Shown here in pieces: positions 1-64,000 of a stretch of 64,000 nt of DNA. Every line of letters begins with the position of its first letter. Positions within the stretch are counted from its first letter, which is position 1. The DNA comes from an uncultured cyanobacterium. GTDB lineage: Bacteria; Cyanobacteriota; Cyanobacteriia; Thermostichales; Thermostichaceae. The notes under the pieces were generated by a model. The model was not told the origin of the DNA. It saw only the letters and a program-made list of their open reading frames with translations, and ran no database searches. The position numbers were made by a program, and so were the translations under genes. Location of the stretch: contig CALFBB010000025.1 in the NCBI GenBank assembly GCA_937944885.1, positions 62,001 to 126,000 of the forward strand. The letters run 5' to 3'.

Positions 1-8
1 CCAAGCTA

Positions 9-1610
9 TTGCTAGCAGAAGACCGGTTCTCGCAGGGTGCTACACACCGCTACGCTACTGCTGGCTTGAGTCTGGTTGCGATTGGACTCCTCTGCCTGGG
101 ATCCCCCAACCGCTGGTTGCACTGGTTTCCGGGGGCGCTGCTGGGCTTGGCACCCCTCTTTGAGCTCTGCGAACAACGGCAGGGATGGCGGCGGCTGCGC
201 CTGGTCTATGGTCTTTGGTTCTGGGTTTGCCTCTATGCCTTCTGGGTGGATCCCTTTTCGGTGCAGGTGCTCAGCCTGGGGGAGATTCTGGGTGGCGTTG
301 TGGTTGCTCCCCTGATCCCGCTTTTTTTTACGGCTGCTACGCTGCTGAGTCTCAGCTTCAGTCGGCCCTTGCCTGCGTGGGCCCGTCCCCTGGGTATAGC
401 CACTGTCTGGACAGGGTTGGATGGGCTGCTAGGTTTGCTATGGTGCCCAATTCCTTTCCATTGGGGATCCCTGTTGTTTGACTGGCCTCTGGGGATCCAG
501 ATTGCCGATGTGACCGGCATTTGGGGGGTAACCTTTTTTGCGGTTTTTGTGAACGGGGTGCTCTGGCAGCTGGCAAAGCAGGGCTGGCACCTGGGGAAGG
601 TCGGATCTTCTGCGGCAAGGTGCTACGCACCGCTATCGCGAACGGCTGGTGTGAAGAACTCCAGCTTCTGGTCTAGCTTGGCTTGTGGATTGGGGCTCAG
701 TGGACTGGTTTTGGGCTACGGCGCTGTGCGGCTGGCCCATTTTGATGCTCTGGCTGCTGCTCAGCAGGATCCCCGCTTCCGAGTGGGAACTGTACAGCAG
801 GTGGCCTGGCTAGAAGCAGATCGCAGTTGGGAGTATCGCCTACAGCGCTACCAGGAGCTGCATAATCTTTCCCGACAGGCAGTGGAGCAAGGGGCAGAGC
901 TGGTGATCTGGCCGGAGGGAGCCCTGCGGGCGCGGCTGCTCAATACAGGCTTAGAACCCTATGTTCTTGAGCCAATGCAAGGGATCCTGCCCCCTCAGGG
1001 GGCGCTGATTACCGGAGCCACAGAACCGGATCCCCGCACCGCAGATTGGCCGGAGGAGCGGAAGCGTTTTTTCAATACGGCTCTCCTGTTTGATGCACAA
1101 GGGAATCTGCTGGATTGGTTCGGCAAGCAGTGGATCTTTCCCTATTTTGAATCGGGGCGCTATGTACCCTCACCGGATGGTTACCGACCGCTGGCAGCAG
1201 GGGAGCGTTTTGGCGCTTTGGGGGTGATGATTTGTCTGGAGAGTGTCTTGCCGGCCCCTAGTCGGCGGCTAACCGCCCATGGAGCTGAGTCTTTGGTCGT
1301 CATCTCGGACGATAGCTGGTTTGGCAATAGCCATTGGCCGATGCTGCACGGTAGGCTCTCGGTTTTTCGGGCCGTTGAAAATCGCCGTAGTGTTGTCTTT
1401 GTCAACAACACCGGCGGCAACCTGGTGGTGGATCCCTCGGGGCGGCTGCAACAGGTGGGTCCGATTTTTCAACAGGGAGTCCTCACAGGGGAGGTGATGC
1501 GGCGCTCAGAGCTCACCTTCTACAACCGCAGCGGGGATTGGCTGGCCTGGCTAACCTTGGGATTGACCTTGGGTTTGTGGCGTTGGCAAGTTGACAAGCA
1601 AGTTTTGTGA
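9..1610 (+). CDS. lnt: Apolipoprotein N-acyltransferase
   Basis: Inner-membrane enzyme that moves an acyl chain from phospholipid to the N-terminal cysteine of diacylated lipoproteins, the last step of lipoprotein maturation. About 533 residues: N-terminal hydrophobic helices (roughly residues 17-240) followed by a nitrilase-type domain. The Glu-Lys-Cys triad is visible: E303 in WPEGA, K373 in FGKQW and C409 in MICLES, followed by the conserved ISDDSWFG. The start is uncertain: TTG at 9 is the first possible start in the window, no stop precedes it, and the true start may lie upstream. Two copies of a short hairpin-forming repeat (around 35-59 and 612-642) lie in the coding sequence and add residues around 11-17 and 201-215. 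Ends convergently with prfC, with 154 bp between and no clear terminator. Confidence 0.88.
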   Translation: MLAEDRFSQGATHRYATAGLSLVAIGLLCLGSPNRWLHWFPGALLGLAPLFELCEQRQGWRRLRLVYGLWFWVCLYAFWVDPFSVQVLSLGEILGGVVVAPLIPLFFTAATLLSLSFSRPLPAWARPLGIATVWTGLDGLLGLLWCPIPFHWGSLLFDWPLGIQIADVTGIWGVTFFAVFVNGVLWQLAKQGWHLGKVGSSAARCYAPLSRTAGVKNSSFWSSLACGLGLSGLVLGYGAVRLAHFDALAAAQQDPRFRVGTVQQVAWLEADRSWEYRLQRYQELHNLSRQAVEQGAELVIWPEGALRARLLNTGLEPYVLEPMQGILPPQGALITGATEPDPRTADWPEERKRFFNTALLFDAQGNLLDWFGKQWIFPYFESGRYVPSPDGYRPLAAGERFGALGVMICLESVLPAPSRRLTAHGAESLVVISDDSWFGNSHWPMLHGRLSVFRAVENRRSVVFVNNTGGNLVVDPSGRLQQVGPIFQQGVLTGEVMRRSELTFYNRSGDWLAWLTLGLTLGLWRWQVDKQVL

Positions 1611-1764
1611 ACCTGATGGGTATCCGTATGGATCCACAGCTCCCATCGGGTGGCCGTTGGCCAGTACCCTCATCCCTCTACTGCTACTCATCATTCAATC
1701 TGAATCCAAACAGCTGACCGATGAGTATGAGTGTCCATTCTAGGTATCCACCTGAGAAAGACAC

Positions 1765-3387
1765 TTAGCCGATAGAAGACTCACTCTCAACAGTTAAGAA
1801 TGGCGCAATTTTACTGAGTTTAATCTTGGGATTGCTGCCGACAAACTGTTGTAGAGTCCACTCATTCTTGAACAAGAGGACGGGTCTTTCCTGAATATCT
1901 TTGACAATGGCCGTATTAAATAAGCTGGGAATGTTCTCCAGTGCTTCCCACCCATCCTCCACCCAGCGAGCCAGCGTGTAAGGTAACATTTCCAGACGAG
2001 TCTCCACACCGTACTCACTTTGCAGACGGTACTGCACCACCTCAAACTGCAACTGACCCACTGCTGCGACGATAGGATCCCGCTTCGACTCGTCAATCGA
2101 ATACATGATCTGTACCGCCCCTTCTTCTCGCAGCTCACTCACTCCCTTCTGGAACTGCTTAAACTTAGAGGGGTTGGGATTTTTTAAGTAGGCAAATAGC
2201 TCCGGAGAAAAGCTCGGGATCCCTGAATAGCACAATTTAGGACCGGTGTAGATGGTATCTCCAATTGTAAAGATCCCAGGATTATTAAGACCAATGACGT
2301 CCCCAGGATATGCCTCGTCAATAGAGACTCGCTCTTGAGCAAATAACTTTTGTGGGTAAGAAAGGCGAACACTGCGGTTAAGTCGGGCATGATTAACCAC
2401 CATATCTTTCTCAAACTTTCCAGAGCAAATGCGCACAAAAGCAATGCGATCTCGATGGCGGGGATCCATATTGGCTTGCAACTTAAAGACAAACCCTGTA
2501 AATTCAGGGTGTTCGGGTGGAATTGGCCCTAGAGTGCTCTCATGAGCCACAGGTGGCAGGGAATACTCTAAAAATGAATTGAGAAATAGCTCCACCCCAA
2601 AATTGGTCATGGCACTACCAAAAAAGACAGGGGTTTGCTTGCCGGCGTGCACCTGCTTCAGATCCAAACTGGGCATTAAGCCATCCAACAGCTCCAGCTC
2701 TTCCTTGAATTGGTAGTACAGATCTTTCTCAATCAATTCCTCAATCTGGGGATCCCCCAGCTTAATCACGGTGTCCTTGACGCGCACCCGGCCCTTGGCG
2801 ACCCGCTCAAAAAAATGAAACTCCTGAGTGCGGCGATCAAACACCCCCACAAACCGATCCCCAGAGCCGATCGGCCAGTTAACAGGATAGGGTTTCAGAC
2901 CCAGTTCTGTCTCGATTTCATCCATCAGTTCCAAGGGATCCCGAGTGGGCCGATCCATCTTGTTCATGAAGGTAAAAATCGGCAGTGACCGCATTTGGCA
3001 GACTTCAAACAGCTTGCGGGTCTGGGTTTCTAGCCCTTTGCCAGCATCTTCTAGCATCACTGCATTGTCGGCAGCAGCCAGCGTGCGGTAGGTATCTTCA
3101 CTAAAATCTTGGTGACCGGGGGTATCCAGTAGGTTGAGGCGGATGTTGCGGTAATCAAATTGCAACACAGTGGAGGTAATAGAAATACCACGCTGTTTTT
3201 CCAGCTCCATCCAATCAGAGGTAACCCGCTTTTGGGCACGGCGGGCCTTCACTGCTCCTGCTTCCTGAATAGCCCCCCCGTAGAGCAAGAGTTTTTCGGT
3301 GAGGGTGGTTTTCCCGGCATCGGGGTGGGAAATGATGGCGAAAGTGCGCCGCCGCTCTGCCTCCTTGGCCAAATCGAGTGCTTGCAT
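1765..3387 (-). CDS. prfC: Peptide chain release factor 3 (RF3)
   Basis: Translational GTPase that recycles RF1/RF2 from the ribosome after peptide release. At 540 residues it is close to the usual 525-540. Near the N-terminus the P-loop reads SHPDAGKTT, switch II reads [16 protein letters not shown], and the G4 motif is NKMDR followed by PTRDP, which fits RF3 rather than EF-G. The ATG at 3385-3387 begins [18 protein letters not shown], as in the family. The gene stands alone, with about 190 bp without a gene upstream before the 244 aa ORF. No frameshift or missing motif seen. Confidence 0.95.
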
Positions 3388-3575
3388 AGGGATCCTTACT
3401 CCAAATCACAGCCTGATTCCGGTCAAAACAAAGAAAGTTGGCCAGTGTCAGCCAAGTATCCATCGAATCAGGGCGGAGAGAGCACAAGCAAAAAGGCAGC
3501 AAAGGTAAGCAAGGTAATTTGACCCTAGCACAAGAACCCTGACTTTGTTGTTCTGCATACAGAGCCAGATCAAAA

Positions 3576-4310
3576 TCAAAGCAGGTGCTGCTCGTTTAGA
3601 AGCTGCTCGATGGTAGCAATGGTGTGGTTTTGGCTAATCACCAGCCGCTCTACGCGAATGCGGTGAGCCTGCAGTAGACAGTCCTGCTGCACCGGCTTGG
3701 GCAGTTGCTCCCAGTGATCCAGCAAAACTTCAACGAGAATCTCTCCCGGTAGGCCAGTGCTGGTTTGTAGGGATCCCAGTTTTTCAATCGTATGGACAGA
3801 ACATTTGAGGGTGAGCTCTTGTAGGCCCAGTTCTGCATCCAGAGCCTGACGCGGATCCGCTAGACTTGCCACCGGATCAAGCATGGGTGAACCCGGTAGG
3901 GGAGCAACCTTATCATTCCGACATAGCCCATTGCCGTTGGCGTTGTCGGTACAGACAGAAGGCAACTTGGCTGGCCTGACCAATTCAGCCTGACCGACAG
4001 GGGAAGGCACTGCCGAGGCGGTGCTCCTCTCAATCTCCACAGGATGGGGTACCGACTCTGGTGGAGGATCTTCGGGTGGAGCAGCAGCAATGGCCAGAAC
4101 GGACTCCTGGGGCGGCTTGGAGGAAAGAACAGCTGCTGGAGCAAGCGGTTCTACAGGTTCAACAGCCGCTACCCTCAAGTGAGGTGGTTTTTGAGCAGGT
4201 GGGGGGACAATCGGTTCCGGCTCCCTATTCACCCCCATACGGGAGAGCAGATCTGCTTTGGTGGGGCCGGTGGGTAGTTTTTTCTTGGGAGACTTTTTGG
4301 CGGTAACCAT
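3576..4310 (-). CDS. Putative ribbon-helix-helix partner protein of the ParA-like ATPase
   Basis: No firm family assignment. The 244 residues show three zones: a lysine-rich start (MVTAKKSPKKK), a proline/alanine-rich and probably disordered middle (about residues 25-150), and a folded C-terminus. The C-terminal zone (about 165-205) reads as a beta strand (ELTLKCS), a helix, a Gly-Leu-Pro turn and a second helix ending in LLDHWEQLP, a pattern like ribbon-helix-helix DNA-binding domains. A further helical tail ends in HTIATIEQLLNEQHLL. It begins one base after the stop of the ParA-like gene, so the two are almost certainly co-transcribed and coupled. ParA-type ATPases are usually paired with a cargo or DNA adaptor, so an adaptor role is the best inference. 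The RHH reading is by eye only. Confidence 0.6.
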   Translation of the reverse strand: MVTAKKSPKKKLPTGPTKADLLSRMGVNREPEPIVPPPAQKPPHLRVAAVEPVEPLAPAAVLSSKPPQESVLAIAAAPPEDPPPESVPHPVEIERSTASAVPSPVGQAELVRPAKLPSVCTDNANGNGLCRNDKVAPLPGSPMLDPVASLADPRQALDAELGLQELTLKCSVHTIEKLGSLQTSTGLPGEILVEVLLDHWEQLPKPVQQDCLLQAHRIRVERLVISQNHTIATIEQLLNEQHLL

Positions 4311-4311
4311 C

Positions 4312-5112
4312 TCAGCGAGCCCTCAACACAGCCTCAACGACTTCGCGATAGGGTTGAGCCAAGAGCTCCTCTCCCGACTCCAGCAAAGACCAACCCATGC
4401 TGTTGGTTTGTTGCACCACTGTGCTTTGCCGCACCGGCGTAAAAATGGGGATCCCTTGCATCATCTCAGCAAGCGCTTCCACAGCTGCTCGGGACATCTT
4501 GGTGCGGTTGTTGCCCACCCATTGCTCCCGTGTGGGAAGTACTCCCAAAAACTTGGGTACATGAAAATCCAGTTCCTCCAGTTCCTTGAGCAAAACCAGG
4601 GTGCTTAGGGCTCCCATCACCCCTTTTTGGGTACACTCAGTAGGTACCAGCAGCAGGTCAGCACTAAGAATGCTGTTGTAAGTGAGTAAGCCCTTGGAGG
4701 GGGGGCTGTCGATGACCAAAAAGTCATAGTCCGACAAAATTGGTCGCAGAGCCCGTTTCAAAAACAACTCCCGCCCTGGTTCCATGACAATGGCATCCAT
4801 CGCCCGGGACAGGCTGTAATCGCTAGGGGCTAGCCAAAGCCGTTCCTGACGATCCTCGTTCAAAGGGGGACGGATGATCTCGGTAATGGGCACGCGATCC
4901 ACCCCTGGTAAAATGGTCTCCGCAATCGTGGCCGATTCTGATAAATCCGTCCAGCCCAGCCACTGGCTTAAATTGCCCTGCGGGTCAAAATCGACAGCCA
5001 AGGTCTTGCCATGCTCGGCCAGCATGGTGGCTAAGTTGAGGGCGGCTGTGGTTTTACCGGATCCCCCACTCAAACAGGCAACGGTGACAACAAGCGCCGT
5101 TCTGCCGGACAT
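4312..5112 (-). CDS. ParA/MinD-superfamily ATPase lacking the signature lysine
   Basis: 266-residue small ParA-type ATPase without an N-terminal HTH. Such ATPases position plasmids, chromosome origins or protein cargo by forming dynamic gradients on the nucleoid or membrane. Near residue 14 the deviant Walker A reads SGGSGKTT; canonical ParA proteins have KGGxGKT, so the signature lysine is replaced by serine. Later motifs are normal: AVDFDPQGNLS (switch I/Walker A'), DFLVIDSPPS (Walker B) and VPTECTQKG. The carboxysome-positioning ATPase McdA of Synechococcus elongatus is known for the same lysine-to-serine change, so an McdA-like role is possible but not shown. The next gene, one base downstream, encodes the probable partner. 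A 10-bp palindrome (5150-5159) lies about 40 bp upstream of the start. Confidence 0.85.
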   Translation of the reverse strand: MSGRTALVVTVACLSGGSGKTTAALNLATMLAEHGKTLAVDFDPQGNLSQWLGWTDLSESATIAETILPGVDRVPITEIIRPPLNEDRQERLWLAPSDYSLSRAMDAIVMEPGRELFLKRALRPILSDYDFLVIDSPPSKGLLTYNSILSADLLLVPTECTQKGVMGALSTLVLLKELEELDFHVPKFLGVLPTREQWVGNNRTKMSRAAVEALAEMMQGIPIFTPVRQSTVVQQTNSMGWSLLESGEELLAQPYREVVEAVLRAR

Positions 5113-5257
5113 GAGTCATCCCCTCACAGTCAGTTCCCTAACACTATAGCTAGCGCTAGGCAACAGCGTTTACACTTTATGTAGGGATTGAAAAGGGATC
5201 CGATGGCACCCCCAGGACAGACCCCTCTGGGTAAAAAAGGAAGGGGGGTTTCGAGAC

Positions 5258-6442
5258 CTAAAGGGAGTGAACAAAGGCCTCTAGCCGCTGCAAGCCTTTT
5301 TCAAGGGTGGCCCGGTCGGTGGCATAAGAGAGGCGGATGCAGTGATCAACCCCAAAGGCCACGCCAGGGACGGCAGCCACCTGCTGATCCTGGAGAAGAC
5401 GCTGACAAAACTCCACAGAACTTAATCCTGTCTGGCAAATATTGACGAATACATAAAAGGCACCATCCGGTTGGGGGCAGGTCATTGCCGGTAGGCTGCG
5501 GATCCCTTGCAGCATGAGATCTCGCCGCCGGGAAAATTCTCGGCGCATTTTTTCAACAGCAGCAGCGGACAAAGGGCTGGTCAGAGCTTCTAGGGCTCCA
5601 TACTGGGCAAAGGTACAGACATTGGAGGTACTGTGGCTTTGCAGGGTAATGGCTGCATCGATAATCGGCTGTGGCCCTGCTAGGTAACCAACCCGCCAGC
5701 CGGTCATGGCATAGGCTTTGGCAAAGCCACTGCTGAGAATGGTGCGTTGGAATAGCTCGGGGGAGAGGGAGCCCAGGCTGATGTGGCGGGCTTCTCCATA
5801 GACCAACTTTTCGTAGATCTCATCACAGACCACATAAAGACCGGGTACCGAGAGGATCACCTCTGCGAGAGCTGCCAACTCCTGCCGGCTGTAAACGGCT
5901 CCGGTGGGGTTGGCCGGAGAGTTGAGAATGAGCAACTTACTGCGGGGGGTAAGGGCTTGGCGCAGCTGCTCAGGTGTCAATTTGAAGCCTCTGGCCTCTT
6001 CGGTCTGGACACGAACGACTTTAGCCCCTGCTAAAGTAACCATTTCCGGATAACTCACCCAGAAGGGCGCCGGCAGAATCACCTCATCGCCCGGATCCAA
6101 CAACACCATGGCCAGGTTAAACAGGGTTTGCTTACCGCCGTTGCTAATCATGACCTGCTCAGGGCGAAAGGGCAGGCCATTTTCCTGCTGCAGTTTCTCG
6201 GCTACCGCCCGGCGTAAGGCTGGGATCCCGGCAGTAGGGCCATAGCGGGTTTTCCCTTCTTGTAGAGCATGAATGGCAGCTGCCCGGATGTGGTCGGGTG
6301 TATCAAAATCCGGCTCACCCGCACTCAAGCTACAGACATCTAGCCCCTCCGCTTGCATCGCTTTTGCCATAGCAGAAATGGATAAAGTAGCGGAAGGTGA
6401 GAGATGGGCAACCCGTTGGGATAGGCCGGCAGCAGACACCAT
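5258..6442 (-). CDS. aspC: Aspartate aminotransferase, class I (PLP-dependent)
   Basis: Cytoplasmic PLP enzyme interconverting aspartate/2-oxoglutarate and oxaloacetate/glutamate, linking nitrogen assimilation to the TCA intermediates. 394 residues, the length of the type I-gamma subfamily. Visible motifs: SAGEPDFDTPDHIRAAA near the N-terminus, NSPANPTGAVYS in the middle, CDEIYEKLVYG (the Asp that pairs with the PLP pyridine nitrogen), and SSGFAKAYAMTGWRVGY with the Schiff-base lysine. ATG at 6440-6442. It follows the 186 aa hypothetical gene by 44 bp on the same strand, so the two may share a transcript. Some relatives also use prephenate, and sequence alone does not exclude that. Confidence 0.9.
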   Translation of the reverse strand: MVSAAGLSQRVAHLSPSATLSISAMAKAMQAEGLDVCSLSAGEPDFDTPDHIRAAAIHALQEGKTRYGPTAGIPALRRAVAEKLQQENGLPFRPEQVMISNGGKQTLFNLAMVLLDPGDEVILPAPFWVSYPEMVTLAGAKVVRVQTEEARGFKLTPEQLRQALTPRSKLLILNSPANPTGAVYSRQELAALAEVILSVPGLYVVCDEIYEKLVYGEARHISLGSLSPELFQRTILSSGFAKAYAMTGWRVGYLAGPQPIIDAAITLQSHSTSNVCTFAQYGALEALTSPLSAAAVEKMRREFSRRRDLMLQGIRSLPAMTCPQPDGAFYVFVNICQTGLSSVEFCQRLLQDQQVAAVPGVAFGVDHCIRLSYATDRATLEKGLQRLEAFVHSL

Positions 6443-6486
6443 CAGTTACAGATTCCTCTTGTTCAGGTTGGGTTAGTTTTAGGCAG

Positions 6487-7047
6487 CTAAGCTACAGCTG
6501 TCAGTAGGCGGCTGCCATCCACCAGCAGCAGCTCGTTACCCTCTCGCTCGGCCAACAGATCCCAAAATTCGCCGGCTGAGGCTGCGGGCAGAAACCCTTG
6601 CAGACGCAGTTGCAAGGGAGGAAAGTGCTTCTTCCCCTGCGGTTTCCGCCGTACCGTTACGGTGATAAACCCATCTTGAGGTTCGACAATGCCGCGAATG
6701 TTAAAGCCCTCCTCCACATCCTCAGGAGCAGGCAGGAAGGGTTCTTCCTCCCACTCTGGATCTTGCTCCTCTAGCGGCAGGGCGAGAATACGGATGACGC
6801 TGAGGCCCAAGGCTCCTCCTGGACGTGGCTGCGGCTGCACATAAAACCAGTAGGAATGTCCACTTTTGAGACAGTAGGTGAAGCGGCGGAGGAGCTCAGC
6901 TCGCCCAGGGGTAGCCGGATATTCTTCTCCACCCGGGGTAACCAACAGTGCCTGAGCATAGGTATCAGGGATTGGTTCTAGGGATCCCTTAATCAGGCCA
7001 AGGGCGCGAAACTGGTAGGGGTGGGCAGAAGCAGGCAGTGGGTTCAT
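6487..7047 (-). CDS. Conserved cyanobacterial hypothetical protein
   Basis: 186 residues, not recognised. No signal peptide or membrane segment. The first half (PYQFRALGLIKGSLEPI, then YWFYVQPQPRPGG) and the second (FNIRGIVEPQDGFITVTVRRKPQG) alternate short hydrophobic strands with charged loops, suggesting two small beta-rich modules. An acidic linker rich in Glu and Pro (about residues 93-110) separates them. It ends 44 bp before the aspartate aminotransferase on the same strand, so probably one operon. Strand alternation and composition support real coding, but no role can be given. Confidence 0.7.
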   Translation of the reverse strand: MNPLPASAHPYQFRALGLIKGSLEPIPDTYAQALLVTPGGEEYPATPGRAELLRRFTYCLKSGHSYWFYVQPQPRPGGALGLSVIRILALPLEEQDPEWEEEPFLPAPEDVEEGFNIRGIVEPQDGFITVTVRRKPQGKKHFPPLQLRLQGFLPAASAGEFWDLLAEREGNELLLVDGSRLLTAVA

Positions 7048-7205
7048 GGGCTAGCAGCAATACTGTGGGGACCAAAAGCCTTCAGCAGCACCCTTTTATC
7101 AACATGCAACTGGAGACTTGATAAGACTTGATCTAGGCTACACCAGCAGACTTGAAATTGGTCGGCAGTTTGGATACAAAACTGAGGTACCCTGTCTCAA
7201 GCCAG

Positions 7206-7901
7206 CTAATCCAGCAAAAACTGCACCCACTTGGGGGGCGGTGGCAAGGGACAGCGGAAATGCTGCATCACCAGTGCTGCCACCAGGTGCACTGTAAACA
7301 CGTAAATCAATGAGTTAAAGGCGATGAACCCCACCACCACCACCTGGATCATCCAGGGTTCCGCCACCCAGTACACCCCTAGCCGACCGAGGGAGATATC
7401 TAGCAACCCGTTGGTTAGGCCCGTCAACTGAATGGTGACGTAGACCCAAAGGTTTTCTCCCACCAGTAGGGAAGAAAGCAGCAACTGAAAAACCAAGCCA
7501 AAAGCACTGATCAGAGCACCGCTTAGCAGCGAGACATACCAAGACAACCGACGCTGCCACAGGCGAGCGCACCAGTAGCCAAGCAGGCCATAGGGAATGA
7601 CATAGAAGATGCTGCGGGTTGGCCCCATCAACACCGTTAGCAACAGGCCGGAAACCACCAAAGTCATTGCCCCTGTGCGGGGATCCCAGCGCATCACTGC
7701 CAGGGCCACCGGGATGGGAAAAAACAGGCGCACAAACGGGGCCAGCGGCGTATAGCTCAAAATCCAGATCAAGGCGGAAGTGCTGGCCAAAAAGGCCGTT
7801 TCCACCAGCTTCAGAGCCTGAGAGCGAGGCGGTGGAGGGGGCAAGGGCGGAAAATCATCCTGCACAGATGGTTGGGAGGGCAGGGGCACAATAGGGAGCA
7901 A
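7206..7901 (-). CDS. DUF2232-type integral membrane protein
   Basis: 231-residue polytopic membrane protein. After a proline-rich cytoplasmic start (a run of PPPPPP around residue 20) come about six hydrophobic segments, including ALIWILSYTPLAPFVRLFF, ALAVMRWDPRTG and VVVVGFIAFNSLIYVFTVHL. The FPIPVALAVMRWD block is typical of the DUF2232 group found across cyanobacteria and Firmicutes, whose function is unsettled (small-molecule or S-component-like membrane proteins are suspected). Downstream on the same strand, 158 bp away, is the 186 aa hypothetical. Immediately upstream, and overlapping its N-terminus, is a possible frameshifted ORF. Confidence 0.75.
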   Translation of the reverse strand: MLPIVPLPSQPSVQDDFPPLPPPPPRSQALKLVETAFLASTSALIWILSYTPLAPFVRLFFPIPVALAVMRWDPRTGAMTLVVSGLLLTVLMGPTRSIFYVIPYGLLGYWCARLWQRRLSWYVSLLSGALISAFGLVFQLLLSSLLVGENLWVYVTIQLTGLTNGLLDISLGRLGVYWVAEPWMIQVVVVGFIAFNSLIYVFTVHLVAALVMQHFRCPLPPPPKWVQFLLD

Positions 7902-8274
7902 AACACCTTTCTCAGCTTAGGCCACCCCTTGCTAAGTTGGGTGCAATTGCGGGGCGACTTCTCGAATTCCCCCTGCAGAGAACGCTGCACATCTGTCTCA
8001 GCCAAGCCGGGGATATGCACCATGACCTTCAACAGGTCCAAGCCAACCCTACCACAGTAGCTTTGCAATTTTTGCGCCACCGGCTGCGGGGATCCCACCC
8101 AAGGCGAGCCAATATATCCGCTAGGTTCTTAGGCGGAGGAACGCCTGCTAGGGGATCCCGTACAGCAAAAGGTGAGGAGACGGTCTGGTGGAGGAGCCGA
8201 GAGGAAGAAGCTAAGGGGCTAGCCTGGGATAGCTGAGGGACTCCGTCCTGCTGTCGCGATTGGTTCTCCACCAT
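7811..8274 (-). pseudogene. Possible frameshifted or decayed ORF
   Basis: Two overlapping minus-strand frames join into one sensible protein only if the frame changes near 8090-8100. The upstream frame (from ATG at 8274) ends its sensible part with NLADILARLGWDP, and the downstream frame continues PQPVAQKLQSYCGRVGL, then DLLKVMVHIPGL. The junction falls in a GGATCCCC run, so a lost base, programmed -1 slippage or a read error could all explain it. The downstream frame runs to 7811 and overlaps the start of the DUF2232 gene. The first residues are encoded inside a dispersed repeat (8238-8263), so the true start may be later. Family not recognised. Confidence 0.3.
8238..8263. repeat. Dispersed repeat family A, copy 1
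   Basis: About 26 bp sharing CTCCGTCCTGCT and a GCGA(T/C)(T/C)GG end with 36055-36080 and 37073-37098. This copy overlaps the first codons of the possible frameshifted ORF. Confidence 0.5.
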
Positions 8275-8288
8275 ACATAGACGTACAT

Positions 8289-9719
8289 ATGACTGCTGTT
8301 GCCCAACCTGCCCCCCTTTGGTTTTTGGCCCTGTCTCAACCGGCTCAGGAGTTTGGCCCGATATCCCTGAGTGTCCTTTCGGGCCGCCTGCCTGCTGGCT
8401 TACAGGGATCCCTGTACCGCAATGGGCCTGCTCGTCTGCAGCGGGGTCAGGAACGGGTTGGCCACTGGTTTGATGGGGATGGGGCCATTTTGGCCGTTCA
8501 CTTCCGCTCAGGTCAGGCCACAGGGCTTTACCGCTATGTGCAGACCGCCGGCTACTGCGCTGAGGAACAGGCAGGGCGCTACCTATTCGGGGGATACGGC
8601 ATGCGGGCCAAACGGCCAGGGCAGCCCCCCAAAAATGCCGCCAATACCTCAGTCTTGGCCCTGCCGGATCGGTTGTGGGCTCTCTGGGAAGCCGGCCTCC
8701 CCCACTGCTTGGATCTAGAGACCCTAACCACCCAAGGCTTGGATGATCTGGGACAAGCTGGAGCTTTGAGGGCTTACTCTGCCCATCCCAAACGGGATCC
8801 CCTCACGGGCGAGATCTATAACTTTGGGGTGGAGCTGGGCCATTGGCAACAGGGGGGGGGAATCCTTACAGCCACCCTTCACCTCTACCGCAGCGATGCC
8901 TATGGCCGCATCCAAGCCCATGCTCGTCATCCCTTGCCGGGATTGCCCTTGATCCACGATTTTGTTTTGGCCGGGCGTTACCTGGTTTTTTTGCTGCCGC
9001 CAGTACACCTTAACCTCTGGCCGGTGCTAGCTACCCTAAAAAGCTACAGCGACAGCCTCTACTGGGATCCCCACCAAGCCACGCAGGTGTGGGTTTTTGA
9101 CCGCCAGACCTTACAACGGCTCAGCCGCAACGAGATGGAGCCTTGCTTTCAGTGGCATTTCGGCCATGGGTACGAAGACCAAGAAGGAGCGGTGGTCTTA
9201 ACCCAAGTGCGCTACCCTGACTTTACCATCAACCGCTATCTGGCGGAAGTGGCGCAGGGACATACCCAAACAACAGCAACAGCTTCCCTCTGGCAGATGC
9301 GTTTGCATCCCCAATCAGGACAGCTACTCCAGGCAGAACCCTGCTTGCAACGCCCCTGTGAATTTCCTACCATTCATCCGGCCCGGCCCCATCGCTACCT
9401 CTATCTGCTCCTGCACCGTCAAGGGGTGGATCCCAGCCAGGAAATGTTTGGCAGCATTGGCCGTGTGGATCTGCGAACGGGATCCCTGCTCGAAGCGGAT
9501 CTCGGAGAAGGCCGTTACCCTAGCGAGCTGATCTATGCCCCCGCTGCTGAGGATCCCGGTCGTGGCTGGCTGCTGAGCGTGGTTTTTGATGGCCAGCAAG
9601 GTCGCTCCGAAGTTTGGATCTGGGATGCGGATCACCTAGACGAGGAGCCTCGCTGCCGCCTGGAGCTTCCCAAGCCCATCCCACCGGGATTTCATGGCAC
9701 CTGGAGAAGCCAACTGTAA
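8289..9719 (+). CDS. Carotenoid cleavage oxygenase (apocarotenoid-15,15'-oxygenase type)
   Basis: Non-haem iron enzyme that splits carotenoid or apocarotenoid double bonds, giving retinal-type products in cyanobacterial relatives. 476 residues, near the roughly 490 of Synechocystis ACO. Four candidate iron-binding histidines of the seven-bladed propeller fold are visible: H166 (SAHPKRDP), H223 (LIHDF), H290 (QWHFGHGYE) and H469 (GFHGTW). The N-terminal SLYRNGPA and HWFDGDGAI blocks are also typical. ATG at 8289 has no good Shine-Dalgarno sequence and lies only 14 bp from the divergent ATG at 8274, so the start could be slightly different. The exact substrate cannot be told from sequence. Confidence 0.9.
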   Translation: MTAVAQPAPLWFLALSQPAQEFGPISLSVLSGRLPAGLQGSLYRNGPARLQRGQERVGHWFDGDGAILAVHFRSGQATGLYRYVQTAGYCAEEQAGRYLFGGYGMRAKRPGQPPKNAANTSVLALPDRLWALWEAGLPHCLDLETLTTQGLDDLGQAGALRAYSAHPKRDPLTGEIYNFGVELGHWQQGGGILTATLHLYRSDAYGRIQAHARHPLPGLPLIHDFVLAGRYLVFLLPPVHLNLWPVLATLKSYSDSLYWDPHQATQVWVFDRQTLQRLSRNEMEPCFQWHFGHGYEDQEGAVVLTQVRYPDFTINRYLAEVAQGHTQTTATASLWQMRLHPQSGQLLQAEPCLQRPCEFPTIHPARPHRYLYLLLHRQGVDPSQEMFGSIGRVDLRTGSLLEADLGEGRYPSELIYAPAAEDPGRGWLLSVVFDGQQGRSEVWIWDADHLDEEPRCRLELPKPIPPGFHGTWRSQL

Positions 9720-9758
9720 CAGGCTTGCCGTCAGCCTACCCCTATCTACCAAATTACC

Positions 9759-9787
9759 TTGAAAGGATAAAGCCAGTCTGGTAGACT
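9759..9787 (+). promoter_or_regulatory. Candidate sigma-70 promoter before the arsenate cassette
   Basis: TTGAAA at 9759-9764 and TAGACT at 9782-9787 are separated by exactly 17 bp, 64 bp before the ATG of the GAPDH gene. It is the best -35/-10 pair in this spacer. No clear ArsR-type inverted repeat accompanies it. Confidence 0.4.
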
Positions 9788-9850
9788 CGATGCGGGATCC
9801 CGGCTAAAGGCACAACCCTCGATCAGGACGCACACAGGGGGCAGGCGAGG

Positions 9851-10861
9851 ATGGCGACACGAGTTGGTATCAACGGTTTTGGACGGATCGGGCGATTGGC
9901 TTTACGGGCTGCTTGGGGCTGTTCAGAGTTGGAGTTTGTTCACATTAACGAGATCAAAGGTGGGGCGGCAACTGCGGCTCACCTGCTCAAGTTTGACTCG
10001 GTGCAAGGCCGTTGGGATATCGACCTGGAAGGATGCGGCGATCGGCTGCGCATCCAGGACAAAACCCTCACCTTTAGTGAATACAAATCCCCCGGAGAAG
10101 TTCCCTGGGCAGATCTAGGAGTGGATCTTGTCATAGAAAGCTCCGGCAAGTTTGTTAAAGCAGCAGAGCTAGATGCCTATTTCAAAGCAGGGGTGCGCAA
10201 GGTGATCGTGGCGGCCCCAGTAAAGGATGAAGAGGCCCTCAACATTGTCATGGGGGTGAACGATCACCTCTACGATCCGACCCGGCACCATTTGCTCACA
10301 GCTGCTTCCTGTACCACCAACTGTCTGGCCCCGCTGGTGAAGGTAATTCACGAAGGGATTGGCATCCTCCATGGGGTAATCACCACCGTTCACGACGTTA
10401 CCAATACCCAAACCATGGTGGATGCCCCTCATAAGGATCTGCGGCGGGCCCGCTCAGCCCTCTTGTCTTTGGTACCCACCACCACCGGCTCGGCTACTGC
10501 CATCGGTCTGATTTACCCGGAGCTAAACGGCAAGCTCAATGGGTTGGCAGTGCGGGTTCCCCTGTTGAATGCTTCCCTGACGGATGCGGTGTTTGAGGTG
10601 AAGCGGTCCACCACCGTCGAGGAGGTAAATCAACTGCTCAAAACCTCGGCAGAAGGGGAACTCAAGGGGATCCTCGGCTACGAAGAACTGCCCCTGGTCT
10701 CGGTGGATTTCAAAGGGGATCCCCGCTCTAGCATCGTGGATGCCCCATCTACCATGGTGGTGGACGGCACGCAGGTGAAGATTTTGGCTTGGTACGACAA
10801 CGAATGGGGCTATGCCAACCGCATGGCAGAATTGGCCCGCAAGGTGGCTCGCAGCCTTTAA
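9851..10861 (+). CDS. ArsJ-associated glyceraldehyde-3-phosphate dehydrogenase
   Basis: 336-residue phosphorylating GAPDH with the NAD-binding start [12 protein letters not shown], catalytic C154 ([10 protein letters not shown]) and H181 ([10 protein letters not shown]). The next gene, 117 bp downstream on the same strand, encodes ArsJ. In characterised ArsJ systems a dedicated GAPDH uses arsenate in place of phosphate to make 1-arseno-3-phosphoglycerate, which ArsJ exports. This assignment rests on linkage and overall sequence and is stronger than calling it the glycolytic or Calvin-cycle enzyme. The Calvin-cycle Gap2 would be expected elsewhere in the genome. A good promoter (9759-9787) precedes the gene. 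Confidence 0.85.
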
Positions 10862-10978
10862 GTGTCTTCAACTCCACCTCTGGGCAGAGATGATTCGAGA
10901 GAGCACTCACAAGAAAGCAGCAAAAGGACCTGAGAATCCTGTTAAACCTGTGAAACTAGCCCTGGAGAACCCACCATC

Positions 10979-12265
10979 ATGACCACCGCCTCCACTGCCG
11001 AAGCTACGGCTATTCGCAATTATGCTTTGGTAACTGCTGCCTACTGGGGATTTACCATCACAGATGGCGCCATCCGCATGTTGGTGCTGTTGCACTTTCA
11101 TAAGCTGGGATTTACCCCGATTCAAATTGCCACTTTGTTCCTTTTCTACGAAATCTTTGGAGTCATAACCAACTTCTTGGGGGGTTGGATTGGCTCTCTG
11201 TTTGGTCTGCGGCTAACTCTTTACGGTGGTATTGCCATACAGATCTTTGGCCTGGTGATGCTGGGTGTGTTGAATATGCAATGGCCGGTTTGGGGCCAGG
11301 TCAGCTATGTGATGGTGGCTCAGGCTTTGGCCGGGATTGCCAAAGATCTGACCAAGATGAGTTCCAAAAGTGCGATTCGGTTGGTGGTACCCAAGGAGGC
11401 GGAATCCCGTTTGTTTCGTTGGGTAGCCATGCTCACGGGATCCAAGAATGCCCTGAAGGGGGTAGGGTTCTTTGTGGGGGCAACCCTGCTGCAAGTCTTT
11501 GGGGAAATGTATGGCGAGATTATGGGCTTTCGCCTGGCCAACTTTGTCCAGGCGGGTGCTTTGACTTTGATCTTTTGTTCGGGGTTTTTGCTACCGGGGG
11601 ATATGGGCAAGGTTAAGGCGAAGATCCCCTTCAAGCAGCTGTTTTCCAAGAGCAAGGAGATCAACATTCTCTCGGCGGCCCGCTTTTTTCTGTTTGGATC
11701 GCGGGATGTGTGGTTTGTGGTGGCGCTGCCGGTGTTTCTCTACGACAGCCTGGGCTGGACCTTTATGCAGGTGGGTACCTACATGGCCACCTGGGTCATC
11801 GGTTATGGTATTGTGCAATTTTTAGCCCCGCAACTGCTGGGTAGCAATCGCCCCGGACGGGCTCCCAAGGCCCGTACCATTCAGATTTGGACTTTTGTAC
11901 TGACGGCGGTGCCGGCAATCATCGCCACGGCCTTTATGGCGGGCTTGGCTCCGGAATTGGTAATTACCGGTGGTTTGATCCTGTTTGGGATTGTCTTTGC
12001 CTTTAACTCGGCGGTGCACTCCTACCTGGTGCTGGCTTATACCGAAGATGATGATGTGGCCTTGAATGTAGGCTTCTACTACATGGCCAACTCTGGTGGC
12101 CGGCTGTTGGGTACAGTTACTTCGGGTTTAATCTTCCAGTTTTATGGATTGGAGGGCTGCCTTTGGTTTTCTACGATTCTGATTTTGCTAGCGGGGCTTT
12201 TCTCCTTGAAGCTGCCGGATCCCACCCGAGTACCGGTAGAGTGGGTGGTTAAACCGGGAGATTGA
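10979..12265 (+). CDS. arsJ: ArsJ organoarsenical efflux permease (MFS)
   Basis: 428-residue major-facilitator protein with about 12 hydrophobic segments. The N-terminal block AAYWGFTITDGAIRMLVLLH followed by FHKLGFTPIQIATLF is characteristic of ArsJ, as are AGIAKDLTKMSSKSAI and the late AYTEDDDVALNVGFYYM. ArsJ exports 1-arseno-3-phosphoglycerate, which hydrolyses outside to arsenate, giving arsenate resistance without reduction to arsenite. It follows the dedicated GAPDH gene with 117 bp between. No arsR, arsC or acr3 gene lies in the neighbourhood, so regulation and any arsenite branch must be elsewhere or absent. Confidence 0.9.
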   Translation: MTTASTAEATAIRNYALVTAAYWGFTITDGAIRMLVLLHFHKLGFTPIQIATLFLFYEIFGVITNFLGGWIGSLFGLRLTLYGGIAIQIFGLVMLGVLNMQWPVWGQVSYVMVAQALAGIAKDLTKMSSKSAIRLVVPKEAESRLFRWVAMLTGSKNALKGVGFFVGATLLQVFGEMYGEIMGFRLANFVQAGALTLIFCSGFLLPGDMGKVKAKIPFKQLFSKSKEINILSAARFFLFGSRDVWFVVALPVFLYDSLGWTFMQVGTYMATWVIGYGIVQFLAPQLLGSNRPGRAPKARTIQIWTFVLTAVPAIIATAFMAGLAPELVITGGLILFGIVFAFNSAVHSYLVLAYTEDDDVALNVGFYYMANSGGRLLGTVTSGLIFQFYGLEGCLWFSTILILLAGLFSLKLPDPTRVPVEWVVKPGD

Positions 12266-12326
12266 GCAGAGCACTTAGATGAGATAGTAGAGGGGCAAGC
12301 AGCATTTCCCTCAGCCTGGTGAATAA

Positions 12327-13961
<1,635 letters not shown>

Positions 13962-14062
13962 GTTGCTGCTGCCGATTTGGGTACATAGACCATCCAAAAA
14001 ATGTCCACCCATTTGTCGGCACCTGGGCAGCAGTGGGTCAAATGACATCAGGATGAAGCTGC

Positions 14063-15202
14063 CTAGAGGATGTGCTGGAGGGTGTGCTGAGCCCACCGGG
14101 CCAGCTCGGTAGCCGGGATGGGGCGTTTGGACTGGGTGACATGCTGGCGCACCTGTTCCAAAAGGGTTTCTAGCTGCTGCGGGGAGATTTGCTCTAAGGG
14201 GATCCCGTGCTCCTGCAGTACCTGCAGCAGCAGATGCCGACCTGAGTGCTTGCCCAACACCAGGCGGCGCTGGCTGCCCACCACTTCCGGAGGGAAAGGC
14301 TCGTAGGTGCGTGGATCTCGGAGCACACCAGCAGCATGGATCCCCGATTCATGGGCAAAAGCGTTGTCGCCAACGATGGCCTTCCAGGGGGGCAGAGGGG
14401 TGCCGGTGGCGCGGGCCACCTGTTGGGAGAGCTCCCGCAGGCGGTGCGTATCAATGCCGGTGTTGATCCCAAGAATCTGCTGCAGGGCCATCACCACCTC
14501 TTCGAGAGGGGCATTCCCTGCTCGTTCCCCTAGGCCGTTGACGGTGGTGTTGACAGAGGTAGCACCGGCACGCACCCCGGCCAGGGCATTGGCGGTGGCC
14601 ATCCCCAGGTCATCGTGGGTGTGCATCTCCACGGGAATATCGATGGCTTGCACCAGATGGCTGATTTGGTCGTAGGTGCTAAAGGGATCCAAAATGCCCA
14701 CCGTGTCGCAGTAGCGGAAGCGTTGGGCTCCCCACCTTTGGGCTTTTTGCGCCAGCTCGATCACCTGCGCAAGGGTAGCGCGGCTGGCATCTTCCCCCCC
14801 CACCGATACCCACAACCCTTGCTCCAGAGCCATTTCCATAGATTGGCGCAACTGCTTGAGCAAGCGCGAGTGATCCCCCTGAAACTTGACCTGGATTTGG
14901 ATATCCGACACAGGCACCGAAATGTGAACTCGCTTCAGGCCGCAACGGATGGAGGCGAGAATGTCGCCGGGTACGGCGCGGTTCCAACCCAATAGTTGCG
15001 CCCGCAGCCCCAGGCTGAGGATGGCAGCGATGGCTTCGGTTTCCACAGCCCCCATGGCCGGGATCCCCACTTCGATCTCCGGCACACCGATAGCATCCAA
15101 AAGAGCAGCGATGGAGATTTTTTCGGGAATCTGAAAGGCTATACCCGCTGCTTGTTCACCATCTCGCAACGTAGTGTCATTGAGAATGATGGAGGGTTTC
15201 AT
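14063..15202 (-). CDS. nifV: Homocitrate synthase
   Basis: Condenses acetyl-CoA with 2-oxoglutarate to homocitrate, the organic ligand of the nitrogenase FeMo cofactor. 379 residues. Motifs of the isopropylmalate/homocitrate synthase family are clear: LNDTTLRDGEQAAGIAF near the start, MHTHDDLGMATANAL with the metal-binding histidines, NTTVNGLGERAGNA, and the late GKHSGRHLL. Length and the lack of a C-terminal leucine-regulatory domain favour NifV over LeuA. No other nif gene is in the window, so it sits apart from the main nif cluster. The upstream 600 bp is empty of genes. Confidence 0.88.
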   Translation of the reverse strand: MKPSIILNDTTLRDGEQAAGIAFQIPEKISIAALLDAIGVPEIEVGIPAMGAVETEAIAAILSLGLRAQLLGWNRAVPGDILASIRCGLKRVHISVPVSDIQIQVKFQGDHSRLLKQLRQSMEMALEQGLWVSVGGEDASRATLAQVIELAQKAQRWGAQRFRYCDTVGILDPFSTYDQISHLVQAIDIPVEMHTHDDLGMATANALAGVRAGATSVNTTVNGLGERAGNAPLEEVVMALQQILGINTGIDTHRLRELSQQVARATGTPLPPWKAIVGDNAFAHESGIHAAGVLRDPRTYEPFPPEVVGSQRRLVLGKHSGRHLLLQVLQEHGIPLEQISPQQLETLLEQVRQHVTQSKRPIPATELARWAQHTLQHIL

Positions 15203-15809
15203 CGCAATCTATCCTCCAGGAGAAGAGTCAACCTCAGCTTCTAGGGTAGGTGAGCCCACCGAAGCCATCCAAAATCCACAGATTCGGTTAATTCACCCTG
15301 GGGCGCGACTGAGCCAAGCAATTGTTACCCACCGCATCTGCAATTAGGCAATCCAGTTGTCAGGCAGGACCAACCTACAAGCTTGCCTAACCACCCAGTC
15401 TCGCCTCGACCCCTTCAGCTGCTGCCGCTCCAGACGATTGGTTACTTTCCTAGGATTTTTAGACTCTTTTTGCTTCTTGGAAACTCGAACGTTGCAACCG
15501 CTTGAGCTTGTGCTCCACCTGTCTTGGTAACCTTGGTTTTCTAGCGCTGTACTGTCCGTCGCCTTGTAGAATCCCCAAGCCTATCCCCTCACCTCTTACC
15601 TATAGAAACAGCTGTTTCTTTTCGGTTAATGTCGATACAAAACTTAGCCCAACAGGCGTATGGAAACCGTCGGCTGGCAAAAGCTATGCTGAAGTATAAC
15701 TAAACTACCTAGAACAGGACAGCACCGTGGTAGCGAAGGGGATCCCTAGCCTCTTGCCACTGCTGGCAGGGCTTTTGAATGTGGTTTCGTAGATAAGCAC
15801 AACACAACT
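15203..15809. other. Gene-free spacer between nifV and the MBL hydrolase
   Basis: About 600 bp between divergent genes. A 65-codon ORF at 15502-15699 has no family signature or ribosome binding site and is not supported. Probably holds the promoters of both flanking genes. No repeat, tRNA or recognisable RNA element was seen. Confidence 0.5.
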
Positions 15810-17588
15810 GTGGAGCCAGAACGCCCCCCCCTTCGACTGATCGCCCTGGGTACGGATCCCCACCGGCAGGGCTGTGCCTACTGGTTAGAGTTGGGATCCC
15901 ATCGTCTGCTGCTAGATTGCGGGTTGCCCGGCCCGGTTCTCTGGAAAGCCCTGCCCGGGATCCCGGACGCTGTCATCTGTAGCCATGCCCACTTTGATCA
16001 CTTACAAGGTCTGCCTGCCTTTCATCGTCGCTACCCGCAAGTTCCCCTTTATGCCACGCCTGTTACGGCCCACTTGGCCACTGGTCTTTGGGAGCGGGGG
16101 ATATGGCCAGGTTATGACCGGGAAGTGCGTTTTCCACCCTTTCGGGCTTTACCCTTTGGCCAAGCATGGGAAATTTTGCCCCACCTGATGCTGACTTTTT
16201 TTTCTGCAGGCCATTTGCCAGGGGCAGCAGCAACACTGTTGCAAAACACCCAAACCAGCCCTGCTCAAACCTGTGTCTACAGCGGTGACTGTTCGTTATC
16301 CTCGACTCGTTTTGCGCCTGGGTTGGATCTAACGGCCTTGCGCCATTGGCAGCCGGATGTGTTGCTCATAGAAGCCTCCCTAGGTTCCACCCGATATCCG
16401 GCCCGTCGTCATCTGGAAAACCGTTTGGTGGAGCGGTTACTGGCTGCCCTGGAAGCCGACCAGACGGTGTTGTTTCCTTTGCCGGTGTTGGGCTTGGGGC
16501 AGGAGCTGCTCTTTTTGCTAAAAGCGCATCACCGCTTCACTCAGTCCCCCAAGGACCTGAGGATATGGGTAGCTCCTGGGCTGGCGGCAGGCTGTGATCT
16601 CTACGAACGGTTGCTTCCTCAGATGCCAGAAGGGGTGCAAAATTTTGCCACCTACCAGCCCTTGTTTTGGGAATCTCGCCTACAACCCCAGGTCCAGCCG
16701 CTCACCCAGGCGGATCCCTTGCCGCAGGGCCTGCTACTCTGTGATGCCGATGCTGGGCCGGAGTCTTGGCAGCCCATTTGGTCAAGACTGTTGGCTCAGC
16801 CGCAGCGCTCCTGTTTGCTGGTGCAACTGCCGGAGGTGGAACTGGCCACCCCCCTTGAGGGTTGGCCGGCTTTGTTGCGTTCCCGCCTCCAGGTGGAATC
16901 TATGGTTTGGCACAGCCACAACGATGTTGGCCATTTAACCCAGATTATCCATACCTTCCGTCCTCAGCATTTGGTGCTCATCCATGCCAGTGCTAGACAA
17001 ACTCAGGATTTGGCCGATCTGCCGGAGTTGTGCAACCGCTATCATGTCCACTGCCCCCAGCCGGGGCATGAGCTGGAGTTTCCCAACGAACGCCTGCAAA
17101 CCTCCAGCAGGGGAGCCCACCCAGCCATGGGCGGCGCTGCTGTGGAGATAGCCGATGCGGCGGTGCGTTACGAAGGGGAAGTTGAGGAGGTGTGGCAGGA
17201 TCAGGCCACCTCTCGCTCAGTTGTCGGGGTACAGGTGCGGTTGCCCGCCCAACTGACTGAGGATCCCCGTTGGCTGGCCTGGGCCGATACTGGCTTGGTG
17301 GAAGCCCGTTGGCAGGGATCCGAACTGGTGCTGCGGGGTCTTTCTCCACGGGAGCTGATCCGTCCGGCAGATCCTACCGCTTCCCACCCTTCCCGCTTCC
17401 CCCAAGCCCCAACAGCAGCTCAGAGTGGCAGGAAATGCCAAAGTTGCTACTTTGCTCGCCAGATCCTGACATCCCAAGCCCAGGCTTTCCGTTGCGATCA
17501 AGAACGTTCCCCCCTCTACCGCCTAAGGGTGGATCCCCAGGGGAGCTGTCCCTACCATCAGCCACGGGAGCTGCGCTCTTCCGGTTAA
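15810..17588 (+). CDS. MBL-fold metallohydrolase with a cysteine-rich C-terminus
   Basis: 592 residues from a GTG start. The metallo-beta-lactamase metal motif is intact: H59-x-H61-x-D63-H64 in CSHAHFDH, followed by GHLPGAAATLL and SGDCSLSSTRF, as in RNA-processing and other CPSF/RNase J-like MBL proteins. A middle segment (about 205-330) resembles a beta-CASP-like insertion, and LVLIHASARQ comes later. The last 60 residues carry CQSCYFARQ then two more cysteines (about residues 555 and 575), a possible zinc or Fe-S site. Substrate unknown: a nuclease-like role is possible from fold alone. It is followed by the ABC ATPase gene with a short gap (42 bp). Confidence 0.75.
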   Translation: MEPERPPLRLIALGTDPHRQGCAYWLELGSHRLLLDCGLPGPVLWKALPGIPDAVICSHAHFDHLQGLPAFHRRYPQVPLYATPVTAHLATGLWERGIWPGYDREVRFPPFRALPFGQAWEILPHLMLTFFSAGHLPGAAATLLQNTQTSPAQTCVYSGDCSLSSTRFAPGLDLTALRHWQPDVLLIEASLGSTRYPARRHLENRLVERLLAALEADQTVLFPLPVLGLGQELLFLLKAHHRFTQSPKDLRIWVAPGLAAGCDLYERLLPQMPEGVQNFATYQPLFWESRLQPQVQPLTQADPLPQGLLLCDADAGPESWQPIWSRLLAQPQRSCLLVQLPEVELATPLEGWPALLRSRLQVESMVWHSHNDVGHLTQIIHTFRPQHLVLIHASARQTQDLADLPELCNRYHVHCPQPGHELEFPNERLQTSSRGAHPAMGGAAVEIADAAVRYEGEVEEVWQDQATSRSVVGVQVRLPAQLTEDPRWLAWADTGLVEARWQGSELVLRGLSPRELIRPADPTASHPSRFPQAPTAAQSGRKCQSCYFARQILTSQAQAFRCDQERSPLYRLRVDPQGSCPYHQPRELRSSG

Positions 17589-17630
17589 CTGCTTGCGGAA
17601 CAAAAGCCCAGCAGCCCCAAAGAGGCTAGA

Positions 17631-18422
17631 ATGGGCAAAAGTGCGAAGGCAAGCATGTTTGAATCAAAACACTTCGCAAACGGTCGCGGCGGCCCTGTGG
17701 GATCCTTAGAACGCTGCGGTGAGCTCTCCAGCCTTGAGCGCCGTGAAACTCGTCCTCCCGTTGTGCACATGGTCGGTGTGAACAAGATCTACCGGCTCCC
17801 GGAAGGCAGTTTCCAAGCTCTTTACGACATTGACTTGGAGATTGAGGCAGGGGAGTATTGCGCCATTATGGGGCCATCGGGTTCGGGCAAATCCACCTTG
17901 ATGAACCTGATTGGTTGCTTGGATCGGCCTAGCTCTGGACGTTACTGGTTGGATGGGGTAGAGGTATCCACCCTCTCGGACCGGGAGCTAGCGCAAGTTC
18001 GCAACCAAAAAATTGGCTTTGTGTTTCAGCAATTTCATCTGTTGCCCGTCTTGACCGCCCTAGAAAATGTAATGCTGCCTCTGGCCTACAATGGGATCCC
18101 AGAACCGGAGCAGCGGCGGCGGGCAGCGCAAGCCCTAGAACAGGTGGGGTTAGGCCACAAGTTACATCAGCGTCCGGCCCAGCTGTCTGGTGGACAGCAA
18201 CAGCGGGTGGCCATTGCTCGCGCCATTGTCAATCGCCCGCGCCTACTTCTGGCAGATGAACCGACAGGTGCTCTCGATAGCCAGACCAGTCAAGAGGTGC
18301 TGAATATCTTCGCCGATCTGCACCAGCAGGGAATGACAATCGCCATGGTTACCCATGACATTAAGGTGGCTCAAGCTGCCCAGCGCATTATTCGGGTCAG
18401 TGATGGGCGCCTGTTGGGCTAA
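17631..18422 (+). CDS. ABC transporter ATP-binding protein (MacB/DevA/LolD type)
   Basis: 263-residue ATPase with Walker [11 protein letters not shown]-loop VFQQFHLLP, signature [14 protein letters not shown] and Walker [13 protein letters not shown], all typical of the MacB/LolD/DevA group that powers export with a periplasmic fusion protein. An AAAGAGG ribosome binding site six bases before ATG 17631 supports a 46-residue N-terminal extension that the family normally lacks; the alternative start is ATG 17769. No permease is adjacent. A DevB/DevC-like pair without its own ATPase occurs at 43291-45872 and could be its partner (inference). It converges with the acyltransferase gene, 28 bp away. 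Confidence 0.88.
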
Positions 18423-18450
18423 GCCCTGAAAAGGGATCCCGATGCTGGCT

Positions 18451-19122
18451 CTAGCGTCCCTGCTCCAAGAGGTGGTGGATGGCAGCCACACACCTTTGTG
18501 TCACCTGCTGCAAATCCCCCTTATCACTGGAAGCTGGCGGAGGAATCAGCTCCCCAATGCGTACACTGATCGGGCAGAACAGCCGCGGCAGCTTGGATCC
18601 CTTGGGTAGCACCTTTTCGGTTCCCCAAAGGGCCACAGGCAACAAAGGGGTTTGGGTACGGGCTGCAATCAAAGCAGCACCCAAATGAGGATTTGGGATG
18701 CGCCCATCAGGCGTACGGGTGCCATTCAAAAAGATGCCCACCGCCCACCCCTGAGCCAAGGCGGTTTCCGTAGCCCGCAATGCACTGCGATCCGAGCCAC
18801 CCCGTTTAACCGGATAAGCCCCGTACAGACGAATCACCTGCCGCAAAACCGGAACCTGAAACAATTCCTCCTTAGCCATAAAGGCCACCGGGCGACGAAC
18901 CGCGTTGGATAGCAATGGCGGATCCAAGTGGCTGGCATGGTTGCTAACGATAATTAGGGATCCCTGGCGAGGCACGGCATCTTGCCCGTAGGTGCGCCCC
19001 AAGTACAACCCACGAAACAAAGGGTTAACCACCAACCACTTGAGTAGCCAGTAAGCCAACCAATCGCGGCGACGGTAACCGGTTTGGGCATTCAAGTTGA
19101 ACAGTAACTCCAACAGCAACAC
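18451..19122 (-). CDS. 1-acyl-sn-glycerol-3-phosphate acyltransferase-like protein (PlsC family)
   Basis: 223-residue membrane-associated acyltransferase. The PlsC-family HX4D motif is present in SNHASHLDPPLL. The third motif, usually FPEGTR, reads FLNGTRTPDGR, so the glutamate that helps bind the glycerophosphate is replaced by asparagine. Phosphatidic-acid synthesis is the default role. The altered motif leaves room for a different acceptor, as cyanobacteria carry several PlsC paralogues. Hydrophobic N-terminal stretch. Converges on the ABC ATPase gene with 28 bp between. Confidence 0.8.
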   Translation of the reverse strand: MLLLELLFNLNAQTGYRRRDWLAYWLLKWLVVNPLFRGLYLGRTYGQDAVPRQGSLIIVSNHASHLDPPLLSNAVRRPVAFMAKEELFQVPVLRQVIRLYGAYPVKRGGSDRSALRATETALAQGWAVGIFLNGTRTPDGRIPNPHLGAALIAARTQTPLLPVALWGTEKVLPKGSKLPRLFCPISVRIGELIPPPASSDKGDLQQVTQRCVAAIHHLLEQGR

Positions 19123-19438
19123 CCCTTCTGAGTGTAGTACCGAAGTCTATCCTGAACCATTTCTGGCACTGATCCTGGACTTATACAGCAGCCCAACTGA
19201 GCTCAATCGGCCATAGGGGGTACTTAGACTGTAGGTCGTGTGGGGTCATCCGCTTAGCAGGACCCCTTGAGGAGCCTGTTGCTCACATTATCACCGTAGA
19301 GCTCATTGGGAAGCTTTTGTCTACACTGTCGAGATGGCTGGGTTTTGGCTGTAGCCTCAAATGGGCTGGGCATTCTCCGAGATAATTCTAGCTAGATAAT
19401 TCTAAGGTCAGATAAAACCTGTCGGGCCTGAGCGAGCC
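19123..19438. other. Gene-free spacer
   Basis: About 315 bp upstream of the acyltransferase gene and downstream of the symporter gene, both on the minus strand. No supported ORF, repeat or terminator hairpin was seen. Confidence 0.4.
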
Positions 19439-20920
19439 TCAAAGTTGGTCTCCCGTCCTGTCCGGTGGGTTTTCTGCCCAAGGGCCCTCGTAGTAGGCGA
19501 CCACTTGTTCCCCAGGGGGGGGAGTGAGTAGGCTCACCAGGATCAGCACAATCGTGCCGACAACCCCAGCCGGGATCACCGGTAGCCAACCCCCTCTCCA
19601 GGCTTGCGGCAGTAGATTGGCCAGCCAGCCAAGCGTGAGTGCGCTCGATACCAGTCCACCTGCTAAAGCTCCGGCGCGGCTGGTGCGTTTCCAGTACAGA
19701 CCGGCAACCAAGACCGGAAAGAGCATGGCGCTCCCCTGAAAGCTCCAGGTAGCGATTTCTACAATTACCCCGGGTGGATTGAGGGCAATGGCAAAAGAGG
19801 CCAAGGCAATGGCCAAAACAACGAGGCGTCCCAATCGTGCCTCTTGCAGGGGGGATAACTGCCGGTTGAAGTAGGTGTAAATGAGATCCCGTGTAACCAA
19901 GGAGCTGGTGGTGAGCAGCTGCGAGTCAGCCGTGGACATTAAAGCAGCTAAGGCTGCCACTATCACCAAGGCGGCCAGTCCTGTGGGCAGAGTTTGCAAC
20001 ATCAGGGGCATAATTTGATCCGCCTGTTCCAGGGTGGGGAAGCGCAACCGTCCCCAGACCCCGATCAGAGTAGCCGGAAAGAAAACCACCAGGATCAATA
20101 CTGGCCAAACCACCATCATTGTTTTGAACACCTGGGCATTTTTGGCCATATAAAAGCGCTGAAAAATCTGGGGAAATAGCGGTACGGCCATAAAGATCAA
20201 AAGTTGATAGCTGATTAACCCCTGCCAACTCCAGCGACCGGTTGGCCCTGGTAAGCTCAGCCAGGCCTGCAGTTGAGTACCCGCATCTTCCCCCAAGGAG
20301 CCGGCAATGGCCACAAAGGCCGCCCCCATGCCCAGGATTAAGATGATGCCTTGCAGGGTGTCTGTCCATACCACCGCCTGGGATCCGCCCAGCAATACAT
20401 AGGCCAGGATCACCACCGCGACGATGATTGCCAAGGGCCAGTAGGGGATCCCTTCCCCCAGCACCGCCGAGAGGGTGCGCGCCCCGGCAATGATCTGAAT
20501 GCTGATGTAAGGAGCAGTAAACAGCAGGGCACTGAGGGAGTAGAGCAAAGCCAGCAGTGGACTGCCAAAGCGATGACCAAAAAACTCTGAAGGGGTAATG
20601 AATTGAAAATGTTTGGCAGCTAACCAAAGCCGATAGCCAAGAAGAAAAAACAACACCGAAATGAAAGCATCCGTTACCCCAACCCCCAAAAAGATACCCA
20701 GCCCATGGGTATAGCCATCTGCCGGTACGCCGATGAAGGTGAAAGCACTCAGTAGCGTCGCCAAGAGGGTGAGCGTCAAGACTAGGGATCCCAGGCCGCG
20801 CCCTGCTAGGAAGTAGCTGACAGGGTCTTGACCTGTATGGCGGTAGCTCCAAATGCCAATGCCAGCCAACACCAGCAGGTAAACGCCAACAATCCCAAAG
20901 CTTAGAACCGTATCAGTCAT
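19439..20920 (-). CDS. Sodium:solute symporter (SSS family)
   Basis: 493 residues with about 13 hydrophobic segments. The SSS signature region is visible: YFLAGRGLGSLVLTLTLLAT near residue 36, FTFIGVPADGYTHG, AGARTLSAVLG in the middle, and AALAALMSTADSQLLTTSSL. Substrates in the family range from pantothenate and proline to acetate and urea, and sequence inspection does not separate them. Its start overlaps the end of the 85 aa upstream gene by 8 bp, so they are co-translated. PanF-type symporters of many bacteria also have a small membrane partner. Transcription is probably controlled at the two palindromes at 21187-21233. Confidence 0.85.
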   Translation of the reverse strand: MTDTVLSFGIVGVYLLVLAGIGIWSYRHTGQDPVSYFLAGRGLGSLVLTLTLLATLLSAFTFIGVPADGYTHGLGIFLGVGVTDAFISVLFFLLGYRLWLAAKHFQFITPSEFFGHRFGSPLLALLYSLSALLFTAPYISIQIIAGARTLSAVLGEGIPYWPLAIIVAVVILAYVLLGGSQAVVWTDTLQGIILILGMGAAFVAIAGSLGEDAGTQLQAWLSLPGPTGRWSWQGLISYQLLIFMAVPLFPQIFQRFYMAKNAQVFKTMMVVWPVLILVVFFPATLIGVWGRLRFPTLEQADQIMPLMLQTLPTGLAALVIVAALAALMSTADSQLLTTSSLVTRDLIYTYFNRQLSPLQEARLGRLVVLAIALASFAIALNPPGVIVEIATWSFQGSAMLFPVLVAGLYWKRTSRAGALAGGLVSSALTLGWLANLLPQAWRGGWLPVIPAGVVGTIVLILVSLLTPPPGEQVVAYYEGPWAENPPDRTGDQL

Positions 20921-21170
20921 TGCTCATCCTTGGCCAGCAGACCCGTACAACGTAGAAATTCAGGGGCACCAATAGGAGGATGATCAGCCCTGCCCTCAGG
21001 TACCAAGCCGGGATCCCCAGTATCTGCGGCTGGGCAGAGCGAACACCCACCCATGTCAACAGCCACAGCAGCGGATAGAGCCACAAAACCCAAGCCTGCT
21101 GCATGCGTCCAAAATGGCCGTTGACTGAGCTGCTAGCCTCACCCTGAGAAGAGGGATTCAACCCAGACAT
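20913..21170 (-). CDS. Small two-helix membrane partner of the symporter (DUF3311/YhdT-like)
   Basis: 85 residues: a polar start of about 25 residues, then two hydrophobic helices (AWVLWLYPLLWLLTWVGV and LRAGLIILLLVPLNFYVV). It overlaps the symporter start by 8 bp. Small proteins of this shape (DUF3311, YhdT) precede SSS transporters in several bacteria, so a role as subunit or stabiliser is likely by context. GAGG lies about 10 bases before ATG 21170. Two near-identical palindromes lie between 17 and 63 bp upstream. Confidence 0.7.
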   Translation of the reverse strand: MSGLNPSSQGEASSSVNGHFGRMQQAWVLWLYPLLWLLTWVGVRSAQPQILGIPAWYLRAGLIILLLVPLNFYVVRVCWPRMSND

Positions 21171-21186
21171 CTTGCTGCTACCTCAC

Positions 21187-21207
21187 TTATGGTGAACTTC
21201 ACCATAA
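21187..21207. promoter_or_regulatory. Perfect 21-bp palindrome, probable operator copy 1
   Basis: Arms TTATGGTGAA and TTCACCATAA are exact reverse complements around one central base. It ends 17 bp before the start codon of the symporter operon, where repressor binding would block transcription. The cognate regulator is unknown: this is not the NtcA (GTA-N8-TAC), Fur or CIRCE pattern. Confidence 0.65.
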
Positions 21208-21212
21208 CATGA

Positions 21213-21233
21213 TTATGGTAATTTTCACCAAAA
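21213..21233. promoter_or_regulatory. Second, imperfect copy of the operator palindrome
   Basis: TTATGGTAAT and TTCACCAAAA around one central base repeat the first palindrome with three arm changes. The centres are 26 bp apart. Two copies of one palindrome before a transporter operon suggest cooperative binding by a dimeric regulator. Confidence 0.6.
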
Positions 21234-21413
21234 ATTTTCTCCCGAATCTGAGCTTGTTGGTGTCTCCCTTTTGGGCAGGAAGACCAGCTGTCGGTGGTTC
21301 CAGCGCGAGGCAACCGGCTCAGTTTGCTAGGAGAATGCCGGTTATGACAACGGGGGAGGCAAATAGCCAGGGAAGGGGAACTTGCCGGCTCAAGACCATG
21401 GAACTCGACGCGG

Positions 21414-22841
21414 CTAGCCTGCCAAGATGGCCTGGGCTGCCAAGTGGCCGGAGAGGGTTGCCCCTTCCATGCTGTCGATGTAGTCTTGGGCGGTGTAGCT
21501 ACCGGCAAAAAAGAAATTGGGTACCGGTGTTTTCTGTTGGGGGCGGTAGGGATCCATGCCAGGGGCCTCCCGGTAGAGGGAGTGAGCCAATTTCACAACG
21601 CTGTACCAAGTCATGTTCAGTTGCCGGGAGGAGGGAAACAGCTCATGCACCTGGTGCAATACATGCTGAGCAATTTTCTCATTGGACATGGGAATAAAGG
21701 GATCCCCTGGCGTGAGTACACATTGCAATAGGGATCCCTGGCCGGGTTTGTAGTAGTCGGCAGGGCTGGTGAGGGCCAGATCGGCAAAACAAGAAAAATC
21801 GGCATCGGCCGTGTAGAGGAGGTTGTCGATGCCCACCGCTTGCGGGTGATCCATAGCCCGTTTGGCTTGGCCCTGGGGGTTTAGTTCGGTGACCCAGCCA
21901 TCAAAACGGAGCTGCACCGTTGCTACGGGTACAGATTCCAGCTTGTAGAGGTTATCAAACTGCGGCCATTGCCGCCATACCTGGGGGATAAGCCGTTTCG
22001 CCCCTTCCACCGCCGCTGCGCAGACATAGACATCTGCCTCAATCTGTTGGCCATCCGCCAACACTAAGCCGGTCACCCGGTAGGGCTCCGTCGCTTCCAC
22101 CTGAATCTGGCTCACCCCTTTACGGGTGTGAATCTGCCCTCCATGGGCCTGGATATAACGGACAATCGGCTGCGTGAGGTAGGTATCAGGGGATCCCTTG
22201 AGGAGATTGAGCTTGGAGGCCTCGGTTTTGCTGGCAAACATCTGAAAGATGGTCAGCATACAGCGGGCGGAAATGTTCTCAGTGTCGATAAAGCCCAAGG
22301 CATAGGCAATCGGGTTCCACAGTCGTTTTAAACTGCCCTCGGATCCTCCATGACTGCGAAACCACTCAGCAAAGCTGATCCGATCCAAAGCCCGAATTTG
22401 TTGCATCGCCCCCTCGTAATCCAGCAAGCCGCGGATTAGGGGGCTAGTGCCCAGAGCCAGAGCATTGCGTAGCTTGTCCAACCAAGAGAGCTGCCCGGTC
22501 GTGAAAAAAGCCTTCAAACCGTTAAAGGGTGCGCCCAAAGGGAAGCGAAAATCCAGGGTTTCCACTCCCCCACCCCGGTTGACAAAGGTGTGGGTGTGTT
22601 GCTTGGGCAAGAGGTTGTCGAAAGCCCCCACCTTCTTCATCAAGGCAAACAGGTTGTTGTAGTTAAAGAAAAAAACATGCAGACCCATCTCAATGTGGTT
22701 ACCATCAGCATCCTGCCAGGATCCCACCTTGCCACCCACAAAGGGACGGGACTCATAGATCTGCACCTCGTGCCCAGCTTCCACCAGATCCACTGCCGTC
22801 ACCAACCCGGCCAAGCCTGCCCCAATAATTGCTACCTGCAT
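21414..22841 (-). CDS. crtQ: Zeta-carotene desaturase (CrtQ/ZDS type)
   Basis: FAD-dependent membrane-associated enzyme converting 9,9'-di-cis-zeta-carotene towards lycopene in cyanobacterial carotenoid synthesis. 475 residues from ATG 22841, where [19 protein letters not shown] gives the dinucleotide-binding GxGxxG start; the ORF could extend 14 residues further to 22883, but relatives start at the Rossmann motif. Other family blocks: [25 protein letters not shown], and the C-terminal [19 protein letters not shown]. CrtQ and CrtP (phytoene desaturase) are related, and the [11 protein letters not shown] block favours CrtQ. Divergent from the HHL1-like gene. Confidence 0.9.
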
Positions 22842-23076
22842 AGCCTTATCTCCCGTGATGCCTGGGATCCCGATCCGCAGCATGACTGCCCCACCCAGGC
22901 AATTGCAAAGAAAAATGAACTTCTCTCATTCTGGAACAAAATGGCCTAGGGATCCCGGAAGCGAGAATGGAATGATCTTAGGAGACACAGGGCAGGTCAG
23001 GCTAACCCAACCTCAGCTGCACAGGGCCAGAGGGGTGCGTTAAGCTACAAAAATCCACCATCCCAACAGCTGTCCT

Positions 23077-23529
23077 ATGAGCCAGTCCAAGGGTTTCAGC
23101 AAGGCCAAGCCCCCAAAGCCCTCCGCCAACCCCAATGTTGTCAAACGCAAACAGGCGGCCAAACGATATGAGGAGCTGCAAGCCAAGGGAATGCCGGAAT
23201 TTAACATTTTTGTTCGCTCCGCCCAAGCAGCTCCTGGTAAACCCAATCCTTGGTTGCCGGTCGGATCCCTGGCGGTAGGACGTTCTAGCGCCATTCATCA
23301 AGCTATTTTCCAGAATGAGGAGGAACTCAGAAAAGCGGCTCTCAGGTTGTTTCCCCGCCTGAGCAAGGTTAAAGATAATCTGGAGTTTGGTTTCCGTCTC
23401 AAGGACAGAGATTACCAGGATGAGCCAATTCAACTGGCGATTCAACCTCAGCCTTCACCCCTTCAGGTTTGGATAGAAAAGATGCGCAGCTGGCTGGGGT
23501 TGGCTGGGAAAAGAACCTCCAAAAAATGA
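23077..23529 (+). CDS. HHL1-like protein (DUF6523)
   Basis: 150 residues, basic at both ends. The core FNIFVRSAQ, then WLPVGSLAVGRSSAIHQAIF, then NEEELRKAALRLFPRL and LEFGFRLKD, matches what I recognise as the cyanobacterial/chloroplast HHL1-like family. Plant HHL1 helps photosystem II repair under high light; the cyanobacterial role is less defined. No transmembrane helix is clear, although VWIEKMRSWLGLAG near the end could be amphipathic. It is divergent from crtQ (about 235 bp between), and both relate to photoprotection. The family call is from memory of its motifs. Confidence 0.72.
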   Translation: MSQSKGFSKAKPPKPSANPNVVKRKQAAKRYEELQAKGMPEFNIFVRSAQAAPGKPNPWLPVGSLAVGRSSAIHQAIFQNEEELRKAALRLFPRLSKVKDNLEFGFRLKDRDYQDEPIQLAIQPQPSPLQVWIEKMRSWLGLAGKRTSKK

Positions 23530-23932
23530 GGGGTTGGAGAAATCCTCGGTCCCAGGATGTACCTTAGCCAATCAGCGGCCCATTGCCGGGCAGCTGGGAG
23601 GAATCACCAAGACCACCTGTTCGGGCAATCCGAACCATCCTTATGCCCTGCGCCGGAAAGTTCCAGACAGCGTAGCTCCAGGAAGGCGCCCATCTCTGCG
23701 GGTCAGCACCCCAGCATGCTCGGCACTACCTGCAGGCAATTGCTGGAAAAAATTAGAGCAGGATGGCCCATTGCTCTCTGCAGGCTGTCTGAAGGCTGCA
23801 ATTGGGATGTCAACAGGGCAGACGGAACCCCATGGCCGAGCCTAGCAAAATTGGCAGCTGGGTGCAGTGTTTGAGTCTTGCGGTTGGACTATAGTAGGTA
23901 CCGGGACTGACTACTGCTTGGAGTAAGAGACT
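23530..23932. other. Gene-free spacer upstream of mreB
   Basis: About 400 bp. Two 100-codon ORFs on the plus strand have no plausible composition or ribosome binding site. TATAGT at about 23889-23894, 40 bp before mreB, may be a -10 element, but no convincing -35 element is seen. I looked for 4.5S RNA, tmRNA and RNase P motifs here and found none. Confidence 0.4.
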
Positions 23933-24961
23933 GTGGGGCTATTCAGCCGATTCTCCCGTGACATGGGCATCGATTTGGGCACGGCCAACACGCTGGTCTA
24001 TGTGGCGGGGCGAGGCATTGTGCTGCAGGAGCCTTCCGTGGTGGCTATCGACCAGAACACCAAGCAGCCCCTTGCTGTTGGAGAAGATGCCAAAAAGATG
24101 CTGGGCCGCACTCCCGGCAACATTGTGGCCGTTCGCCCCTTACGGGATGGGGTGATTGCCGACTTCGACACGGCGGAGATGATGCTCAAGCACTTCATCC
24201 ACCGTGTACACGAAGGACGTTACCTGATTGCCCCTCGTATTGTTATTGGTATCCCTAGCGGGGTAACCGGGGTGGAACGGCGGGCTGTAATGGAAGCCGC
24301 TCTCCAGGCTGGATCCCGCGAGGTGTACCTGGTGGATGAGCCGGTAGCTGCTGCCATTGGGGCAGGTTTACCCGTACAAGAACCCACTGGCAACATGATT
24401 ATCGACATCGGCGGTGGCACCACAGAGGTAGCCGTACTCAGCTTGCAAGGGATCGTCCTTAGTGAGTCGGTGCGGGTAGCCGGGGATGAGCTGAGCGAAG
24501 CCATTGTTCAGTACATGAAAAAAGTTCACAACCTCACCATCGGGGAGCGCACTGCTGAAGAGATTAAGATTCAAATCGGTTCTGCCTACCCGATTCAAGA
24601 GGAACTGACCATGGAGGTGCGCGGCCTACATCTCCTCTCCGGCTTGCCTCGTACTGTTACCGTCAAGAGCACCGAAATCCGCGAGAGCATGGCGGAGCCC
24701 CTCTCGGTGATTGTGGAAGCCATTAAGCGCACTCTGGAGCGTACCCCGCCAGAGTTGGCGGCAGATATTATCGATCGGGGCATTATGTTGGCAGGGGGAG
24801 GAGCCCTACTGAAGGGTTTGGATGCGCTGATCAGTCATGAGACAGGTATCCTGGTGCATATTGCTGCGGATCCCTTGAGTTGTGTGGTGCTGGGTACTGG
24901 CCGGGTCCTAGAGGATTTCAAAACCTTAGGTCGAGTCCTAAGCAGCAGCTTCAAGGGCTAG
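23933..24961 (+). CDS. mreB: Rod shape-determining protein MreB
   Basis: Bacterial actin that forms membrane-bound filaments guiding lateral wall synthesis. 342 residues from GTG. Actin-fold motifs: [14 protein letters not shown] (phosphate 1), [14 protein letters not shown] (phosphate 2) and [16 protein letters not shown] (adenosine). The N-terminal [10 protein letters not shown] is the amphipathic membrane helix typical of MreB. First gene of mreB-mreC-mreD (46 bp to mreC). Confidence 0.96.
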
Positions 24962-25007
24962 GGAGCTTTGCCTGTCCTTTTCCCCAGTTCATAGGGATCC
25001 CTATTTT

Positions 25008-25799
25008 GTGGGTGAGTTGAGTGGATCAGAGGGGTATCGCTTGAATCGGCTAAGCCAGTGGTGGATGCATTATGGCTTGAGACTGCTTCTGTCTGCCCTA
25101 GCCATAGGTGCTGCATTGGGGTTGCGCCAAACTCAGGGATCCCTGTTGGTAGAGCTGTACAGTTGGCTCACCACCCCTGCCCGTCCGCCGGTGGATCCTG
25201 CTCTGGTGCTCAGTCAAGCGGCCACCCGTGAGTTACAAGCCCTAGTGGCAGAGTTACAGTTCCAGAACCGTGAGCTGAAGCGACTGCTGCAATTTACCGA
25301 ACAAATGCCCGCAAGTGGGATCCCTGCAGCAGTGGTGGGTCGCAGCGCCGATCACTGGTGGCAACACCTCACCCTTGGCCGCGGCAGCCGGCACGGGGTA
25401 AAGGTGGGAGATGTGGTCATGGCTCCGGGGGGGTTGATCGGGCGGGTTAAATCGGTTACCCCCAACACCAGCCGGGTGCTGCTGATCAGCGATCCCACCA
25501 GTCGTGTTGGGGTAATGTTGAGTCGTAGCCGTCACATGGGTGTGATGCGCGGCACCGGCACTCAGAACGCCATTTTGGAGTTTTTCGATAAAGATCCCAA
25601 AGTGGAAGTTGGGGATGTGGTGGTTACCTCTGGCCTGAGCAGCTTTTATCCCGCGGGAGTGGTGGTGGGAACGGTTCGAGCTGTGAACCTAGATGCCAGC
25701 CCTGCCCCGCAGGCCACCGTTGAACTATCCGCACCGCTGGGCCTCCTGGAGTGGGGGCTGATCTACAGCTATGCTCAATCCTCTACTGCTCAACCTTAG
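25008..25799 (+). CDS. mreC: Rod shape-determining protein MreC
   Basis: Bitopic membrane protein linking MreB to the periplasmic wall-synthesis machinery. 263 residues from GTG: a short cytoplasmic tail, one membrane helix (LLLSALAIGAALGL), a coiled coil (about residues 65-100) and the two beta-barrel domains, with VVGRSADHWWQHLTLGRGSR, then VGDVVMAPGGLIGRV, then VEVGDVVVTSGLSSFYPAG. The last 29 bases overlap mreD. Confidence 0.93.
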   Translation: MGELSGSEGYRLNRLSQWWMHYGLRLLLSALAIGAALGLRQTQGSLLVELYSWLTTPARPPVDPALVLSQAATRELQALVAELQFQNRELKRLLQFTEQMPASGIPAAVVGRSADHWWQHLTLGRGSRHGVKVGDVVMAPGGLIGRVKSVTPNTSRVLLISDPTSRVGVMLSRSRHMGVMRGTGTQNAILEFFDKDPKVEVGDVVVTSGLSSFYPAGVVVGTVRAVNLDASPAPQATVELSAPLGLLEWGLIYSYAQSSTAQP

Positions 25800-26427
25800 A
25801 TACCACCTCAAGCATTACCTAAACGGCATGGTGACAGCCTTAACGGGGCTGTTGGCTGTTGTTGCTCCCTGGTGGCGGGGGCCGGGGCTAGAACTGGCGG
25901 GCCTAACCCCTGACTGGCCCTTAATTTGGGTGGTCTGCTGGAGTGTACGGCGCAACCCTTGGCAGGGAGCCGTAGCCGGAATCACACTTGGATTGCTTCA
26001 GGATGCCCTCACCAGTCCTCATCCTACCCACGCTCTGGGATTGGCAGTGGTCGGGATCCTAACGGCTCGGCTCCAGAAGCAGCGGTACATCCAAGAAGAT
26101 TTCATCTCGGTGGCCTTGATCGTCTTCGGTATGGTGGTGATTGCCGAAACCCTGATGGCGCTGCAATGGATGTTGCTCACCACCTGGCAGGGATCCGATG
26201 GTATGAACCTGACGGAGATGGAAACCTTTGTGGATGAATTGTGGAATCCAATACAGCCCTCTAGTACCCTCAGCGGCGATGGCACTCGTTCTCTAGAAAG
26301 CATTTGGTGGAATCACCAACGCAATGCCCTGACCTCAGCCATTTTAAGTAGCCTGTGGGCACCGGCCCTTTACCTACCTCTCAGCCATTGGTGGCAATCT
26401 CAGGAACGGGATCCCAAAGAGGTGTAG
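25771..26427 (+). CDS. mreD: Rod shape-determining protein MreD
   Basis: 218-residue membrane protein with about five hydrophobic segments, third gene of the mre operon, overlapping the mreC end by 29 bp. PLIWVVCWSVRR and GITLGLLQDALTS match MreD's conserved second and third helices. There is a roughly 50-residue polar loop before the last helix. The assignment depends on order as much as sequence. Confidence 0.85.
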   Translation: MLNPLLLNLRYHLKHYLNGMVTALTGLLAVVAPWWRGPGLELAGLTPDWPLIWVVCWSVRRNPWQGAVAGITLGLLQDALTSPHPTHALGLAVVGILTARLQKQRYIQEDFISVALIVFGMVVIAETLMALQWMLLTTWQGSDGMNLTEMETFVDELWNPIQPSSTLSGDGTRSLESIWWNHQRNALTSAILSSLWAPALYLPLSHWWQSQERDPKEV

Positions 26428-26534
26428 CTCCTCGGTTGATCGAAATGGATAGGCCCAGAAAAGGCATGAGAATGGGCTTGCAGCTCAAAAGTGACCCATT
26501 GACTGTTTGAACCGTGATAGATATTCAAGGCAAG

Positions 26535-27236
26535 ATGAGGTTAAAACTCGTCTTTCTGGCTTTGGGAACCAACATAGGGGAGCGACTCCACAATCTCCAG
26601 CAAGCCATCTTTCGCCTACCGCCGAGTGTACTTCCCTTGCGTGCCTCCCAAGTTTATGAAACTCCCCCCTGGGGCATTACGGATCAACCCCCTTTCCTGA
26701 ATATGGTGATTGAAGCAGCAACTGCTCTGCCGCCCTTACAGCTGCTGAATTATCTAAAAACGCTGGAAAACCAAATGGGGCGGCGTGAGGGTATACGCTA
26801 CGGGCCGCGCCTGATTGATCTGGATATTCTCTGCTATGAAGATCAGATTTTTAACCATGAACAACTGCAAATCCCTCATCCACGTTTACATGAACGTGGT
26901 TTTGTGTTGGTGCCCCTGAATGACCTGATTCCCAACTTTGAACACCCGTTGTTGAAGCAAAGCATGGCCACCCTGTTAAAAGCTAGCAATGTGGCGGGGA
27001 TCGTTCCTCAGTCTCTTCCGGTCGGTTTTCAGGTGTTGCCCTACGATGGCTGGTACGATTTACCGGCTGACCTACGTCAGGCATTGACAGCCTGCGAGCA
27101 AGCGGCAGCAGCCTTCTACACCTTGCCCCCTTCCCAGCGGCAGCATTGGATCGACCACATTGAAACAGCCGACTCCTCCCTAACCCGTAACGCCCGCATC
27201 GAAGAAATGGTTGCTATCCTCTCTACAAATCCTTAA
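26535..27236 (+). CDS. folK: HPPK (FolK) fused to a C-terminal OmdA/YdeI-like domain
   Basis: Transfers pyrophosphate from ATP to 6-hydroxymethyl-dihydropterin in folate synthesis. The first 160 residues are canonical: FLALGTNIGERL, VYETPPWG, and RYGPRLIDLDILCYE with the two magnesium-binding aspartates, then IPHPRLHERGFVLVPL. The last 60 (about residues 170-233) read LPADLRQALTACEQAA, FYTLPPSQRQHWIDHIETAD and TRNARIEEMVAIL, the pattern of the OmdA (bacteriocin-protection, YdeI/OmpD-associated) domain. I chose ATG 26535 because AAGG lies just upstream; GTG at 26514 is possible. folP follows after a 424 bp gap. Confidence 0.88.
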   Translation: MRLKLVFLALGTNIGERLHNLQQAIFRLPPSVLPLRASQVYETPPWGITDQPPFLNMVIEAATALPPLQLLNYLKTLENQMGRREGIRYGPRLIDLDILCYEDQIFNHEQLQIPHPRLHERGFVLVPLNDLIPNFEHPLLKQSMATLLKASNVAGIVPQSLPVGFQVLPYDGWYDLPADLRQALTACEQAAAAFYTLPPSQRQHWIDHIETADSSLTRNARIEEMVAILSTNP

Positions 27237-27660
27237 AGTCTCTATCCCCCCTGAGAGCAACCCCTTCAGTCATTGCAAAAGCTGAATTTTTATCAGCAAG
27301 TTTTGCTCGTCAGTCCAAGTTAGCTCTCAGGCTTACTGGATCACAATCCAGCTCCTCAGCCAAATCCATCCACTATTCAGCCTCAGAGTCACCTATCATG
27401 TCAGGATAGTCTCCAAACATCTCTTCTAAACAGCTCTAAACGGCATTGCGGGCGCGAGCACTCTTTAGGCACTCATCCTCAGTGTCAGTCTCCTGCCCAG
27501 GCTCTGGAGCGACCGAAGAAGGGTGTTGACCGGTTGCCACCGCTGGAGAATCGGGAGAGCAAGGGCTTGCTACTGAAGCTTGTCTAGGGTCATCTTTAAG
27601 GCCAGCTGCCGGTGTCACTCCGAGTGTAGCCTCAAAGAGAGTTAGAGAGGGAAGGAACGC
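27237..27660. other. Gene-free spacer between folK and folP
   Basis: About 424 bp. The minus strand holds an open frame (27436-27618) that continues in phase to 27310 across two TAG stops, but composition is the only hint of coding. No terminator or repeat recognised. Confidence 0.4.
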
Positions 27661-28527
27661 GTGATGAAAGACTTATCCTTTGGCAGCCGGACCTACATTA
27701 TGGGCATTCTCAACATCACACCCGATAGCTTTTCCGGCGATGGCCTGCTGCAGAGCAAGGATGTTCTACAAACTGCACGCCAGCAGGCACTCACCTTTAT
27801 TGCTGCTGGGGCAGACATTTTGGATGTGGGTGGTGAAAGCACTCGCCCCGGCGCCCAACCCGTCAGTGTGGAGGAAGAAATGAGCCGGGTGCTGCCGGTG
27901 ATTGAAATGCTGGCCGGGCTAGAAGCAGACATTATCCTCTCCGTGGATACCTACAAAGCTGCAGTTGCTGAGGCAGCCCTGCGCTCAGGCGCCCATTGGG
28001 TCAACGACGTATGGGCTTTGCGGGCGGATCCGCTCATGGCAGAAGTGGTTGCCCGGCATGGTGCCAAGATAATCCTGATGCACAACCGCAGCAAACCCAC
28101 CCAAGCCCAACTGGAAGAACGCTTGGGTGGACGCTATGTTGGTGTTGAATACCAGAACTTGCTTGCAGAGATTGGCCAAGAATTGTTGGAGAGCGTTCAG
28201 TTGGCCCGGCAAGCCGGCATTCAGGATAGTCAGATCATTCTCGATCCCGGTGTTGGTTTCGGGAAAACGGTTGCCCAAAATCTAGAGCTTGTACATCGCT
28301 TGGATGAATTGAAGAAACTGGGTTTTCCCATACTGCTGGGAGTTTCGCGAAAATCTTTTATCGGCTACACCCTCAACCTGCCCCCTGACCAACGCCTGGA
28401 AGGAACCCTGGCGGCTTGTGTCATTGGCATTCAACGCGGCGCAGATATTCTGCGGGTCCATGATGTTGAACCGGTTGCCCGTGCCGCCCGTATGACCGAT
28501 GCCATTTTGTCCTCAAAGTCTGTATAG
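27661..28527 (+). CDS. folP: Dihydropteroate synthase
   Basis: Joins p-aminobenzoate to the pterin pyrophosphate made by FolK, giving dihydropteroate; the sulfonamide target. 288 residues. The pterin-binding TIM-barrel motifs are present: IMGILNITPDSFSGDG, DVGGESTRPGAQPV, NDVWALRADP and LDPGVGFGKT. The gene starts GTG ATG at 27661; the ATG three bases in is equally possible. The two folate genes are on the same strand but separated by 424 bp. Confidence 0.94.
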   Translation: MMKDLSFGSRTYIMGILNITPDSFSGDGLLQSKDVLQTARQQALTFIAAGADILDVGGESTRPGAQPVSVEEEMSRVLPVIEMLAGLEADIILSVDTYKAAVAEAALRSGAHWVNDVWALRADPLMAEVVARHGAKIILMHNRSKPTQAQLEERLGGRYVGVEYQNLLAEIGQELLESVQLARQAGIQDSQIILDPGVGFGKTVAQNLELVHRLDELKKLGFPILLGVSRKSFIGYTLNLPPDQRLEGTLAACVIGIQRGADILRVHDVEPVARAARMTDAILSSKSV

Positions 28528-28658
28528 AATTTGCATGGAACAAAGGGCAATTGCTGATCGCCAGGGCTTTCTTGGACTGACCGGTCGGATCCCGATGACA
28601 GAGATGGGAGTAAGGTAGATTAGGACGGGCTAAAAAAGGTTTTGAGGATTAGCTGCAC

Positions 28659-29237
28659 ATGATTCAACATGGGTTTGACTTCCTGCGCCGTTCTTGGACA
28701 CGTCTGTTTCTGGGTTTGTTCCTGGGTCTTGCTCTTGGGGTTGGCTCCAACTTTTGGGCCACTGCCCAGCAATTGCCCTCCCCTTCTGGGCAACAGCTCA
28801 TTCCCAATCCACAGCAGTTTCGGGCTCTAGAGCAACCTAGCAGCACCCTCAGTGTTTTACGAGCCGAACAACTGGCTGCAGAAGCCAATGCGGCACTGCA
28901 GGCGCAGGATTATGACCGGGCAGCTGAACTCCTGCAACAGGTGTTTGATGCCTATAACCAGCGCTCCAACTACCATCAGGATCTGTCACGGGCCTTTGCC
29001 GGGATCCAAAACCGAATTTCCGAAGAACAGCGGGAGCTGGCCCGCATAGCCGCTCAGGAACGGGATCAAGCTGCCTACGACTTGGCGATTGTTTACCGCG
29101 CCTCAGGACGCGTGGAAGAGGCAGTGGGACGTTTAATACAGGTGATTAACAGCCAAGGGCCAACCCGCGAGCTGGGCAACCAAGCCTATCAGCAACTGTT
29201 GGAAATTGGTTTTGTCAGCACCCCCTTCCCCGGCTAA
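28659..29237 (+). CDS. Exported TPR-like helical protein, function unknown
   Basis: 192 residues. An N-terminal membrane helix or uncleaved signal (LFLGLFLGLALGVGSNFWA, about residues 17-35) ends near ATAQQ, a plausible signal-peptidase site. The rest is helical: LAAEANAALQAQDYDRAAEL and later AIVYRASGRVEEAVGRL resemble tetratricopeptide pairs. Probably periplasmic or thylakoid-lumenal. No function can be assigned. Downstream lies insertion-sequence debris. Confidence 0.65.
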   Translation: MIQHGFDFLRRSWTRLFLGLFLGLALGVGSNFWATAQQLPSPSGQQLIPNPQQFRALEQPSSTLSVLRAEQLAAEANAALQAQDYDRAAELLQQVFDAYNQRSNYHQDLSRAFAGIQNRISEEQRELARIAAQERDQAAYDLAIVYRASGRVEEAVGRLIQVINSQGPTRELGNQAYQQLLEIGFVSTPFPG

Positions 29238-29502
29238 GTCATAACTTACGAAGCTCTTCTGCCGGCATAGCCGAGGTAAGAGGGTCCTAGGTTAATCTCG
29301 GACTAGAGTGCTGCGCACCGTTGGTGCCATCCAGAGTCTAGAGATTACCCAGGCAAGCTCAGCTTTGGGGAGACCATCCAGAACTTTTGCTGAAGCGGTC
29401 CTCACTGTCCTTAAGGACCCCGTTCCGCCAGCGCAAGCAGCAAGTGAGCTGAAGTACTTCCCTGCAAGCGATAGTTTGAGCGGCCGCAGTTATAGCCCTT
29501 TT

Positions 29503-29680
29503 GACATCCTCTCCGGCCTGTTAGCTTGCGCCCGCGTAGCGGTACAGCGGGGCTTGCCGCGCACCGGGTCAGAGGAGAATCTTGCCAGCGCCTAGTTCTT
29601 TGAGTCGCACTTGGCAACACCAGACGCACCGTAGGCCAGCTTTGAGGTGTAGGCGGCAACAATATCAATCACCTTGCCAC
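29503..29680 (-). mobile_element. Putative IS200/IS605-type right-end remnant
   Basis: Read on the minus strand, 29592-29680 holds a short piece reading DIVAAYTSK, similar to the segment before the zinc finger of TnpB, then stop-broken sequence. It is followed by a hairpin-rich tail (29503-29572) with GCGGCAAGCCCCGCT and ending GAGAGGATGTC, like the right end and guide-RNA scaffold of cyanobacterial IS605 elements. A second copy of the tail is at 45938-46012. No intact tnpA or tnpB. Confidence 0.42.
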
Positions 29681-29831
29681 CTAACTCTCGCTATTTCATT
29701 TCGGTGGAGCTGGACATCTTGGCTTTGAGCCACCCGTGAACCGTGTTGTGAATGCCTAGGATTGCAGGTGGGTTGAATCATCCACATGCTTCTCTGGAGC
29801 TTCTCTAAAGGGTTTCCCAGCCTCAGTGCTA

Positions 29832-29904
29832 TACCCCCAAGGGGATTCGAACCCCTGTCGCATCCGTGAAAGGGATGTGTCCTGGGCCTCTAGACGATGG
29901 GGGC
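29832..29904 (-). tRNA. trnE: tRNA-Glu (UUC)
   Basis: 73 nt folding as a cloverleaf: acceptor GCCCCCA/TGGGGGT with G1-U72, anticodon stem CATCC/GGATG around CTTTCAC giving anticodon UUC, and TPsiC GGGGTTCGAATCCCC. The CCA end is not encoded. In cyanobacteria tRNA-Glu also feeds tetrapyrrole synthesis. Confidence 0.95.
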
Positions 29905-29977
29905 TTCCAGAAATGACGCGATTCTCATCGTAAAGAAGCCGGTGTAATTTTGTCAACCTGCCTGCTCTTGAAATCTT

Positions 29978-30094
29978 CTAATCTGCATCGCTTGACCCAC
30001 CACCGGCCCAACCCAGGATCAGGATCCCGAGCAGGGCCAAACCCAGCAAGCTAGCAATCACCATCGGCTCATCGGGAATCAAGTCCATCTGCAT
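29978..30094 (-). CDS. 36-38 residue single-helix membrane protein, unknown
   Basis: A short ORF: acidic start (MQMDLIPDEP), one strongly hydrophobic helix (MVIASLLGLALLGILILGW) and a small polar tail AGGGSSDAD. The second ATG (30086-30088) is the better start because AAGGG lies seven bases upstream, giving 36 residues. It has the size and shape of photosystem or cytochrome b6f small subunits, but I could not match it to PetG, PetL, PetM, PetN, PsbX, PsbY, Psb30, PsaI or PsaM. It is 73 bp upstream of tRNA-Glu on the same strand. Confidence 0.5.
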   Translation of the reverse strand: MQMDLIPDEPMVIASLLGLALLGILILGWAGGGSSDAD

Positions 30095-30757
30095 ACCCTT
30101 AAGGGAGTTCCAAAATGAGCTTGCTCCACTACTTGGCTGGGAATCGCTACCCCCTGCTCAATTGGCTCTACGCCCACCGTTAAGCGGATACGCACACACC
30201 GGTATCGGTGTAGCCAGCTTGGATTCATAGCCGGGAAGAAGGGGGATCCGCCACGACTCCCTGTTGCTTAAGCTGTTGGTAGAGTTCCCGGTCAGAGTTA
30301 GGTAGGTCTGATCACCCCGGCTAGGCCAAGGGAGCCCCCTGTGCAAAGGCTGTCTGTAGGCGTATAGCAACAGAGTACATTGCCCCACTCCGGCTCCGCC
30401 ACCAGCTCTTGGGTGTAGGGGCGTCACCTGGCTTCTACTGGCGGCAAAATCCCTGGGTTACCAGCTCCCAGATCAATCCAGCTGAATCCCCCTTTTTACA
30501 GAGTTTCAGCAGTATCTTTGTCAATGGCTCGCACTCCCGATAGACGAGACATGCGCCGGCCCGGATGAGACAAGTAGGGATCCACAGCAGCTTTCCTTCA
30601 CCAGACGGGGAATGACAGGATCTGGAGATTTTGGAATCTTAGCAGACCTCTTCGGCTGCAAGTTGGCTGAGTTCGGATTGAGGGCGGTAAACCCTCCTGA
30701 ACACAGGCTCCGCTTGGCAGCTTACACTAGAAGAACTGACCCATCACTTAGACTGGC
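30095..30757. other. Spacer between the small membrane gene and clpP, possible gene debris
   Basis: About 660 bp. The minus strand between 30170 and 30420 shows broken but protein-like frames (for example NVLCCYTPTDSLCTGG and RELYQQLKQQGVVADPP in two different frames), suggesting an old degraded gene. No intact ORF is supported. The clpP promoter must lie at the right end. Confidence 0.3.
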
Positions 30758-31360
30758 ATGATTCCCACCGTTATCGAGCAATCTGCGCGGGGCGAACGCG
30801 CCTTCGACATCTACTCGCGTCTGCTGCGGGATCGGATTATCTTCTTGGGCACTCAGGTGGATGATGATATTGCTAACCTGATTGTTGCTCAGATGCTCTA
30901 CCTGGAATCTGAGGATCCTGAGAAGGATATCTATCTCTACATCAATTCTCCTGGCGGCTCCGTCTATGCCGGTATGGCTATTTACGATACGATGCAGCAC
31001 ATTCAGCCGGATGTGTCCACCATCTGCATTGGTTTGGCTGCCAGTATGGGTGCCTTTCTACTGGCCGGGGGAACCAAGGGCAAGCGGATTGCCCTCCCCC
31101 ACGCCCGGATTATGATCCACCAGCCCCTCGGTGGAGCGCAAGGACCTGCTACGGACATTGAGATTCAGGCCAAAGAGATCCTCTACATCAAGCAAAGCTT
31201 GAACAGCCTCTTGGCTTACCACACTGGGCAGCCCTTAGAGCGCATCGAACGGGATACCGACCGTGACAATTTTATGACCCCAGAACAAGCTAAGGAGTAT
31301 GGTCTGATCGATCAGGTGATCAGCAAAAGACAGCAACCAACCCTAGCGGCAGTTTCCTAA
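30758..31360 (+). CDS. clpP: ATP-dependent Clp protease proteolytic subunit
   Basis: Serine peptidase forming the ClpP tetradecamer that works with ClpC/ClpX. 200 residues. The triad is visible: Ser in AASMGAFLL, His in IMIHQPLGG and Asp in [28 protein letters not shown] is the oxyanion/loop region. Cyanobacteria have several clpP paralogues and sequence alone does not say which this is. Stands alone with a strong terminator 27 bp after the stop. Confidence 0.95.
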
Positions 31361-31386
31361 ACATTCAGTTGAGGACGGTTTCTGCT

Positions 31387-31408
31387 CCCCCCTCGCTAGG
31401 GGGGTTTT
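31387..31408 (+). terminator. Rho-independent terminator after clpP
   Basis: CCCCCC, a six-base loop TCGCTA, GGGGGG and TTTT. 27 bp after the clpP stop. Confidence 0.8.
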
Positions 31409-31508
31409 GCTGTTGCTAGGGATCCCTTTCTAGCCCCCGAAGATATCCAGGGGGATGTTAAGAAAGCCAAAGAAGTCTATAGTCTCAATCGCAAGGGGTG
31501 TAGCTTAC

Positions 31509-31523
31509 TTTAACTAAACTAAT
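31509..31523. promoter_or_regulatory. Putative RbcR (LysR-type) binding site upstream of rbcL
   Basis: TTTAA-CTAAA-CTAAT matches the RbcR site ATTA(G/A)-N5-(C/T)TAAT at every fixed position except the first. A second TTA-N7-TAA box overlaps at 31505-31517, five bases earlier. It lies about 390 bp before the rbcL start codon. Confidence 0.42.
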
Positions 31524-31905
31524 CGAACTCATAAAGAAAGTAATAATCCACCCATCATTGTGGGTGATACCCTTAAGATCAAACCTAAATGTCAGCCTGT
31601 TTTGGCAGGGATCCTAGCTTAAGAACGGGCGCAAATCTTTTGATGGGGTTTTCAGGAGGCAGCCTGCTCAAGCCAAGCTAGGAATTCTCCTTTGCATAGC
31701 AGGAGGTATCGATGTGGGATGAGGGAACTTTCATCGACAGGGTGAAAGGTGCCTCGAGAGATCAGCATGTGCCTTACTGTTATTGAGCAGGTTTGTTCGC
31801 GGAAACTCAACAGTCTGGGGTTTACCCTAGATGTTTGATTTTGAAGATGTTGCATCCGTGAAGGGTGGTTTTGGATTTCGTCATTCAGTTTAGAGGGAGA
31901 TTAAC

Positions 31906-33330
31906 GTGGCCTATTCAGCAACCCAATCCAAAGCCGGCTATCAAGCCGGGGTAAAGGATTACAAACTGACCTACTACACACCCGATTACACACCTAAGGA
32001 TACTGATGTTCTGGCCTGTTTCCGGGTTACTCCCCAACCAGGTGTTCCACCTGAAGAGGCAGGGGCGGCGGTGGCGGCTGAGTCTTCAACCGGCACCTGG
32101 ACAACAGTGTGGACAGATTTGCTCACCGACTTGGATCGCTACAAGGGCCGTTGCTACGACATTGAGCCGGTGCCGGGGGAAGATAACCAATACTTCTGCT
32201 TTGTGGCCTATCCGCTGGACCTGTTTGAGGAAGGTTCTGTTACCAATTTGCTCACCTCGATTGTGGGCAATGTGTTTGGCTTCAAGGCCCTGAAGGCACT
32301 CCGTCTAGAGGATCTGCGCATTCCGGTTGCCTATCTGAAGACTTTCCAGGGGCCTCCCCACGGCATTCAGGTAGAGCGGGACAAGCTGAACAAGTATGGT
32401 CGCCCGCTTTTGGGTTGTACCATCAAGCCGAAGTTGGGGCTGTCCGCCAAAAACTACGGTCGGGCGGTGTATGAGTGCTTGCGGGGTGGCTTGGACTTTA
32501 CCAAGGATGACGAGAACGTCAACAGTCAGCCTTTTATGCGCTGGCGGGATCGCTACTTATTTGTCATGGATGCGGTTCACAAAGCGCAAGCGGAAACTGG
32601 GGAAATTAAGGGGCACTACCTGAATGTTACGGCTCCCACCTGTGAAGAGATGTTCAAGCGGGCCGAGTTTGCCAAGGAGCTCAAGGCCCCGATCATCATG
32701 CACGACTACCTGACCGGGGGCTTTACCGCCAACACGAGCTTGGCCAAGTGGTGTCGTGACAACGGTATCCTTCTGCATATTCACCGTGCCATGCACGCGG
32801 TGATCGACCGGCAGAAAAACCACGGCATTCACTTCCGGGTGCTGGCCAAGTGCTTGCGCATGTCTGGGGGGGATCACCTCCATTCCGGTACCGTGGTGGG
32901 CAAACTGGAAGGGGAACGCAACATCACCCTGGGTTTTGTGGATCAAATGCGGGAAAACTACGTGGAAGCGGATCGCTCCCGGGGCAATTTCTTCACCCAA
33001 GATTGGGCTTCTATGCCCGGTGTGATGCCGGTGGCTTCCGGTGGGATCCACATCTGGCACATGCCGGCGCTGGTGGAGATCTTTGGTGACGACTCCTGCC
33101 TGCAGTTTGGTGGCGGTACCCTGGGTCACCCCTGGGGCAATGCACCGGGTGCTACGGCCAACCGGGTGGCTCTGGAGGCCTGTATCCAAGCCCGCAACGA
33201 AGGTCGGGACCTGGCCCGCGAAGGCAACGATGTGATTCGCGAAGCGGCCAAATGGTCACCGGAACTGGCAGCTGCCTGCGAGCTGTGGAAAGAAATCAAG
33301 TTCGAGTTTAAGGCCGTTGATACCCTCTAG
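31906..33330 (+). CDS. rbcL: RuBisCO large subunit, form IB
   Basis: Catalyses carboxylation of ribulose-1,5-bisphosphate in the Calvin cycle, inside carboxysomes. 474 residues from GTG 31906 with AGAGGGAG just before it. The active site is complete: [17 protein letters not shown] with the carbamylated lysine, [32 protein letters not shown] and the late [10 protein letters not shown]. Sequence and the following rbcX and rbcS place it in form IB. First gene of rbcL-rbcX-rbcS. No carboxysome shell genes are adjacent. Confidence 0.98.
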
Positions 33331-33407
33331 GGATCCACCGGGGACAAAGGAAGCGCTTGGATCAACTCCCTTTGCTCCCCTACTCCAGCCCAATTCTTGG
33401 ATCTGCA

Positions 33408-33821
33408 ATGGATCTGAAGCAAATCGCCAAAGACACTGCCAAAACCTTGATCAGCTACCTGACTTATCAGGCGATGCGTACGGTGCTAGCGCAGCTTGGC
33501 GAGACGGATCCCCCTAGGGCGTTTTGGTTGCAGCAGTTCTCAGCTCGGCAAAATCTCCAGGATGGGGAAGCCTACCTGCGGGCTTTGCTGGCAGAGCGTC
33601 CTGACTTGGCCTATCGAATCATGACCGTTCGAGAGCACATTGCTGCCGAGGTGGTCGATTATCTGCCGGAGATGGCCAAAACCGGTATTCAACAGGCCAA
33701 CATGGAGCACCGCCGCAACCATCTTGAGCGGATGACTTCCACCCCTGGATCTCCACCTGTCAGCTCTACTCACCCGGAACTGGGATCCCCTGTACAACCT
33801 GAAACACCTGAAACGGAGTGA
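33408..33821 (+). CDS. rbcX: RuBisCO assembly chaperone RbcX
   Basis: Helical homodimer that grips the C-terminal tail of RbcL during assembly of the L8 core. 137 residues from ATG 33408 ([19 protein letters not shown]); the longer frame from 33357 is not supported by relatives. The family pattern [21 protein letters not shown] is present, followed by [15 protein letters not shown] and [13 protein letters not shown]. The C-terminal 35 residues are proline/serine-rich and probably disordered. Between rbcL and rbcS in the usual cyanobacterial order. Confidence 0.93.
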
Positions 33822-33829
33822 ACATCACC

Positions 33830-34162
33830 ATGCAAACCCTACCGAAAGAGCGTCGCTACGAAACCCTCTCCTATCTGCCCCCCTTAACGGATATGCAGAT
33901 TACCAAGCAGCTGCAGTACATCCTGGATCAGGGCTACATCCCTGCTGTGGAGTTTAATGAGTCCTCTGATCCAACGGTATACTACTGGACGCTGTGGAAG
34001 CTGCCCCTGTTTAACGCTACCTCCACCCAGGAGGTGCTCAGCGAAGTGCAAGCCTGTCGCAGCGCCTATCCTAACTGCTACATCCGTGTGGTTGGCTTTG
34101 ACAACATCAAGCAGTGCCAGATCCTGAGCTTCCTGGTCCATAAGCCCAGCGGTGTGCGCTAA
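33830..34162 (+). CDS. rbcS: RuBisCO small subunit
   Basis: Caps the L8 core to make L8S8. 110 residues from ATG 33830 ([20 protein letters not shown]); GTG at 33818 overlaps the rbcX stop but would add four unusual residues. Conserved blocks: [26 protein letters not shown] and [13 protein letters not shown]. Last gene of the operon, followed by a good terminator. Confidence 0.97.
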
Positions 34163-34213
34163 AGGGGGGTAAGTTCTCCCTCGTGTCAGCGATGCGGAGC
34201 ATGAACACACCAG

Positions 34214-34247
34214 GGGAGGGATCCCCTTCGGATCTCTCCCGATTTTT
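34214..34247 (+). terminator. Rho-independent terminator after rbcS
   Basis: An 11-bp stem (GGGAGGGATCC / GGATCTCTCCC, one G-U pair) with loop CCTTC, followed by GA and TTTTT. Begins 52 bp after the rbcS stop. Confidence 0.8.
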
Positions 34248-34281
34248 CTGGTGCTGAGGAAGTCAGGGCTCCTTGGGCGGG

Positions 34282-34782
34282 CTAGGGATTGGTGGGCAGG
34301 CTAAGCACCGGGATCATCAAATCCTGAACAGATAGGGCAGTGGATTCTTCAGCAACAGCAGGAGAGGTATCTGTAGAAGCGGGGGGGACAGGTGCTGAAT
34401 TGGCCGGGCGCAGTTGCCAACGGATGATCTGTTCACCGCGATAAAAGGTCACGAACAGTTGATCCCCTTGCGCTTGGATTTGCCAAGTCCCATCACCACT
34501 GTTGACGGAGGTATGTCCACCGGAGAAAGGGGCGTTTAAGGCAGGTCCCGATTGCGTCCAGATGCGACCTCCACCAGTTTCTAGAACCAGTTGCACGGTT
34601 GCACCTTGCCCCTGTCCACTCAGAATTTGGCCAGTACCACTCCAGATGCGGGTTTCGGTTTGAGCTAGAGCCGGCTGCGCCAACTGGAGTGTCATCAGCA
34701 ACAGCCCTGTCCAGCCCAAACAACCCCCTGCCGGTACTCTCCCAGCCAAAACAGAAGCAGCAGTTTGAAAGAAGAAAGCCAT
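34282..34782 (-). CDS. Secreted protein of unknown function
   Basis: 166 residues from ATG 34782; a longer start at 34827 adds 15 residues and moves the hydrophobic region away from the N-terminus. The signal peptide ends LLLMTLQLAQPALAQ, with a likely cut after ALA. The mature protein has beta-like stretches (ATVQLVLETGGGRIW, GTWQIQAQGDQLFVTFYRG) and a proline/serine/threonine-rich tail ending in LSLPTNP. Reads as a small beta-sandwich envelope protein. Not recognised. Confidence 0.62.
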   Translation of the reverse strand: MAFFFQTAASVLAGRVPAGGCLGWTGLLLMTLQLAQPALAQTETRIWSGTGQILSGQGQGATVQLVLETGGGRIWTQSGPALNAPFSGGHTSVNSGDGTWQIQAQGDQLFVTFYRGEQIIRWQLRPANSAPVPPASTDTSPAVAEESTALSVQDLMIPVLSLPTNP

Positions 34783-35292
34783 TGCACTCACGCTCGTACC
34801 ACACGCCGCGATAGGATTGAAACACACGAGGAAGAAGGGAATAGGATCAGCATTCTTTTACACAACCCATTACACAGTCTACCGAAAACCCTCAGGGATC
34901 CCTATTCTTCTTGGCCTGGGTTGAGCCTTCTGCCTGAATCCTCTGCTGGGCTGATCCCAATCTAGGCAATCCCCAGATCTGCAGACAGGATGCAACCTGA
35001 GCCTCTAGCTGCGGGGATCCCTACTAGCCGTTTCGCCAAGACGCAGCGCTCCATTGTGGTCATTCCCAACCTCTGCTGCCAAAGGGCTTAGTGCTGGCTA
35101 TGCTGTCACTGTTAAGTTGCAAGAAAAAGCTATCAACCGCCGGCGGAGGTAGCCGCCTAAGTTAAGCTGGTCAACAGCAAAAGCTCCGCTTCTGAAAGCA
35201 GGGTTGTTCAAGCAGGGTTGTTCGGTGGGGTGGATTGCTGCTACCAGATGCAATTGCGGGGCTATAGGATGAGCACATGAGGATGGGCAAGC
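34783..35292. other. Gene-free spacer
   Basis: About 500 bp between two minus-strand genes. No supported ORF, tRNA or terminator. Includes two of the window-wide GGATCC sites. Confidence 0.4.
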
Positions 35293-36150
35293 TCAGCTCA
35301 GCGTCAGAAAGCGCTTCAGGGCAGCGACGACAGCCGGTGGCCAGCGGCGGACTGTTTTCACCCACTCCAAATCGCCGTAGCGGGGATCCAGGCCTTGCAC
35401 AGCAACCCAATGGCTTTCGGCTTCTCCTGGGCGGCCTTCTACCCAGAGAATGGCACTGAGAGCAGCCCGCATATCCGGAAACTTCGGATACTTCCGCACC
35501 AGAGCTCGCATCAACTGCAAGGCGGACTGGGTTTCTCCCACCTGGTACAGGCTGAGGGCGTAGTTGGCTTGGGCAAAGGCATAGTCGGGGGCCAATTCCG
35601 TGGCGCGGCGGTAATCCGCCAGAGCCTGCTGCCATTGACCCAATGCTGCCTCGGCATTGCCCCGATTGTTGTAGGCTGCCGGATCGTTGGGATCCAACTG
35701 TAAAACCCGCTCGTAGTCGGCAATCGCTTCTTGCCAGCGCCCCAATCCTTCTAGGGCCGCCCCCCGATTCAGGTAGGGATCTGGGGCATAGGGGGCCAAA
35801 CGAATGGCTTCGGCATAATCCGTAAGTGCTTCCTGCAACTTATGCTGACTGACGCGGGCATTGCCACGGTTGCTCCACAGGGCCGGATTATCCGGCTGGC
35901 GCTTCAGCAATTGGCTCCACAGGCTTTCTGCCCGGGCAAAATCCCCTTCATGGGTAGCCGCAAAGGCGGCCTCAAACAGTTGATCAATCTCATCGCGCTC
36001 AGCCTGCACCGCTGGTGGGTTGGCTGTCAGGGATCCCTGAAGCACCCTTGCTAAGGCCTCCGTCCTGCTCCCGCGACCGGCAGCAGGGATCCCCAACCCA
36101 AACAGTAGCCCCAACAGCAGCAGAACAGAGATAACTTGGATAGCCTTCAT
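35293..36150 (-). CDS. Exported TPR protein
   Basis: 285 residues from ATG 36150. N-terminal helix (MKAIQVISVLLLLGLLFGLG) looks like a signal or membrane anchor. About five tetratricopeptide units follow: AESLWSQLLKRQPDNPALW, ALTDYAEAIRLAPYAPDPY, AIADYERVLQLDPNDPAAY, ALADYRRATELAPDYAFAQ and the weaker ALQLMRALVRKYPKFP. Such lumenal or periplasmic TPR proteins scaffold complexes; partner unknown. The first codons after the signal region are near a copy of a dispersed repeat (36055-36080). Confidence 0.8.
   Translation of the reverse strand: MKAIQVISVLLLLGLLFGLGIPAAGRGSRTEALARVLQGSLTANPPAVQAERDEIDQLFEAAFAATHEGDFARAESLWSQLLKRQPDNPALWSNRGNARVSQHKLQEALTDYAEAIRLAPYAPDPYLNRGAALEGLGRWQEAIADYERVLQLDPNDPAAYNNRGNAEAALGQWQQALADYRRATELAPDYAFAQANYALSLYQVGETQSALQLMRALVRKYPKFPDMRAALSAILWVEGRPGEAESHWVAVQGLDPRYGDLEWVKTVRRWPPAVVAALKRFLTLS
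36055..36080. repeat. Dispersed repeat family A, copy 2
   Basis: Inside the N-terminal part of the minus-strand TPR gene, after its signal region. Shares CTCCGTCCTGCT and GCGACCGG with the other copies. Confidence 0.5.
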
Positions 36151-36282
36151 GGCAGAAATGTTGTGTTGCTTGCCCACCCATCATAAGCGGGCTCCACCCG
36201 GTTGGTTCTTTCCCAACCGGCACTGAACAGTGGACTCGCCAGCCTCGATTGCAGTGCTTGCTTTCTTGCAGGGCAACCCGTT

Positions 36283-36972
36283 ATGCTACCGCCCAGATGG
36301 AGGCATTCTTTTGTGACAAGTCAGCAGCTTCGTGTCTATGTACCCCCTCACCCTCTGATCAAGCATTGGTTAACAGTGGCTCGGGATGCGGAAACACCGA
36401 TGCCCCTGTTTCGCAGTGCCCTGTCGGAGCTCGGTCGTTGGCTCACCTATGAGGCGATGCGAGAGTGGATCCCGACTCAACCGGTGCAGGTGCAAACCCC
36501 CCTAGAACCTGCCGCGGCGGAAGTGATTGCCCCCGATACCCCCCTGGGCATTGTGCCCGTATTGCGGGCTGGCTTGGCCATGTTGGAGGGCTGTCAGGCT
36601 CTGTTACCGCAGGCCCGGATCTTTCATCTGGGCATGGTACGGGATGAAACTACCCTAGAGGCCAGTTGCTACCTGAATCGCTTGCCAGAACGGATTCCGG
36701 AGCAGATGCGCATTCTCATTGCAGAACCGATGCTGGCTACAGGGGGCACGTTGCTGCGCGTGTTGGAAGAGTTAAAGGGGCGGGGTGCGGATCCCAGCTT
36801 GGTGCGCATTGTCAGTGTGTTGGCAGCGCCGCCAGGGTTACAGCGGCTGGGATCCCGTTACCCGAGGGTGCAAATCTTCTGTGCCATGATTGATGAACGC
36901 CTAAACGAGCAGGGGTTTATCCTGCCCGGGCTAGGAGATGCAGGGGATCGCGCCTTCGGTACGGAGCATTAG
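36283..36972 (+). CDS. upp: Uracil phosphoribosyltransferase
   Basis: Salvages uracil to UMP with PRPP. The PRPP loop reads ILIAEPMLATGGTLLR (family: DPMLATGGS) and the uracil-binding end GLGDAGDRAFGT is intact. The open frame reaches back to 36202, but family members are about 209 residues, so ATG 36283 (229 residues) or a GTG still closer to VTSQQLRVYVPP is more likely. LGIVPVLRAGLAMLEG is also characteristic. Single gene, divergent from the TPR gene. Confidence 0.9.
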   Translation: MLPPRWRHSFVTSQQLRVYVPPHPLIKHWLTVARDAETPMPLFRSALSELGRWLTYEAMREWIPTQPVQVQTPLEPAAAEVIAPDTPLGIVPVLRAGLAMLEGCQALLPQARIFHLGMVRDETTLEASCYLNRLPERIPEQMRILIAEPMLATGGTLLRVLEELKGRGADPSLVRIVSVLAAPPGLQRLGSRYPRVQIFCAMIDERLNEQGFILPGLGDAGDRAFGTEH

Positions 36973-37072
36973 CCGAACTGTTCCCTTTAACTCCAAAACC
37001 ACCAGGACGCAGCTTGACGCTACACTCACTCAGCAGATGCCCTGAGAAGGGCATTTTCGCCAGACCCATCAA

Positions 37073-37098
37073 GGGCTCTGTCCTGCTACTGCGACCGG
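37073..37098. repeat. Dispersed repeat family A, copy 3
   Basis: In the spacer between upp and the HAD-like gene, 1 kb from copy 2. Shares CTCTGTCCTGCT and GCGACCGG. Confidence 0.5.
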
Positions 37099-37222
37099 TT
37101 GGTCAAGCTCTTGGATGATGGGAATACTGGCCGCTTTAGCTCCAAAGCTTGCTTTCGGGAGCCTGGTGGAGCGAGTTTCGTAGGGTTCCCGAGGTATCAG
37201 CGCCTTCTTTCTCCCTGCGCCT

Positions 37223-38101
37223 ATGCGACTTATCCTCACCAGTTTGGATGGCAGCCTGTTGGATCTAGAATCCAACAGTTACGGTGCTGCTCGACAGGCT
37301 CTGGCTGCTCTGGAGCGCCGCTCAATTCCTTTGGTGCTCTACAGTCTGCGGACTCGAGCGCAACTGGAACATGTGCGTCAGCAATTGCGCCTAGAGCATC
37401 CGTTCATTTGCGAGGATGGTTCTGCTCTCTACGTTCCGGAACACTACTTCCCGGCCGGCATTTTGGATGAACAGTGGCAACATCAGCCTCCCTACTATGT
37501 GCGGGCTTTGGGGTTGCCCTACTCTCGCTTGCGCAGCATTCTGCAGCAGGTGCGGCAAGAGTCCAACCTGGATTTGGTTGGGTTTGGGGATTGGACAGCC
37601 TCTGAGTTGGCGGCTGCCACCGGGATCCCTATAGAGGAGGCAGAACGGGCGCAGCAGCGAGAGTACAGCGAGATTTTTAGCTATTCTGGCGATCCTGAGC
37701 TCCTGCGGGAGGCTTTTGCCCGACAGGAAGCCACTCTCACCCAACATCTGCTGCAGGTGCGGCAGCTTGACCTCGCCGGCCCACCCCAGAAGTGGTACCT
37801 CACCGGATGGTTACAGCCTCCTGAGCCTGGCCTTCTACCTGGAGAACAAGCGGTGCGGCTGCTGCTGGATTGCTATCAACGGCATCTGGGCACCGTGAAG
37901 GCACTGGGCATTGGCTGCTCGCCGGCGGATGCAGCTTTTTTGCGCTGGATGCAGGAAAAGGTGGTGCTTCCCAGCCCAATTGCGGATAGTCTCTGGAGTG
38001 AGGCTCAGCCTGAGTGGCGCCTGGCTCAACTCCCCGGCCCAGAGGGGTGGAATGAAGTGGTGTTGATGTGGTTGGAGGAAACAGACCATGGTGATGAATA
38101 G
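37223..38101 (+). CDS. Degenerate HAD-fold protein (mannosyl-3-phosphoglycerate phosphatase-like)
   Basis: 292 residues resembling the Cof/MPGP subfamily of HAD phosphatases: LTSLDGSLLDLES, then LVLYSLRTRAQLEHVRQQL, FICEDGSALYVP, and GIGCSPADAAFL. Two catalytic motifs are altered: the nucleophile position of DxDGT is serine (S7), and motif IV, normally GDxxND, reads GCSPAD. Unless the alignment is misread it should lack normal phosphatase activity and may bind a sugar phosphate as a regulator or have lost function. Its last 14 bases overlap the start of the next gene. Confidence 0.72.
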   Translation: MRLILTSLDGSLLDLESNSYGAARQALAALERRSIPLVLYSLRTRAQLEHVRQQLRLEHPFICEDGSALYVPEHYFPAGILDEQWQHQPPYYVRALGLPYSRLRSILQQVRQESNLDLVGFGDWTASELAAATGIPIEEAERAQQREYSEIFSYSGDPELLREAFARQEATLTQHLLQVRQLDLAGPPQKWYLTGWLQPPEPGLLPGEQAVRLLLDCYQRHLGTVKALGIGCSPADAAFLRWMQEKVVLPSPIADSLWSEAQPEWRLAQLPGPEGWNEVVLMWLEETDHGDE

Positions 38102-38816
38102 AAGGTTCAGTCAAAAGATGAGTTCTCAGGCAGCCCACTGGGGCTTGAGGGGAATGGGGTGCTTGCTGGGCCTGGGCCTCCTGCTCATGGAGCCTGTCTA
38201 TGCAGAGGCTCCCATGACCCTTTTGACAGGGGAGCAGACCGTAGCCCAACTCAAAGAAGATGGGGCTCGCTACATGCAAATGGGTTTCCACACCCTGGCC
38301 ATCAATGCCTACCGAGGGGCGATCGAGCTGGAGGAGAAAACCTTGATTCTGCCCGGCGAGCGGGATCCGGATGTGCCCTTTAATCTGGGTTTGATCTATG
38401 CTCGCCAGGGTAACCTACCGGAGGCGCGTGTTGCCTTTCAACGGGCAGTAGAGGTGGATCCCGGTAGCTTCAAGGCCCGCTACCAGCTGGCGTTGGTGCA
38501 TCTGAAACTGGGGGAGCAAGTGGCGGCTAAGGAACAACTCACCCTCTTGGCTGCTGCTGCTGCTAGCAATCCGGAAACCCATAGCCACATCCAGTCTCTG
38601 CTGGCCACTTTGGAGACAGTTCCTTTGCCCAGCCAGGAGAAGGAGAACTTAGCTGCCGTAGAGTCTGAAGCAGCCAAACTGTCTCTCGAACCCCAGAAAA
38701 CTGAAACGGCTGTCTTGCCTGAAACCCCTGCGCAAGAACCTGCCCAAGAAATTGGGGAGGCAGAGATTCCCCCTCTATCTGCTCTGCAACGGCTGCGCCA
38801 GCGGGAGTTGAACTAG
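38088..38816 (+). CDS. Exported TPR protein, overlapping the HAD-like gene
   Basis: 242 residues. Signal-like N-terminus GMGCLLGLGLLLMEPVYAEA with a probable cut after VYA. At least two TPR units: ARYMQMGFHTLAINAYRGAI and FNLGLIYARQGNLPEARVAF, then FKARYQLALVHLKLGEQVAA. The last 80 residues are Glu/Pro/Ala-rich and likely disordered. Its start overlaps the upstream gene by 14 bp (ATG at 38088 or 38094), suggesting coupled translation. Confidence 0.7.
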   Translation: MVMNRRFSQKMSSQAAHWGLRGMGCLLGLGLLLMEPVYAEAPMTLLTGEQTVAQLKEDGARYMQMGFHTLAINAYRGAIELEEKTLILPGERDPDVPFNLGLIYARQGNLPEARVAFQRAVEVDPGSFKARYQLALVHLKLGEQVAAKEQLTLLAAAAASNPETHSHIQSLLATLETVPLPSQEKENLAAVESEAAKLSLEPQKTETAVLPETPAQEPAQEIGEAEIPPLSALQRLRQRELN

Positions 38817-38909
38817 TCACGGGGTTTTCACCCAAACCCAGACCCAAGGCCAGGGATCCCCAAAGAACCCTGGTTTTCCCCTGGCTGATTGGCCAGGCAA
38901 AAGACGAGC

Positions 38910-39062
38910 TCAAGGGTCTTCAGACTGCGGCTGAACCTGCTCGGGTTTTGACCCTTTGGTGGTAAACACCGTGGTAAACATCATCAGCATCCCTCCTGCC
39001 AAAATGAGAAGGGCCAAGCCTCCGACTATTCCGTTCATCCAGGTTGCTGCCTCAAGATCCAT
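38910..39062 (-). CDS. 50-residue single-helix membrane protein, unknown
   Basis: MDLEAATWMNGIVGGLALL, then ILAGGMLMMFTTVFTT and a polar tail KGSKPEQVQPQSEDP. One transmembrane helix. AGGGAG lies about eight bases before the ATG, which supports translation. It lies between a TPR gene and lptF on the lptF strand (lptF stop at 39146, 83 bp away). No family recognised; shape resembles small photosynthetic subunits. Confidence 0.5.
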   Translation of the reverse strand: MDLEAATWMNGIVGGLALLILAGGMLMMFTTVFTTKGSKPEQVQPQSEDP

Positions 39063-39145
39063 GTATAGGGTCTCCCTTAGGTGGATCGGCTGGATCCCAT
39101 CCTTTTTATCCTAGTAGAGGGTTGCCGGACAGGATTGCCCGGCGG

Positions 39146-40267
39146 CTATTGATTGGCGCGGTAGAGCAGCCCCAATCCCACCACTGCACAGATCCAGTTG
39201 GGTAACCAAGCAGCCACTGCCGGCCCCAGGACGCCAATTTGCCCCAATGCCTGGGTGATAAACAGCAGCACATAGAAAGCAAAAATAATCAGCACACTCA
39301 TCCCGAGTCCTAAGGAAGAGCTGGTGCGCTGTGGACGCAAGCCCAAGGGTGCCCCAATTAGGGTAAAGGCTAGGCAGACAAAGGGAAGGGCGTACTTTTG
39401 GTAAAGGCTAACCTGGAGGCGACGCACCCGTTGTCGATCTCCGGAACTGGCGATGACCTCAATGTAGCGGCTCAACTCCTGAATGTTCATTTCCTCGGGG
39501 CTGCGCGCTTCTTGGGCCAACTCCAGCGGTGCACGGGAGAGGCGCAACTCCTGGCGGCCAAAGGTGGCAATGTTGCTGTAGGTACCATCCGGGGAGACGA
39601 TGTAATTGGTGCCTTCTTCAAAGACCCAAAGGTTATGTTGGGGATCCCAACGGCCCCTCTGGGCGAGCAAGATCTGGTTCAGAGCCTCATTGGAAAAATC
39701 CAGGACAACAATGCCACGCATCTGGTTACCATCAAAGCTGCGGGCATAAAACTGGCGGGTCAGCCCTTGCCGACGGGAAAAGCTGCCATCCCCTTCTGGG
39801 CTGAGAATCTCGCCAAACTCCTGATAAAGGATGTTTTCCCGCTGAAAGCTGGGATCCCGATTCAAAGCCCGGTTCAGGGTCAGGGCTGCCTGGCGATTGC
39901 TCCTGGGAACAACCAGCTCATTAAAAAAAAACGTCAGACCCGTCACCAACACACTGAACAGAAGAGCCGGTACCACCAGCCGATACAGGCTTACCCCGCA
40001 ACTCCGCAGGGCGGTGATCTCGCTATCGGCAGACAAGCGGCCATAGGCCAGTAGCGTCGCCAGCAACATCGACATCGGAAAGGTGAGAACAATGATCCCC
40101 GGGGCTCGCAGAGCAAACACCTGCAACGCTGCCGAGAGGGAGAGTCCAGCCTCTACCACCAAACGCACCAGCTCAAATAGGGATCCCACCGCCATTACTA
40201 AGGTGGTAAAAGCCCCTACCCCGAACAAAAAAGGCAGCATCATCTCGGCAATGATGTAGCGATCCAT
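39146..40267 (-). CDS. lptF: LptF/LptG-type permease (YjgP/YjgQ family)
   Basis: Membrane subunit that with LptB extracts lipopolysaccharide for export. 373 residues from ATG 40267 (MDRYIIAEMMLPFLFGVGAF). The open frame runs to 40396, but that leader contains a perfect 17-bp tandem duplication not divisible by three (40353-40386), so it is not constrained as coding and the later start is preferred. Typical blocks: LRAPGIIVLTFPMSMLLATL, LSADSEITALRSCGVS, FFFNELVVPRSNR, and three C-terminal helices. lptB lies 155 bp upstream on the same strand. Confidence 0.88.
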   Translation of the reverse strand: MDRYIIAEMMLPFLFGVGAFTTLVMAVGSLFELVRLVVEAGLSLSAALQVFALRAPGIIVLTFPMSMLLATLLAYGRLSADSEITALRSCGVSLYRLVVPALLFSVLVTGLTFFFNELVVPRSNRQAALTLNRALNRDPSFQRENILYQEFGEILSPEGDGSFSRRQGLTRQFYARSFDGNQMRGIVVLDFSNEALNQILLAQRGRWDPQHNLWVFEEGTNYIVSPDGTYSNIATFGRQELRLSRAPLELAQEARSPEEMNIQELSRYIEVIASSGDRQRVRRLQVSLYQKYALPFVCLAFTLIGAPLGLRPQRTSSSLGLGMSVLIIFAFYVLLFITQALGQIGVLGPAVAAWLPNWICAVVGLGLLYRANQ

Positions 40268-40422
40268 CAAGCCAAAGGAGCGCCAGACAGGAATCGAGGT
40301 AACCTGCTGGGGGGAGTGCGTTTTCGGGAAGGGGGAACGAACGGTCACGATAGAAAGCAAAAGGGTAGGGAAAGCAAAAGGGTAGGCAGTAGGCAACCCA
40401 AGCGTCAGCCAGGGATCCGCAG

Positions 40423-41151
40423 CTAGAGGCGGAATTTTTCGCCCAAATAGTATTTGCGCACCAAAGGATCCACCGCCAACTCCGCAGAAGTGCCTTTAGC
40501 CAGGATGGCCCCATCATTGAGAATGTAGGCGCGGTCGGTGATCTCCAGAGTTTCCCGGACATTGTGATCGGTAATCAACACGCCGATACCTCGATGTTTC
40601 AACTTGTCCACCACTTCCTGGATATCCGCCACGGCAATCGGGTCAACCCCAGCAAAAGGCTCATCCAGCAAGAGAAATTTTGGCCCTTGGATCCCGGCGG
40701 CCAAAGCGCGGGCAATCTCAGCACGACGACGCTCTCCCCCCGATACCTGGAGGCCGAGGCTGCGGCTGACATGAGCAATGCGAAACTCCTCTAGCAGTTG
40801 ATTCAGCCGTTGTTGCCAAAGACGACGCGGCACCCCCGTCTGCTCCATGATTAACAGCAGGTTATCTTGAATGCTGAGGCGACGAAAGATGCTCGGCTCT
40901 TGGGCCAGATAGCCGATTCCCAACTGAGCACGGCGGTGCATGGGTAGGTTGGTGATGTCTTGATCCTCCAACCAAACACGACCGCGATTCGGCTGAATCA
41001 AGCCCGTCAAGATGTAAAAAGTGGTGGTTTTGCCGGCTCCATTGGGCCCTAGTAAACCCACAATCTCCCCCTGCTCAACGCTGAGGCTGACATCACTGAC
41101 CACCTCACGCCGACCATAATGCTTACAGATATTCTCTAAACGAATCTGCAT
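40423..41151 (-). CDS. lptB: LPS export ABC ATPase
   Basis: Cytoplasmic ATPase of the Lpt machine. 242 residues. Walker [12 protein letters not shown], signature [15 protein letters not shown], and Walker [14 protein letters not shown]; the switch reads [11 protein letters not shown], as in LptB. The pairing with the YjgP/YjgQ gene just downstream confirms the role. The start ATG at 41149-41151 begins [18 protein letters not shown]. Confidence 0.92.
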
Positions 41152-41394
41152 AGGGCTGAACTCGGGTTGCTTACCGATTCTAAGGGGCTCTGTGGGGATG
41201 AGATCAGGGCCACTCCACCTTTTAGCTTTCCATTTTTAGCTGCATATCCCCCCTCCCTCTCAGGATGCAGCAAACCCAGCTTTCGATCCAGAGGCATCCG
41301 AGCAAAAGGAATCACCACCCCTAGGCAGTTTTGGATACTATCACTTCATGTCACAGCCCCTTGACCTCCCCATCAGGACGGGATCCCGCATCCC

Positions 41395-41745
41395 ATGCTC
41401 CGTTGTCCGGTCTGCTATTGGATCAACCTTGACTCGGATTACCACTGTCGCCGTTGTGGGCATTTTTTGCGCCGACCTTCCTCCTTTGCCAAGAGATCCC
41501 TCCTCCAGCCCAACCGGGGTAGACAAAACAGGAAAAAAGCAAAGCAGTTAATTCGCTGGGATCGTGTCTTGACCCTGACGGCAATTTTGGGTACTCTGCT
41601 CGGCTTAGGGCAGATATCTTGGCATTGGGTAGAGCCACTACTGCAGGAGCCGCCCCCACCCAACTTTGGTGTGAATCCAGAAGTCTTGCGCCGAAGTGAC
41701 GATGAACCTACCCGCACTTTCGAGAATGAATTGACCAACTTCTAA
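41395..41745 (+). CDS. Zinc-ribbon membrane protein, unknown
   Basis: 116 residues. Starts with a zinc-ribbon: MLRCPVCYWINLDSDYHCRRCGHFLRR (two CxxC pairs). A basic linker follows, then one membrane helix (LTLTAILGTLLGLGQISWHW) and a short acidic tail. Shape suggests a small membrane-anchored zinc protein. Function unknown; divergent from lptB (about 240 bp). Confidence 0.6.
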   Translation: MLRCPVCYWINLDSDYHCRRCGHFLRRPSSFAKRSLLQPNRGRQNRKKAKQLIRWDRVLTLTAILGTLLGLGQISWHWVEPLLQEPPPPNFGVNPEVLRRSDDEPTRTFENELTNF

Positions 41746-41887
41746 CTTCAGGGAAAGAGATCCGGCAAGCCACCGGAAAAGTGGCCGAACTCGGCAGCTG
41801 CCACTATCATAGTGACCAATGCAGCAGACCAAGGTTCTCCTGTATTTCCTCACCCTCTTAACATTGAAACTGTAGGGCTTGGCAACT

Positions 41888-42373
41888 ATGAATCTAAAAG
41901 TTCCCGCCATTCTGGCACTGCTCACCACAGCGGCTGTGGCCTCTACGGCGGCAGCCACTACCTATAACTCCTGCTTCATGCGCTACCTGCTGGCCTCTAA
42001 AACCTGTGCCGGTTGCCGTATGGGATCTATTACCCTGAGCAACCTGGATCTTACGGAAGCAAACTTCAGCGGCTCCGACCTGATTGAAGCCAACCTTGAG
42101 CGAACCACCTTGACCCGTGCCGATCTGAGCCGCTCCTACTTGGTAGGAGCCAACTTGCGCCGGGCTAAGTTGGGTGAGGCTAACCTGAGTGGTACCTACC
42201 TCGAAGGAGCTGATCTACGGGGGGCTGACCTGCGGGGCGCCGATCTTTCTTTTGCCTCTCTGTATGGAGCCGATCTGCGTGGAGCTGACCTGCGCAATGC
42301 CAATTTGGTGGGGGCTGATCTGCGCTTTGTCCGCACCTGGGGTGCTCGCTGGCAGGGTGCGGTTACCGAATAG
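41888..42373 (+). CDS. Exported pentapeptide-repeat protein
   Basis: 161 residues from ATG 41888 (a TTG at 41879 is possible). Signal peptide AILALLTTAAVASTAAA, then TYNSCFMRYLLASKTCAGC, then about 20 pentapeptide repeats of the A(D/N)Lxx type (LIEANLERTTLTRADLSRS, and LRGADLRGADLSFASLYGA) forming a right-handed quadrilateral beta-helix. Cyanobacterial lumenal pentapeptide proteins are common and mostly uncharacterised. The CxxC after the signal could form a disulfide. Terminator-like hairpin downstream. Confidence 0.82.
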   Translation: MNLKVPAILALLTTAAVASTAAATTYNSCFMRYLLASKTCAGCRMGSITLSNLDLTEANFSGSDLIEANLERTTLTRADLSRSYLVGANLRRAKLGEANLSGTYLEGADLRGADLRGADLSFASLYGADLRGADLRNANLVGADLRFVRTWGARWQGAVTE

Positions 42374-42411
42374 ACCGCTGTGTATTGCTTGCACTTAGCA
42401 AGTTAAGCCTT

Positions 42412-42440
42412 GGGGATCCCTTCTTTGGGGATCCTCTTTT
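42412..42440 (+). terminator. Probable terminator after the pentapeptide gene
   Basis: GGGGATCC and GGATCCTC pair with one G-T wobble across a 9-base loop, followed by TTTT at 42437-42440. Here the window-wide GGATCC motif is part of the stem. Confidence 0.5.
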
Positions 42441-42560
42441 GATCGAGGTAGCTGAGCAGGGTTTTTTACCTTTCATCAGGCCAGCAGGTGCATCGCTCCA
42501 TCACCGGGCACACAGAAGCAGGTATAAAAACCACCAACCTGATTCAGGCTTGATCTTCAG

Positions 42561-42633
42561 CGCGCCCTGGAGGACTCGAACCCCCGACATCCGGTTTTGG
42601 AGACCGACGTTCTACCAACTGAACTAAGGACGC
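42561..42633 (-). tRNA. trnW: tRNA-Trp (CCA)
   Basis: 73 nt: acceptor GCGTCCT/AGGGCGC with one G-U pair, anticodon loop TCTCCAAAA giving CCA, TPsiC arm GGGGGTTCGAGTCCTCC, discriminator G. On the same strand as rplS, about 94 bp downstream of it. Confidence 0.94.
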
Positions 42634-42727
42634 ATAGATTAAAATCGGGCTAGCCCTCCAGCCAGTTCCTCCCAGTTTAGCAGCAGACATGCCCACTCAG
42701 CTCACTACAATAACCACTCCTCAATAA

Positions 42728-43093
42728 CTACTCCTCTTTGTAATCCACCTTGGACTTAATACGAGTGGCTTTGCCCACCCGATGCCGCAGGTAGAACAGC
42801 TTGGCCCGGCGCACCTTACCGCGACGCAGCACCGTAATCGACTCGATGCGGGGAGAATGAATCAAGAAAACCCGCTCCACTCCAATTCCTTGGAAAGTTT
42901 TACGGACAGTAATAGTGCGATTGGATCCAGAGTGTCGAGCGGCAATGACGGTACCTTCAAAAGCCTGTACCCGCTCTTTGCCCCCTTCTTGAATGCGAAC
43001 TCCAACCCGCACCTGATCACCAATGCGGATCTCTGGCAGATCCGACTTCATTTGTGCCGCTTCAATGGAGCGGATAATCTCTTGGGCGTTCAT
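42728..43093 (-). CDS. rplS: 50S ribosomal protein L19
   Basis: Located at the 30S-50S interface. 121 residues from ATG 43093 ([20 protein letters not shown]); the frame extends to 43144 but relatives start here. Core [40 protein letters not shown] and [17 protein letters not shown] are diagnostic. In many cyanobacteria it is followed by tRNA-Trp, secE, nusG and the L11-L1 genes; here only tRNA-Trp remains. Confidence 0.96.
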
Positions 43094-43290
43094 GGTTTTC
43101 CCGCGCTTACTGGCAGTCAGCCATTTTAGCAACCCGCTATCCATCTTGTACAGAGGTTGTTACTCGGATCCTAAAGTTCAACCCAAGGAGGGATCCCTGA
43201 GCAAGATGCGGGAAACCGTGTTTACGTCCCCTAAATCTGTTCAATAAGCTAAAGAAAGATGAATCTTTTCTGACGAACGGGAGACACTCT

Positions 43291-44658
43291 GTGATCCTGC
43301 ACACCGATGAACCCAAAACGGGATCCCAATCCTCTTCCAAAATCGGAGAGTATTCTCCCTCCCGGATCGGATCCCCCAAAAAAACAGGGCTACCCATCGG
43401 TTGGATAGTTGCCGGCTTGCTGTTGGCTGGTTTGGGTGCAGGGGGTTATGTTCTGCAGCGGCAGTTCCAGCAACGGATGCTGGAGCGGTTGCAAGCCTTG
43501 ACGGTACCTGTGCAAATTTCAGACCTTACCCAGCGCCTGCGGGTGAGCGGCCAAGTACAGCCGCTGCGACAGGTAAACGTTAGCCCACGGGAGGCCGGTC
43601 GTCTGTTGGAACTCTTTGTGGATCAGGGGGATGAAGTGACCGAGGGGCAGTTACTGGCCCGTATGGATTATGGCAATTTGACCAGCAGTATTCAGCAGGC
43701 CCAAGCCCGTATTCAGGAGTTGCAAGCCCGTTTAGCCGAGCAACAGGCAGGAGAACGTCCCCAGGTCATTTTGGCTGCCCAAGCGCGGGTCGATGCAGCC
43801 CAGTCCCAGGTGAGATTGGCTCAAACGGAGTGGGAGCGCATTCAAACCCTGGTGCAGCAGGGGGTGGTGGCCCGCAACGAGTTGGATCAACGGCAGGCCC
43901 GTCTAGAGCAAGCTGAAGCAGATTTGCGCTCTGCTCAACAGGAACTTGAGCGCTTGCAACTGGGGATCCGCCCAGAAACCATTCAGCAAACCCAAGCCCA
44001 GATTGCCCAGGCGCAGGCGGAGCTGGCTCAACGGCAATCTCGAGTTGCTGAAACAGAAATCCGTGCTCCCTTTGCCGGGATTGTGGTGCAGCGCTTTGCC
44101 GAAATTGGCTCTTTCGTCACTCCCACCACTGCAGCTTCGGATGCTACCGCTGCTGCTTCTAGCTCCATTTTGGCGCTGGCGCAAGGGATGGAGGTACGGG
44201 CAGAGGTTCCAGAAGCCCAGATTGCTCAAGTGTGGGTGGGGCAGCCAGTGGAGGTGCGCTCCCTGGCCTATCCGGATCGGGTGGTCAAAGGTCGGGTGAA
44301 ACGGATTGCACCGGCCACCGTAGTGGTACGGGAAGTCACGGTCTTTCGGGTGTTTGTAGAACCGGAACCGGGAGCAGACTTTTTGCGCACCGGCATGAAT
44401 GTCTCCGTAGATTTTATTGGGGATCCCCAACCTCAGGCGCTGACGGTACCTTCTGTGGCCCTTCTCTACGAGCAAGGGAAAGAAGGGGTGATCCTACTGG
44501 ATCCGCAAACCCAACGGCCTGTTTATCGGCAGGTGGAAACCGGCATTACCCAAAGCGGAGTCACCCAGATTCTCTCAGGGTTACAGGCGGGAGATCGCGT
44601 CTTCACAACCTTGCCACCTGGCATGACCCTAGATAGCTTGATCAAAGCGGAGCCGTAA
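43291..44658 (+). CDS. HlyD/DevB-type membrane fusion protein
   Basis: 455 residues from GTG 43291. One N-terminal membrane helix (IGWIVAGLLLAGLGAGGYVL), a barrel-sandwich half (LRVSGQVQPLRQVNVSPREA, GRLLELFVDQGDEVTEGQLL), a long coiled-coil hairpin (about residues 130-250, rich in Ala, Gln and Glu), the returning half (IRAPFAGIVVQRFAEIGSFV) and a beta-barrel. Periplasmic adaptor linking the inner-membrane permease to an outer-membrane channel, as in heterocyst DevB or MacA. The permease starts 2 bp after its stop; an ATPase gene is missing here. Confidence 0.88.
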   Translation: MILHTDEPKTGSQSSSKIGEYSPSRIGSPKKTGLPIGWIVAGLLLAGLGAGGYVLQRQFQQRMLERLQALTVPVQISDLTQRLRVSGQVQPLRQVNVSPREAGRLLELFVDQGDEVTEGQLLARMDYGNLTSSIQQAQARIQELQARLAEQQAGERPQVILAAQARVDAAQSQVRLAQTEWERIQTLVQQGVVARNELDQRQARLEQAEADLRSAQQELERLQLGIRPETIQQTQAQIAQAQAELAQRQSRVAETEIRAPFAGIVVQRFAEIGSFVTPTTAASDATAAASSSILALAQGMEVRAEVPEAQIAQVWVGQPVEVRSLAYPDRVVKGRVKRIAPATVVVREVTVFRVFVEPEPGADFLRTGMNVSVDFIGDPQPQALTVPSVALLYEQGKEGVILLDPQTQRPVYRQVETGITQSGVTQILSGLQAGDRVFTTLPPGMTLDSLIKAEP

Positions 44659-44660
44659 GC

Positions 44661-45872
44661 ATGAGTTTGGTGACTTCTGCCAAAATGGCCTGGCAAATGG
44701 TGCAACGGCATCGTTTGCGCACCGGTCTTACCATGCTCGGCATCCTGATTGGCAATGCGGCGGTGGTGGCGATCGCTGGATTTGGTAATGCCGCTCAGGA
44801 GATGGCGGTGGATCAGTTCCGTTCCTTGGGCACTAACTTGTTGATCGTCTTTTCTTCCAGCCTAGGCCTAGCGGATGCTAGCAATCTCCGACCAATCACC
44901 ATGGATGACCTGAGGGCAATTAGCGAAGAGGTACCCGCCGTATCCGCAGCCGTACCCAGCATCAACACCAACGTGCGCGCAGTGCGGGGGGGGGTGGATC
45001 GCCGCTACGAAGCAACAGGCACCTGGCCGGAATATCTGTTGGTGTTGAACCTGGAAATAGAGCACGGCCGTTTCCTGTTGCCGGCAGATATCGAGGAACA
45101 GCGCTCCGTAGTGGTCCTAGGGAGTGATGCGGCTAGCCAACTGTTTGGTTTGGATCCCAGCAGTGCTCTCGGGGAGACCGTGCTGCTGAATAATCTCCCC
45201 TTTGAGGTGATCGGGACTTTGCGCTCGAAACCCACGGTGTTTGGCAACAGCGATGCCGGGGTCTTCTTGCCCGTGGATGTGGTAGCCAATCAGTTTGTTG
45301 GGCGCCGCTCCCCCTACGGCACAGAATTGACGGCGATTTTTATCTCGGCCCGCTCGGTGGAGGATCTGCCGGCAGCGGAGTTTCAAATCCGCAACCTGTT
45401 ACGGCAACGGCATCAACTGGTGGGGGAAGATGACTTTGTTATCCGCAACCAGAAGGTTTTGCTGGATGGGGCAGCCACGATCTTGGGTTTGCTGCGGGTG
45501 CTCTTGACCGGTACAGCGGCCCTTTCCCTGTTGGTGGGGGGAGTAGGGATTATGAATGTGATGTTGATTTCAGTAGCCGAGCGCACCCATGAGATTGGGG
45601 TCCGCAAAGCGATCGGGGCCGATAGCCGCCAGATTTTGCAGCAATTTGCCACAGAGGCGATTTTCATTGCCGTGACGGGAGGAGTGATTGGGATCCTCCT
45701 CAGCAGCGGCTTGCTGGTGGTAGTAGAAGTGCTTACTCCCCTAGCGACTACCATTGATCCGGTAGCAGTCCTGGTTTCCTTCTCCCTTTCCACCGCCATT
45801 GGGTTGGTCTTCGGTATTTTCCCGGCCCGTAAAGCAGCGCAATTGGATCCTATCGAAGCACTACGAGCCTGA
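44661..45872 (+). CDS. MacB/DevC-type ABC permease (FtsX family)
   Basis: 403 residues with the MacB topology: helix 1 (TMLGILIGNAAVVAIAGFGN), a large periplasmic domain (about residues 60-270), then three C-terminal helices with GGVGIMNVMLISVAERTHEI and GVRKAIGADSRQILQQF, the motif that couples to the ATPase. Starts 2 bp after the adaptor gene, so translationally coupled. The ATPase would be expected next (order devBCA) but is not adjacent; a candidate is at 17631-18422. Confidence 0.88.
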   Translation: MSLVTSAKMAWQMVQRHRLRTGLTMLGILIGNAAVVAIAGFGNAAQEMAVDQFRSLGTNLLIVFSSSLGLADASNLRPITMDDLRAISEEVPAVSAAVPSINTNVRAVRGGVDRRYEATGTWPEYLLVLNLEIEHGRFLLPADIEEQRSVVVLGSDAASQLFGLDPSSALGETVLLNNLPFEVIGTLRSKPTVFGNSDAGVFLPVDVVANQFVGRRSPYGTELTAIFISARSVEDLPAAEFQIRNLLRQRHQLVGEDDFVIRNQKVLLDGAATILGLLRVLLTGTAALSLLVGGVGIMNVMLISVAERTHEIGVRKAIGADSRQILQQFATEAIFIAVTGGVIGILLSSGLLVVVEVLTPLATTIDPVAVLVSFSLSTAIGLVFGIFPARKAAQLDPIEALRA

Positions 45873-45937
45873 ACTTTCCCTGAAACCCGTGCAGGCAAAG
45901 GGTTGGGGATCCCAACTCTTAGGCTTTGGCCTCGTTG

Positions 45938-46012
45938 GACATCCTCTCTAACCTGCTAGGCAAGCTTTCTACGTAGCAGTGGAGCGGGGCTTGCCGCACA
46001 ACGAGTCAACAA
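45938..46012 (-). repeat. Second copy of the IS605-like right-end tail
   Basis: Shares GCGGCAAGCCCCGCT, GCTACG and the end GAGAGGATGTC with the tail at 29503-29572, read on the minus strand. No transposase remnant next to this copy; prs starts 99 bp to the right. Confidence 0.5.
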
Positions 46013-46110
46013 CTCTTGAAGAATACAGTTGCTGAGGTGAGAAGTCTTGGTGCTACGATAACGACAGCTCGCCGTCAGGCGCCGGCTACGGACGAGTTCA
46101 ACTCCCAGCT

Positions 46111-47112
46111 GTGGTTCGCTCTGCCCCTCTCCTTCCCTCTTCTTCCCCTCTTGTTCCCCTTTCCGACAGCAACCGCCTCAAGATCTTCTCCGGTAGCGCC
46201 AATCCTGCCTTGGCTCAAGAGGTGGCGCGCTACCTGGGTATGGATCTGGGCCCAATGCTGCAAAAGCGCTTTGCCGATGGCGAGCTGTATATCCAGATTC
46301 AAGAGTCGATTCGCGGCGCTGATGTCTATTTGGTCCAGCCTACCTGCCGCCCTGTCAACGATCACCTGATGGAATTGTTGGTGATCATCGATGCTTGCCG
46401 TCGTGCCTCTGCCCGACAAATCACTGCTGTGCTGCCCTACTATGGCTATGCCCGTGCCGACCGCAAAACAGCGGGGCGTGAGGCGATCACCGCCAAGCTG
46501 GTGGCCAACATGATTACCCAAGCGGGAGCACATCGGGTCCTGGCAATGGATCTTCACTCGGCCCAGATCCAAGGCTACTTTGACATTCCCCTAGACCACG
46601 TTTACGCCCAGCCGGTGTTGCAGGCCTACCTCAAAGAGAAGGGCTTGCTCAGCCAAGACATCGTGGTTGTTTCCCCAGATGTGGGAGGGGTAGCCCGTGC
46701 TCGTGCCTTTGCCAAAAAACTGAAGGAAGCTCCCCTGGCGATCATCGACAAGCGCCGCCAAGCCCACAACGATGTGGAAGTGATGAACTTAATCGGGGAT
46801 GTACGGGGCAAAACGGCCATCCTTGTGGATGACATGATCGATACGGCAGGCACTATCTCGGAAGGAGCAAAGCTGTTGCGTAAGCTGGGAGCCAAAGCTG
46901 TTTATGCTTGTGCCATCCATCCTGTTTTCTCCGAACCGGCCATTCAGCGTCTTCAGGGGGGCCTGTTTGAGGAAGTGATTGTTACCAACACCATCCCTAT
47001 TCCTGAAGAACAGCGCTTTCCAGGGCTGACCGTTCTCTCGGTGGCCAATGTACTAGGGGAAGCTATCTGGCGTATCCACGAAGACAGCTCTGTGAGCAGC
47101 ATGTTTCACTAG
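46111..47112 (+). CDS. prs: Ribose-phosphate pyrophosphokinase
   Basis: Makes PRPP from ribose-5-phosphate and ATP for nucleotides, His and Trp. 333 residues from GTG. Motifs: IFSGSANPALAQEVARYLG, YYGYARADRKTAGREAITA (flexible loop), MDLHSAQIQGYFDIP and the PRPP-binding VDDMIDTAGTISEGA. The first 20 residues are extra compared with most relatives, so a later start (for example at NRLKIFSG) cannot be excluded. Confidence 0.95.
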   Translation: MVRSAPLLPSSSPLVPLSDSNRLKIFSGSANPALAQEVARYLGMDLGPMLQKRFADGELYIQIQESIRGADVYLVQPTCRPVNDHLMELLVIIDACRRASARQITAVLPYYGYARADRKTAGREAITAKLVANMITQAGAHRVLAMDLHSAQIQGYFDIPLDHVYAQPVLQAYLKEKGLLSQDIVVVSPDVGGVARARAFAKKLKEAPLAIIDKRRQAHNDVEVMNLIGDVRGKTAILVDDMIDTAGTISEGAKLLRKLGAKAVYACAIHPVFSEPAIQRLQGGLFEEVIVTNTIPIPEEQRFPGLTVLSVANVLGEAIWRIHEDSSVSSMFH

Positions 47113-47248
47113 AGCTTCGTTCGGTTAAAATTGAGCATTCAGAATCGAGTGGACAAAAAATCGGTCCACAAGGGTGTTTAGGTCCTTTTGGGCTGTGGCT
47201 GCTGGGTGTGAGGGGTGGGTTTGGTTCATCCCTTAGCAAGGTTTGCTC

Positions 47249-50200
47249 ATGTCGCCTCCTATTTCTCGCTTGCCGGGATCCCCAGTCAAGGGTTTGCCAT
47301 CTCAGCAGATTACTTGTGCTGAAGAATTGTCTGCTATCAGTCCTGCTGCTGAATCCACCACCTCCTTGTACCCATTGCTGCAAGTGCTAGGTCACCTCTT
47401 GCAGGTGCCTTGGATCTCCCTGCAACTTGACCCGTCTAGAGCCGAGTCCTTCTCACTCCCGGCCAGGATTCCCTATGCAAATCCACAACTTTTTCAGGGG
47501 CAGCCCAGCCCTGATCCCCTCTGCACAGCTTCTTACCAATGGCCGTTCTATCAATCCTTTCTCCTGCAAGATGACCAGGGATCCCGGCTAGCCGAGCTTC
47601 ATCTATATGATTATCACCCCCGCCAACTCAGCTCTGCTGAATGTGAGCAGATAACCCTGATTGCCCTTAGCCTTAAGCGCATTCTCATCCAGATGCAAGA
47701 GCATCAGCAGGTTCGAGAGCATCTGCAGGCACAGCTACGAGATAGCCAAAACGATGCCACCCGCTACCGACAACTTTTCGAAAACGCTATCGAAGGCATT
47801 TTTCAAACGACTTTAGAGGGTAAATATTTGGTTGCTAACCCGGCTTTGGCTCGCATTTTTGGGTATGATTCCCCAGAAGATTTGATGCACAATGTCTCGG
47901 ATATTGGTAGCCAACTCTATACCGATGCGGAACAGCATGTAGAGTTTGTGCAGCGAATGCTAACAGAGGGCCAAGTGGTGGATCTTGAGCGTCAGGTGTG
48001 TCGTAAAGATGGCAAGCTGATCTGGGTTGCTCTCAATGCGCGTACCATCTACGACGACCAAGGGAAACCCCTCTATTTTGAAGGGTTCATTACCGATATT
48101 ACAGCAGCCCACCAACTAAAAGAACGACAGCAGCAATCGGAAGAAGCTCTTCGAGAAAGTGAGTTTCGCTTTTTACAACTAGCGAGCAATACTCAGCAAC
48201 TGTTTTGGATTACAACCGTCTATAGCAAAGAGCTCCTCTACGTTAGTCCTGCTTGTGAAGCCATTTGGGGCCGCTCTGTTGAAGAGTGCTATGCCAACCC
48301 GCAAGCTTGGATTGATCAAATTCATCCGGACGATCGCTGGCTGTTTCCACGTGTCCTGAAAGCCCAGTCAGAAGGTCAGCCAACCGACACCACCTTCCGC
48401 ATTTATCGTAGTGATGGGCGCTTGCTTTGGCTGCGGGAACGTGCTTTCCCCATTGCCAACAAAGAAGGTAAAATTTACCGAGTAGCAGGCATTGCCGAAG
48501 ACATTACCGAGTCTAAGCAGCTAGAAGCTGAACGCCGCCAAATTGAGCAAGCATGGCAGCAGAGCGCCAACCATTTTCGGCAGATCTTTGAATTGGCTCC
48601 CAACGGTATTGCCCTTGTGGATCTGCAGGGGCGGTTGTTGCAAGTTAATGGGGCCTTTGCTCAGATCGTCGGCTACACCCCAGAAGAGTTACACAGGCGG
48701 CAACAACTGGATATTCTTCATCCTGAGGATATTACCCAACTGCTGGCAGCCAATGAGGCTCTGCTTGCTGGAAAAGTTACCGTCAGCCAGCGGCAGATAC
48801 GTTACATTCATCGCTCTGGCCAAATCATTCATGTGCTTTTCCAGGCTACCTTACTCACCGATGAGGAGGGACAACCCACCCAGTTTCTCAACCAGGTGAT
48901 CGATATCAGCGCCCGCGTTGAAGCAGAAATAGCCCTCAAAGAAAGTGAGGAATGCTTCCGCCAATCCTTTGAATGGGCACCGATTGCCAAAGCCATGACC
49001 CGCCTAGATGGCACCTACTTGCAAATCAACGCCGTTTTTACAGAAACCCTAGGCTACACCTTAGCCGATTTGCAGGGTAAAACCATTCTTGACATCACAC
49101 ACCCGGAGGATGTGGCAGCTACTCTCGAGAATACCAACCAACTGCTGGCGGGAGTTGTCCATCAATGTGAGCAGGAGAAGCGCTATCTCCATAAAAATGG
49201 CCAAATAGTTTACGCCATTCTGCGCATGACCCTGGTGCGTACGGCTCAAGGGGATCCCAGCTACTTCCTCAGCCAAATCCTCGACATCACCGAGCGCAAA
49301 AAGGCCGAGGCAGCCCTGCGCCAGAGTGAGCTGAGCTTACGGGGTATCTTTGAGCAGGCGGCTTTGGGCATCGCCATCATGGATTGGCGAGGTTATGCCA
49401 TCAAAGTGAACCCTGCTTTGGAGGAGATGTTGGGCTACAGTGCTGGCGAATTGGCTAGCATGAGTCTTTGTGACTTCACCCACCCAGAAGATGCTCCCAA
49501 AAACTGGCAGCTTTTTCAGGAAATCTTGAAGGGTCAACGGGAGCATTACCGGCTGGAGAAACGCTACATTCACCGCAATGGGCAAGTGTTTTGGTGTCGG
49601 CTGGCGGTGTCTTGTGTGCGCGATTCAGATGGCAAGAACCTCTTCACCATCGGTATTTTCGAAGATATTACTGAGGAGAAACGGGCGGAGCTGCAAATTC
49701 AAGCGGCCCTTCAGGAGAAAGAGATTTTGCTCCGGGAGATTCATCACCGCGTCAAGAATAATTTACAAATCATCTCTAGTCTTCTGCGCCTACAGGCTGA
49801 CCAGATCAAAAGTCGCAAGTATGCCCGTGTGTTTAAGGATGCTGGCAGCCGCATTCAAGCCATGTCTTTAATCCATGAGGGGTTGTACCAATCCAACAGC
49901 CTGGCCGCCGTAGATCTGAATCAGTACCTACACAACTTGATCTCCAACCTCTTCCACTCCTACGGGGTTAACCCAGGGAACATCCGGGCCAATATTCGGG
50001 CCGAAGGGATCCGCCTCAACCTGGATGAAGCTGTTTTGTGTGGCTTAATCATCAACGAGCTGGTAACCAACAGCCTCAAATATGCTTTCCCAAAAGGACG
50101 CAGTGGCGAAATCCGCGTCCACTTCAGCCAAACTTACGAATACACGCAGCTGCGGGTCTCCGACAACGGCATCGGCTTACCCCCTCAATTTGATTTCAAG

Positions 50201-50323
50201 GAAACTCAATCTCTGGGTTTACAACTGGTTGCAACCCTTACCGAGCAGCTGGAGGGCACGGTAGAATTGAGAAACAAATCTGGTACTACCTTCATTATTA
50301 CTTTCCCAAGGAGCAAGTCTTGA
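47249..50323 (+). CDS. Five-PAS sensor histidine kinase (HisKA_2 type)
   Basis: 1024 residues from ATG 47249. A divergent N-terminal GAF-like region (about 50-150) is followed by a coiled coil and five PAS domains with PAC tails, beginning near FENAIEGIFQTTLEG, FRFLQLASNTQQLFW, FRQIFELAPNGIALV, FRQSFEWAPIAKAMT and LRGIFEQAALGIAIM. The transmitter is the HisKA_2 kind: REIHHRVKNNLQIISSLLRL holds the phosphoacceptor histidine, and NELVTNSLKYAFPKG, DNGIGLP and GTTFIITFP are the ATP lid. No membrane helix, so probably a soluble sensor. Its stop overlaps the start of the response regulator (TTGA), so they form one signalling pair. Confidence 0.88.
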   Translation: MSPPISRLPGSPVKGLPSQQITCAEELSAISPAAESTTSLYPLLQVLGHLLQVPWISLQLDPSRAESFSLPARIPYANPQLFQGQPSPDPLCTASYQWPFYQSFLLQDDQGSRLAELHLYDYHPRQLSSAECEQITLIALSLKRILIQMQEHQQVREHLQAQLRDSQNDATRYRQLFENAIEGIFQTTLEGKYLVANPALARIFGYDSPEDLMHNVSDIGSQLYTDAEQHVEFVQRMLTEGQVVDLERQVCRKDGKLIWVALNARTIYDDQGKPLYFEGFITDITAAHQLKERQQQSEEALRESEFRFLQLASNTQQLFWITTVYSKELLYVSPACEAIWGRSVEECYANPQAWIDQIHPDDRWLFPRVLKAQSEGQPTDTTFRIYRSDGRLLWLRERAFPIANKEGKIYRVAGIAEDITESKQLEAERRQIEQAWQQSANHFRQIFELAPNGIALVDLQGRLLQVNGAFAQIVGYTPEELHRRQQLDILHPEDITQLLAANEALLAGKVTVSQRQIRYIHRSGQIIHVLFQATLLTDEEGQPTQFLNQVIDISARVEAEIALKESEECFRQSFEWAPIAKAMTRLDGTYLQINAVFTETLGYTLADLQGKTILDITHPEDVAATLENTNQLLAGVVHQCEQEKRYLHKNGQIVYAILRMTLVRTAQGDPSYFLSQILDITERKKAEAALRQSELSLRGIFEQAALGIAIMDWRGYAIKVNPALEEMLGYSAGELASMSLCDFTHPEDAPKNWQLFQEILKGQREHYRLEKRYIHRNGQVFWCRLAVSCVRDSDGKNLFTIGIFEDITEEKRAELQIQAALQEKEILLREIHHRVKNNLQIISSLLRLQADQIKSRKYARVFKDAGSRIQAMSLIHEGLYQSNSLAAVDLNQYLHNLISNLFHSYGVNPGNIRANIRAEGIRLNLDEAVLCGLIINELVTNSLKYAFPKGRSGEIRVHFSQTYEYTQLRVSDNGIGLPPQFDFKETQSLGLQLVATLTEQLEGTVELRNKSGTTFIITFPRSKS

Positions 50324-51351
50324 AGAAAGTCCTACCCCTGGCCAAAGGCAGTATCCTAGTTGTTGAAGATGAAAAGATCATCGCCAAGGATATTGCCAAT
50401 GTTCTAAAGAAGTTTGGTTATACTGTGCCCGCCATTGCCTCCTCTGGAGAAGAGGCAATCCGTCGGCTGGAGGAGGCTTCTGTAGATTTGGTTTTGATGG
50501 ATATTGTTTTGAAAGGGGATATTGATGGCATAGAGGCAACCAAGCGGATTACCGAGCGCTTTAACATTCCTGTGGTTCATCTGACGGCCTACGCCGATGA
50601 CGATACCCTCTCCCGCGTCAAGGAAACCCAGCCCTTTGGCTACATTATTAAACCCTTCAAAGAGCGGGAGCTCTACACCACTATCGAGATTGCCCTGCAC
50701 AATCACCGGCAAAGCATTGAGAACCGCAAAGCAGAAGAGAAGAAGATTGAGGAGCTGCGGCAAAACCTGCATAGGCTGCAGCAGTTCACAGATGTGAAGG
50801 GTAGCCTGTTTAAAAAGTTCCTACAGGATTTGAGCGAGCCTCTATCCAATCTCAGCTTTGCCCTTGGTCTTCTCAAGGAGGTCGGCTCTGATCCAAAGCG
50901 GGAACAGTATCTGCAATTGCTTGAAGATGAACTGCGCCGTCAGTTGGAGCTGATTCACCAGACTTCCAACTTAGAGGATCTGCTCAATCTCGAGAATGTT
51001 GGGCTGTTGAGCCAGTTTAGTTTGCTGCGGTCTCAAGAGCCTAGTCGGGGTCAGCTGGTGGAAATGTCTAGCTCTGCACCAACTTCCTCGCTTGCAGTCC
51101 CAACCAAGTCTGTACAGACGACGGCACCAACTCTTGCCCCGAAGGCTATGGATGAGGCCATCACGGTGCCGCGGGTAACCTTGCGCCCCCTCAACCAAAC
51201 ACAGTTGGCGGAACGTTTGGGGGTGGTGGTTTCTGCCATCACCTATTGGAAGTTCAAAAGCGGGTTTTCGGAATGGAGCCGTAGCCGGGATCCGGATGGG
51301 ATCTCCTGGCGGTATTCTTCCGATTCCAAGCGCTTTTCCCCTGTGTACTAA
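50320..51351 (+). CDS. Response regulator with degenerate DHp-like helices and an HTH-like tail
   Basis: 343 residues from TTG, overlapping the kinase stop by 4 bp. Receiver domain: acidic pair near EDEK, phosphoacceptor D61 (LVLMDIVLKGD), T89 and K111 (IIKPFKE). Residues about 150-225 resemble a HisKA dimerisation hairpin (LQDLSEPLSNLSFALGLLKE) but the histidine position is not conserved. After a Ser/Thr/Pro linker, residues about 290-343 read LNQTQLAERLGVVVSAITYW, then SEWSRSRDPDGISWRY and KRFSPVY, which looks like a small HTH-type module. A DNA-binding output is possible but unproven. Confidence 0.8.
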   Translation: MKKVLPLAKGSILVVEDEKIIAKDIANVLKKFGYTVPAIASSGEEAIRRLEEASVDLVLMDIVLKGDIDGIEATKRITERFNIPVVHLTAYADDDTLSRVKETQPFGYIIKPFKERELYTTIEIALHNHRQSIENRKAEEKKIEELRQNLHRLQQFTDVKGSLFKKFLQDLSEPLSNLSFALGLLKEVGSDPKREQYLQLLEDELRRQLELIHQTSNLEDLLNLENVGLLSQFSLLRSQEPSRGQLVEMSSSAPTSSLAVPTKSVQTTAPTLAPKAMDEAITVPRVTLRPLNQTQLAERLGVVVSAITYWKFKSGFSEWSRSRDPDGISWRYSSDSKRFSPVY

Positions 51352-51444
51352 CGGCTGCTTTGACGCTCTCCCCCAACCCCTGTTAGACCGTCTCCGCAGG
51401 CATTTTGATTAAACGTCTTGATTGAACCTCCACGCGGCGCATAC

Positions 51445-51469
51445 AAAAAAGGGATCCCTGGGGATCCCT
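51445..51469 (-). terminator. Probable terminator for the rlpA-like gene (minus strand)
   Basis: On the minus strand two GGGATCCC-containing arms form a hairpin (AGGGATCC and GGATCCCT, small loop) directly followed by TTTTTT. It is about 160 bp after the stop of the minus-strand gene ending at 51631, and could also serve the plus-strand regulator gene. Confidence 0.5.
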
Positions 51470-51630
51470 GCTGCTCCTGAAATCTGGCGATTGGTTACAG
51501 GGAGCCGCTGCAGGCATTGACTCCCCTCTGGGACGGGTACAAGCGTTGGCAGGCGACAGGGGCAGAGGTTGCCCTGTGCGGCTGAGGAGACTCTCAGGGT
51601 TGGGATGATGGGTTTAGGTTTGCCCGCCCC

Positions 51631-52761
51631 TTAAGGCTGCAGAACTTCCACCCGCACCGGTACAACACCAGAGCGAACCATACCCAATACCTCCGCCGCC
51701 CGGAGGGAAACATCGATGATGCGACCGGGAATAAAGGGGCCGCGATCATTAATGCGCACAATCGCCTGCCGACCGTTTTCTACATTGGTGACCCGTACTT
51801 GGGTGCCAAAGGGCAAAGTGGGGTGGGCAGCCGTCATCTCATGGCGGGTCTTGTGCAAGTCATACCAGGAGGCAATACCCTCTTGCACCATCCCAACCTT
51901 GTAGGGGGTGGCAGGAGTAGCTGCCTGTTGAAGGCTTGTCTTGGGTTGCTCAGGTTGGTGAGCCGTGGCAACAAGGGTAGCGGACTGAGGTAAAGCCGGG
52001 GCTTGAATCGGGGGAGCATCCAGCAACAGGCGACGCAAGCGGTTGGTTGCCAGTAGGGCTGTATCCACTTGGCGCTGGCCATCCACCAGCATCACCCCAT
52101 TGTCAATGCGGAGCAACTCTGTGTCGTTGACATGAATGGCATAGATGGGAGAGGCCTTCTCCGCTTGCGAATCCGGTTCTGTCCAATCCAGGGTAATGGT
52201 TGTACCTTTCAGGGATCCCTGCGCCATTTGGTTCAGCTGAGCCACCAGGGCAGTAGCTCGTTCTAGTGGGGTGTCTAACTCAGGTTGTTCTACAAAGCTG
52301 ATGATCGGCAGATCCCGCACATAGACCGTCACCACCTGCCGTCCATCCATCTGATAACCGTACAGCGTGGAGATGGGCTGTCTCGCGGTCTGGTGCTGCT
52401 CGCCCACTTTGAGGGTAGGCTCCTCCTCGGAGGTGGGAGCAGCTTGACGAGCCCGATGCAGCAGGTGATCGAGGTTGAGGCTACCCAATTTGGAGGGGGT
52501 AGGGGCAGCCCCAAGATTTTCCTGGTGTTTGACCGGCGTTCTACCTGCGGAAGAGAGGTCAGAGGCTGGAGATAGGGAGGCCTGCTTAGACCAGAGATCT
52601 GCTGCCTTGGTGGAAGAAGATTCTCTTCGGGGTGAGGCCTGGGCTCGTAGGGGAAAACCTACCCCGACCGGTAAACCCAAAGCTGCGAGACAGAGGCAAC
52701 TGACCAAACCCAATTTCTGGGCGGGATTCAGTCCCTGTCCAAGCTGTTTGCAATTCCGCAT
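51631..52761 (-). CDS. RlpA-like septal ring lytic transglycosylase family protein
   Basis: 376 residues. Signal peptide-like start (LGLVSCLCLAALGLPVGVGF), then a long variable region (about 40-285) with Ser/Pro-rich stretches and a segment LYGYQMDGRQVVTVYVRDLP. The C-terminus is the double-psi beta-barrel of RlpA: GIASWYDLHKTRHEMTAAHP, TLPFGTQVRVTNVENGRQAI, VRINDRGPFIPGRIIDVSLR. Compared with usual RlpA (SWYG...HGRxTASGExF) the loop after SWY is shortened, and the glutamine/tyrosine-rich active loop is cut. Envelope localisation expected. Divergent from purM with 145 bp between. Confidence 0.78.
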   Translation of the reverse strand: MRNCKQLGQGLNPAQKLGLVSCLCLAALGLPVGVGFPLRAQASPRRESSSTKAADLWSKQASLSPASDLSSAGRTPVKHQENLGAAPTPSKLGSLNLDHLLHRARQAAPTSEEEPTLKVGEQHQTARQPISTLYGYQMDGRQVVTVYVRDLPIISFVEQPELDTPLERATALVAQLNQMAQGSLKGTTITLDWTEPDSQAEKASPIYAIHVNDTELLRIDNGVMLVDGQRQVDTALLATNRLRRLLLDAPPIQAPALPQSATLVATAHQPEQPKTSLQQAATPATPYKVGMVQEGIASWYDLHKTRHEMTAAHPTLPFGTQVRVTNVENGRQAIVRINDRGPFIPGRIIDVSLRAAEVLGMVRSGVVPVRVEVLQP

Positions 52762-52906
52762 GAGGCCGCGCTCCTCTCAAATTTCCTACAACATCCAGTG
52801 CGACAGTCAGAGCAAAAGTTAATGTACCATAGGTTTCTAAGTTGACAAGCTCCGGTGAGCCTACCGGAGATGGCCGAGGTCTTACCAGCTAAGGACAATT
52901 GACACA

Positions 52907-53971
52907 TTGGATTACCGTTCCGCAGGGGTTGACATAGATTTGGGTCGTGTCCTTGTCAAGGGGATCCAAGAACGAGTCGCCCGTACTAAAGTTCCGTCTT
53001 CAAGTTCCTCAGGAACACTGGGGGGAATCGGTGGGTTTGCCGGCTTATTTGAGCTACCCCCGGGATATCGGTCACCGGTTTTGGTGGCGGGCACGGATGG
53101 TGTGGGCACGAAGTTACAAATTGCCCAGCACTGCGGTCAGCACCGCGGGGTGGGCATCGACTTGGTGGCTATGTGCGTCAACGATGTGCTGACGGTGGGA
53201 GCTAGGCCACTGTTTTTTCTCGATTACATCGCCACCGGTAAGCTAGAACCGCAAGCCCTGTGGCAGGTGATTGAAGGGATCCTGGAGGGGTGTCAACAGG
53301 CAGGGTGTGAGTTGTTGGGGGGTGAAACGGCGGAAATGCCGGGGTTTTACCCGCCTGGGGAGTATGACCTGGCGGGGTTCTGTGTGGGTATTGTGGAGAA
53401 ATCGGCCATTTTGGATGGATCCCAGGTGCAACTGGGGGATCGGCTGTTGGCTTTGCCCAGCAGTGGTTTGCACAGCAACGGCTACAGCTTGGTGCGGCGT
53501 ATTGTGGCCGAAAAGGGCTGGAGCTGGGAGCACCAACCCCCAGGGTGGGAGCGGCCTTTGGGGGAGGTTTTTCTCACCCCGACTCGTATTTATGTCCAGG
53601 CCGTACAACGGCTACAACAGGCGGGGGTTCCCATCCACGGCATGGCCCACATTACCGGCGGTGGGATCCCAGAAAATTTGCCCCGTTGCTTGGGACCTCA
53701 CCAAGCAGCTCGCCTCCAGCCCCACAGTTGGCTGATTCCACTGGAGTTCCGCTGGCTTCAGGAACAGGGAGAGGTGGAAACTGCAGAAATGTTTCGCACC
53801 TTCAACCTAGGGGTGGGATATGTGCTGGTGGTACCGGTTGAAGCCCAAGCTCAGGTACAAACTCTCTTACCGGAGGCGCGGGTGATCGGGGAGGTGGTGG
53901 CTTGCTCAGCAGGGGAGGAGGGGGCGGCGGAGCAGCGAGTCTTAGGTTTAGAAGAGTGGGGATCCCTTTGA
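52907..53971 (+). CDS. purM: Phosphoribosylformylglycinamidine cyclo-ligase (AIR synthetase)
   Basis: Fifth step of purine synthesis. 354 residues from TTG 52907. Motifs: IGGFAGLFELP, VLVAGTDGVGTKLQIAQ, VGIDLVAMCVNDVLTVGARP, ELLGGETAEMPG, and LPSSGLHSNGYSLVRRI, then GGGIPENLPRCL. The C-terminus is normal length. Single gene; probably has its own promoter near 52800-52890. Confidence 0.95.
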   Translation: MDYRSAGVDIDLGRVLVKGIQERVARTKVPSSSSSGTLGGIGGFAGLFELPPGYRSPVLVAGTDGVGTKLQIAQHCGQHRGVGIDLVAMCVNDVLTVGARPLFFLDYIATGKLEPQALWQVIEGILEGCQQAGCELLGGETAEMPGFYPPGEYDLAGFCVGIVEKSAILDGSQVQLGDRLLALPSSGLHSNGYSLVRRIVAEKGWSWEHQPPGWERPLGEVFLTPTRIYVQAVQRLQQAGVPIHGMAHITGGGIPENLPRCLGPHQAARLQPHSWLIPLEFRWLQEQGEVETAEMFRTFNLGVGYVLVVPVEAQAQVQTLLPEARVIGEVVACSAGEEGAAEQRVLGLEEWGSL

Positions 53972-54165
53972 GGGGGATCCCCACCAAGAGGGGGAGTCCG
54001 AGCACGGCTCCACCCACCGACCGACTGCCTGGCTATGCTAAGTTTGCATGTGGCCTGAGCGCAGTTGCCACTCCTCTGATGGGGAGTAGGCAGCCGGTGG
54101 CAGTCGTTGAGGTTCATGCACCAGGGCCGTTTGCCAAGCCATCAATGACCCTGTAGGAGCCGCTC

Positions 54166-55185
54166 ATGACAGTTTCAAGCAGCAATAGCGCCATCGAAGT
54201 CGAACATCTGAGCAAGACCTATGGCACCTTCACCGCCATCCGGGACATTTCCTTTCGGGTGAATACCGGTGAGATCATGGGGTTTCTCGGTCCCAACGGA
54301 GCCGGGAAAACCACCTCCATGCGCATTCTGGCCGGCTTTTTACCTGCCAGTGAAGGCACGGCGCGGGTAGCCGGGTTCGACATCAACCAAGATTCTATGG
54401 CCGTACGGCAGCGCATCGGCTACCTGCCGGAGAATCCTCCCCTTTACACCGAGATGACGGTGGAGGGTTACCTCCACTTTGTGGCGCAACTGAAGCGGGT
54501 TAGTCCCGGGGATCGGGCAGCTCAGGTGGATCGCGTTATCCGGCGCTGCAGCTTGGAAGAAAAACGTCACACCCTGATCCGTAAGCTCTCGAAAGGGTAC
54601 AAGCAGCGGGTGGGGATTGCCCAGGCGCTTGTTCACGATCCGCCTGTAATTATTCTGGATGAGCCTACCGTCGGGTTGGATCCCAAGCAGATTATCGAAG
54701 TGCGCAACCTGATCAAAAGCTTGGCCGGGGAACACACCATTATTCTCTCCACCCATATCCTGCCGGAGGTGAGCATGACCTGTGATCGGGTGGTGATTAT
54801 CAATCGCGGCCAGGTGGCGGCTGTGGGTACCCCCAGTGAGTTGACAGCCCAGTTCCAAGGGGAGCACCAGGCCCGTTTACAAATCGGTGCCCCCACTGCC
54901 ACGGCCATTCGAGAGGTGCTACAAGGGATCCCGCAAGTCCAGCTCCTTAGCCTAGAACCCAAGACCGCCGCGGATCCCCAGCGTTGGCAGTTACAGCTAA
55001 GCAGCAGCAGGCCAGTGGATGAGTGGATCCCGGAGGTGGCCAAAGCCCTGATCCAGTCGGGTATGGCTCTCTACGAAATTGGACGCTCTCAGGCCTCTTT
55101 GGAAGAGATTTTCTTGCAACTGACTACCCAAGAGGGATCTGAGGTGGCTTCCGCATCTGAGAACGCTGAGGAGGCAGCAGCATGA
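54166..55185 (+). CDS. ABC transporter ATPase, Gld-type cassette
   Basis: 339-residue ATPase: Walker [16 protein letters not shown], signature LSKGYKQRVGIAQAL, Walker B VIILDEPTVGLDP, plus an 80-residue C-terminal domain typical of drug/natamycin and GldA-type exporters. It overlaps the permease start by 4 bp (ATGA). With the next three genes it forms a cassette like GldA-GldF-GldG plus DUF4340, widespread outside gliding Bacteroidetes and without an agreed substrate. Confidence 0.9.
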   Translation: MTVSSSNSAIEVEHLSKTYGTFTAIRDISFRVNTGEIMGFLGPNGAGKTTSMRILAGFLPASEGTARVAGFDINQDSMAVRQRIGYLPENPPLYTEMTVEGYLHFVAQLKRVSPGDRAAQVDRVIRRCSLEEKRHTLIRKLSKGYKQRVGIAQALVHDPPVIILDEPTVGLDPKQIIEVRNLIKSLAGEHTIILSTHILPEVSMTCDRVVIINRGQVAAVGTPSELTAQFQGEHQARLQIGAPTATAIREVLQGIPQVQLLSLEPKTAADPQRWQLQLSSSRPVDEWIPEVAKALIQSGMALYEIGRSQASLEEIFLQLTTQEGSEVASASENAEEAAA

Positions 55186-55967
55186 ACGGAATGATTGCCA
55201 TTTTCCGCAAAGAGTTGCGCGGCTATTTCACCTCTCCTATTGCCTATGTGGTGGCAGCTGTGTTTTGGGGCTTGGCGGGCTTCTTCTTCACCAATATCCT
55301 GGTGCGAGTGATCAACTATTCCCAACAGGTGGATCTGTTTGCCCAGTTTGGCCAAGACAATACCTTCGACGCGGCTACCATTCTCTCGCAGCAATTTTTG
55401 AACCTATTGGGTACGATTTTTCTGTTTTTGCTGCCCATCCTGACCATGGGGTCCTACGCTGAGGAGCGACGACGCGGCACAATGGAGCTGCTGGCCACTT
55501 CTCCGGTGACCAACTTGGCAGTGGCGCTGGGGAAATGGCTGGCGGTGTGGGTGTTTTTTGTCACGCTGCTGCTCCCGCCTTTGGTGTATCAGTTGCTTGT
55601 CTTGAACAGTTCCAACCCGGCAGTGGATTATCGTCTTACCCTAATGGGCTATGTCGGGTTAGCGCTGATGGCGGGCAGTGTTATGGCCTTGGGGCTTTTC
55701 GTGTCTTCTTTAACCGACAGCACTTTGATCGCAGCGGTGGCCACCTTTGGGTTGGTGTTGCTGCTTTGGGTGGTGGATGCGGCAGCCGGCCAAGAAAGCA
55801 ATTGGATCGCCGCTACCCTACGACATGTGTCTCTGTTGCAGCAGTACAGCAACTGGGTGCAGGGGATTGTCAGCAGCAGCAGCTTGATTTTGTTCCTCAG
55901 CATCACGGTGCTGGGGCTGTTTGCCACGGTGCAATCGGTGGAAAGCCTGCGCTGGCAGCAGAGCTAA
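55182..55967 (+). CDS. ABC-2 permease (GldF-like)
   Basis: 261-residue membrane protein: the start NGMIAIFRKELRGYFTSPIA, then six helices including VVAAVFWGLAGFFFTNIL, FLFLLPILTMGSYAEERRRG (the ABC-2 motif) and LFVSSLTDSTLIAAVATFG. Sits between the ATPase and the GldG-like gene. Start overlaps the ATPase stop by 4 bp. Confidence 0.88.
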   Translation: MNGMIAIFRKELRGYFTSPIAYVVAAVFWGLAGFFFTNILVRVINYSQQVDLFAQFGQDNTFDAATILSQQFLNLLGTIFLFLLPILTMGSYAEERRRGTMELLATSPVTNLAVALGKWLAVWVFFVTLLLPPLVYQLLVLNSSNPAVDYRLTLMGYVGLALMAGSVMALGLFVSSLTDSTLIAAVATFGLVLLLWVVDAAAGQESNWIAATLRHVSLLQQYSNWVQGIVSSSSLILFLSITVLGLFATVQSVESLRWQQS

Positions 55968-56094
55968 AGTCTATTTCTAGAAAGTAGCCCTCTCAAGTTC
56001 AGAAGATGGCCAGAACAGGGATCGCTCAGCTCACATGTCCCAAATCCATGACGACTAGGGGATAACCCAAAACAAGGGGTGTAGGAGGTGGAGG

Positions 56095-57690
56095 ATGAAA
56101 AACGGACAAGCATTAGCCGACTGGACAGGCATTGTCGGCATTGGGGTGATGGCCATTGGTTTGGTGCTGGGATCCGCCCTCACGGGTTGGACGGCGGTAC
56201 CCTTGAGCCTGTTGGCGGTTGGGCTGGCACTGCTGCTGGTTTGGGGGATTACCCATCGACAGGAGGTGGCCACCTTCCTGGGTTTGCGCTCCACCCAGAC
56301 CAATGCCAACATCCTGGTGTCCGTAGCCGCTATGGTGGTGATCCTGGTGCTGGTCAATGTGGTGGCGGTGCGCTACGATGCCCGTCTGGATTTGACGGAA
56401 GGAGGGTTGTTTACCCTTTCCCCCCAAACCCAACAGCTGGTGCAGGGGCTACCCCGTCCGGTCAAGGTCTGGGTGGTAACCACGGCGCCGGATCCCAACC
56501 TGCGAGAACAACTGGAGCGTTACCGCCGCCTGAACCCCAGCCGCTTTCAGTTTGAATTTGTGGATCCCAACCGCAACCCCCTCCTTGCTCAGCGGCTGCA
56601 GGTGACCCAAAGCAACACCTTGGTGGTGGAAGCGGGAGACAGCCGCCAGCAACTGCCACAACCGCCCGCCCCCGATCTGGAAAGCAACCTCACCCCAGTT
56701 CTGGCAAAAGTGGTGAACCGCGGTGAAGCAGTGGCTTACTTCATCCAAGGACATGGGGAAGTGGCCCTAGAAGCAAGGGAGGGCCTCCTTAGTTTTGCCC
56801 AAGCCGCAGCGGCTTTGCAGCGGGAAGGGTACCGCACCCAACCTCTGAACCTGGTGCAGGCGGAGATTCCAGCGGATGCCGATGTACTGGTGCTGGCAGG
56901 CCCCCAACGCCCCTTGTTTCCGGGAGAGGTGGAGAAGCTGCAGGACTACTTAGCGGAGGGGGGTAGGCTGCTGCTGTTGATTGGCCCTCGGGTGGAGGCT
57001 GGATTGGATCCCTTGCTGGAGGAGTGGGGGGTGGTCTTGGCGGATGACATTGTTGTGGAGGCCAGCAGCGTCAGCCAACTGTTGGGCACCGGTCCTGCAG
57101 TAGCATTGGTGACCAGCTATGGGGATCACCCGATTACTGCTCCGTTGGCAGCCCAGCGGTTGATGACCCTTTTCCCCTTGGCTCGTTCGGTGGAAACCGA
57201 AGCCCGTGAAGGGATTCAAGCTACGCCTCTGCTGCGCACCAGCCCGCAAAGTTGGGGAGAGACCAGTACCGACCTGGAGAATACCCCGGTGCAATTTGAT
57301 CCCAATAGCGACAAACCCGGTCCTTTAACCCTTGGCGTAGCTCTGACCCGCCGGCTTGAGAGCGACCAGGCCGGTGATGCTGAACAAGACTCTGAAGCTA
57401 AAACCGAACAGGACTCGGAAACCCAAGAAGCTCGCTTTGTGGTGATCGGCAATGTCAATTTTGCGGTGAACGGTAACTTGCAGCAGCAGGGCAACCGAGA
57501 TCTGTTTTTGAATACCCTCAACTGGCTAACGGAGCAAACCGATCAAATCTCCATCCGACCGAAATCCATTACCAACCGCCGCCTTACTTTGACAGGGCGG
57601 GATCTCAACCTGTTGGTCCTGGGATCCACGGTGATTCTACCCCTACTGGCACTGGGATCCGGTGCGGTGCTCTGGTGGCAAAGACGCTAG
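56095..57690 (+). CDS. GldG-type ABC transporter auxiliary protein
   Basis: 531 residues. Two N-terminal helices (GVMAIGLVLGSALTGWTAVP and ILVSVAAMVVILVLVNVVAV), then a large extracytoplasmic domain of the GldG/DUF4350 type: RYDARLDLTEGGLFTLSPQT near residue 92, VAYFIQGHGEVAL, VLVLAGPQRPLFPGEVEKLQ, and a final C-terminal helix (LLVLGSTVILPLLALGSGAV). A low-complexity acidic Gln/Glu/Asp stretch (about residues 420-440) is a likely linker. Follows the permease by 127 bp. Confidence 0.86.
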   Translation: MKNGQALADWTGIVGIGVMAIGLVLGSALTGWTAVPLSLLAVGLALLLVWGITHRQEVATFLGLRSTQTNANILVSVAAMVVILVLVNVVAVRYDARLDLTEGGLFTLSPQTQQLVQGLPRPVKVWVVTTAPDPNLREQLERYRRLNPSRFQFEFVDPNRNPLLAQRLQVTQSNTLVVEAGDSRQQLPQPPAPDLESNLTPVLAKVVNRGEAVAYFIQGHGEVALEAREGLLSFAQAAAALQREGYRTQPLNLVQAEIPADADVLVLAGPQRPLFPGEVEKLQDYLAEGGRLLLLIGPRVEAGLDPLLEEWGVVLADDIVVEASSVSQLLGTGPAVALVTSYGDHPITAPLAAQRLMTLFPLARSVETEAREGIQATPLLRTSPQSWGETSTDLENTPVQFDPNSDKPGPLTLGVALTRRLESDQAGDAEQDSEAKTEQDSETQEARFVVIGNVNFAVNGNLQQQGNRDLFLNTLNWLTEQTDQISIRPKSITNRRLTLTGRDLNLLVLGSTVILPLLALGSGAVLWWQRR

Positions 57691-57756
57691 AGCAAGGGAG
57701 CTGTTTGGGGATGGATCCCTACCGATGGCAAGTTCAAGAAGAGGAGTGACGAGGTA

Positions 57757-59148
57757 ATGTTCAAGCGCACTACCCTAATCCTGTTGGGCTTGGCCGTGGC
57801 CTGCCTTCTCGGCTACTTTGTCTTGGATCATGTGCAGCAACTGCGCCAGCAGGCAGAGGCGGAGCGGGCCAAACTTTTCCATTTGTCAACCGATACCATT
57901 ACCCGCATCGAAATCCAACAGCACAAAGACAACGAACCGGAATTGATAGTGGTACAACGGGTAGAAGAGGGCGATTCGTCACAGTGGCAGATTACCAGTC
58001 CAATTCAGTCAAAGGCCCTGGAATTCCCCATCTCCAGCCTGCTCAACACCTTCTCCCGCCTTACCCCGGAAATTACCCTTGAGGGATCCCTGGATAACCC
58101 TGAGGGCTTGGCAGCCTTTGGTCTGGACAACCCTAACCATCAGATCACCCTTATCCCTAAGGAAGGGGATCCCTACCGGCTGGCCATTGGCAATGACAAC
58201 TTTGACAAATCCGGTTTCTACGCCCGCGCCAATGAAGGGGAAGTGGTGCTGATTGCCGCTAGCCAAAAGGGATCCCTCTTGCCCTCCCTGCTGGCGCTGC
58301 GGGATAAAACCCTGCTCAGCTTTGATGCTGCCGATGTGGGGTCTTTCCAGGTGCAACTGGCAGAAGCGGATCCGGAGCAATTTCAAATTGAGCGGCAAGG
58401 GGATGGCTGGCAGATTGTTGAGCCTAGGGTTTTACCTGCTGATGAGGTTAATGTCAACCGTCTGCTGAATACCCTGGCCCGTTTGCAAGCAATGGAATTT
58501 ACTGCCGAAACCCAGACAGACTTGGCTTCCTATGGTCTGGATACCCCCTCGGCACGCTTGACCCTTCGGCTGGCTGAAGACTCTGACCCAATTACTGTGG
58601 CCCTAGGCTCTGAAAAGGACAACCAGGTTTACGTCATCACCTCCCAACATCCAGCAGTGGCCACCCTCCTCGCCAGTACAGCAGAGATTCTCCGTTCTGA
58701 CCTGGAAGACTTGCGGGATCACCGCCTTGCCCGACTCAATGCCAACCAAATTGAGGAAATCATCCTCGAGTCCGAAGGGGAAAAAATTACCTTGCAACCC
58801 TTGCCTAGCGAGGGTGAAACCTCCACCATTCGCTGGGAAAACCCGGATCGACCGGGCCAAGCACAGGAGCTGACCTCAATTTTTTCTACCCTCAATGCTG
58901 CTCGGGCTAGCGAGTTCCGACCGGCAGACGACCCAGAAGTGCAAAAAGCCCTAGGGGATCCCGCCCTGCGCCTTACCTTCCGGCCTAAAGAGGTGGGGCA
59001 GGAACCCTTGGTGTTGAGCCTAGCGCCGGCAGGATTACGAGCCTATGCCCAGAGCAGCTATCAGCCGGATGTGGCCGTGATTGACCTAGCTACCTTCAAC
59101 ACCCTGGAAACAGAGGTCGATCAGTTGCTAACCGGAGCCAATTCTTAG
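57757..59148 (+). CDS. DUF4340 periplasmic protein of the Gld-type cassette
   Basis: 463 residues: one N-terminal helix (TLILLGLAVACLLGYFVLDH), then repeated beta-rich DUF4340 units (ITRIEIQQHKDNEPELIVVQ, GLAAFGLDNPNHQITLI, LASYGLDTPSARLTLR and a fourth, weaker unit near VQKALGDPALRLTFR). The (A/Y)GLDxP repeats are characteristic. Extracytoplasmic partner of the GldFG-like proteins. Stops in overlap with the usp gene on the other strand (59145-59148). Confidence 0.85.
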   Translation: MFKRTTLILLGLAVACLLGYFVLDHVQQLRQQAEAERAKLFHLSTDTITRIEIQQHKDNEPELIVVQRVEEGDSSQWQITSPIQSKALEFPISSLLNTFSRLTPEITLEGSLDNPEGLAAFGLDNPNHQITLIPKEGDPYRLAIGNDNFDKSGFYARANEGEVVLIAASQKGSLLPSLLALRDKTLLSFDAADVGSFQVQLAEADPEQFQIERQGDGWQIVEPRVLPADEVNVNRLLNTLARLQAMEFTAETQTDLASYGLDTPSARLTLRLAEDSDPITVALGSEKDNQVYVITSQHPAVATLLASTAEILRSDLEDLRDHRLARLNANQIEEIILESEGEKITLQPLPSEGETSTIRWENPDRPGQAQELTSIFSTLNAARASEFRPADDPEVQKALGDPALRLTFRPKEVGQEPLVLSLAPAGLRAYAQSSYQPDVAVIDLATFNTLETEVDQLLTGANS

Positions 59149-59672
59149 CTAGCAGTGGCCATCTCTGCTGCGGGGGCCCCTGTTTTCTTCAGGGATTTGC
59201 CCTGTACAACCAACACAGAACAGGGGGCACGGTGGAGCACATAGTTGCTGACACTGCCCATGAACAACTCACTCAACCCAGAGTGGCCGCGGCGGCCCAC
59301 CACCACCAAATCAGCCTCCCAAGAGCAGGCCAGATCACAGATCACGCGACCGGGATTGCCATAGTTGAGGCTGAACTCGGCCTGGATCCCATGCTTAGCC
59401 GCTTCATTCGTCAGTGAACGGAGGTAATCCATCTGGTTCTGCTCAAAGATGGCACATTGCTCCCGATACGATTGCCACAGCTCGGCACTGATACTGGAAC
59501 TGTAGTCTACTCCCAAGATTATCGGCGGCTCTGGAGCACCGGGCTCCTCGTGGGAGAGCACATGGAGCACCATCAGGTTGGCCTGCATGGCTTTCGCCAC
59601 TTGGATCGCTTTTTGGAACACCATTTCACTCAATTCCGACCGATCCAGGGCCACCAAAATCCTGCTGTACAT
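59145..59672 (-). CDS. Universal stress protein (UspA family)
   Basis: 175 residues from ATG 59672 (MYSRILVALDRSELSEMVF); the frame extends upstream but starts poorly. Alpha/beta UspA fold with the ATP-binding-like GRRGHSGLSELFMGSVSNYV and the strand end CSVLVVQGKS. In between is an insertion around residues 50-90. The stop codons of this gene and the DUF4340 gene overlap convergently. Role under stress not defined. Confidence 0.9.
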   Translation of the reverse strand: MYSRILVALDRSELSEMVFQKAIQVAKAMQANLMVLHVLSHEEPGAPEPPIILGVDYSSSISAELWQSYREQCAIFEQNQMDYLRSLTNEAAKHGIQAEFSLNYGNPGRVICDLACSWEADLVVVGRRGHSGLSELFMGSVSNYVLHRAPCSVLVVQGKSLKKTGAPAAEMATAS

Positions 59673-59868
59673 GTCGGTTTCCTCCAGGCGTGAACAACCA
59701 GGCAGGGAATGTAGGCTTACCTGGGTCGGGATCCGACTCCAATCCTTCATTCCTTGCCCCCTATTTGCTTTGTAGAAGATCTGAGGGATGAAGTTGTAAA
59801 GCCCTAAGAAAGCTGAGCAAATCGGTAACTAAAATTCAACTACCTTCACACAGATCAAAATCCATTCG

Positions 59869-60594
59869 CTACAACTCATTATTTGGCCACTCATGGCTAC
59901 CGCTGGCTACAAACTCCAAGAGCGCCTGCAACGCCGGGGCTTGTTCTTGCCACACTGGGTCACGGGGGGTGCCCCGTAAAAGTTCCAAAGTCAGGGTAGG
60001 GATCCCTCGCTCCCGTCCGGCCCAGGTGCCCAGAGAACCGGGTGTAGGATAGCCAATATCATCAGTAACCGGCAGACCGTTATGGGCCGCCATTACCTCC
60101 GCCAGCTCTCGGGCAGGGCCATTGTAGTTAACACAGGGGTTCTGCTCACAAGAGTGGGCAGAAAGAATCAGCTGCGGTTGAATCCAAGCCAGACAAGCCA
60201 ACAATGCCTGAGTTTCAGGTTCAGAGGCAGGGGCAGCTCCGGGTGAGTAACGGGCTTCTGAGGGGGTCGGGATCCAATCGCGGGTGGGTAGGTTGCGGTT
60301 GAGATCCACACCACGAGCGTTCAGCCGCTGCCCCACTGCACAGCCATCCGGGTTAAGACGCGGGATCATCCACAGGGTTACCTTGCCCGCCCAGGAACGC
60401 CATCCCTCATGGGCCAGGTAGCGCTCCAGTAAATCATACCCCTCCACCTCATTACCGTGGACTCCACCGATCAACAGCAATGAGTGGACCCCCTGAGTCA
60501 ATTGCCATAGGTCAATTGGGCGACCCTGCACCGAATATCCAAGAACCTGCCGACAAGGCAGCTCCCTATCCTGATTCCTTTGGAGGTGCACCAA
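59869..60594 (-). CDS. M14-family zinc carboxypeptidase-like enzyme (MpaA type)
   Basis: 241 residues. Zinc ligands of the M14 fold: H and E in GGVHGNEVEGYDL, and the third His in LSAHSCEQNP; NPDGCAVGQRLNARGVDLNRN is the substrate-arginine region. Length and the ARGVDLNRN block resemble murein peptide amidase MpaA and related DUF2817 proteins, which trim gamma-D-Glu-Dap peptides; a wall-recycling role is probable but not proven. It begins 18 bp after the ssb stop and probably belongs to the rpsF-ssb operon. Confidence 0.8.
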   Translation of the reverse strand: MVHLQRNQDRELPCRQVLGYSVQGRPIDLWQLTQGVHSLLLIGGVHGNEVEGYDLLERYLAHEGWRSWAGKVTLWMIPRLNPDGCAVGQRLNARGVDLNRNLPTRDWIPTPSEARYSPGAAPASEPETQALLACLAWIQPQLILSAHSCEQNPCVNYNGPARELAEVMAAHNGLPVTDDIGYPTPGSLGTWAGRERGIPTLTLELLRGTPRDPVWQEQAPALQALLEFVASGSHEWPNNEL

Positions 60595-60612
60595 GCCAAT
60601 CCTCTCGCCAGA

Positions 60613-61023
60613 CTAAAAGGGAACCTCATCCTGATTCAGGATAGCCCCGCTAGCTTCAGGAGCTGCAAACGGACTGGGTTCAAAAACAGCGGACTCACCC
60701 ATTCCCGTTAGGGAGATGACTTGGGCAGCTCCCAGTTGATGAATACGTCGAGCCGTAATTTCTGCTAGCTTCTCCTTGCGCCCATCCCGCTCCACAATGT
60801 TCATGTGCAACTGCCCTTCCACCGTTATCTGATCTCCCACATGGCAGGACTCCACCAACCTTTGGGCTAGCTCCCCAAAAGAGGAAACCCGCACCTGATA
60901 GGCCGGCTCCTCTGAACGTAAACTGGGGAAGCTCACCAGCAGAGAAGCCACAGCCAAGTTGTCGGGGGTATAGCGAAGCTCCGGCTCGGATACAACTTCA
61001 CCCATCAGGACAATTGAGTTCAT
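60613..61023 (-). CDS. ssb: Single-stranded DNA-binding protein
   Basis: 136 residues from ATG 61023 (MNSIVLMGEVVSEPELRYTP). OB-fold: LAVASLLVSFPSL, YQVRVSSFGELAQRLVESCH, GDQITVEGQLHMNIVERDG. C-terminal tip NQDEVPF resembles the acidic DDDIPF tail that recruits other proteins. Together with rpsF upstream it keeps the bacterial rpsF-ssb order, without rpsR here. Cyanobacteria often have a second Ssb. Confidence 0.88.
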   Translation of the reverse strand: MNSIVLMGEVVSEPELRYTPDNLAVASLLVSFPSLRSEEPAYQVRVSSFGELAQRLVESCHVGDQITVEGQLHMNIVERDGRKEKLAEITARRIHQLGAAQVISLTGMGESAVFEPSPFAAPEASGAILNQDEVPF

Positions 61024-61085
61024 GAGGCAAAATACAGAGGGGCAGCTTGAAGCAGCTCTATGATGCCCCCAGACTAGGGATCCCG

Positions 61086-61382
61086 TCAACCCAAATCTGC
61101 ACGGGTGGTCATGTAGCGCAGCACACTCTCATTCAATCGCAGCCCTTTTTCCCAGATGGCCACCGCGCTAGGTTCTGCTTCATAGTTCATGTGGATGTAC
61201 AGCCCTTCCTTGAAGCCCTTCATCTCAAACCCGGCAAAGCGGCGCTTCCCTTTGTTGGTGGTTTCCAAACGGGTCACTCCATTCTCTCGCAGAATCGCCT
61301 CTTGACTGTTGAGAAGCTGTTCTAAAGGTTCATCCGACAGGTCAGGCCGCAAAATTAGCATCGTTTCATAGGCACGGGGCAT
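61086..61382 (-). CDS. rpsF: 30S ribosomal protein S6
   Basis: 98 residues from ATG 61382 ([19 protein letters not shown]). Conserved [20 protein letters not shown] and the end [12 protein letters not shown] fit S6. First gene of rpsF-ssb-(M14 peptidase) on the minus strand (62 bp to ssb). Confidence 0.93.
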
Positions 61383-61603
61383 GGATGTGAATTCTCCTTT
61401 GGAAAGCACTAGAGACGCAGTTGACTATTCTAGCTTCCTTAACGGGCAATCGAAAACGGTCAGGATCCAAACCCTTCAAAACGACAAGTCGAACAACAGC
61501 CACACTTCTGTGTAAAGAGGGGATCCTTTGTCCGATAGAATAAAAGCTGCTTCGGTGGCCGGCTTGGCCAAGACATTTCTATACGATACACAAGGTTCCA
61601 AGT

Positions 61604-61846
61604 ATGAGCGCAGATGAAGTCTACAACCGTGTTCGCAAGATCGTGTCGGAGCAGCTAGGAGTAGAAGACGACAAAGTAACCCCGGAAGCCAATTTCCAGA
61701 ACGACTTGGGGGCCGACAGCCTCGATACAGTGGAGCTGGTTATGGCTTTTGAAGAGGAATTTAACCTGGAAATTCCTGACGAAGATGCAGAGGGCATCGC
61801 CACGGTGCAAGATGCTGTGGATTACATCTGCAGGAAGGCTGCCTAG
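61604..61846 (+). CDS. acpP: Acyl carrier protein
   Basis: 80 residues; carries growing fatty acyl chains on a phosphopantetheine at Ser in [18 protein letters not shown]. Start [19 protein letters not shown]. The fabF gene follows 136 bp later (annotated start), the usual acpP-fabF order. A 12-bp tandem duplication (61909-61932) lies between. Confidence 0.97.
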
Positions 61847-61982
61847 CCTGGAGGGGAAAACTTCTGGCTGAATCCAGAGGGAGCCCGTTTTGCCGCTTGG
61901 CTGCCCATTGTGATCTGACATGTGATCTGACAACTTATGGTTTTCCATGGATTTCTCAACTGCTCCTCTGCCCACCCAAGCA

Positions 61983-63230
61983 ATGCCTCGGCGTCGTATT
62001 GTCATCACAGGGCTGGGTGCACTGACCCCGATTGGCAACTCTCCGACCGAGTTTTGGCAGGGTTTGCTGGCGGGACGCTCCGGCATTGGGCCGATTACAC
62101 TCTTCGATGCTTCTCACCATGATTGCCGCATTGCCGGGGAAGTCAAGGGATTTGACCCGCTTGACTATTTGGATCGCAAGGATGTTAAGCGTAGCGAGCG
62201 CTTCGTCCACCTGGCACTGGCGGCAGCCCAGCAGGCTCTAGAGGACGCCCAGTTTCAAATCACGGCTCTCAATGCCGAGCAGGTGGGGATTATTTTGGGC
62301 ACCGGCATCGGTGGGATCCGCGTCTTGGAGGAGCAACAGACGATCTACCTGCAAAAGGGGCCGGATCGCTGTAGCCCCTTCATGGTGCCAATGATGATTG
62401 CCAACATGGCTGCCGGTCAGTTGGCGATTCATTTTGGGGCTAAGGGTCCTAACTCCTGTACGGTGACAGCTTGTGCCTCCGGCTCCAATGCCATTGGGGA
62501 TGCCTTCCGGTTAATTCAGCGAGGGGATGCCCAGGTAGTGATTACAGGGGGTACGGAGGCGGCGGTTACCCCTCTCTCCATGGCAGGCTTTGCCTCTATG
62601 AAGGCGCTCTCCACCCGCAACGATGAGCCGGAGAAAGCTTGCCGGCCTTTTGATCGGGATCGGGATGGCTTTGTCATGGGGGAAGGGGCCGGCATTCTGC
62701 TGTTGGAGGAGCTAGAACATGCACGTGCCCGTGGAGCCAAGATCTATGCGGAAATAGTGGGTTATGGTCTTACCTGTGATGCTCACCACATGACCAACCC
62801 TGCTCCAGGTGGGGAGGGAGCGGCACGGGCGATGCGCTTGGCCCTGAAGGAGGCTGGGATCCCGGTGGAGGCAGTGCAACACATCAATGCCCATGCTACC
62901 AGCACCAATGTGGGTGATATTGCCGAAGTGCAAGCCATCAAATCCGTCTTTGGGGATCACGCCCGCAACCTAGCCATCAGCGCCACCAAGTCCATGACCG
63001 GGCACCTGTTGGGAGGAGCTGGGGGCATTGCTACTGTGGCTACAGCTTTGGCAATCTACCACGGTTGGGTTCCCCCAACCCTCAACCTGGATAACCCCGA
63101 CCCGGAGTGCGATTTGGATTTTGTCCCCCACAAGGCCCGTCAGCTTGATGTACGGGTGGCTTTGGTGAATGCTTTTGGCTTTGGCGGCCACAATATCTCG
63201 CTGGCGCTGCGGCGCTATTCCGATTCTTAA
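61983..63230 (+). CDS. fabF: Beta-ketoacyl-ACP synthase II
   Basis: Elongating condensing enzyme of type II fatty acid synthesis. 415 residues from ATG 61983 (MPRRRIVITGLGALTPIG). Cys-His-His triad: C in TACASGSNAIGDA, H in INAHATSTNVGD and H in TGHLLGGAGGI. The upstream in-frame ATG at 61947 would add 12 unusual residues. The stop codon lies within an 11-bp tandem repeat (63228-63249). Confidence 0.96.
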   Translation: MPRRRIVITGLGALTPIGNSPTEFWQGLLAGRSGIGPITLFDASHHDCRIAGEVKGFDPLDYLDRKDVKRSERFVHLALAAAQQALEDAQFQITALNAEQVGIILGTGIGGIRVLEEQQTIYLQKGPDRCSPFMVPMMIANMAAGQLAIHFGAKGPNSCTVTACASGSNAIGDAFRLIQRGDAQVVITGGTEAAVTPLSMAGFASMKALSTRNDEPEKACRPFDRDRDGFVMGEGAGILLLEELEHARARGAKIYAEIVGYGLTCDAHHMTNPAPGGEGAARAMRLALKEAGIPVEAVQHINAHATSTNVGDIAEVQAIKSVFGDHARNLAISATKSMTGHLLGGAGGIATVATALAIYHGWVPPTLNLDNPDPECDLDFVPHKARQLDVRVALVNAFGFGGHNISLALRRYSDS

Positions 63231-63306
63231 TCCATTGCTAATCCATTGCTGGCCTCTCCTACGTCAGAAAAAGAGCTTGCCCTACCCCTTACGCCTCTTT
63301 CCCATC

Positions 63307-63573
63307 ATGTCTTCCGATGCTTCACCCGAACTTATCCGTCAGCAGGCCTTGGCTGCCCTCACCGGCGAACTGACCAAGCAGGGACACCCCCCGCAATATG
63401 CGCAGCACATGGCAGCGGCGGTGATCTTTCAGGCGGACTTGGATCTGTGTGCAGCGCAACTGGCTCGCTTGCTGAGTTGGCTGAAGCAAAACCATGCCGA
63501 CATCTACCCAGAGGCCGTGCAACTGGTGGATGCTACCCGTGTCGAATTTGAGCGCCGGGTTCAGAATGGCTAG
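63307..63573 (+). CDS. Conserved hypothetical protein, 88 aa
   Basis: From ATG 63307: MSSDASPELIRQQALAALTG, then YAQHMAAAVIFQADLDLCAA and LLSWLKQNHADIYPEAVQLV. Helical throughout, no membrane segment. The longer frame from 63169 overlaps fabF and is not supported. 76 bp after fabF on the same strand. Reads like a small cyanobacterial protein of unknown function. Confidence 0.6.
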   Translation: MSSDASPELIRQQALAALTGELTKQGHPPQYAQHMAAAVIFQADLDLCAAQLARLLSWLKQNHADIYPEAVQLVDATRVEFERRVQNG

Positions 63574-63857
63574 GTTTAGGTTTTGCTTCTGGGGAGGCTA
63601 AGGATAGGGGAAGGTAGACATGCACCTGCCGATCCGGCATCACCCGACTGACCCGATTGACGGGTTCATCTGAGTCGACCAGGGGTAGCGAGCAAGGCCA
63701 AAAGTTGGCATCAGCTGCGGCAAAGGCAAAAGTTCTCAGAATGGCTTCCTCTCTGAGAGCAGGGTGGGGAAGCTAGGATGGAACGGCGAAGCCATCCATT
63801 GCTGGTTGCCTTTGCAGCGTCCACAGACTTAAGAGAATACACCATAGAGAATACACC
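63574..63857. other. Spacer before the P-type ATPase gene
   Basis: 284 bp. Minus strand holds a 60-codon start-less frame (about 63590-63775) with protein-like composition, not supported as a gene. Ends in two perfect copies of AGAGAATACACCAT (63832-63859), the second containing the start codon of the next gene. Confidence 0.4.
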
Positions 63858-64000
63858 ATGCCAATCACCGCCGATGGAAGGGTCATCCTGGGGGGGACTA
63901 TGGAGCAGGATCAGGCAACTGCTTCGGCAGGATCCTTTTGGCTCGAGGTGAAGGGGATGAGCTGCGCCGGTTGTGTGCGCGCTGTTGAGCAGGAGTTGCT
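63858..64000 (+). CDS. Copper-type P-type ATPase, N-terminus (partial)
   Basis: Starts ATG 63858 and runs off the window. The first 48 residues include a heavy-metal-associated motif, VKGMSCAGCVRAVEQELL (MxCxxC), as in CopA/CtaA/PacS copper transporters of cyanobacteria. The rest of the pump is outside. Start context: the ribosome-binding region lies in a 14-bp tandem duplication. Confidence 0.75.
   Translation, partial: MPITADGRVILGGTMEQDQATASAGSFWLEVKGMSCAGCVRAVEQEL

Follow-up and report, generated by a model that had tools for sequence, protein, structure and literature searches.

The window analyzed here, a stretch of 64,000 nucleotides from an uncultured member of the Thermostichaceae (contig C25, positions 62,001–126,000, of the 2.8 Mb genome G000), encodes two adjacent genes on its reverse strand: a 266-amino-acid ATPase of the ParA/McdA family (positions 4312 to 5112) and, 1 bp after its stop codon, a 244-amino-acid partner, or adaptor, that has no C-terminal tryptophan (positions 3576 to 4310). 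The open reading frame of the ATPase is genuine, and its assignment is based on Pfam (AAA_31, E = 2.4e-34, and CbiA), on conservation, and on PDB relatives, of which the top ones are the Cyanothece McdA structures 6NON, 6NOO, and 6NOP (E ~3e-36), likewise without the signature lysine. The P-loop translates as ACLSGGSGKTT, and translation and alignment both place a serine at the signature-lysine position of the Walker A motif (SGGSGKTT, residues 15–22; positions 5047 to 5070, reverse strand). This serine was identical in all nine Thermostichaceae and plasmid orthologues aligned, and therefore is not a sequencing accident; it was also found in seven further members. The substitution, first noted from the window sequence alone, is thus confirmed in the gene and in every aligned orthologue, as is the presence of rbcL ~27 kb from the ATPase gene (positions 31906 to 33330). 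Within the genus, the ATPase gene is under purifying selection (dN 0.025–0.034 versus dS 0.69–0.94; dN/dS ~0.035). A search of viral contigs for relatives yielded only distant ParAs (26%–30%). Beta type 1 McdA proteins lack the signature lysine of the deviant Walker A box and feature a large mid-protein extension (PMC8262871). Alignments showed a large insertion neither in the window ATPase nor in S. elongatus-like proteins (254–255 amino acids).

Apparent relocation of the signature lysine

The original prediction held that the signature lysine was missing. This is true of the P-loop, but the residue appears to have been relocated rather than simply lost. In an alignment of 53 proteins, Lys163 of the window ATPase (within QKGV; positions 4624 to 4626, reverse strand) aligned with residue 151 of Cyanothece McdA (residue 171 of the 6NOO chain, less a 20-residue tag). 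A lysine occupied this column in 35 out of 35 lysine-lacking ParAs, including four of another group with valine after the two glycines, and in none of the 13 KGG ParAs. We take this column to be the distal lysine of Schumacher et al. 2019, which reportedly stands in for the signature lysine in Cyanothece McdA.

The likeness to S. elongatus McdA that was drawn from the serine substitution is real, since both share it, but it is not specific. In one locus (L034, positions 1420–3242), the protein encoded after a lysine-displaced ParA (NQSGGVGKST) has ParB_N (2.9e-30) and HTH_ParB domains, so that here the signature lysine is lost inside a standard ParAB pair. Because a lysine-lacking ParA can be paired with a canonical ParB, this loss alone is no marker of carboxysome cargo. 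The two are easily confused, and the results here separate them: in the ParAs aligned, loss of the P-loop lysine always came with a lysine elsewhere.

Phylogeny and distribution of the pair

In a C20 tree of 53 ParAs, the window ATPase grouped with other Thermostichaceae and three further sequences (support 95/97). The sister of this group was a clade comprising S. elongatus-type McdA (L022 and L024, whose McdB ends in LHGW; 37%–38% identical to the window ATPase), the Cyanothece plasmid protein, and many other ParAs (joint support 98/93). Clustering with type 1 McdA, originally named as a supporting outcome, was therefore upheld at the level of a common lysine-lacking lineage, but the protein falls in a sister clade and not inside the McdA group. 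No clustering with ordinary plasmid ParAs was seen either, and we rejected identification as an ordinary KGG plasmid ParA, the window ATPase lying far from the KGG ParAs in this tree.

The three group members from outside the Thermostichaceae are a homologue on plasmid p2 of Calothrix PCC 7716 (70% identical to the window ATPase), one on plasmid Cy782201 of Gloeothece PCC 7822 (63% identical), both confirmed plasmids, and one on contig C2 of genome G331, a separate 332-kb contig in a four-contig genome. A second tree, to which seven relatives from a genome scan were added, placed the Thermostichaceae (100/99) within a group of other cyanobacterial homologues (99/97), with the copy on the 332-kb replicon as their immediate sister (97/90). 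Several of the added members are MAG contigs, and plasmid location was counted only where the replicon is known. Rooting on the McdA family, together with the nested position of the Thermostichaceae, indicates that the chromosomal form arose from forms located on plasmids in every case where the location is known.

The gene pair was found in four of the five other genomes of the genus (ParA 94%–95% identical). Beyond the genus, two further genera of this family have it, represented by the MAGs Synechococcaceae cyanobacterium SM2_3_1 and SM2_3_2 (ParA 75%–77% identical). It is thus retained in seven of eight family genomes and in three genera, with flanks that differ between them. Within the genus, it sits between the aspartate aminotransferase gene (aspC) and prfC, and in G004 this location is on a single-contig chromosome, not on a plasmid. 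These results bear out the original description of a chromosomal ParA-like ATPase with an adjacent adaptor, and the expectation that relatives would carry the same pair. Low dN/dS of the ATPase gene and retention in most family genomes imply a selected function. The exception is the complete genome G001 of the same genus (one contig, 2,932,766 bp), which has lost the ATPase gene. Between its aspC and prfC lies an 85-amino-acid remnant of the partner (L010, positions 1459–1716). The remnant is still an open frame, with most of the linker gone, the N-terminus joined almost directly to the C-terminal domain, and much of the predicted ribbon-helix-helix (RHH) domain left.

Partner with a predicted ribbon-helix-helix core

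Searches of Pfam, NCBIfam, and PHROGs with the full partner returned no usable match. An alignment of eight partners revealed N-termini of the form M..PKKKLPTGP, an unconserved linker, and a common C-terminal domain. The conserved motif PKKKLPTGP (residues 8–16; positions 4263 to 4289, reverse strand) is probably a tail that contacts the ATPase. The linker of the window partner, by inspection of its translation, is rich in proline, alanine, and glutamate with few glutamines, and the central glutamine-rich region of McdB is absent. The protein ends in NEQHLL, and its orthologues likewise have no C-terminal tryptophan. In the partner gene, dN/dS was low over the first 27 codons and over the RHH domain, and the linker was much freer to vary, as would be expected of an adaptor that works with both of its ends.

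The C-terminal domain (residues 158–244; positions 3579 to 3839, reverse strand) is predicted to consist of a strand, two short helices, and a long helix (AF2 pLDDT 92; helices at 15–28, 32–41, and 48–85 in domain numbering, after an extended strand). With this model, the top match in VIA-align was 6NOY, a plasmid-encoded McdB (6NOY_B; Z 8.8, rmsd 1.7, 79 of 79 residues). The rows that followed, well below, were mostly RHH proteins aligned over domain residues 5–48, including CopG (rmsd 1.5 over 43 residues), Arc, and NikR. Foldseek alone gave no match for the domain under E 0.001, its top rows including Reg576 and CopG only weakly, so the RHH assignment relies on several results that are weak singly but agree with one another. 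Among these, Pfam RHH_1 matched four homologues of the domain, one of them above the cut-off (7.7e-6). RHH matches to the window partner itself were not individually significant by sequence alone. Taken together, the structure and profile matches to CopG, Arc, and NikR predict an RHH-type core at residues 162–205 (positions 3696 to 3827, reverse strand). In the literature searched, no paper connected McdB with an RHH fold; the single one that mentions both applies the term RHH to different proteins.

Profile comparisons connect the partner to McdB indirectly. The window-type domain matched plasmid McdB-like partners (hhalign E = 1e-6), and these in turn matched the tryptophan-bearing McdBs of the S. 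elongatus type (E = 4.9e-8). A direct profile comparison of window-type partners with tryptophan-bearing McdBs gave no match; for this reason, and because the C-terminal tryptophan is lacking, we rejected identification of the window partner as a true McdB. Not all window-type ribbons look suited to DNA contact. In G006 and G007, which belong to two genera, the ribbon sequences, as read by eye, no longer have basic residues at the positions by which CopG contacts DNA, and these organisms may therefore have lost DNA binding. Most strains of the genus keep basic ribbon residues; the ribbon of the window partner has glutamate where its sisters carry lysine.

DNA boxes upstream of parA and within partner genes

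Directly upstream of parA, about 75 bp (positions 5113 to 5188, reverse strand) are conserved in the five genus genomes that have the pair, in contrast to the remaining intergenic DNA. This element contains AGTGT/ACACT boxes (2–3 found versus 0.09 expected per 110 bp), which form an inverted repeat, AACACTAT..ATAGTGTT, in sister genomes. It occurs in one copy per genome; a search of six genomes of the genus revealed no additional copy, and G001 no longer has it. The element is probably an operator and possibly a centromere-like site.

The plasmid-type relatives have a different box, GATTC/GAATC (often AAACAAGATTCT), which lies upstream of parA in several members. Its density was 11–20 per kb inside the partner open reading frame versus 2.4–4.8 per kb across the whole locus. 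In ten loci (L066, L067, L073, L154, L156–L160, and L162), boxes were observed in both orientations within the sequence coding for the disordered linker. Codon usage follows the boxes: Asp-Ser was encoded as GAT-TCN in 46/55 cases in partner frames versus 31/79 in other frames of the same loci (Fisher 2e-7), and Glu-Ser as GAA-TCN in 44/58 versus 44/100 (Fisher 8e-5), P values that overstate independence because the members are related and some have internal duplications. Pooled synonymous shuffles gave 62.5 boxes compared with 103 observed; some of the data tested had also served to define the box. Even so, this is how a centromere within a gene would look, possibly one lying in the gene for the protein that binds it, and it argues that the plasmid-type relatives carry DNA. 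No such array was found in chromosomal partner genes, including that of the window (GAWTC 0–4 per gene).

Two other words were over-represented. GGATCCC occurs in L021/L153 (G007) in eight copies in one 759-bp gene, four in each orientation, and in six copies in its parA; being abundant in parA too, it was set aside as a genome-wide repeat word. The same was done with CGATCGC in S. elongatus, the known HIP1 word.

Carboxysome cargo and other ParA pairs

Carboxysomes had been put forward as a candidate cargo of the pair, with a check of its position relative to the ccm genes. The pair proved to be unlinked to these; in the complete genome G004, ~77 kb separate it from the ccm cluster. In G001, all four BMC shell-domain matches persist despite the loss of the ATPase, and in G331 a textbook McdAB type 2, with the tail KDIGWFD, lies on the chromosome and the window-type pair on a separate 332-kb replicon. 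The C-terminal tryptophan absent from the window adaptor is invariant in McdBs and is required for carboxysome association (PMC11321042). Together with the placement of the ATPase in a sister clade to McdA, whose members of known location are plasmid-borne, these results speak against carboxysome cargo.

A second pair is a better carboxysome candidate than that of the window. It lies beside glgC on another contig of the same genome (C26, positions 9686–10923; L003 and L095) and consists of a KGG ParA of 260 amino acids and a coiled-coil partner of 153–190 amino acids. This pair was present in all family genomes examined, including G001, G006, and G007 (orthologues L096–L100, L133, and L135). 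Its partners have acidic tails with tyrosine or phenylalanine (DE.MPPYLLD, GDMPTFLLD, and QDMPSFMLD) that recall those of type 2 McdB (EDMGWVD). S. elongatus McdB tolerates a W152Y change (PMC11321042). Judging from these tails, the pair is possibly a variant of McdAB type 2 with tyrosine or phenylalanine in place of tryptophan.

Other ParAs were also observed in this genome. A third chromosomal one (L115, positions 1211–2127, contig C43) is a KGG protein of 211 amino acids with a 94-amino-acid partner that had no Pfam match and looks RHH-like (ParF/ParG-like) in sequence. Elsewhere (L002, positions 868–3154, contig C15), a 494-amino-acid frame begins with a restriction-enzyme-like part, continues into a KGG ParA, and is followed by a protein judged by eye to be ParB-like.

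Probable origin and cargo

On balance, we favor the interpretation that the pair descends from a partition system of cyanobacterial plasmids, became fixed in the chromosome, and works as a diffusion ratchet whose cargo would most likely be DNA, a reading that we hold with some reservation. A tamed plasmid-sharing system is more likely than a carboxysome mover because the closest relatives are on plasmids and the adaptor looks like a DNA-gripping protein. The nesting of the Thermostichaceae among plasmid-type homologues, the match of the modeled partner domain to 6NOY and RHH proteins, and the conserved upstream boxes are all consistent with this descent. ParA proteins are known to act in ratchets, and their partners stimulate ATP hydrolysis through basic N-terminal tails (PMC12204374). 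We infer a similar scheme here, including the stimulation, the binding of DNA, and which DNA is bound, beyond what the sequences, their conservation, selection, phylogeny, and the structural match of the modeled partner show directly. The ATPase would be a ParA-type nucleoid-binding switch, forming an ATP-dimer on nucleoid DNA, with the dimer-sensing lysine being K163 instead of a P-loop residue. The partner would be an adaptor resembling a centromere-binding protein, in which the basic N-terminus (PKKKLPTGP) stimulates the ATPase and triggers release, the flexible linker spans the distance to the RHH core, and this core dimerises and grips short DNA boxes. Binding to the element upstream of parA would provide autoregulation and perhaps a centromere-like site, and an ATPase gradient on the nucleoid could then position or separate the locus carrying it.

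Some observations argue against a DNA cargo, namely that the chromosomal partner genes have no plasmid-type array, that each genome offers only one short candidate site, and that ribbons have lost basic residues in G006 and G007 or, in the window partner, carry glutamate for lysine. The missing array and the ribbon losses in G006 and G007 suit a different scenario, which we regard as rather unlikely, in which the plasmid-derived module switched to a protein-based cargo in the Thermostichaceae and the C-terminal domain of the partner became an oligomerisation module. Such a switch has a precedent, since the S. elongatus-type McdB is related to plasmid McdB-like partners and McdAB apparently took the same course; the strong purifying selection also speaks for it. 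Nonetheless, the genus keeps the box element and, in most strains, the basic ribbon residues, and there is no co-located cargo candidate, the neighbors aspC and prfC being housekeeping genes. Loss of the ATPase in G001, where only the partner remnant persists, and the single-copy, operator-like nature of the element could instead indicate a selfish or addiction-like relic, i.e., a captured plasmid par operon that persists solely under its own regulation or because it confers incompatibility with related plasmids entering the cell; low dN/dS and retention in three genera with different flanks make us give this little credence. Carboxysome positioning by the window pair is unlikely as well, and that it is a bona fide McdAB type 1 is quite improbable. 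Membership of the lysine-lacking lineage of S. elongatus-type McdA, the match of the partner core to Cyanothece McdB (6NOY), and the basic partner N-terminus are compatible with it. However, the separate ATPase clade with plasmid relatives, the missing tryptophan and direct McdB match, the retention of carboxysome genes in G001, the distance to ccm, and the family-wide conservation of the KGG pair with its acidic aromatic tails all weigh against it.

A broader scenario can be offered tentatively and is perhaps doubtful. The family of lysine-displaced ParAs with RHH-core adaptors may have arisen on plasmids, where its nearest members encode a centromere-like array in the adaptor linker (GATTC as Asp-Ser, GAATC as Glu-Ser), and would have been domesticated on chromosomes at least twice, as McdAB type 1 for carboxysomes and as the Thermostichaceae pair, in which the array was lost and a new cargo gained. 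The analysis places S. elongatus-type McdAB as well as the Thermostichaceae pair with plasmid partition systems whose adaptors are of RHH type, which suggests a route by which organelle positioning could have arisen from plasmid partition, and the KGG pair points to another carboxysome-positioning candidate in early-branching hot-spring cyanobacteria.

Comparison with known systems

The closest counterpart is the pair on the conjugative plasmid pP742402 of Gloeothece (Cyanothece) PCC 7424 (L068), which was deposited as McdA (6NON to 6NOP) and McdB (6NOY) and whose McdB-like protein also has no C-terminal tryptophan. Both systems have a lysine-lacking ParA with a distal lysine and an adjacent adaptor with a basic N-terminus and the same C-terminal fold, predicted by AF2 for the window protein. 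The window pair differs in being chromosomal and in belonging to another subclade, with SGGSGKTT and DFDPQGN in place of SGGQGKTT and DADPQ; its adaptor has a longer Pro/Ala/Glu-rich linker, and the adaptor domains are ~14% identical.

With S. elongatus-type McdAB (beta type 1), the pair shares the serine for the signature lysine, the distal lysine, and the operon order of ATPase then adaptor. Unlike that system, its ATPase falls in a sister clade, and its adaptor has no C-terminal tryptophan and has a predicted RHH core with a long helix. Beta-McdAB type 2 is similarly a chromosomal cyanobacterial pair of ATPase and adaptor, but has the KGG lysine, a coiled-coil adaptor, and a C-terminal tryptophan (GWVD end); in relatives, it is represented by L104, L105, and L108 and not by the window pair. 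Type Ib partition systems (ParF/ParG and delta/omega) resemble the window pair in having a small ParA without an N-terminal HTH and a downstream partner of RHH type (predicted here) with a basic tail. For the iterated boxes that such systems have beside the operon, the conserved AGTGT/ACACT element next to the promoter in the genus is a putative counterpart; clear GATTC/GAATC arrays were seen only in plasmid-type relatives. The window pair departs from them in its chromosomal location, the absence of the signature lysine, the long linker, the extra C-terminal helix, and a centromere that is a candidate only.
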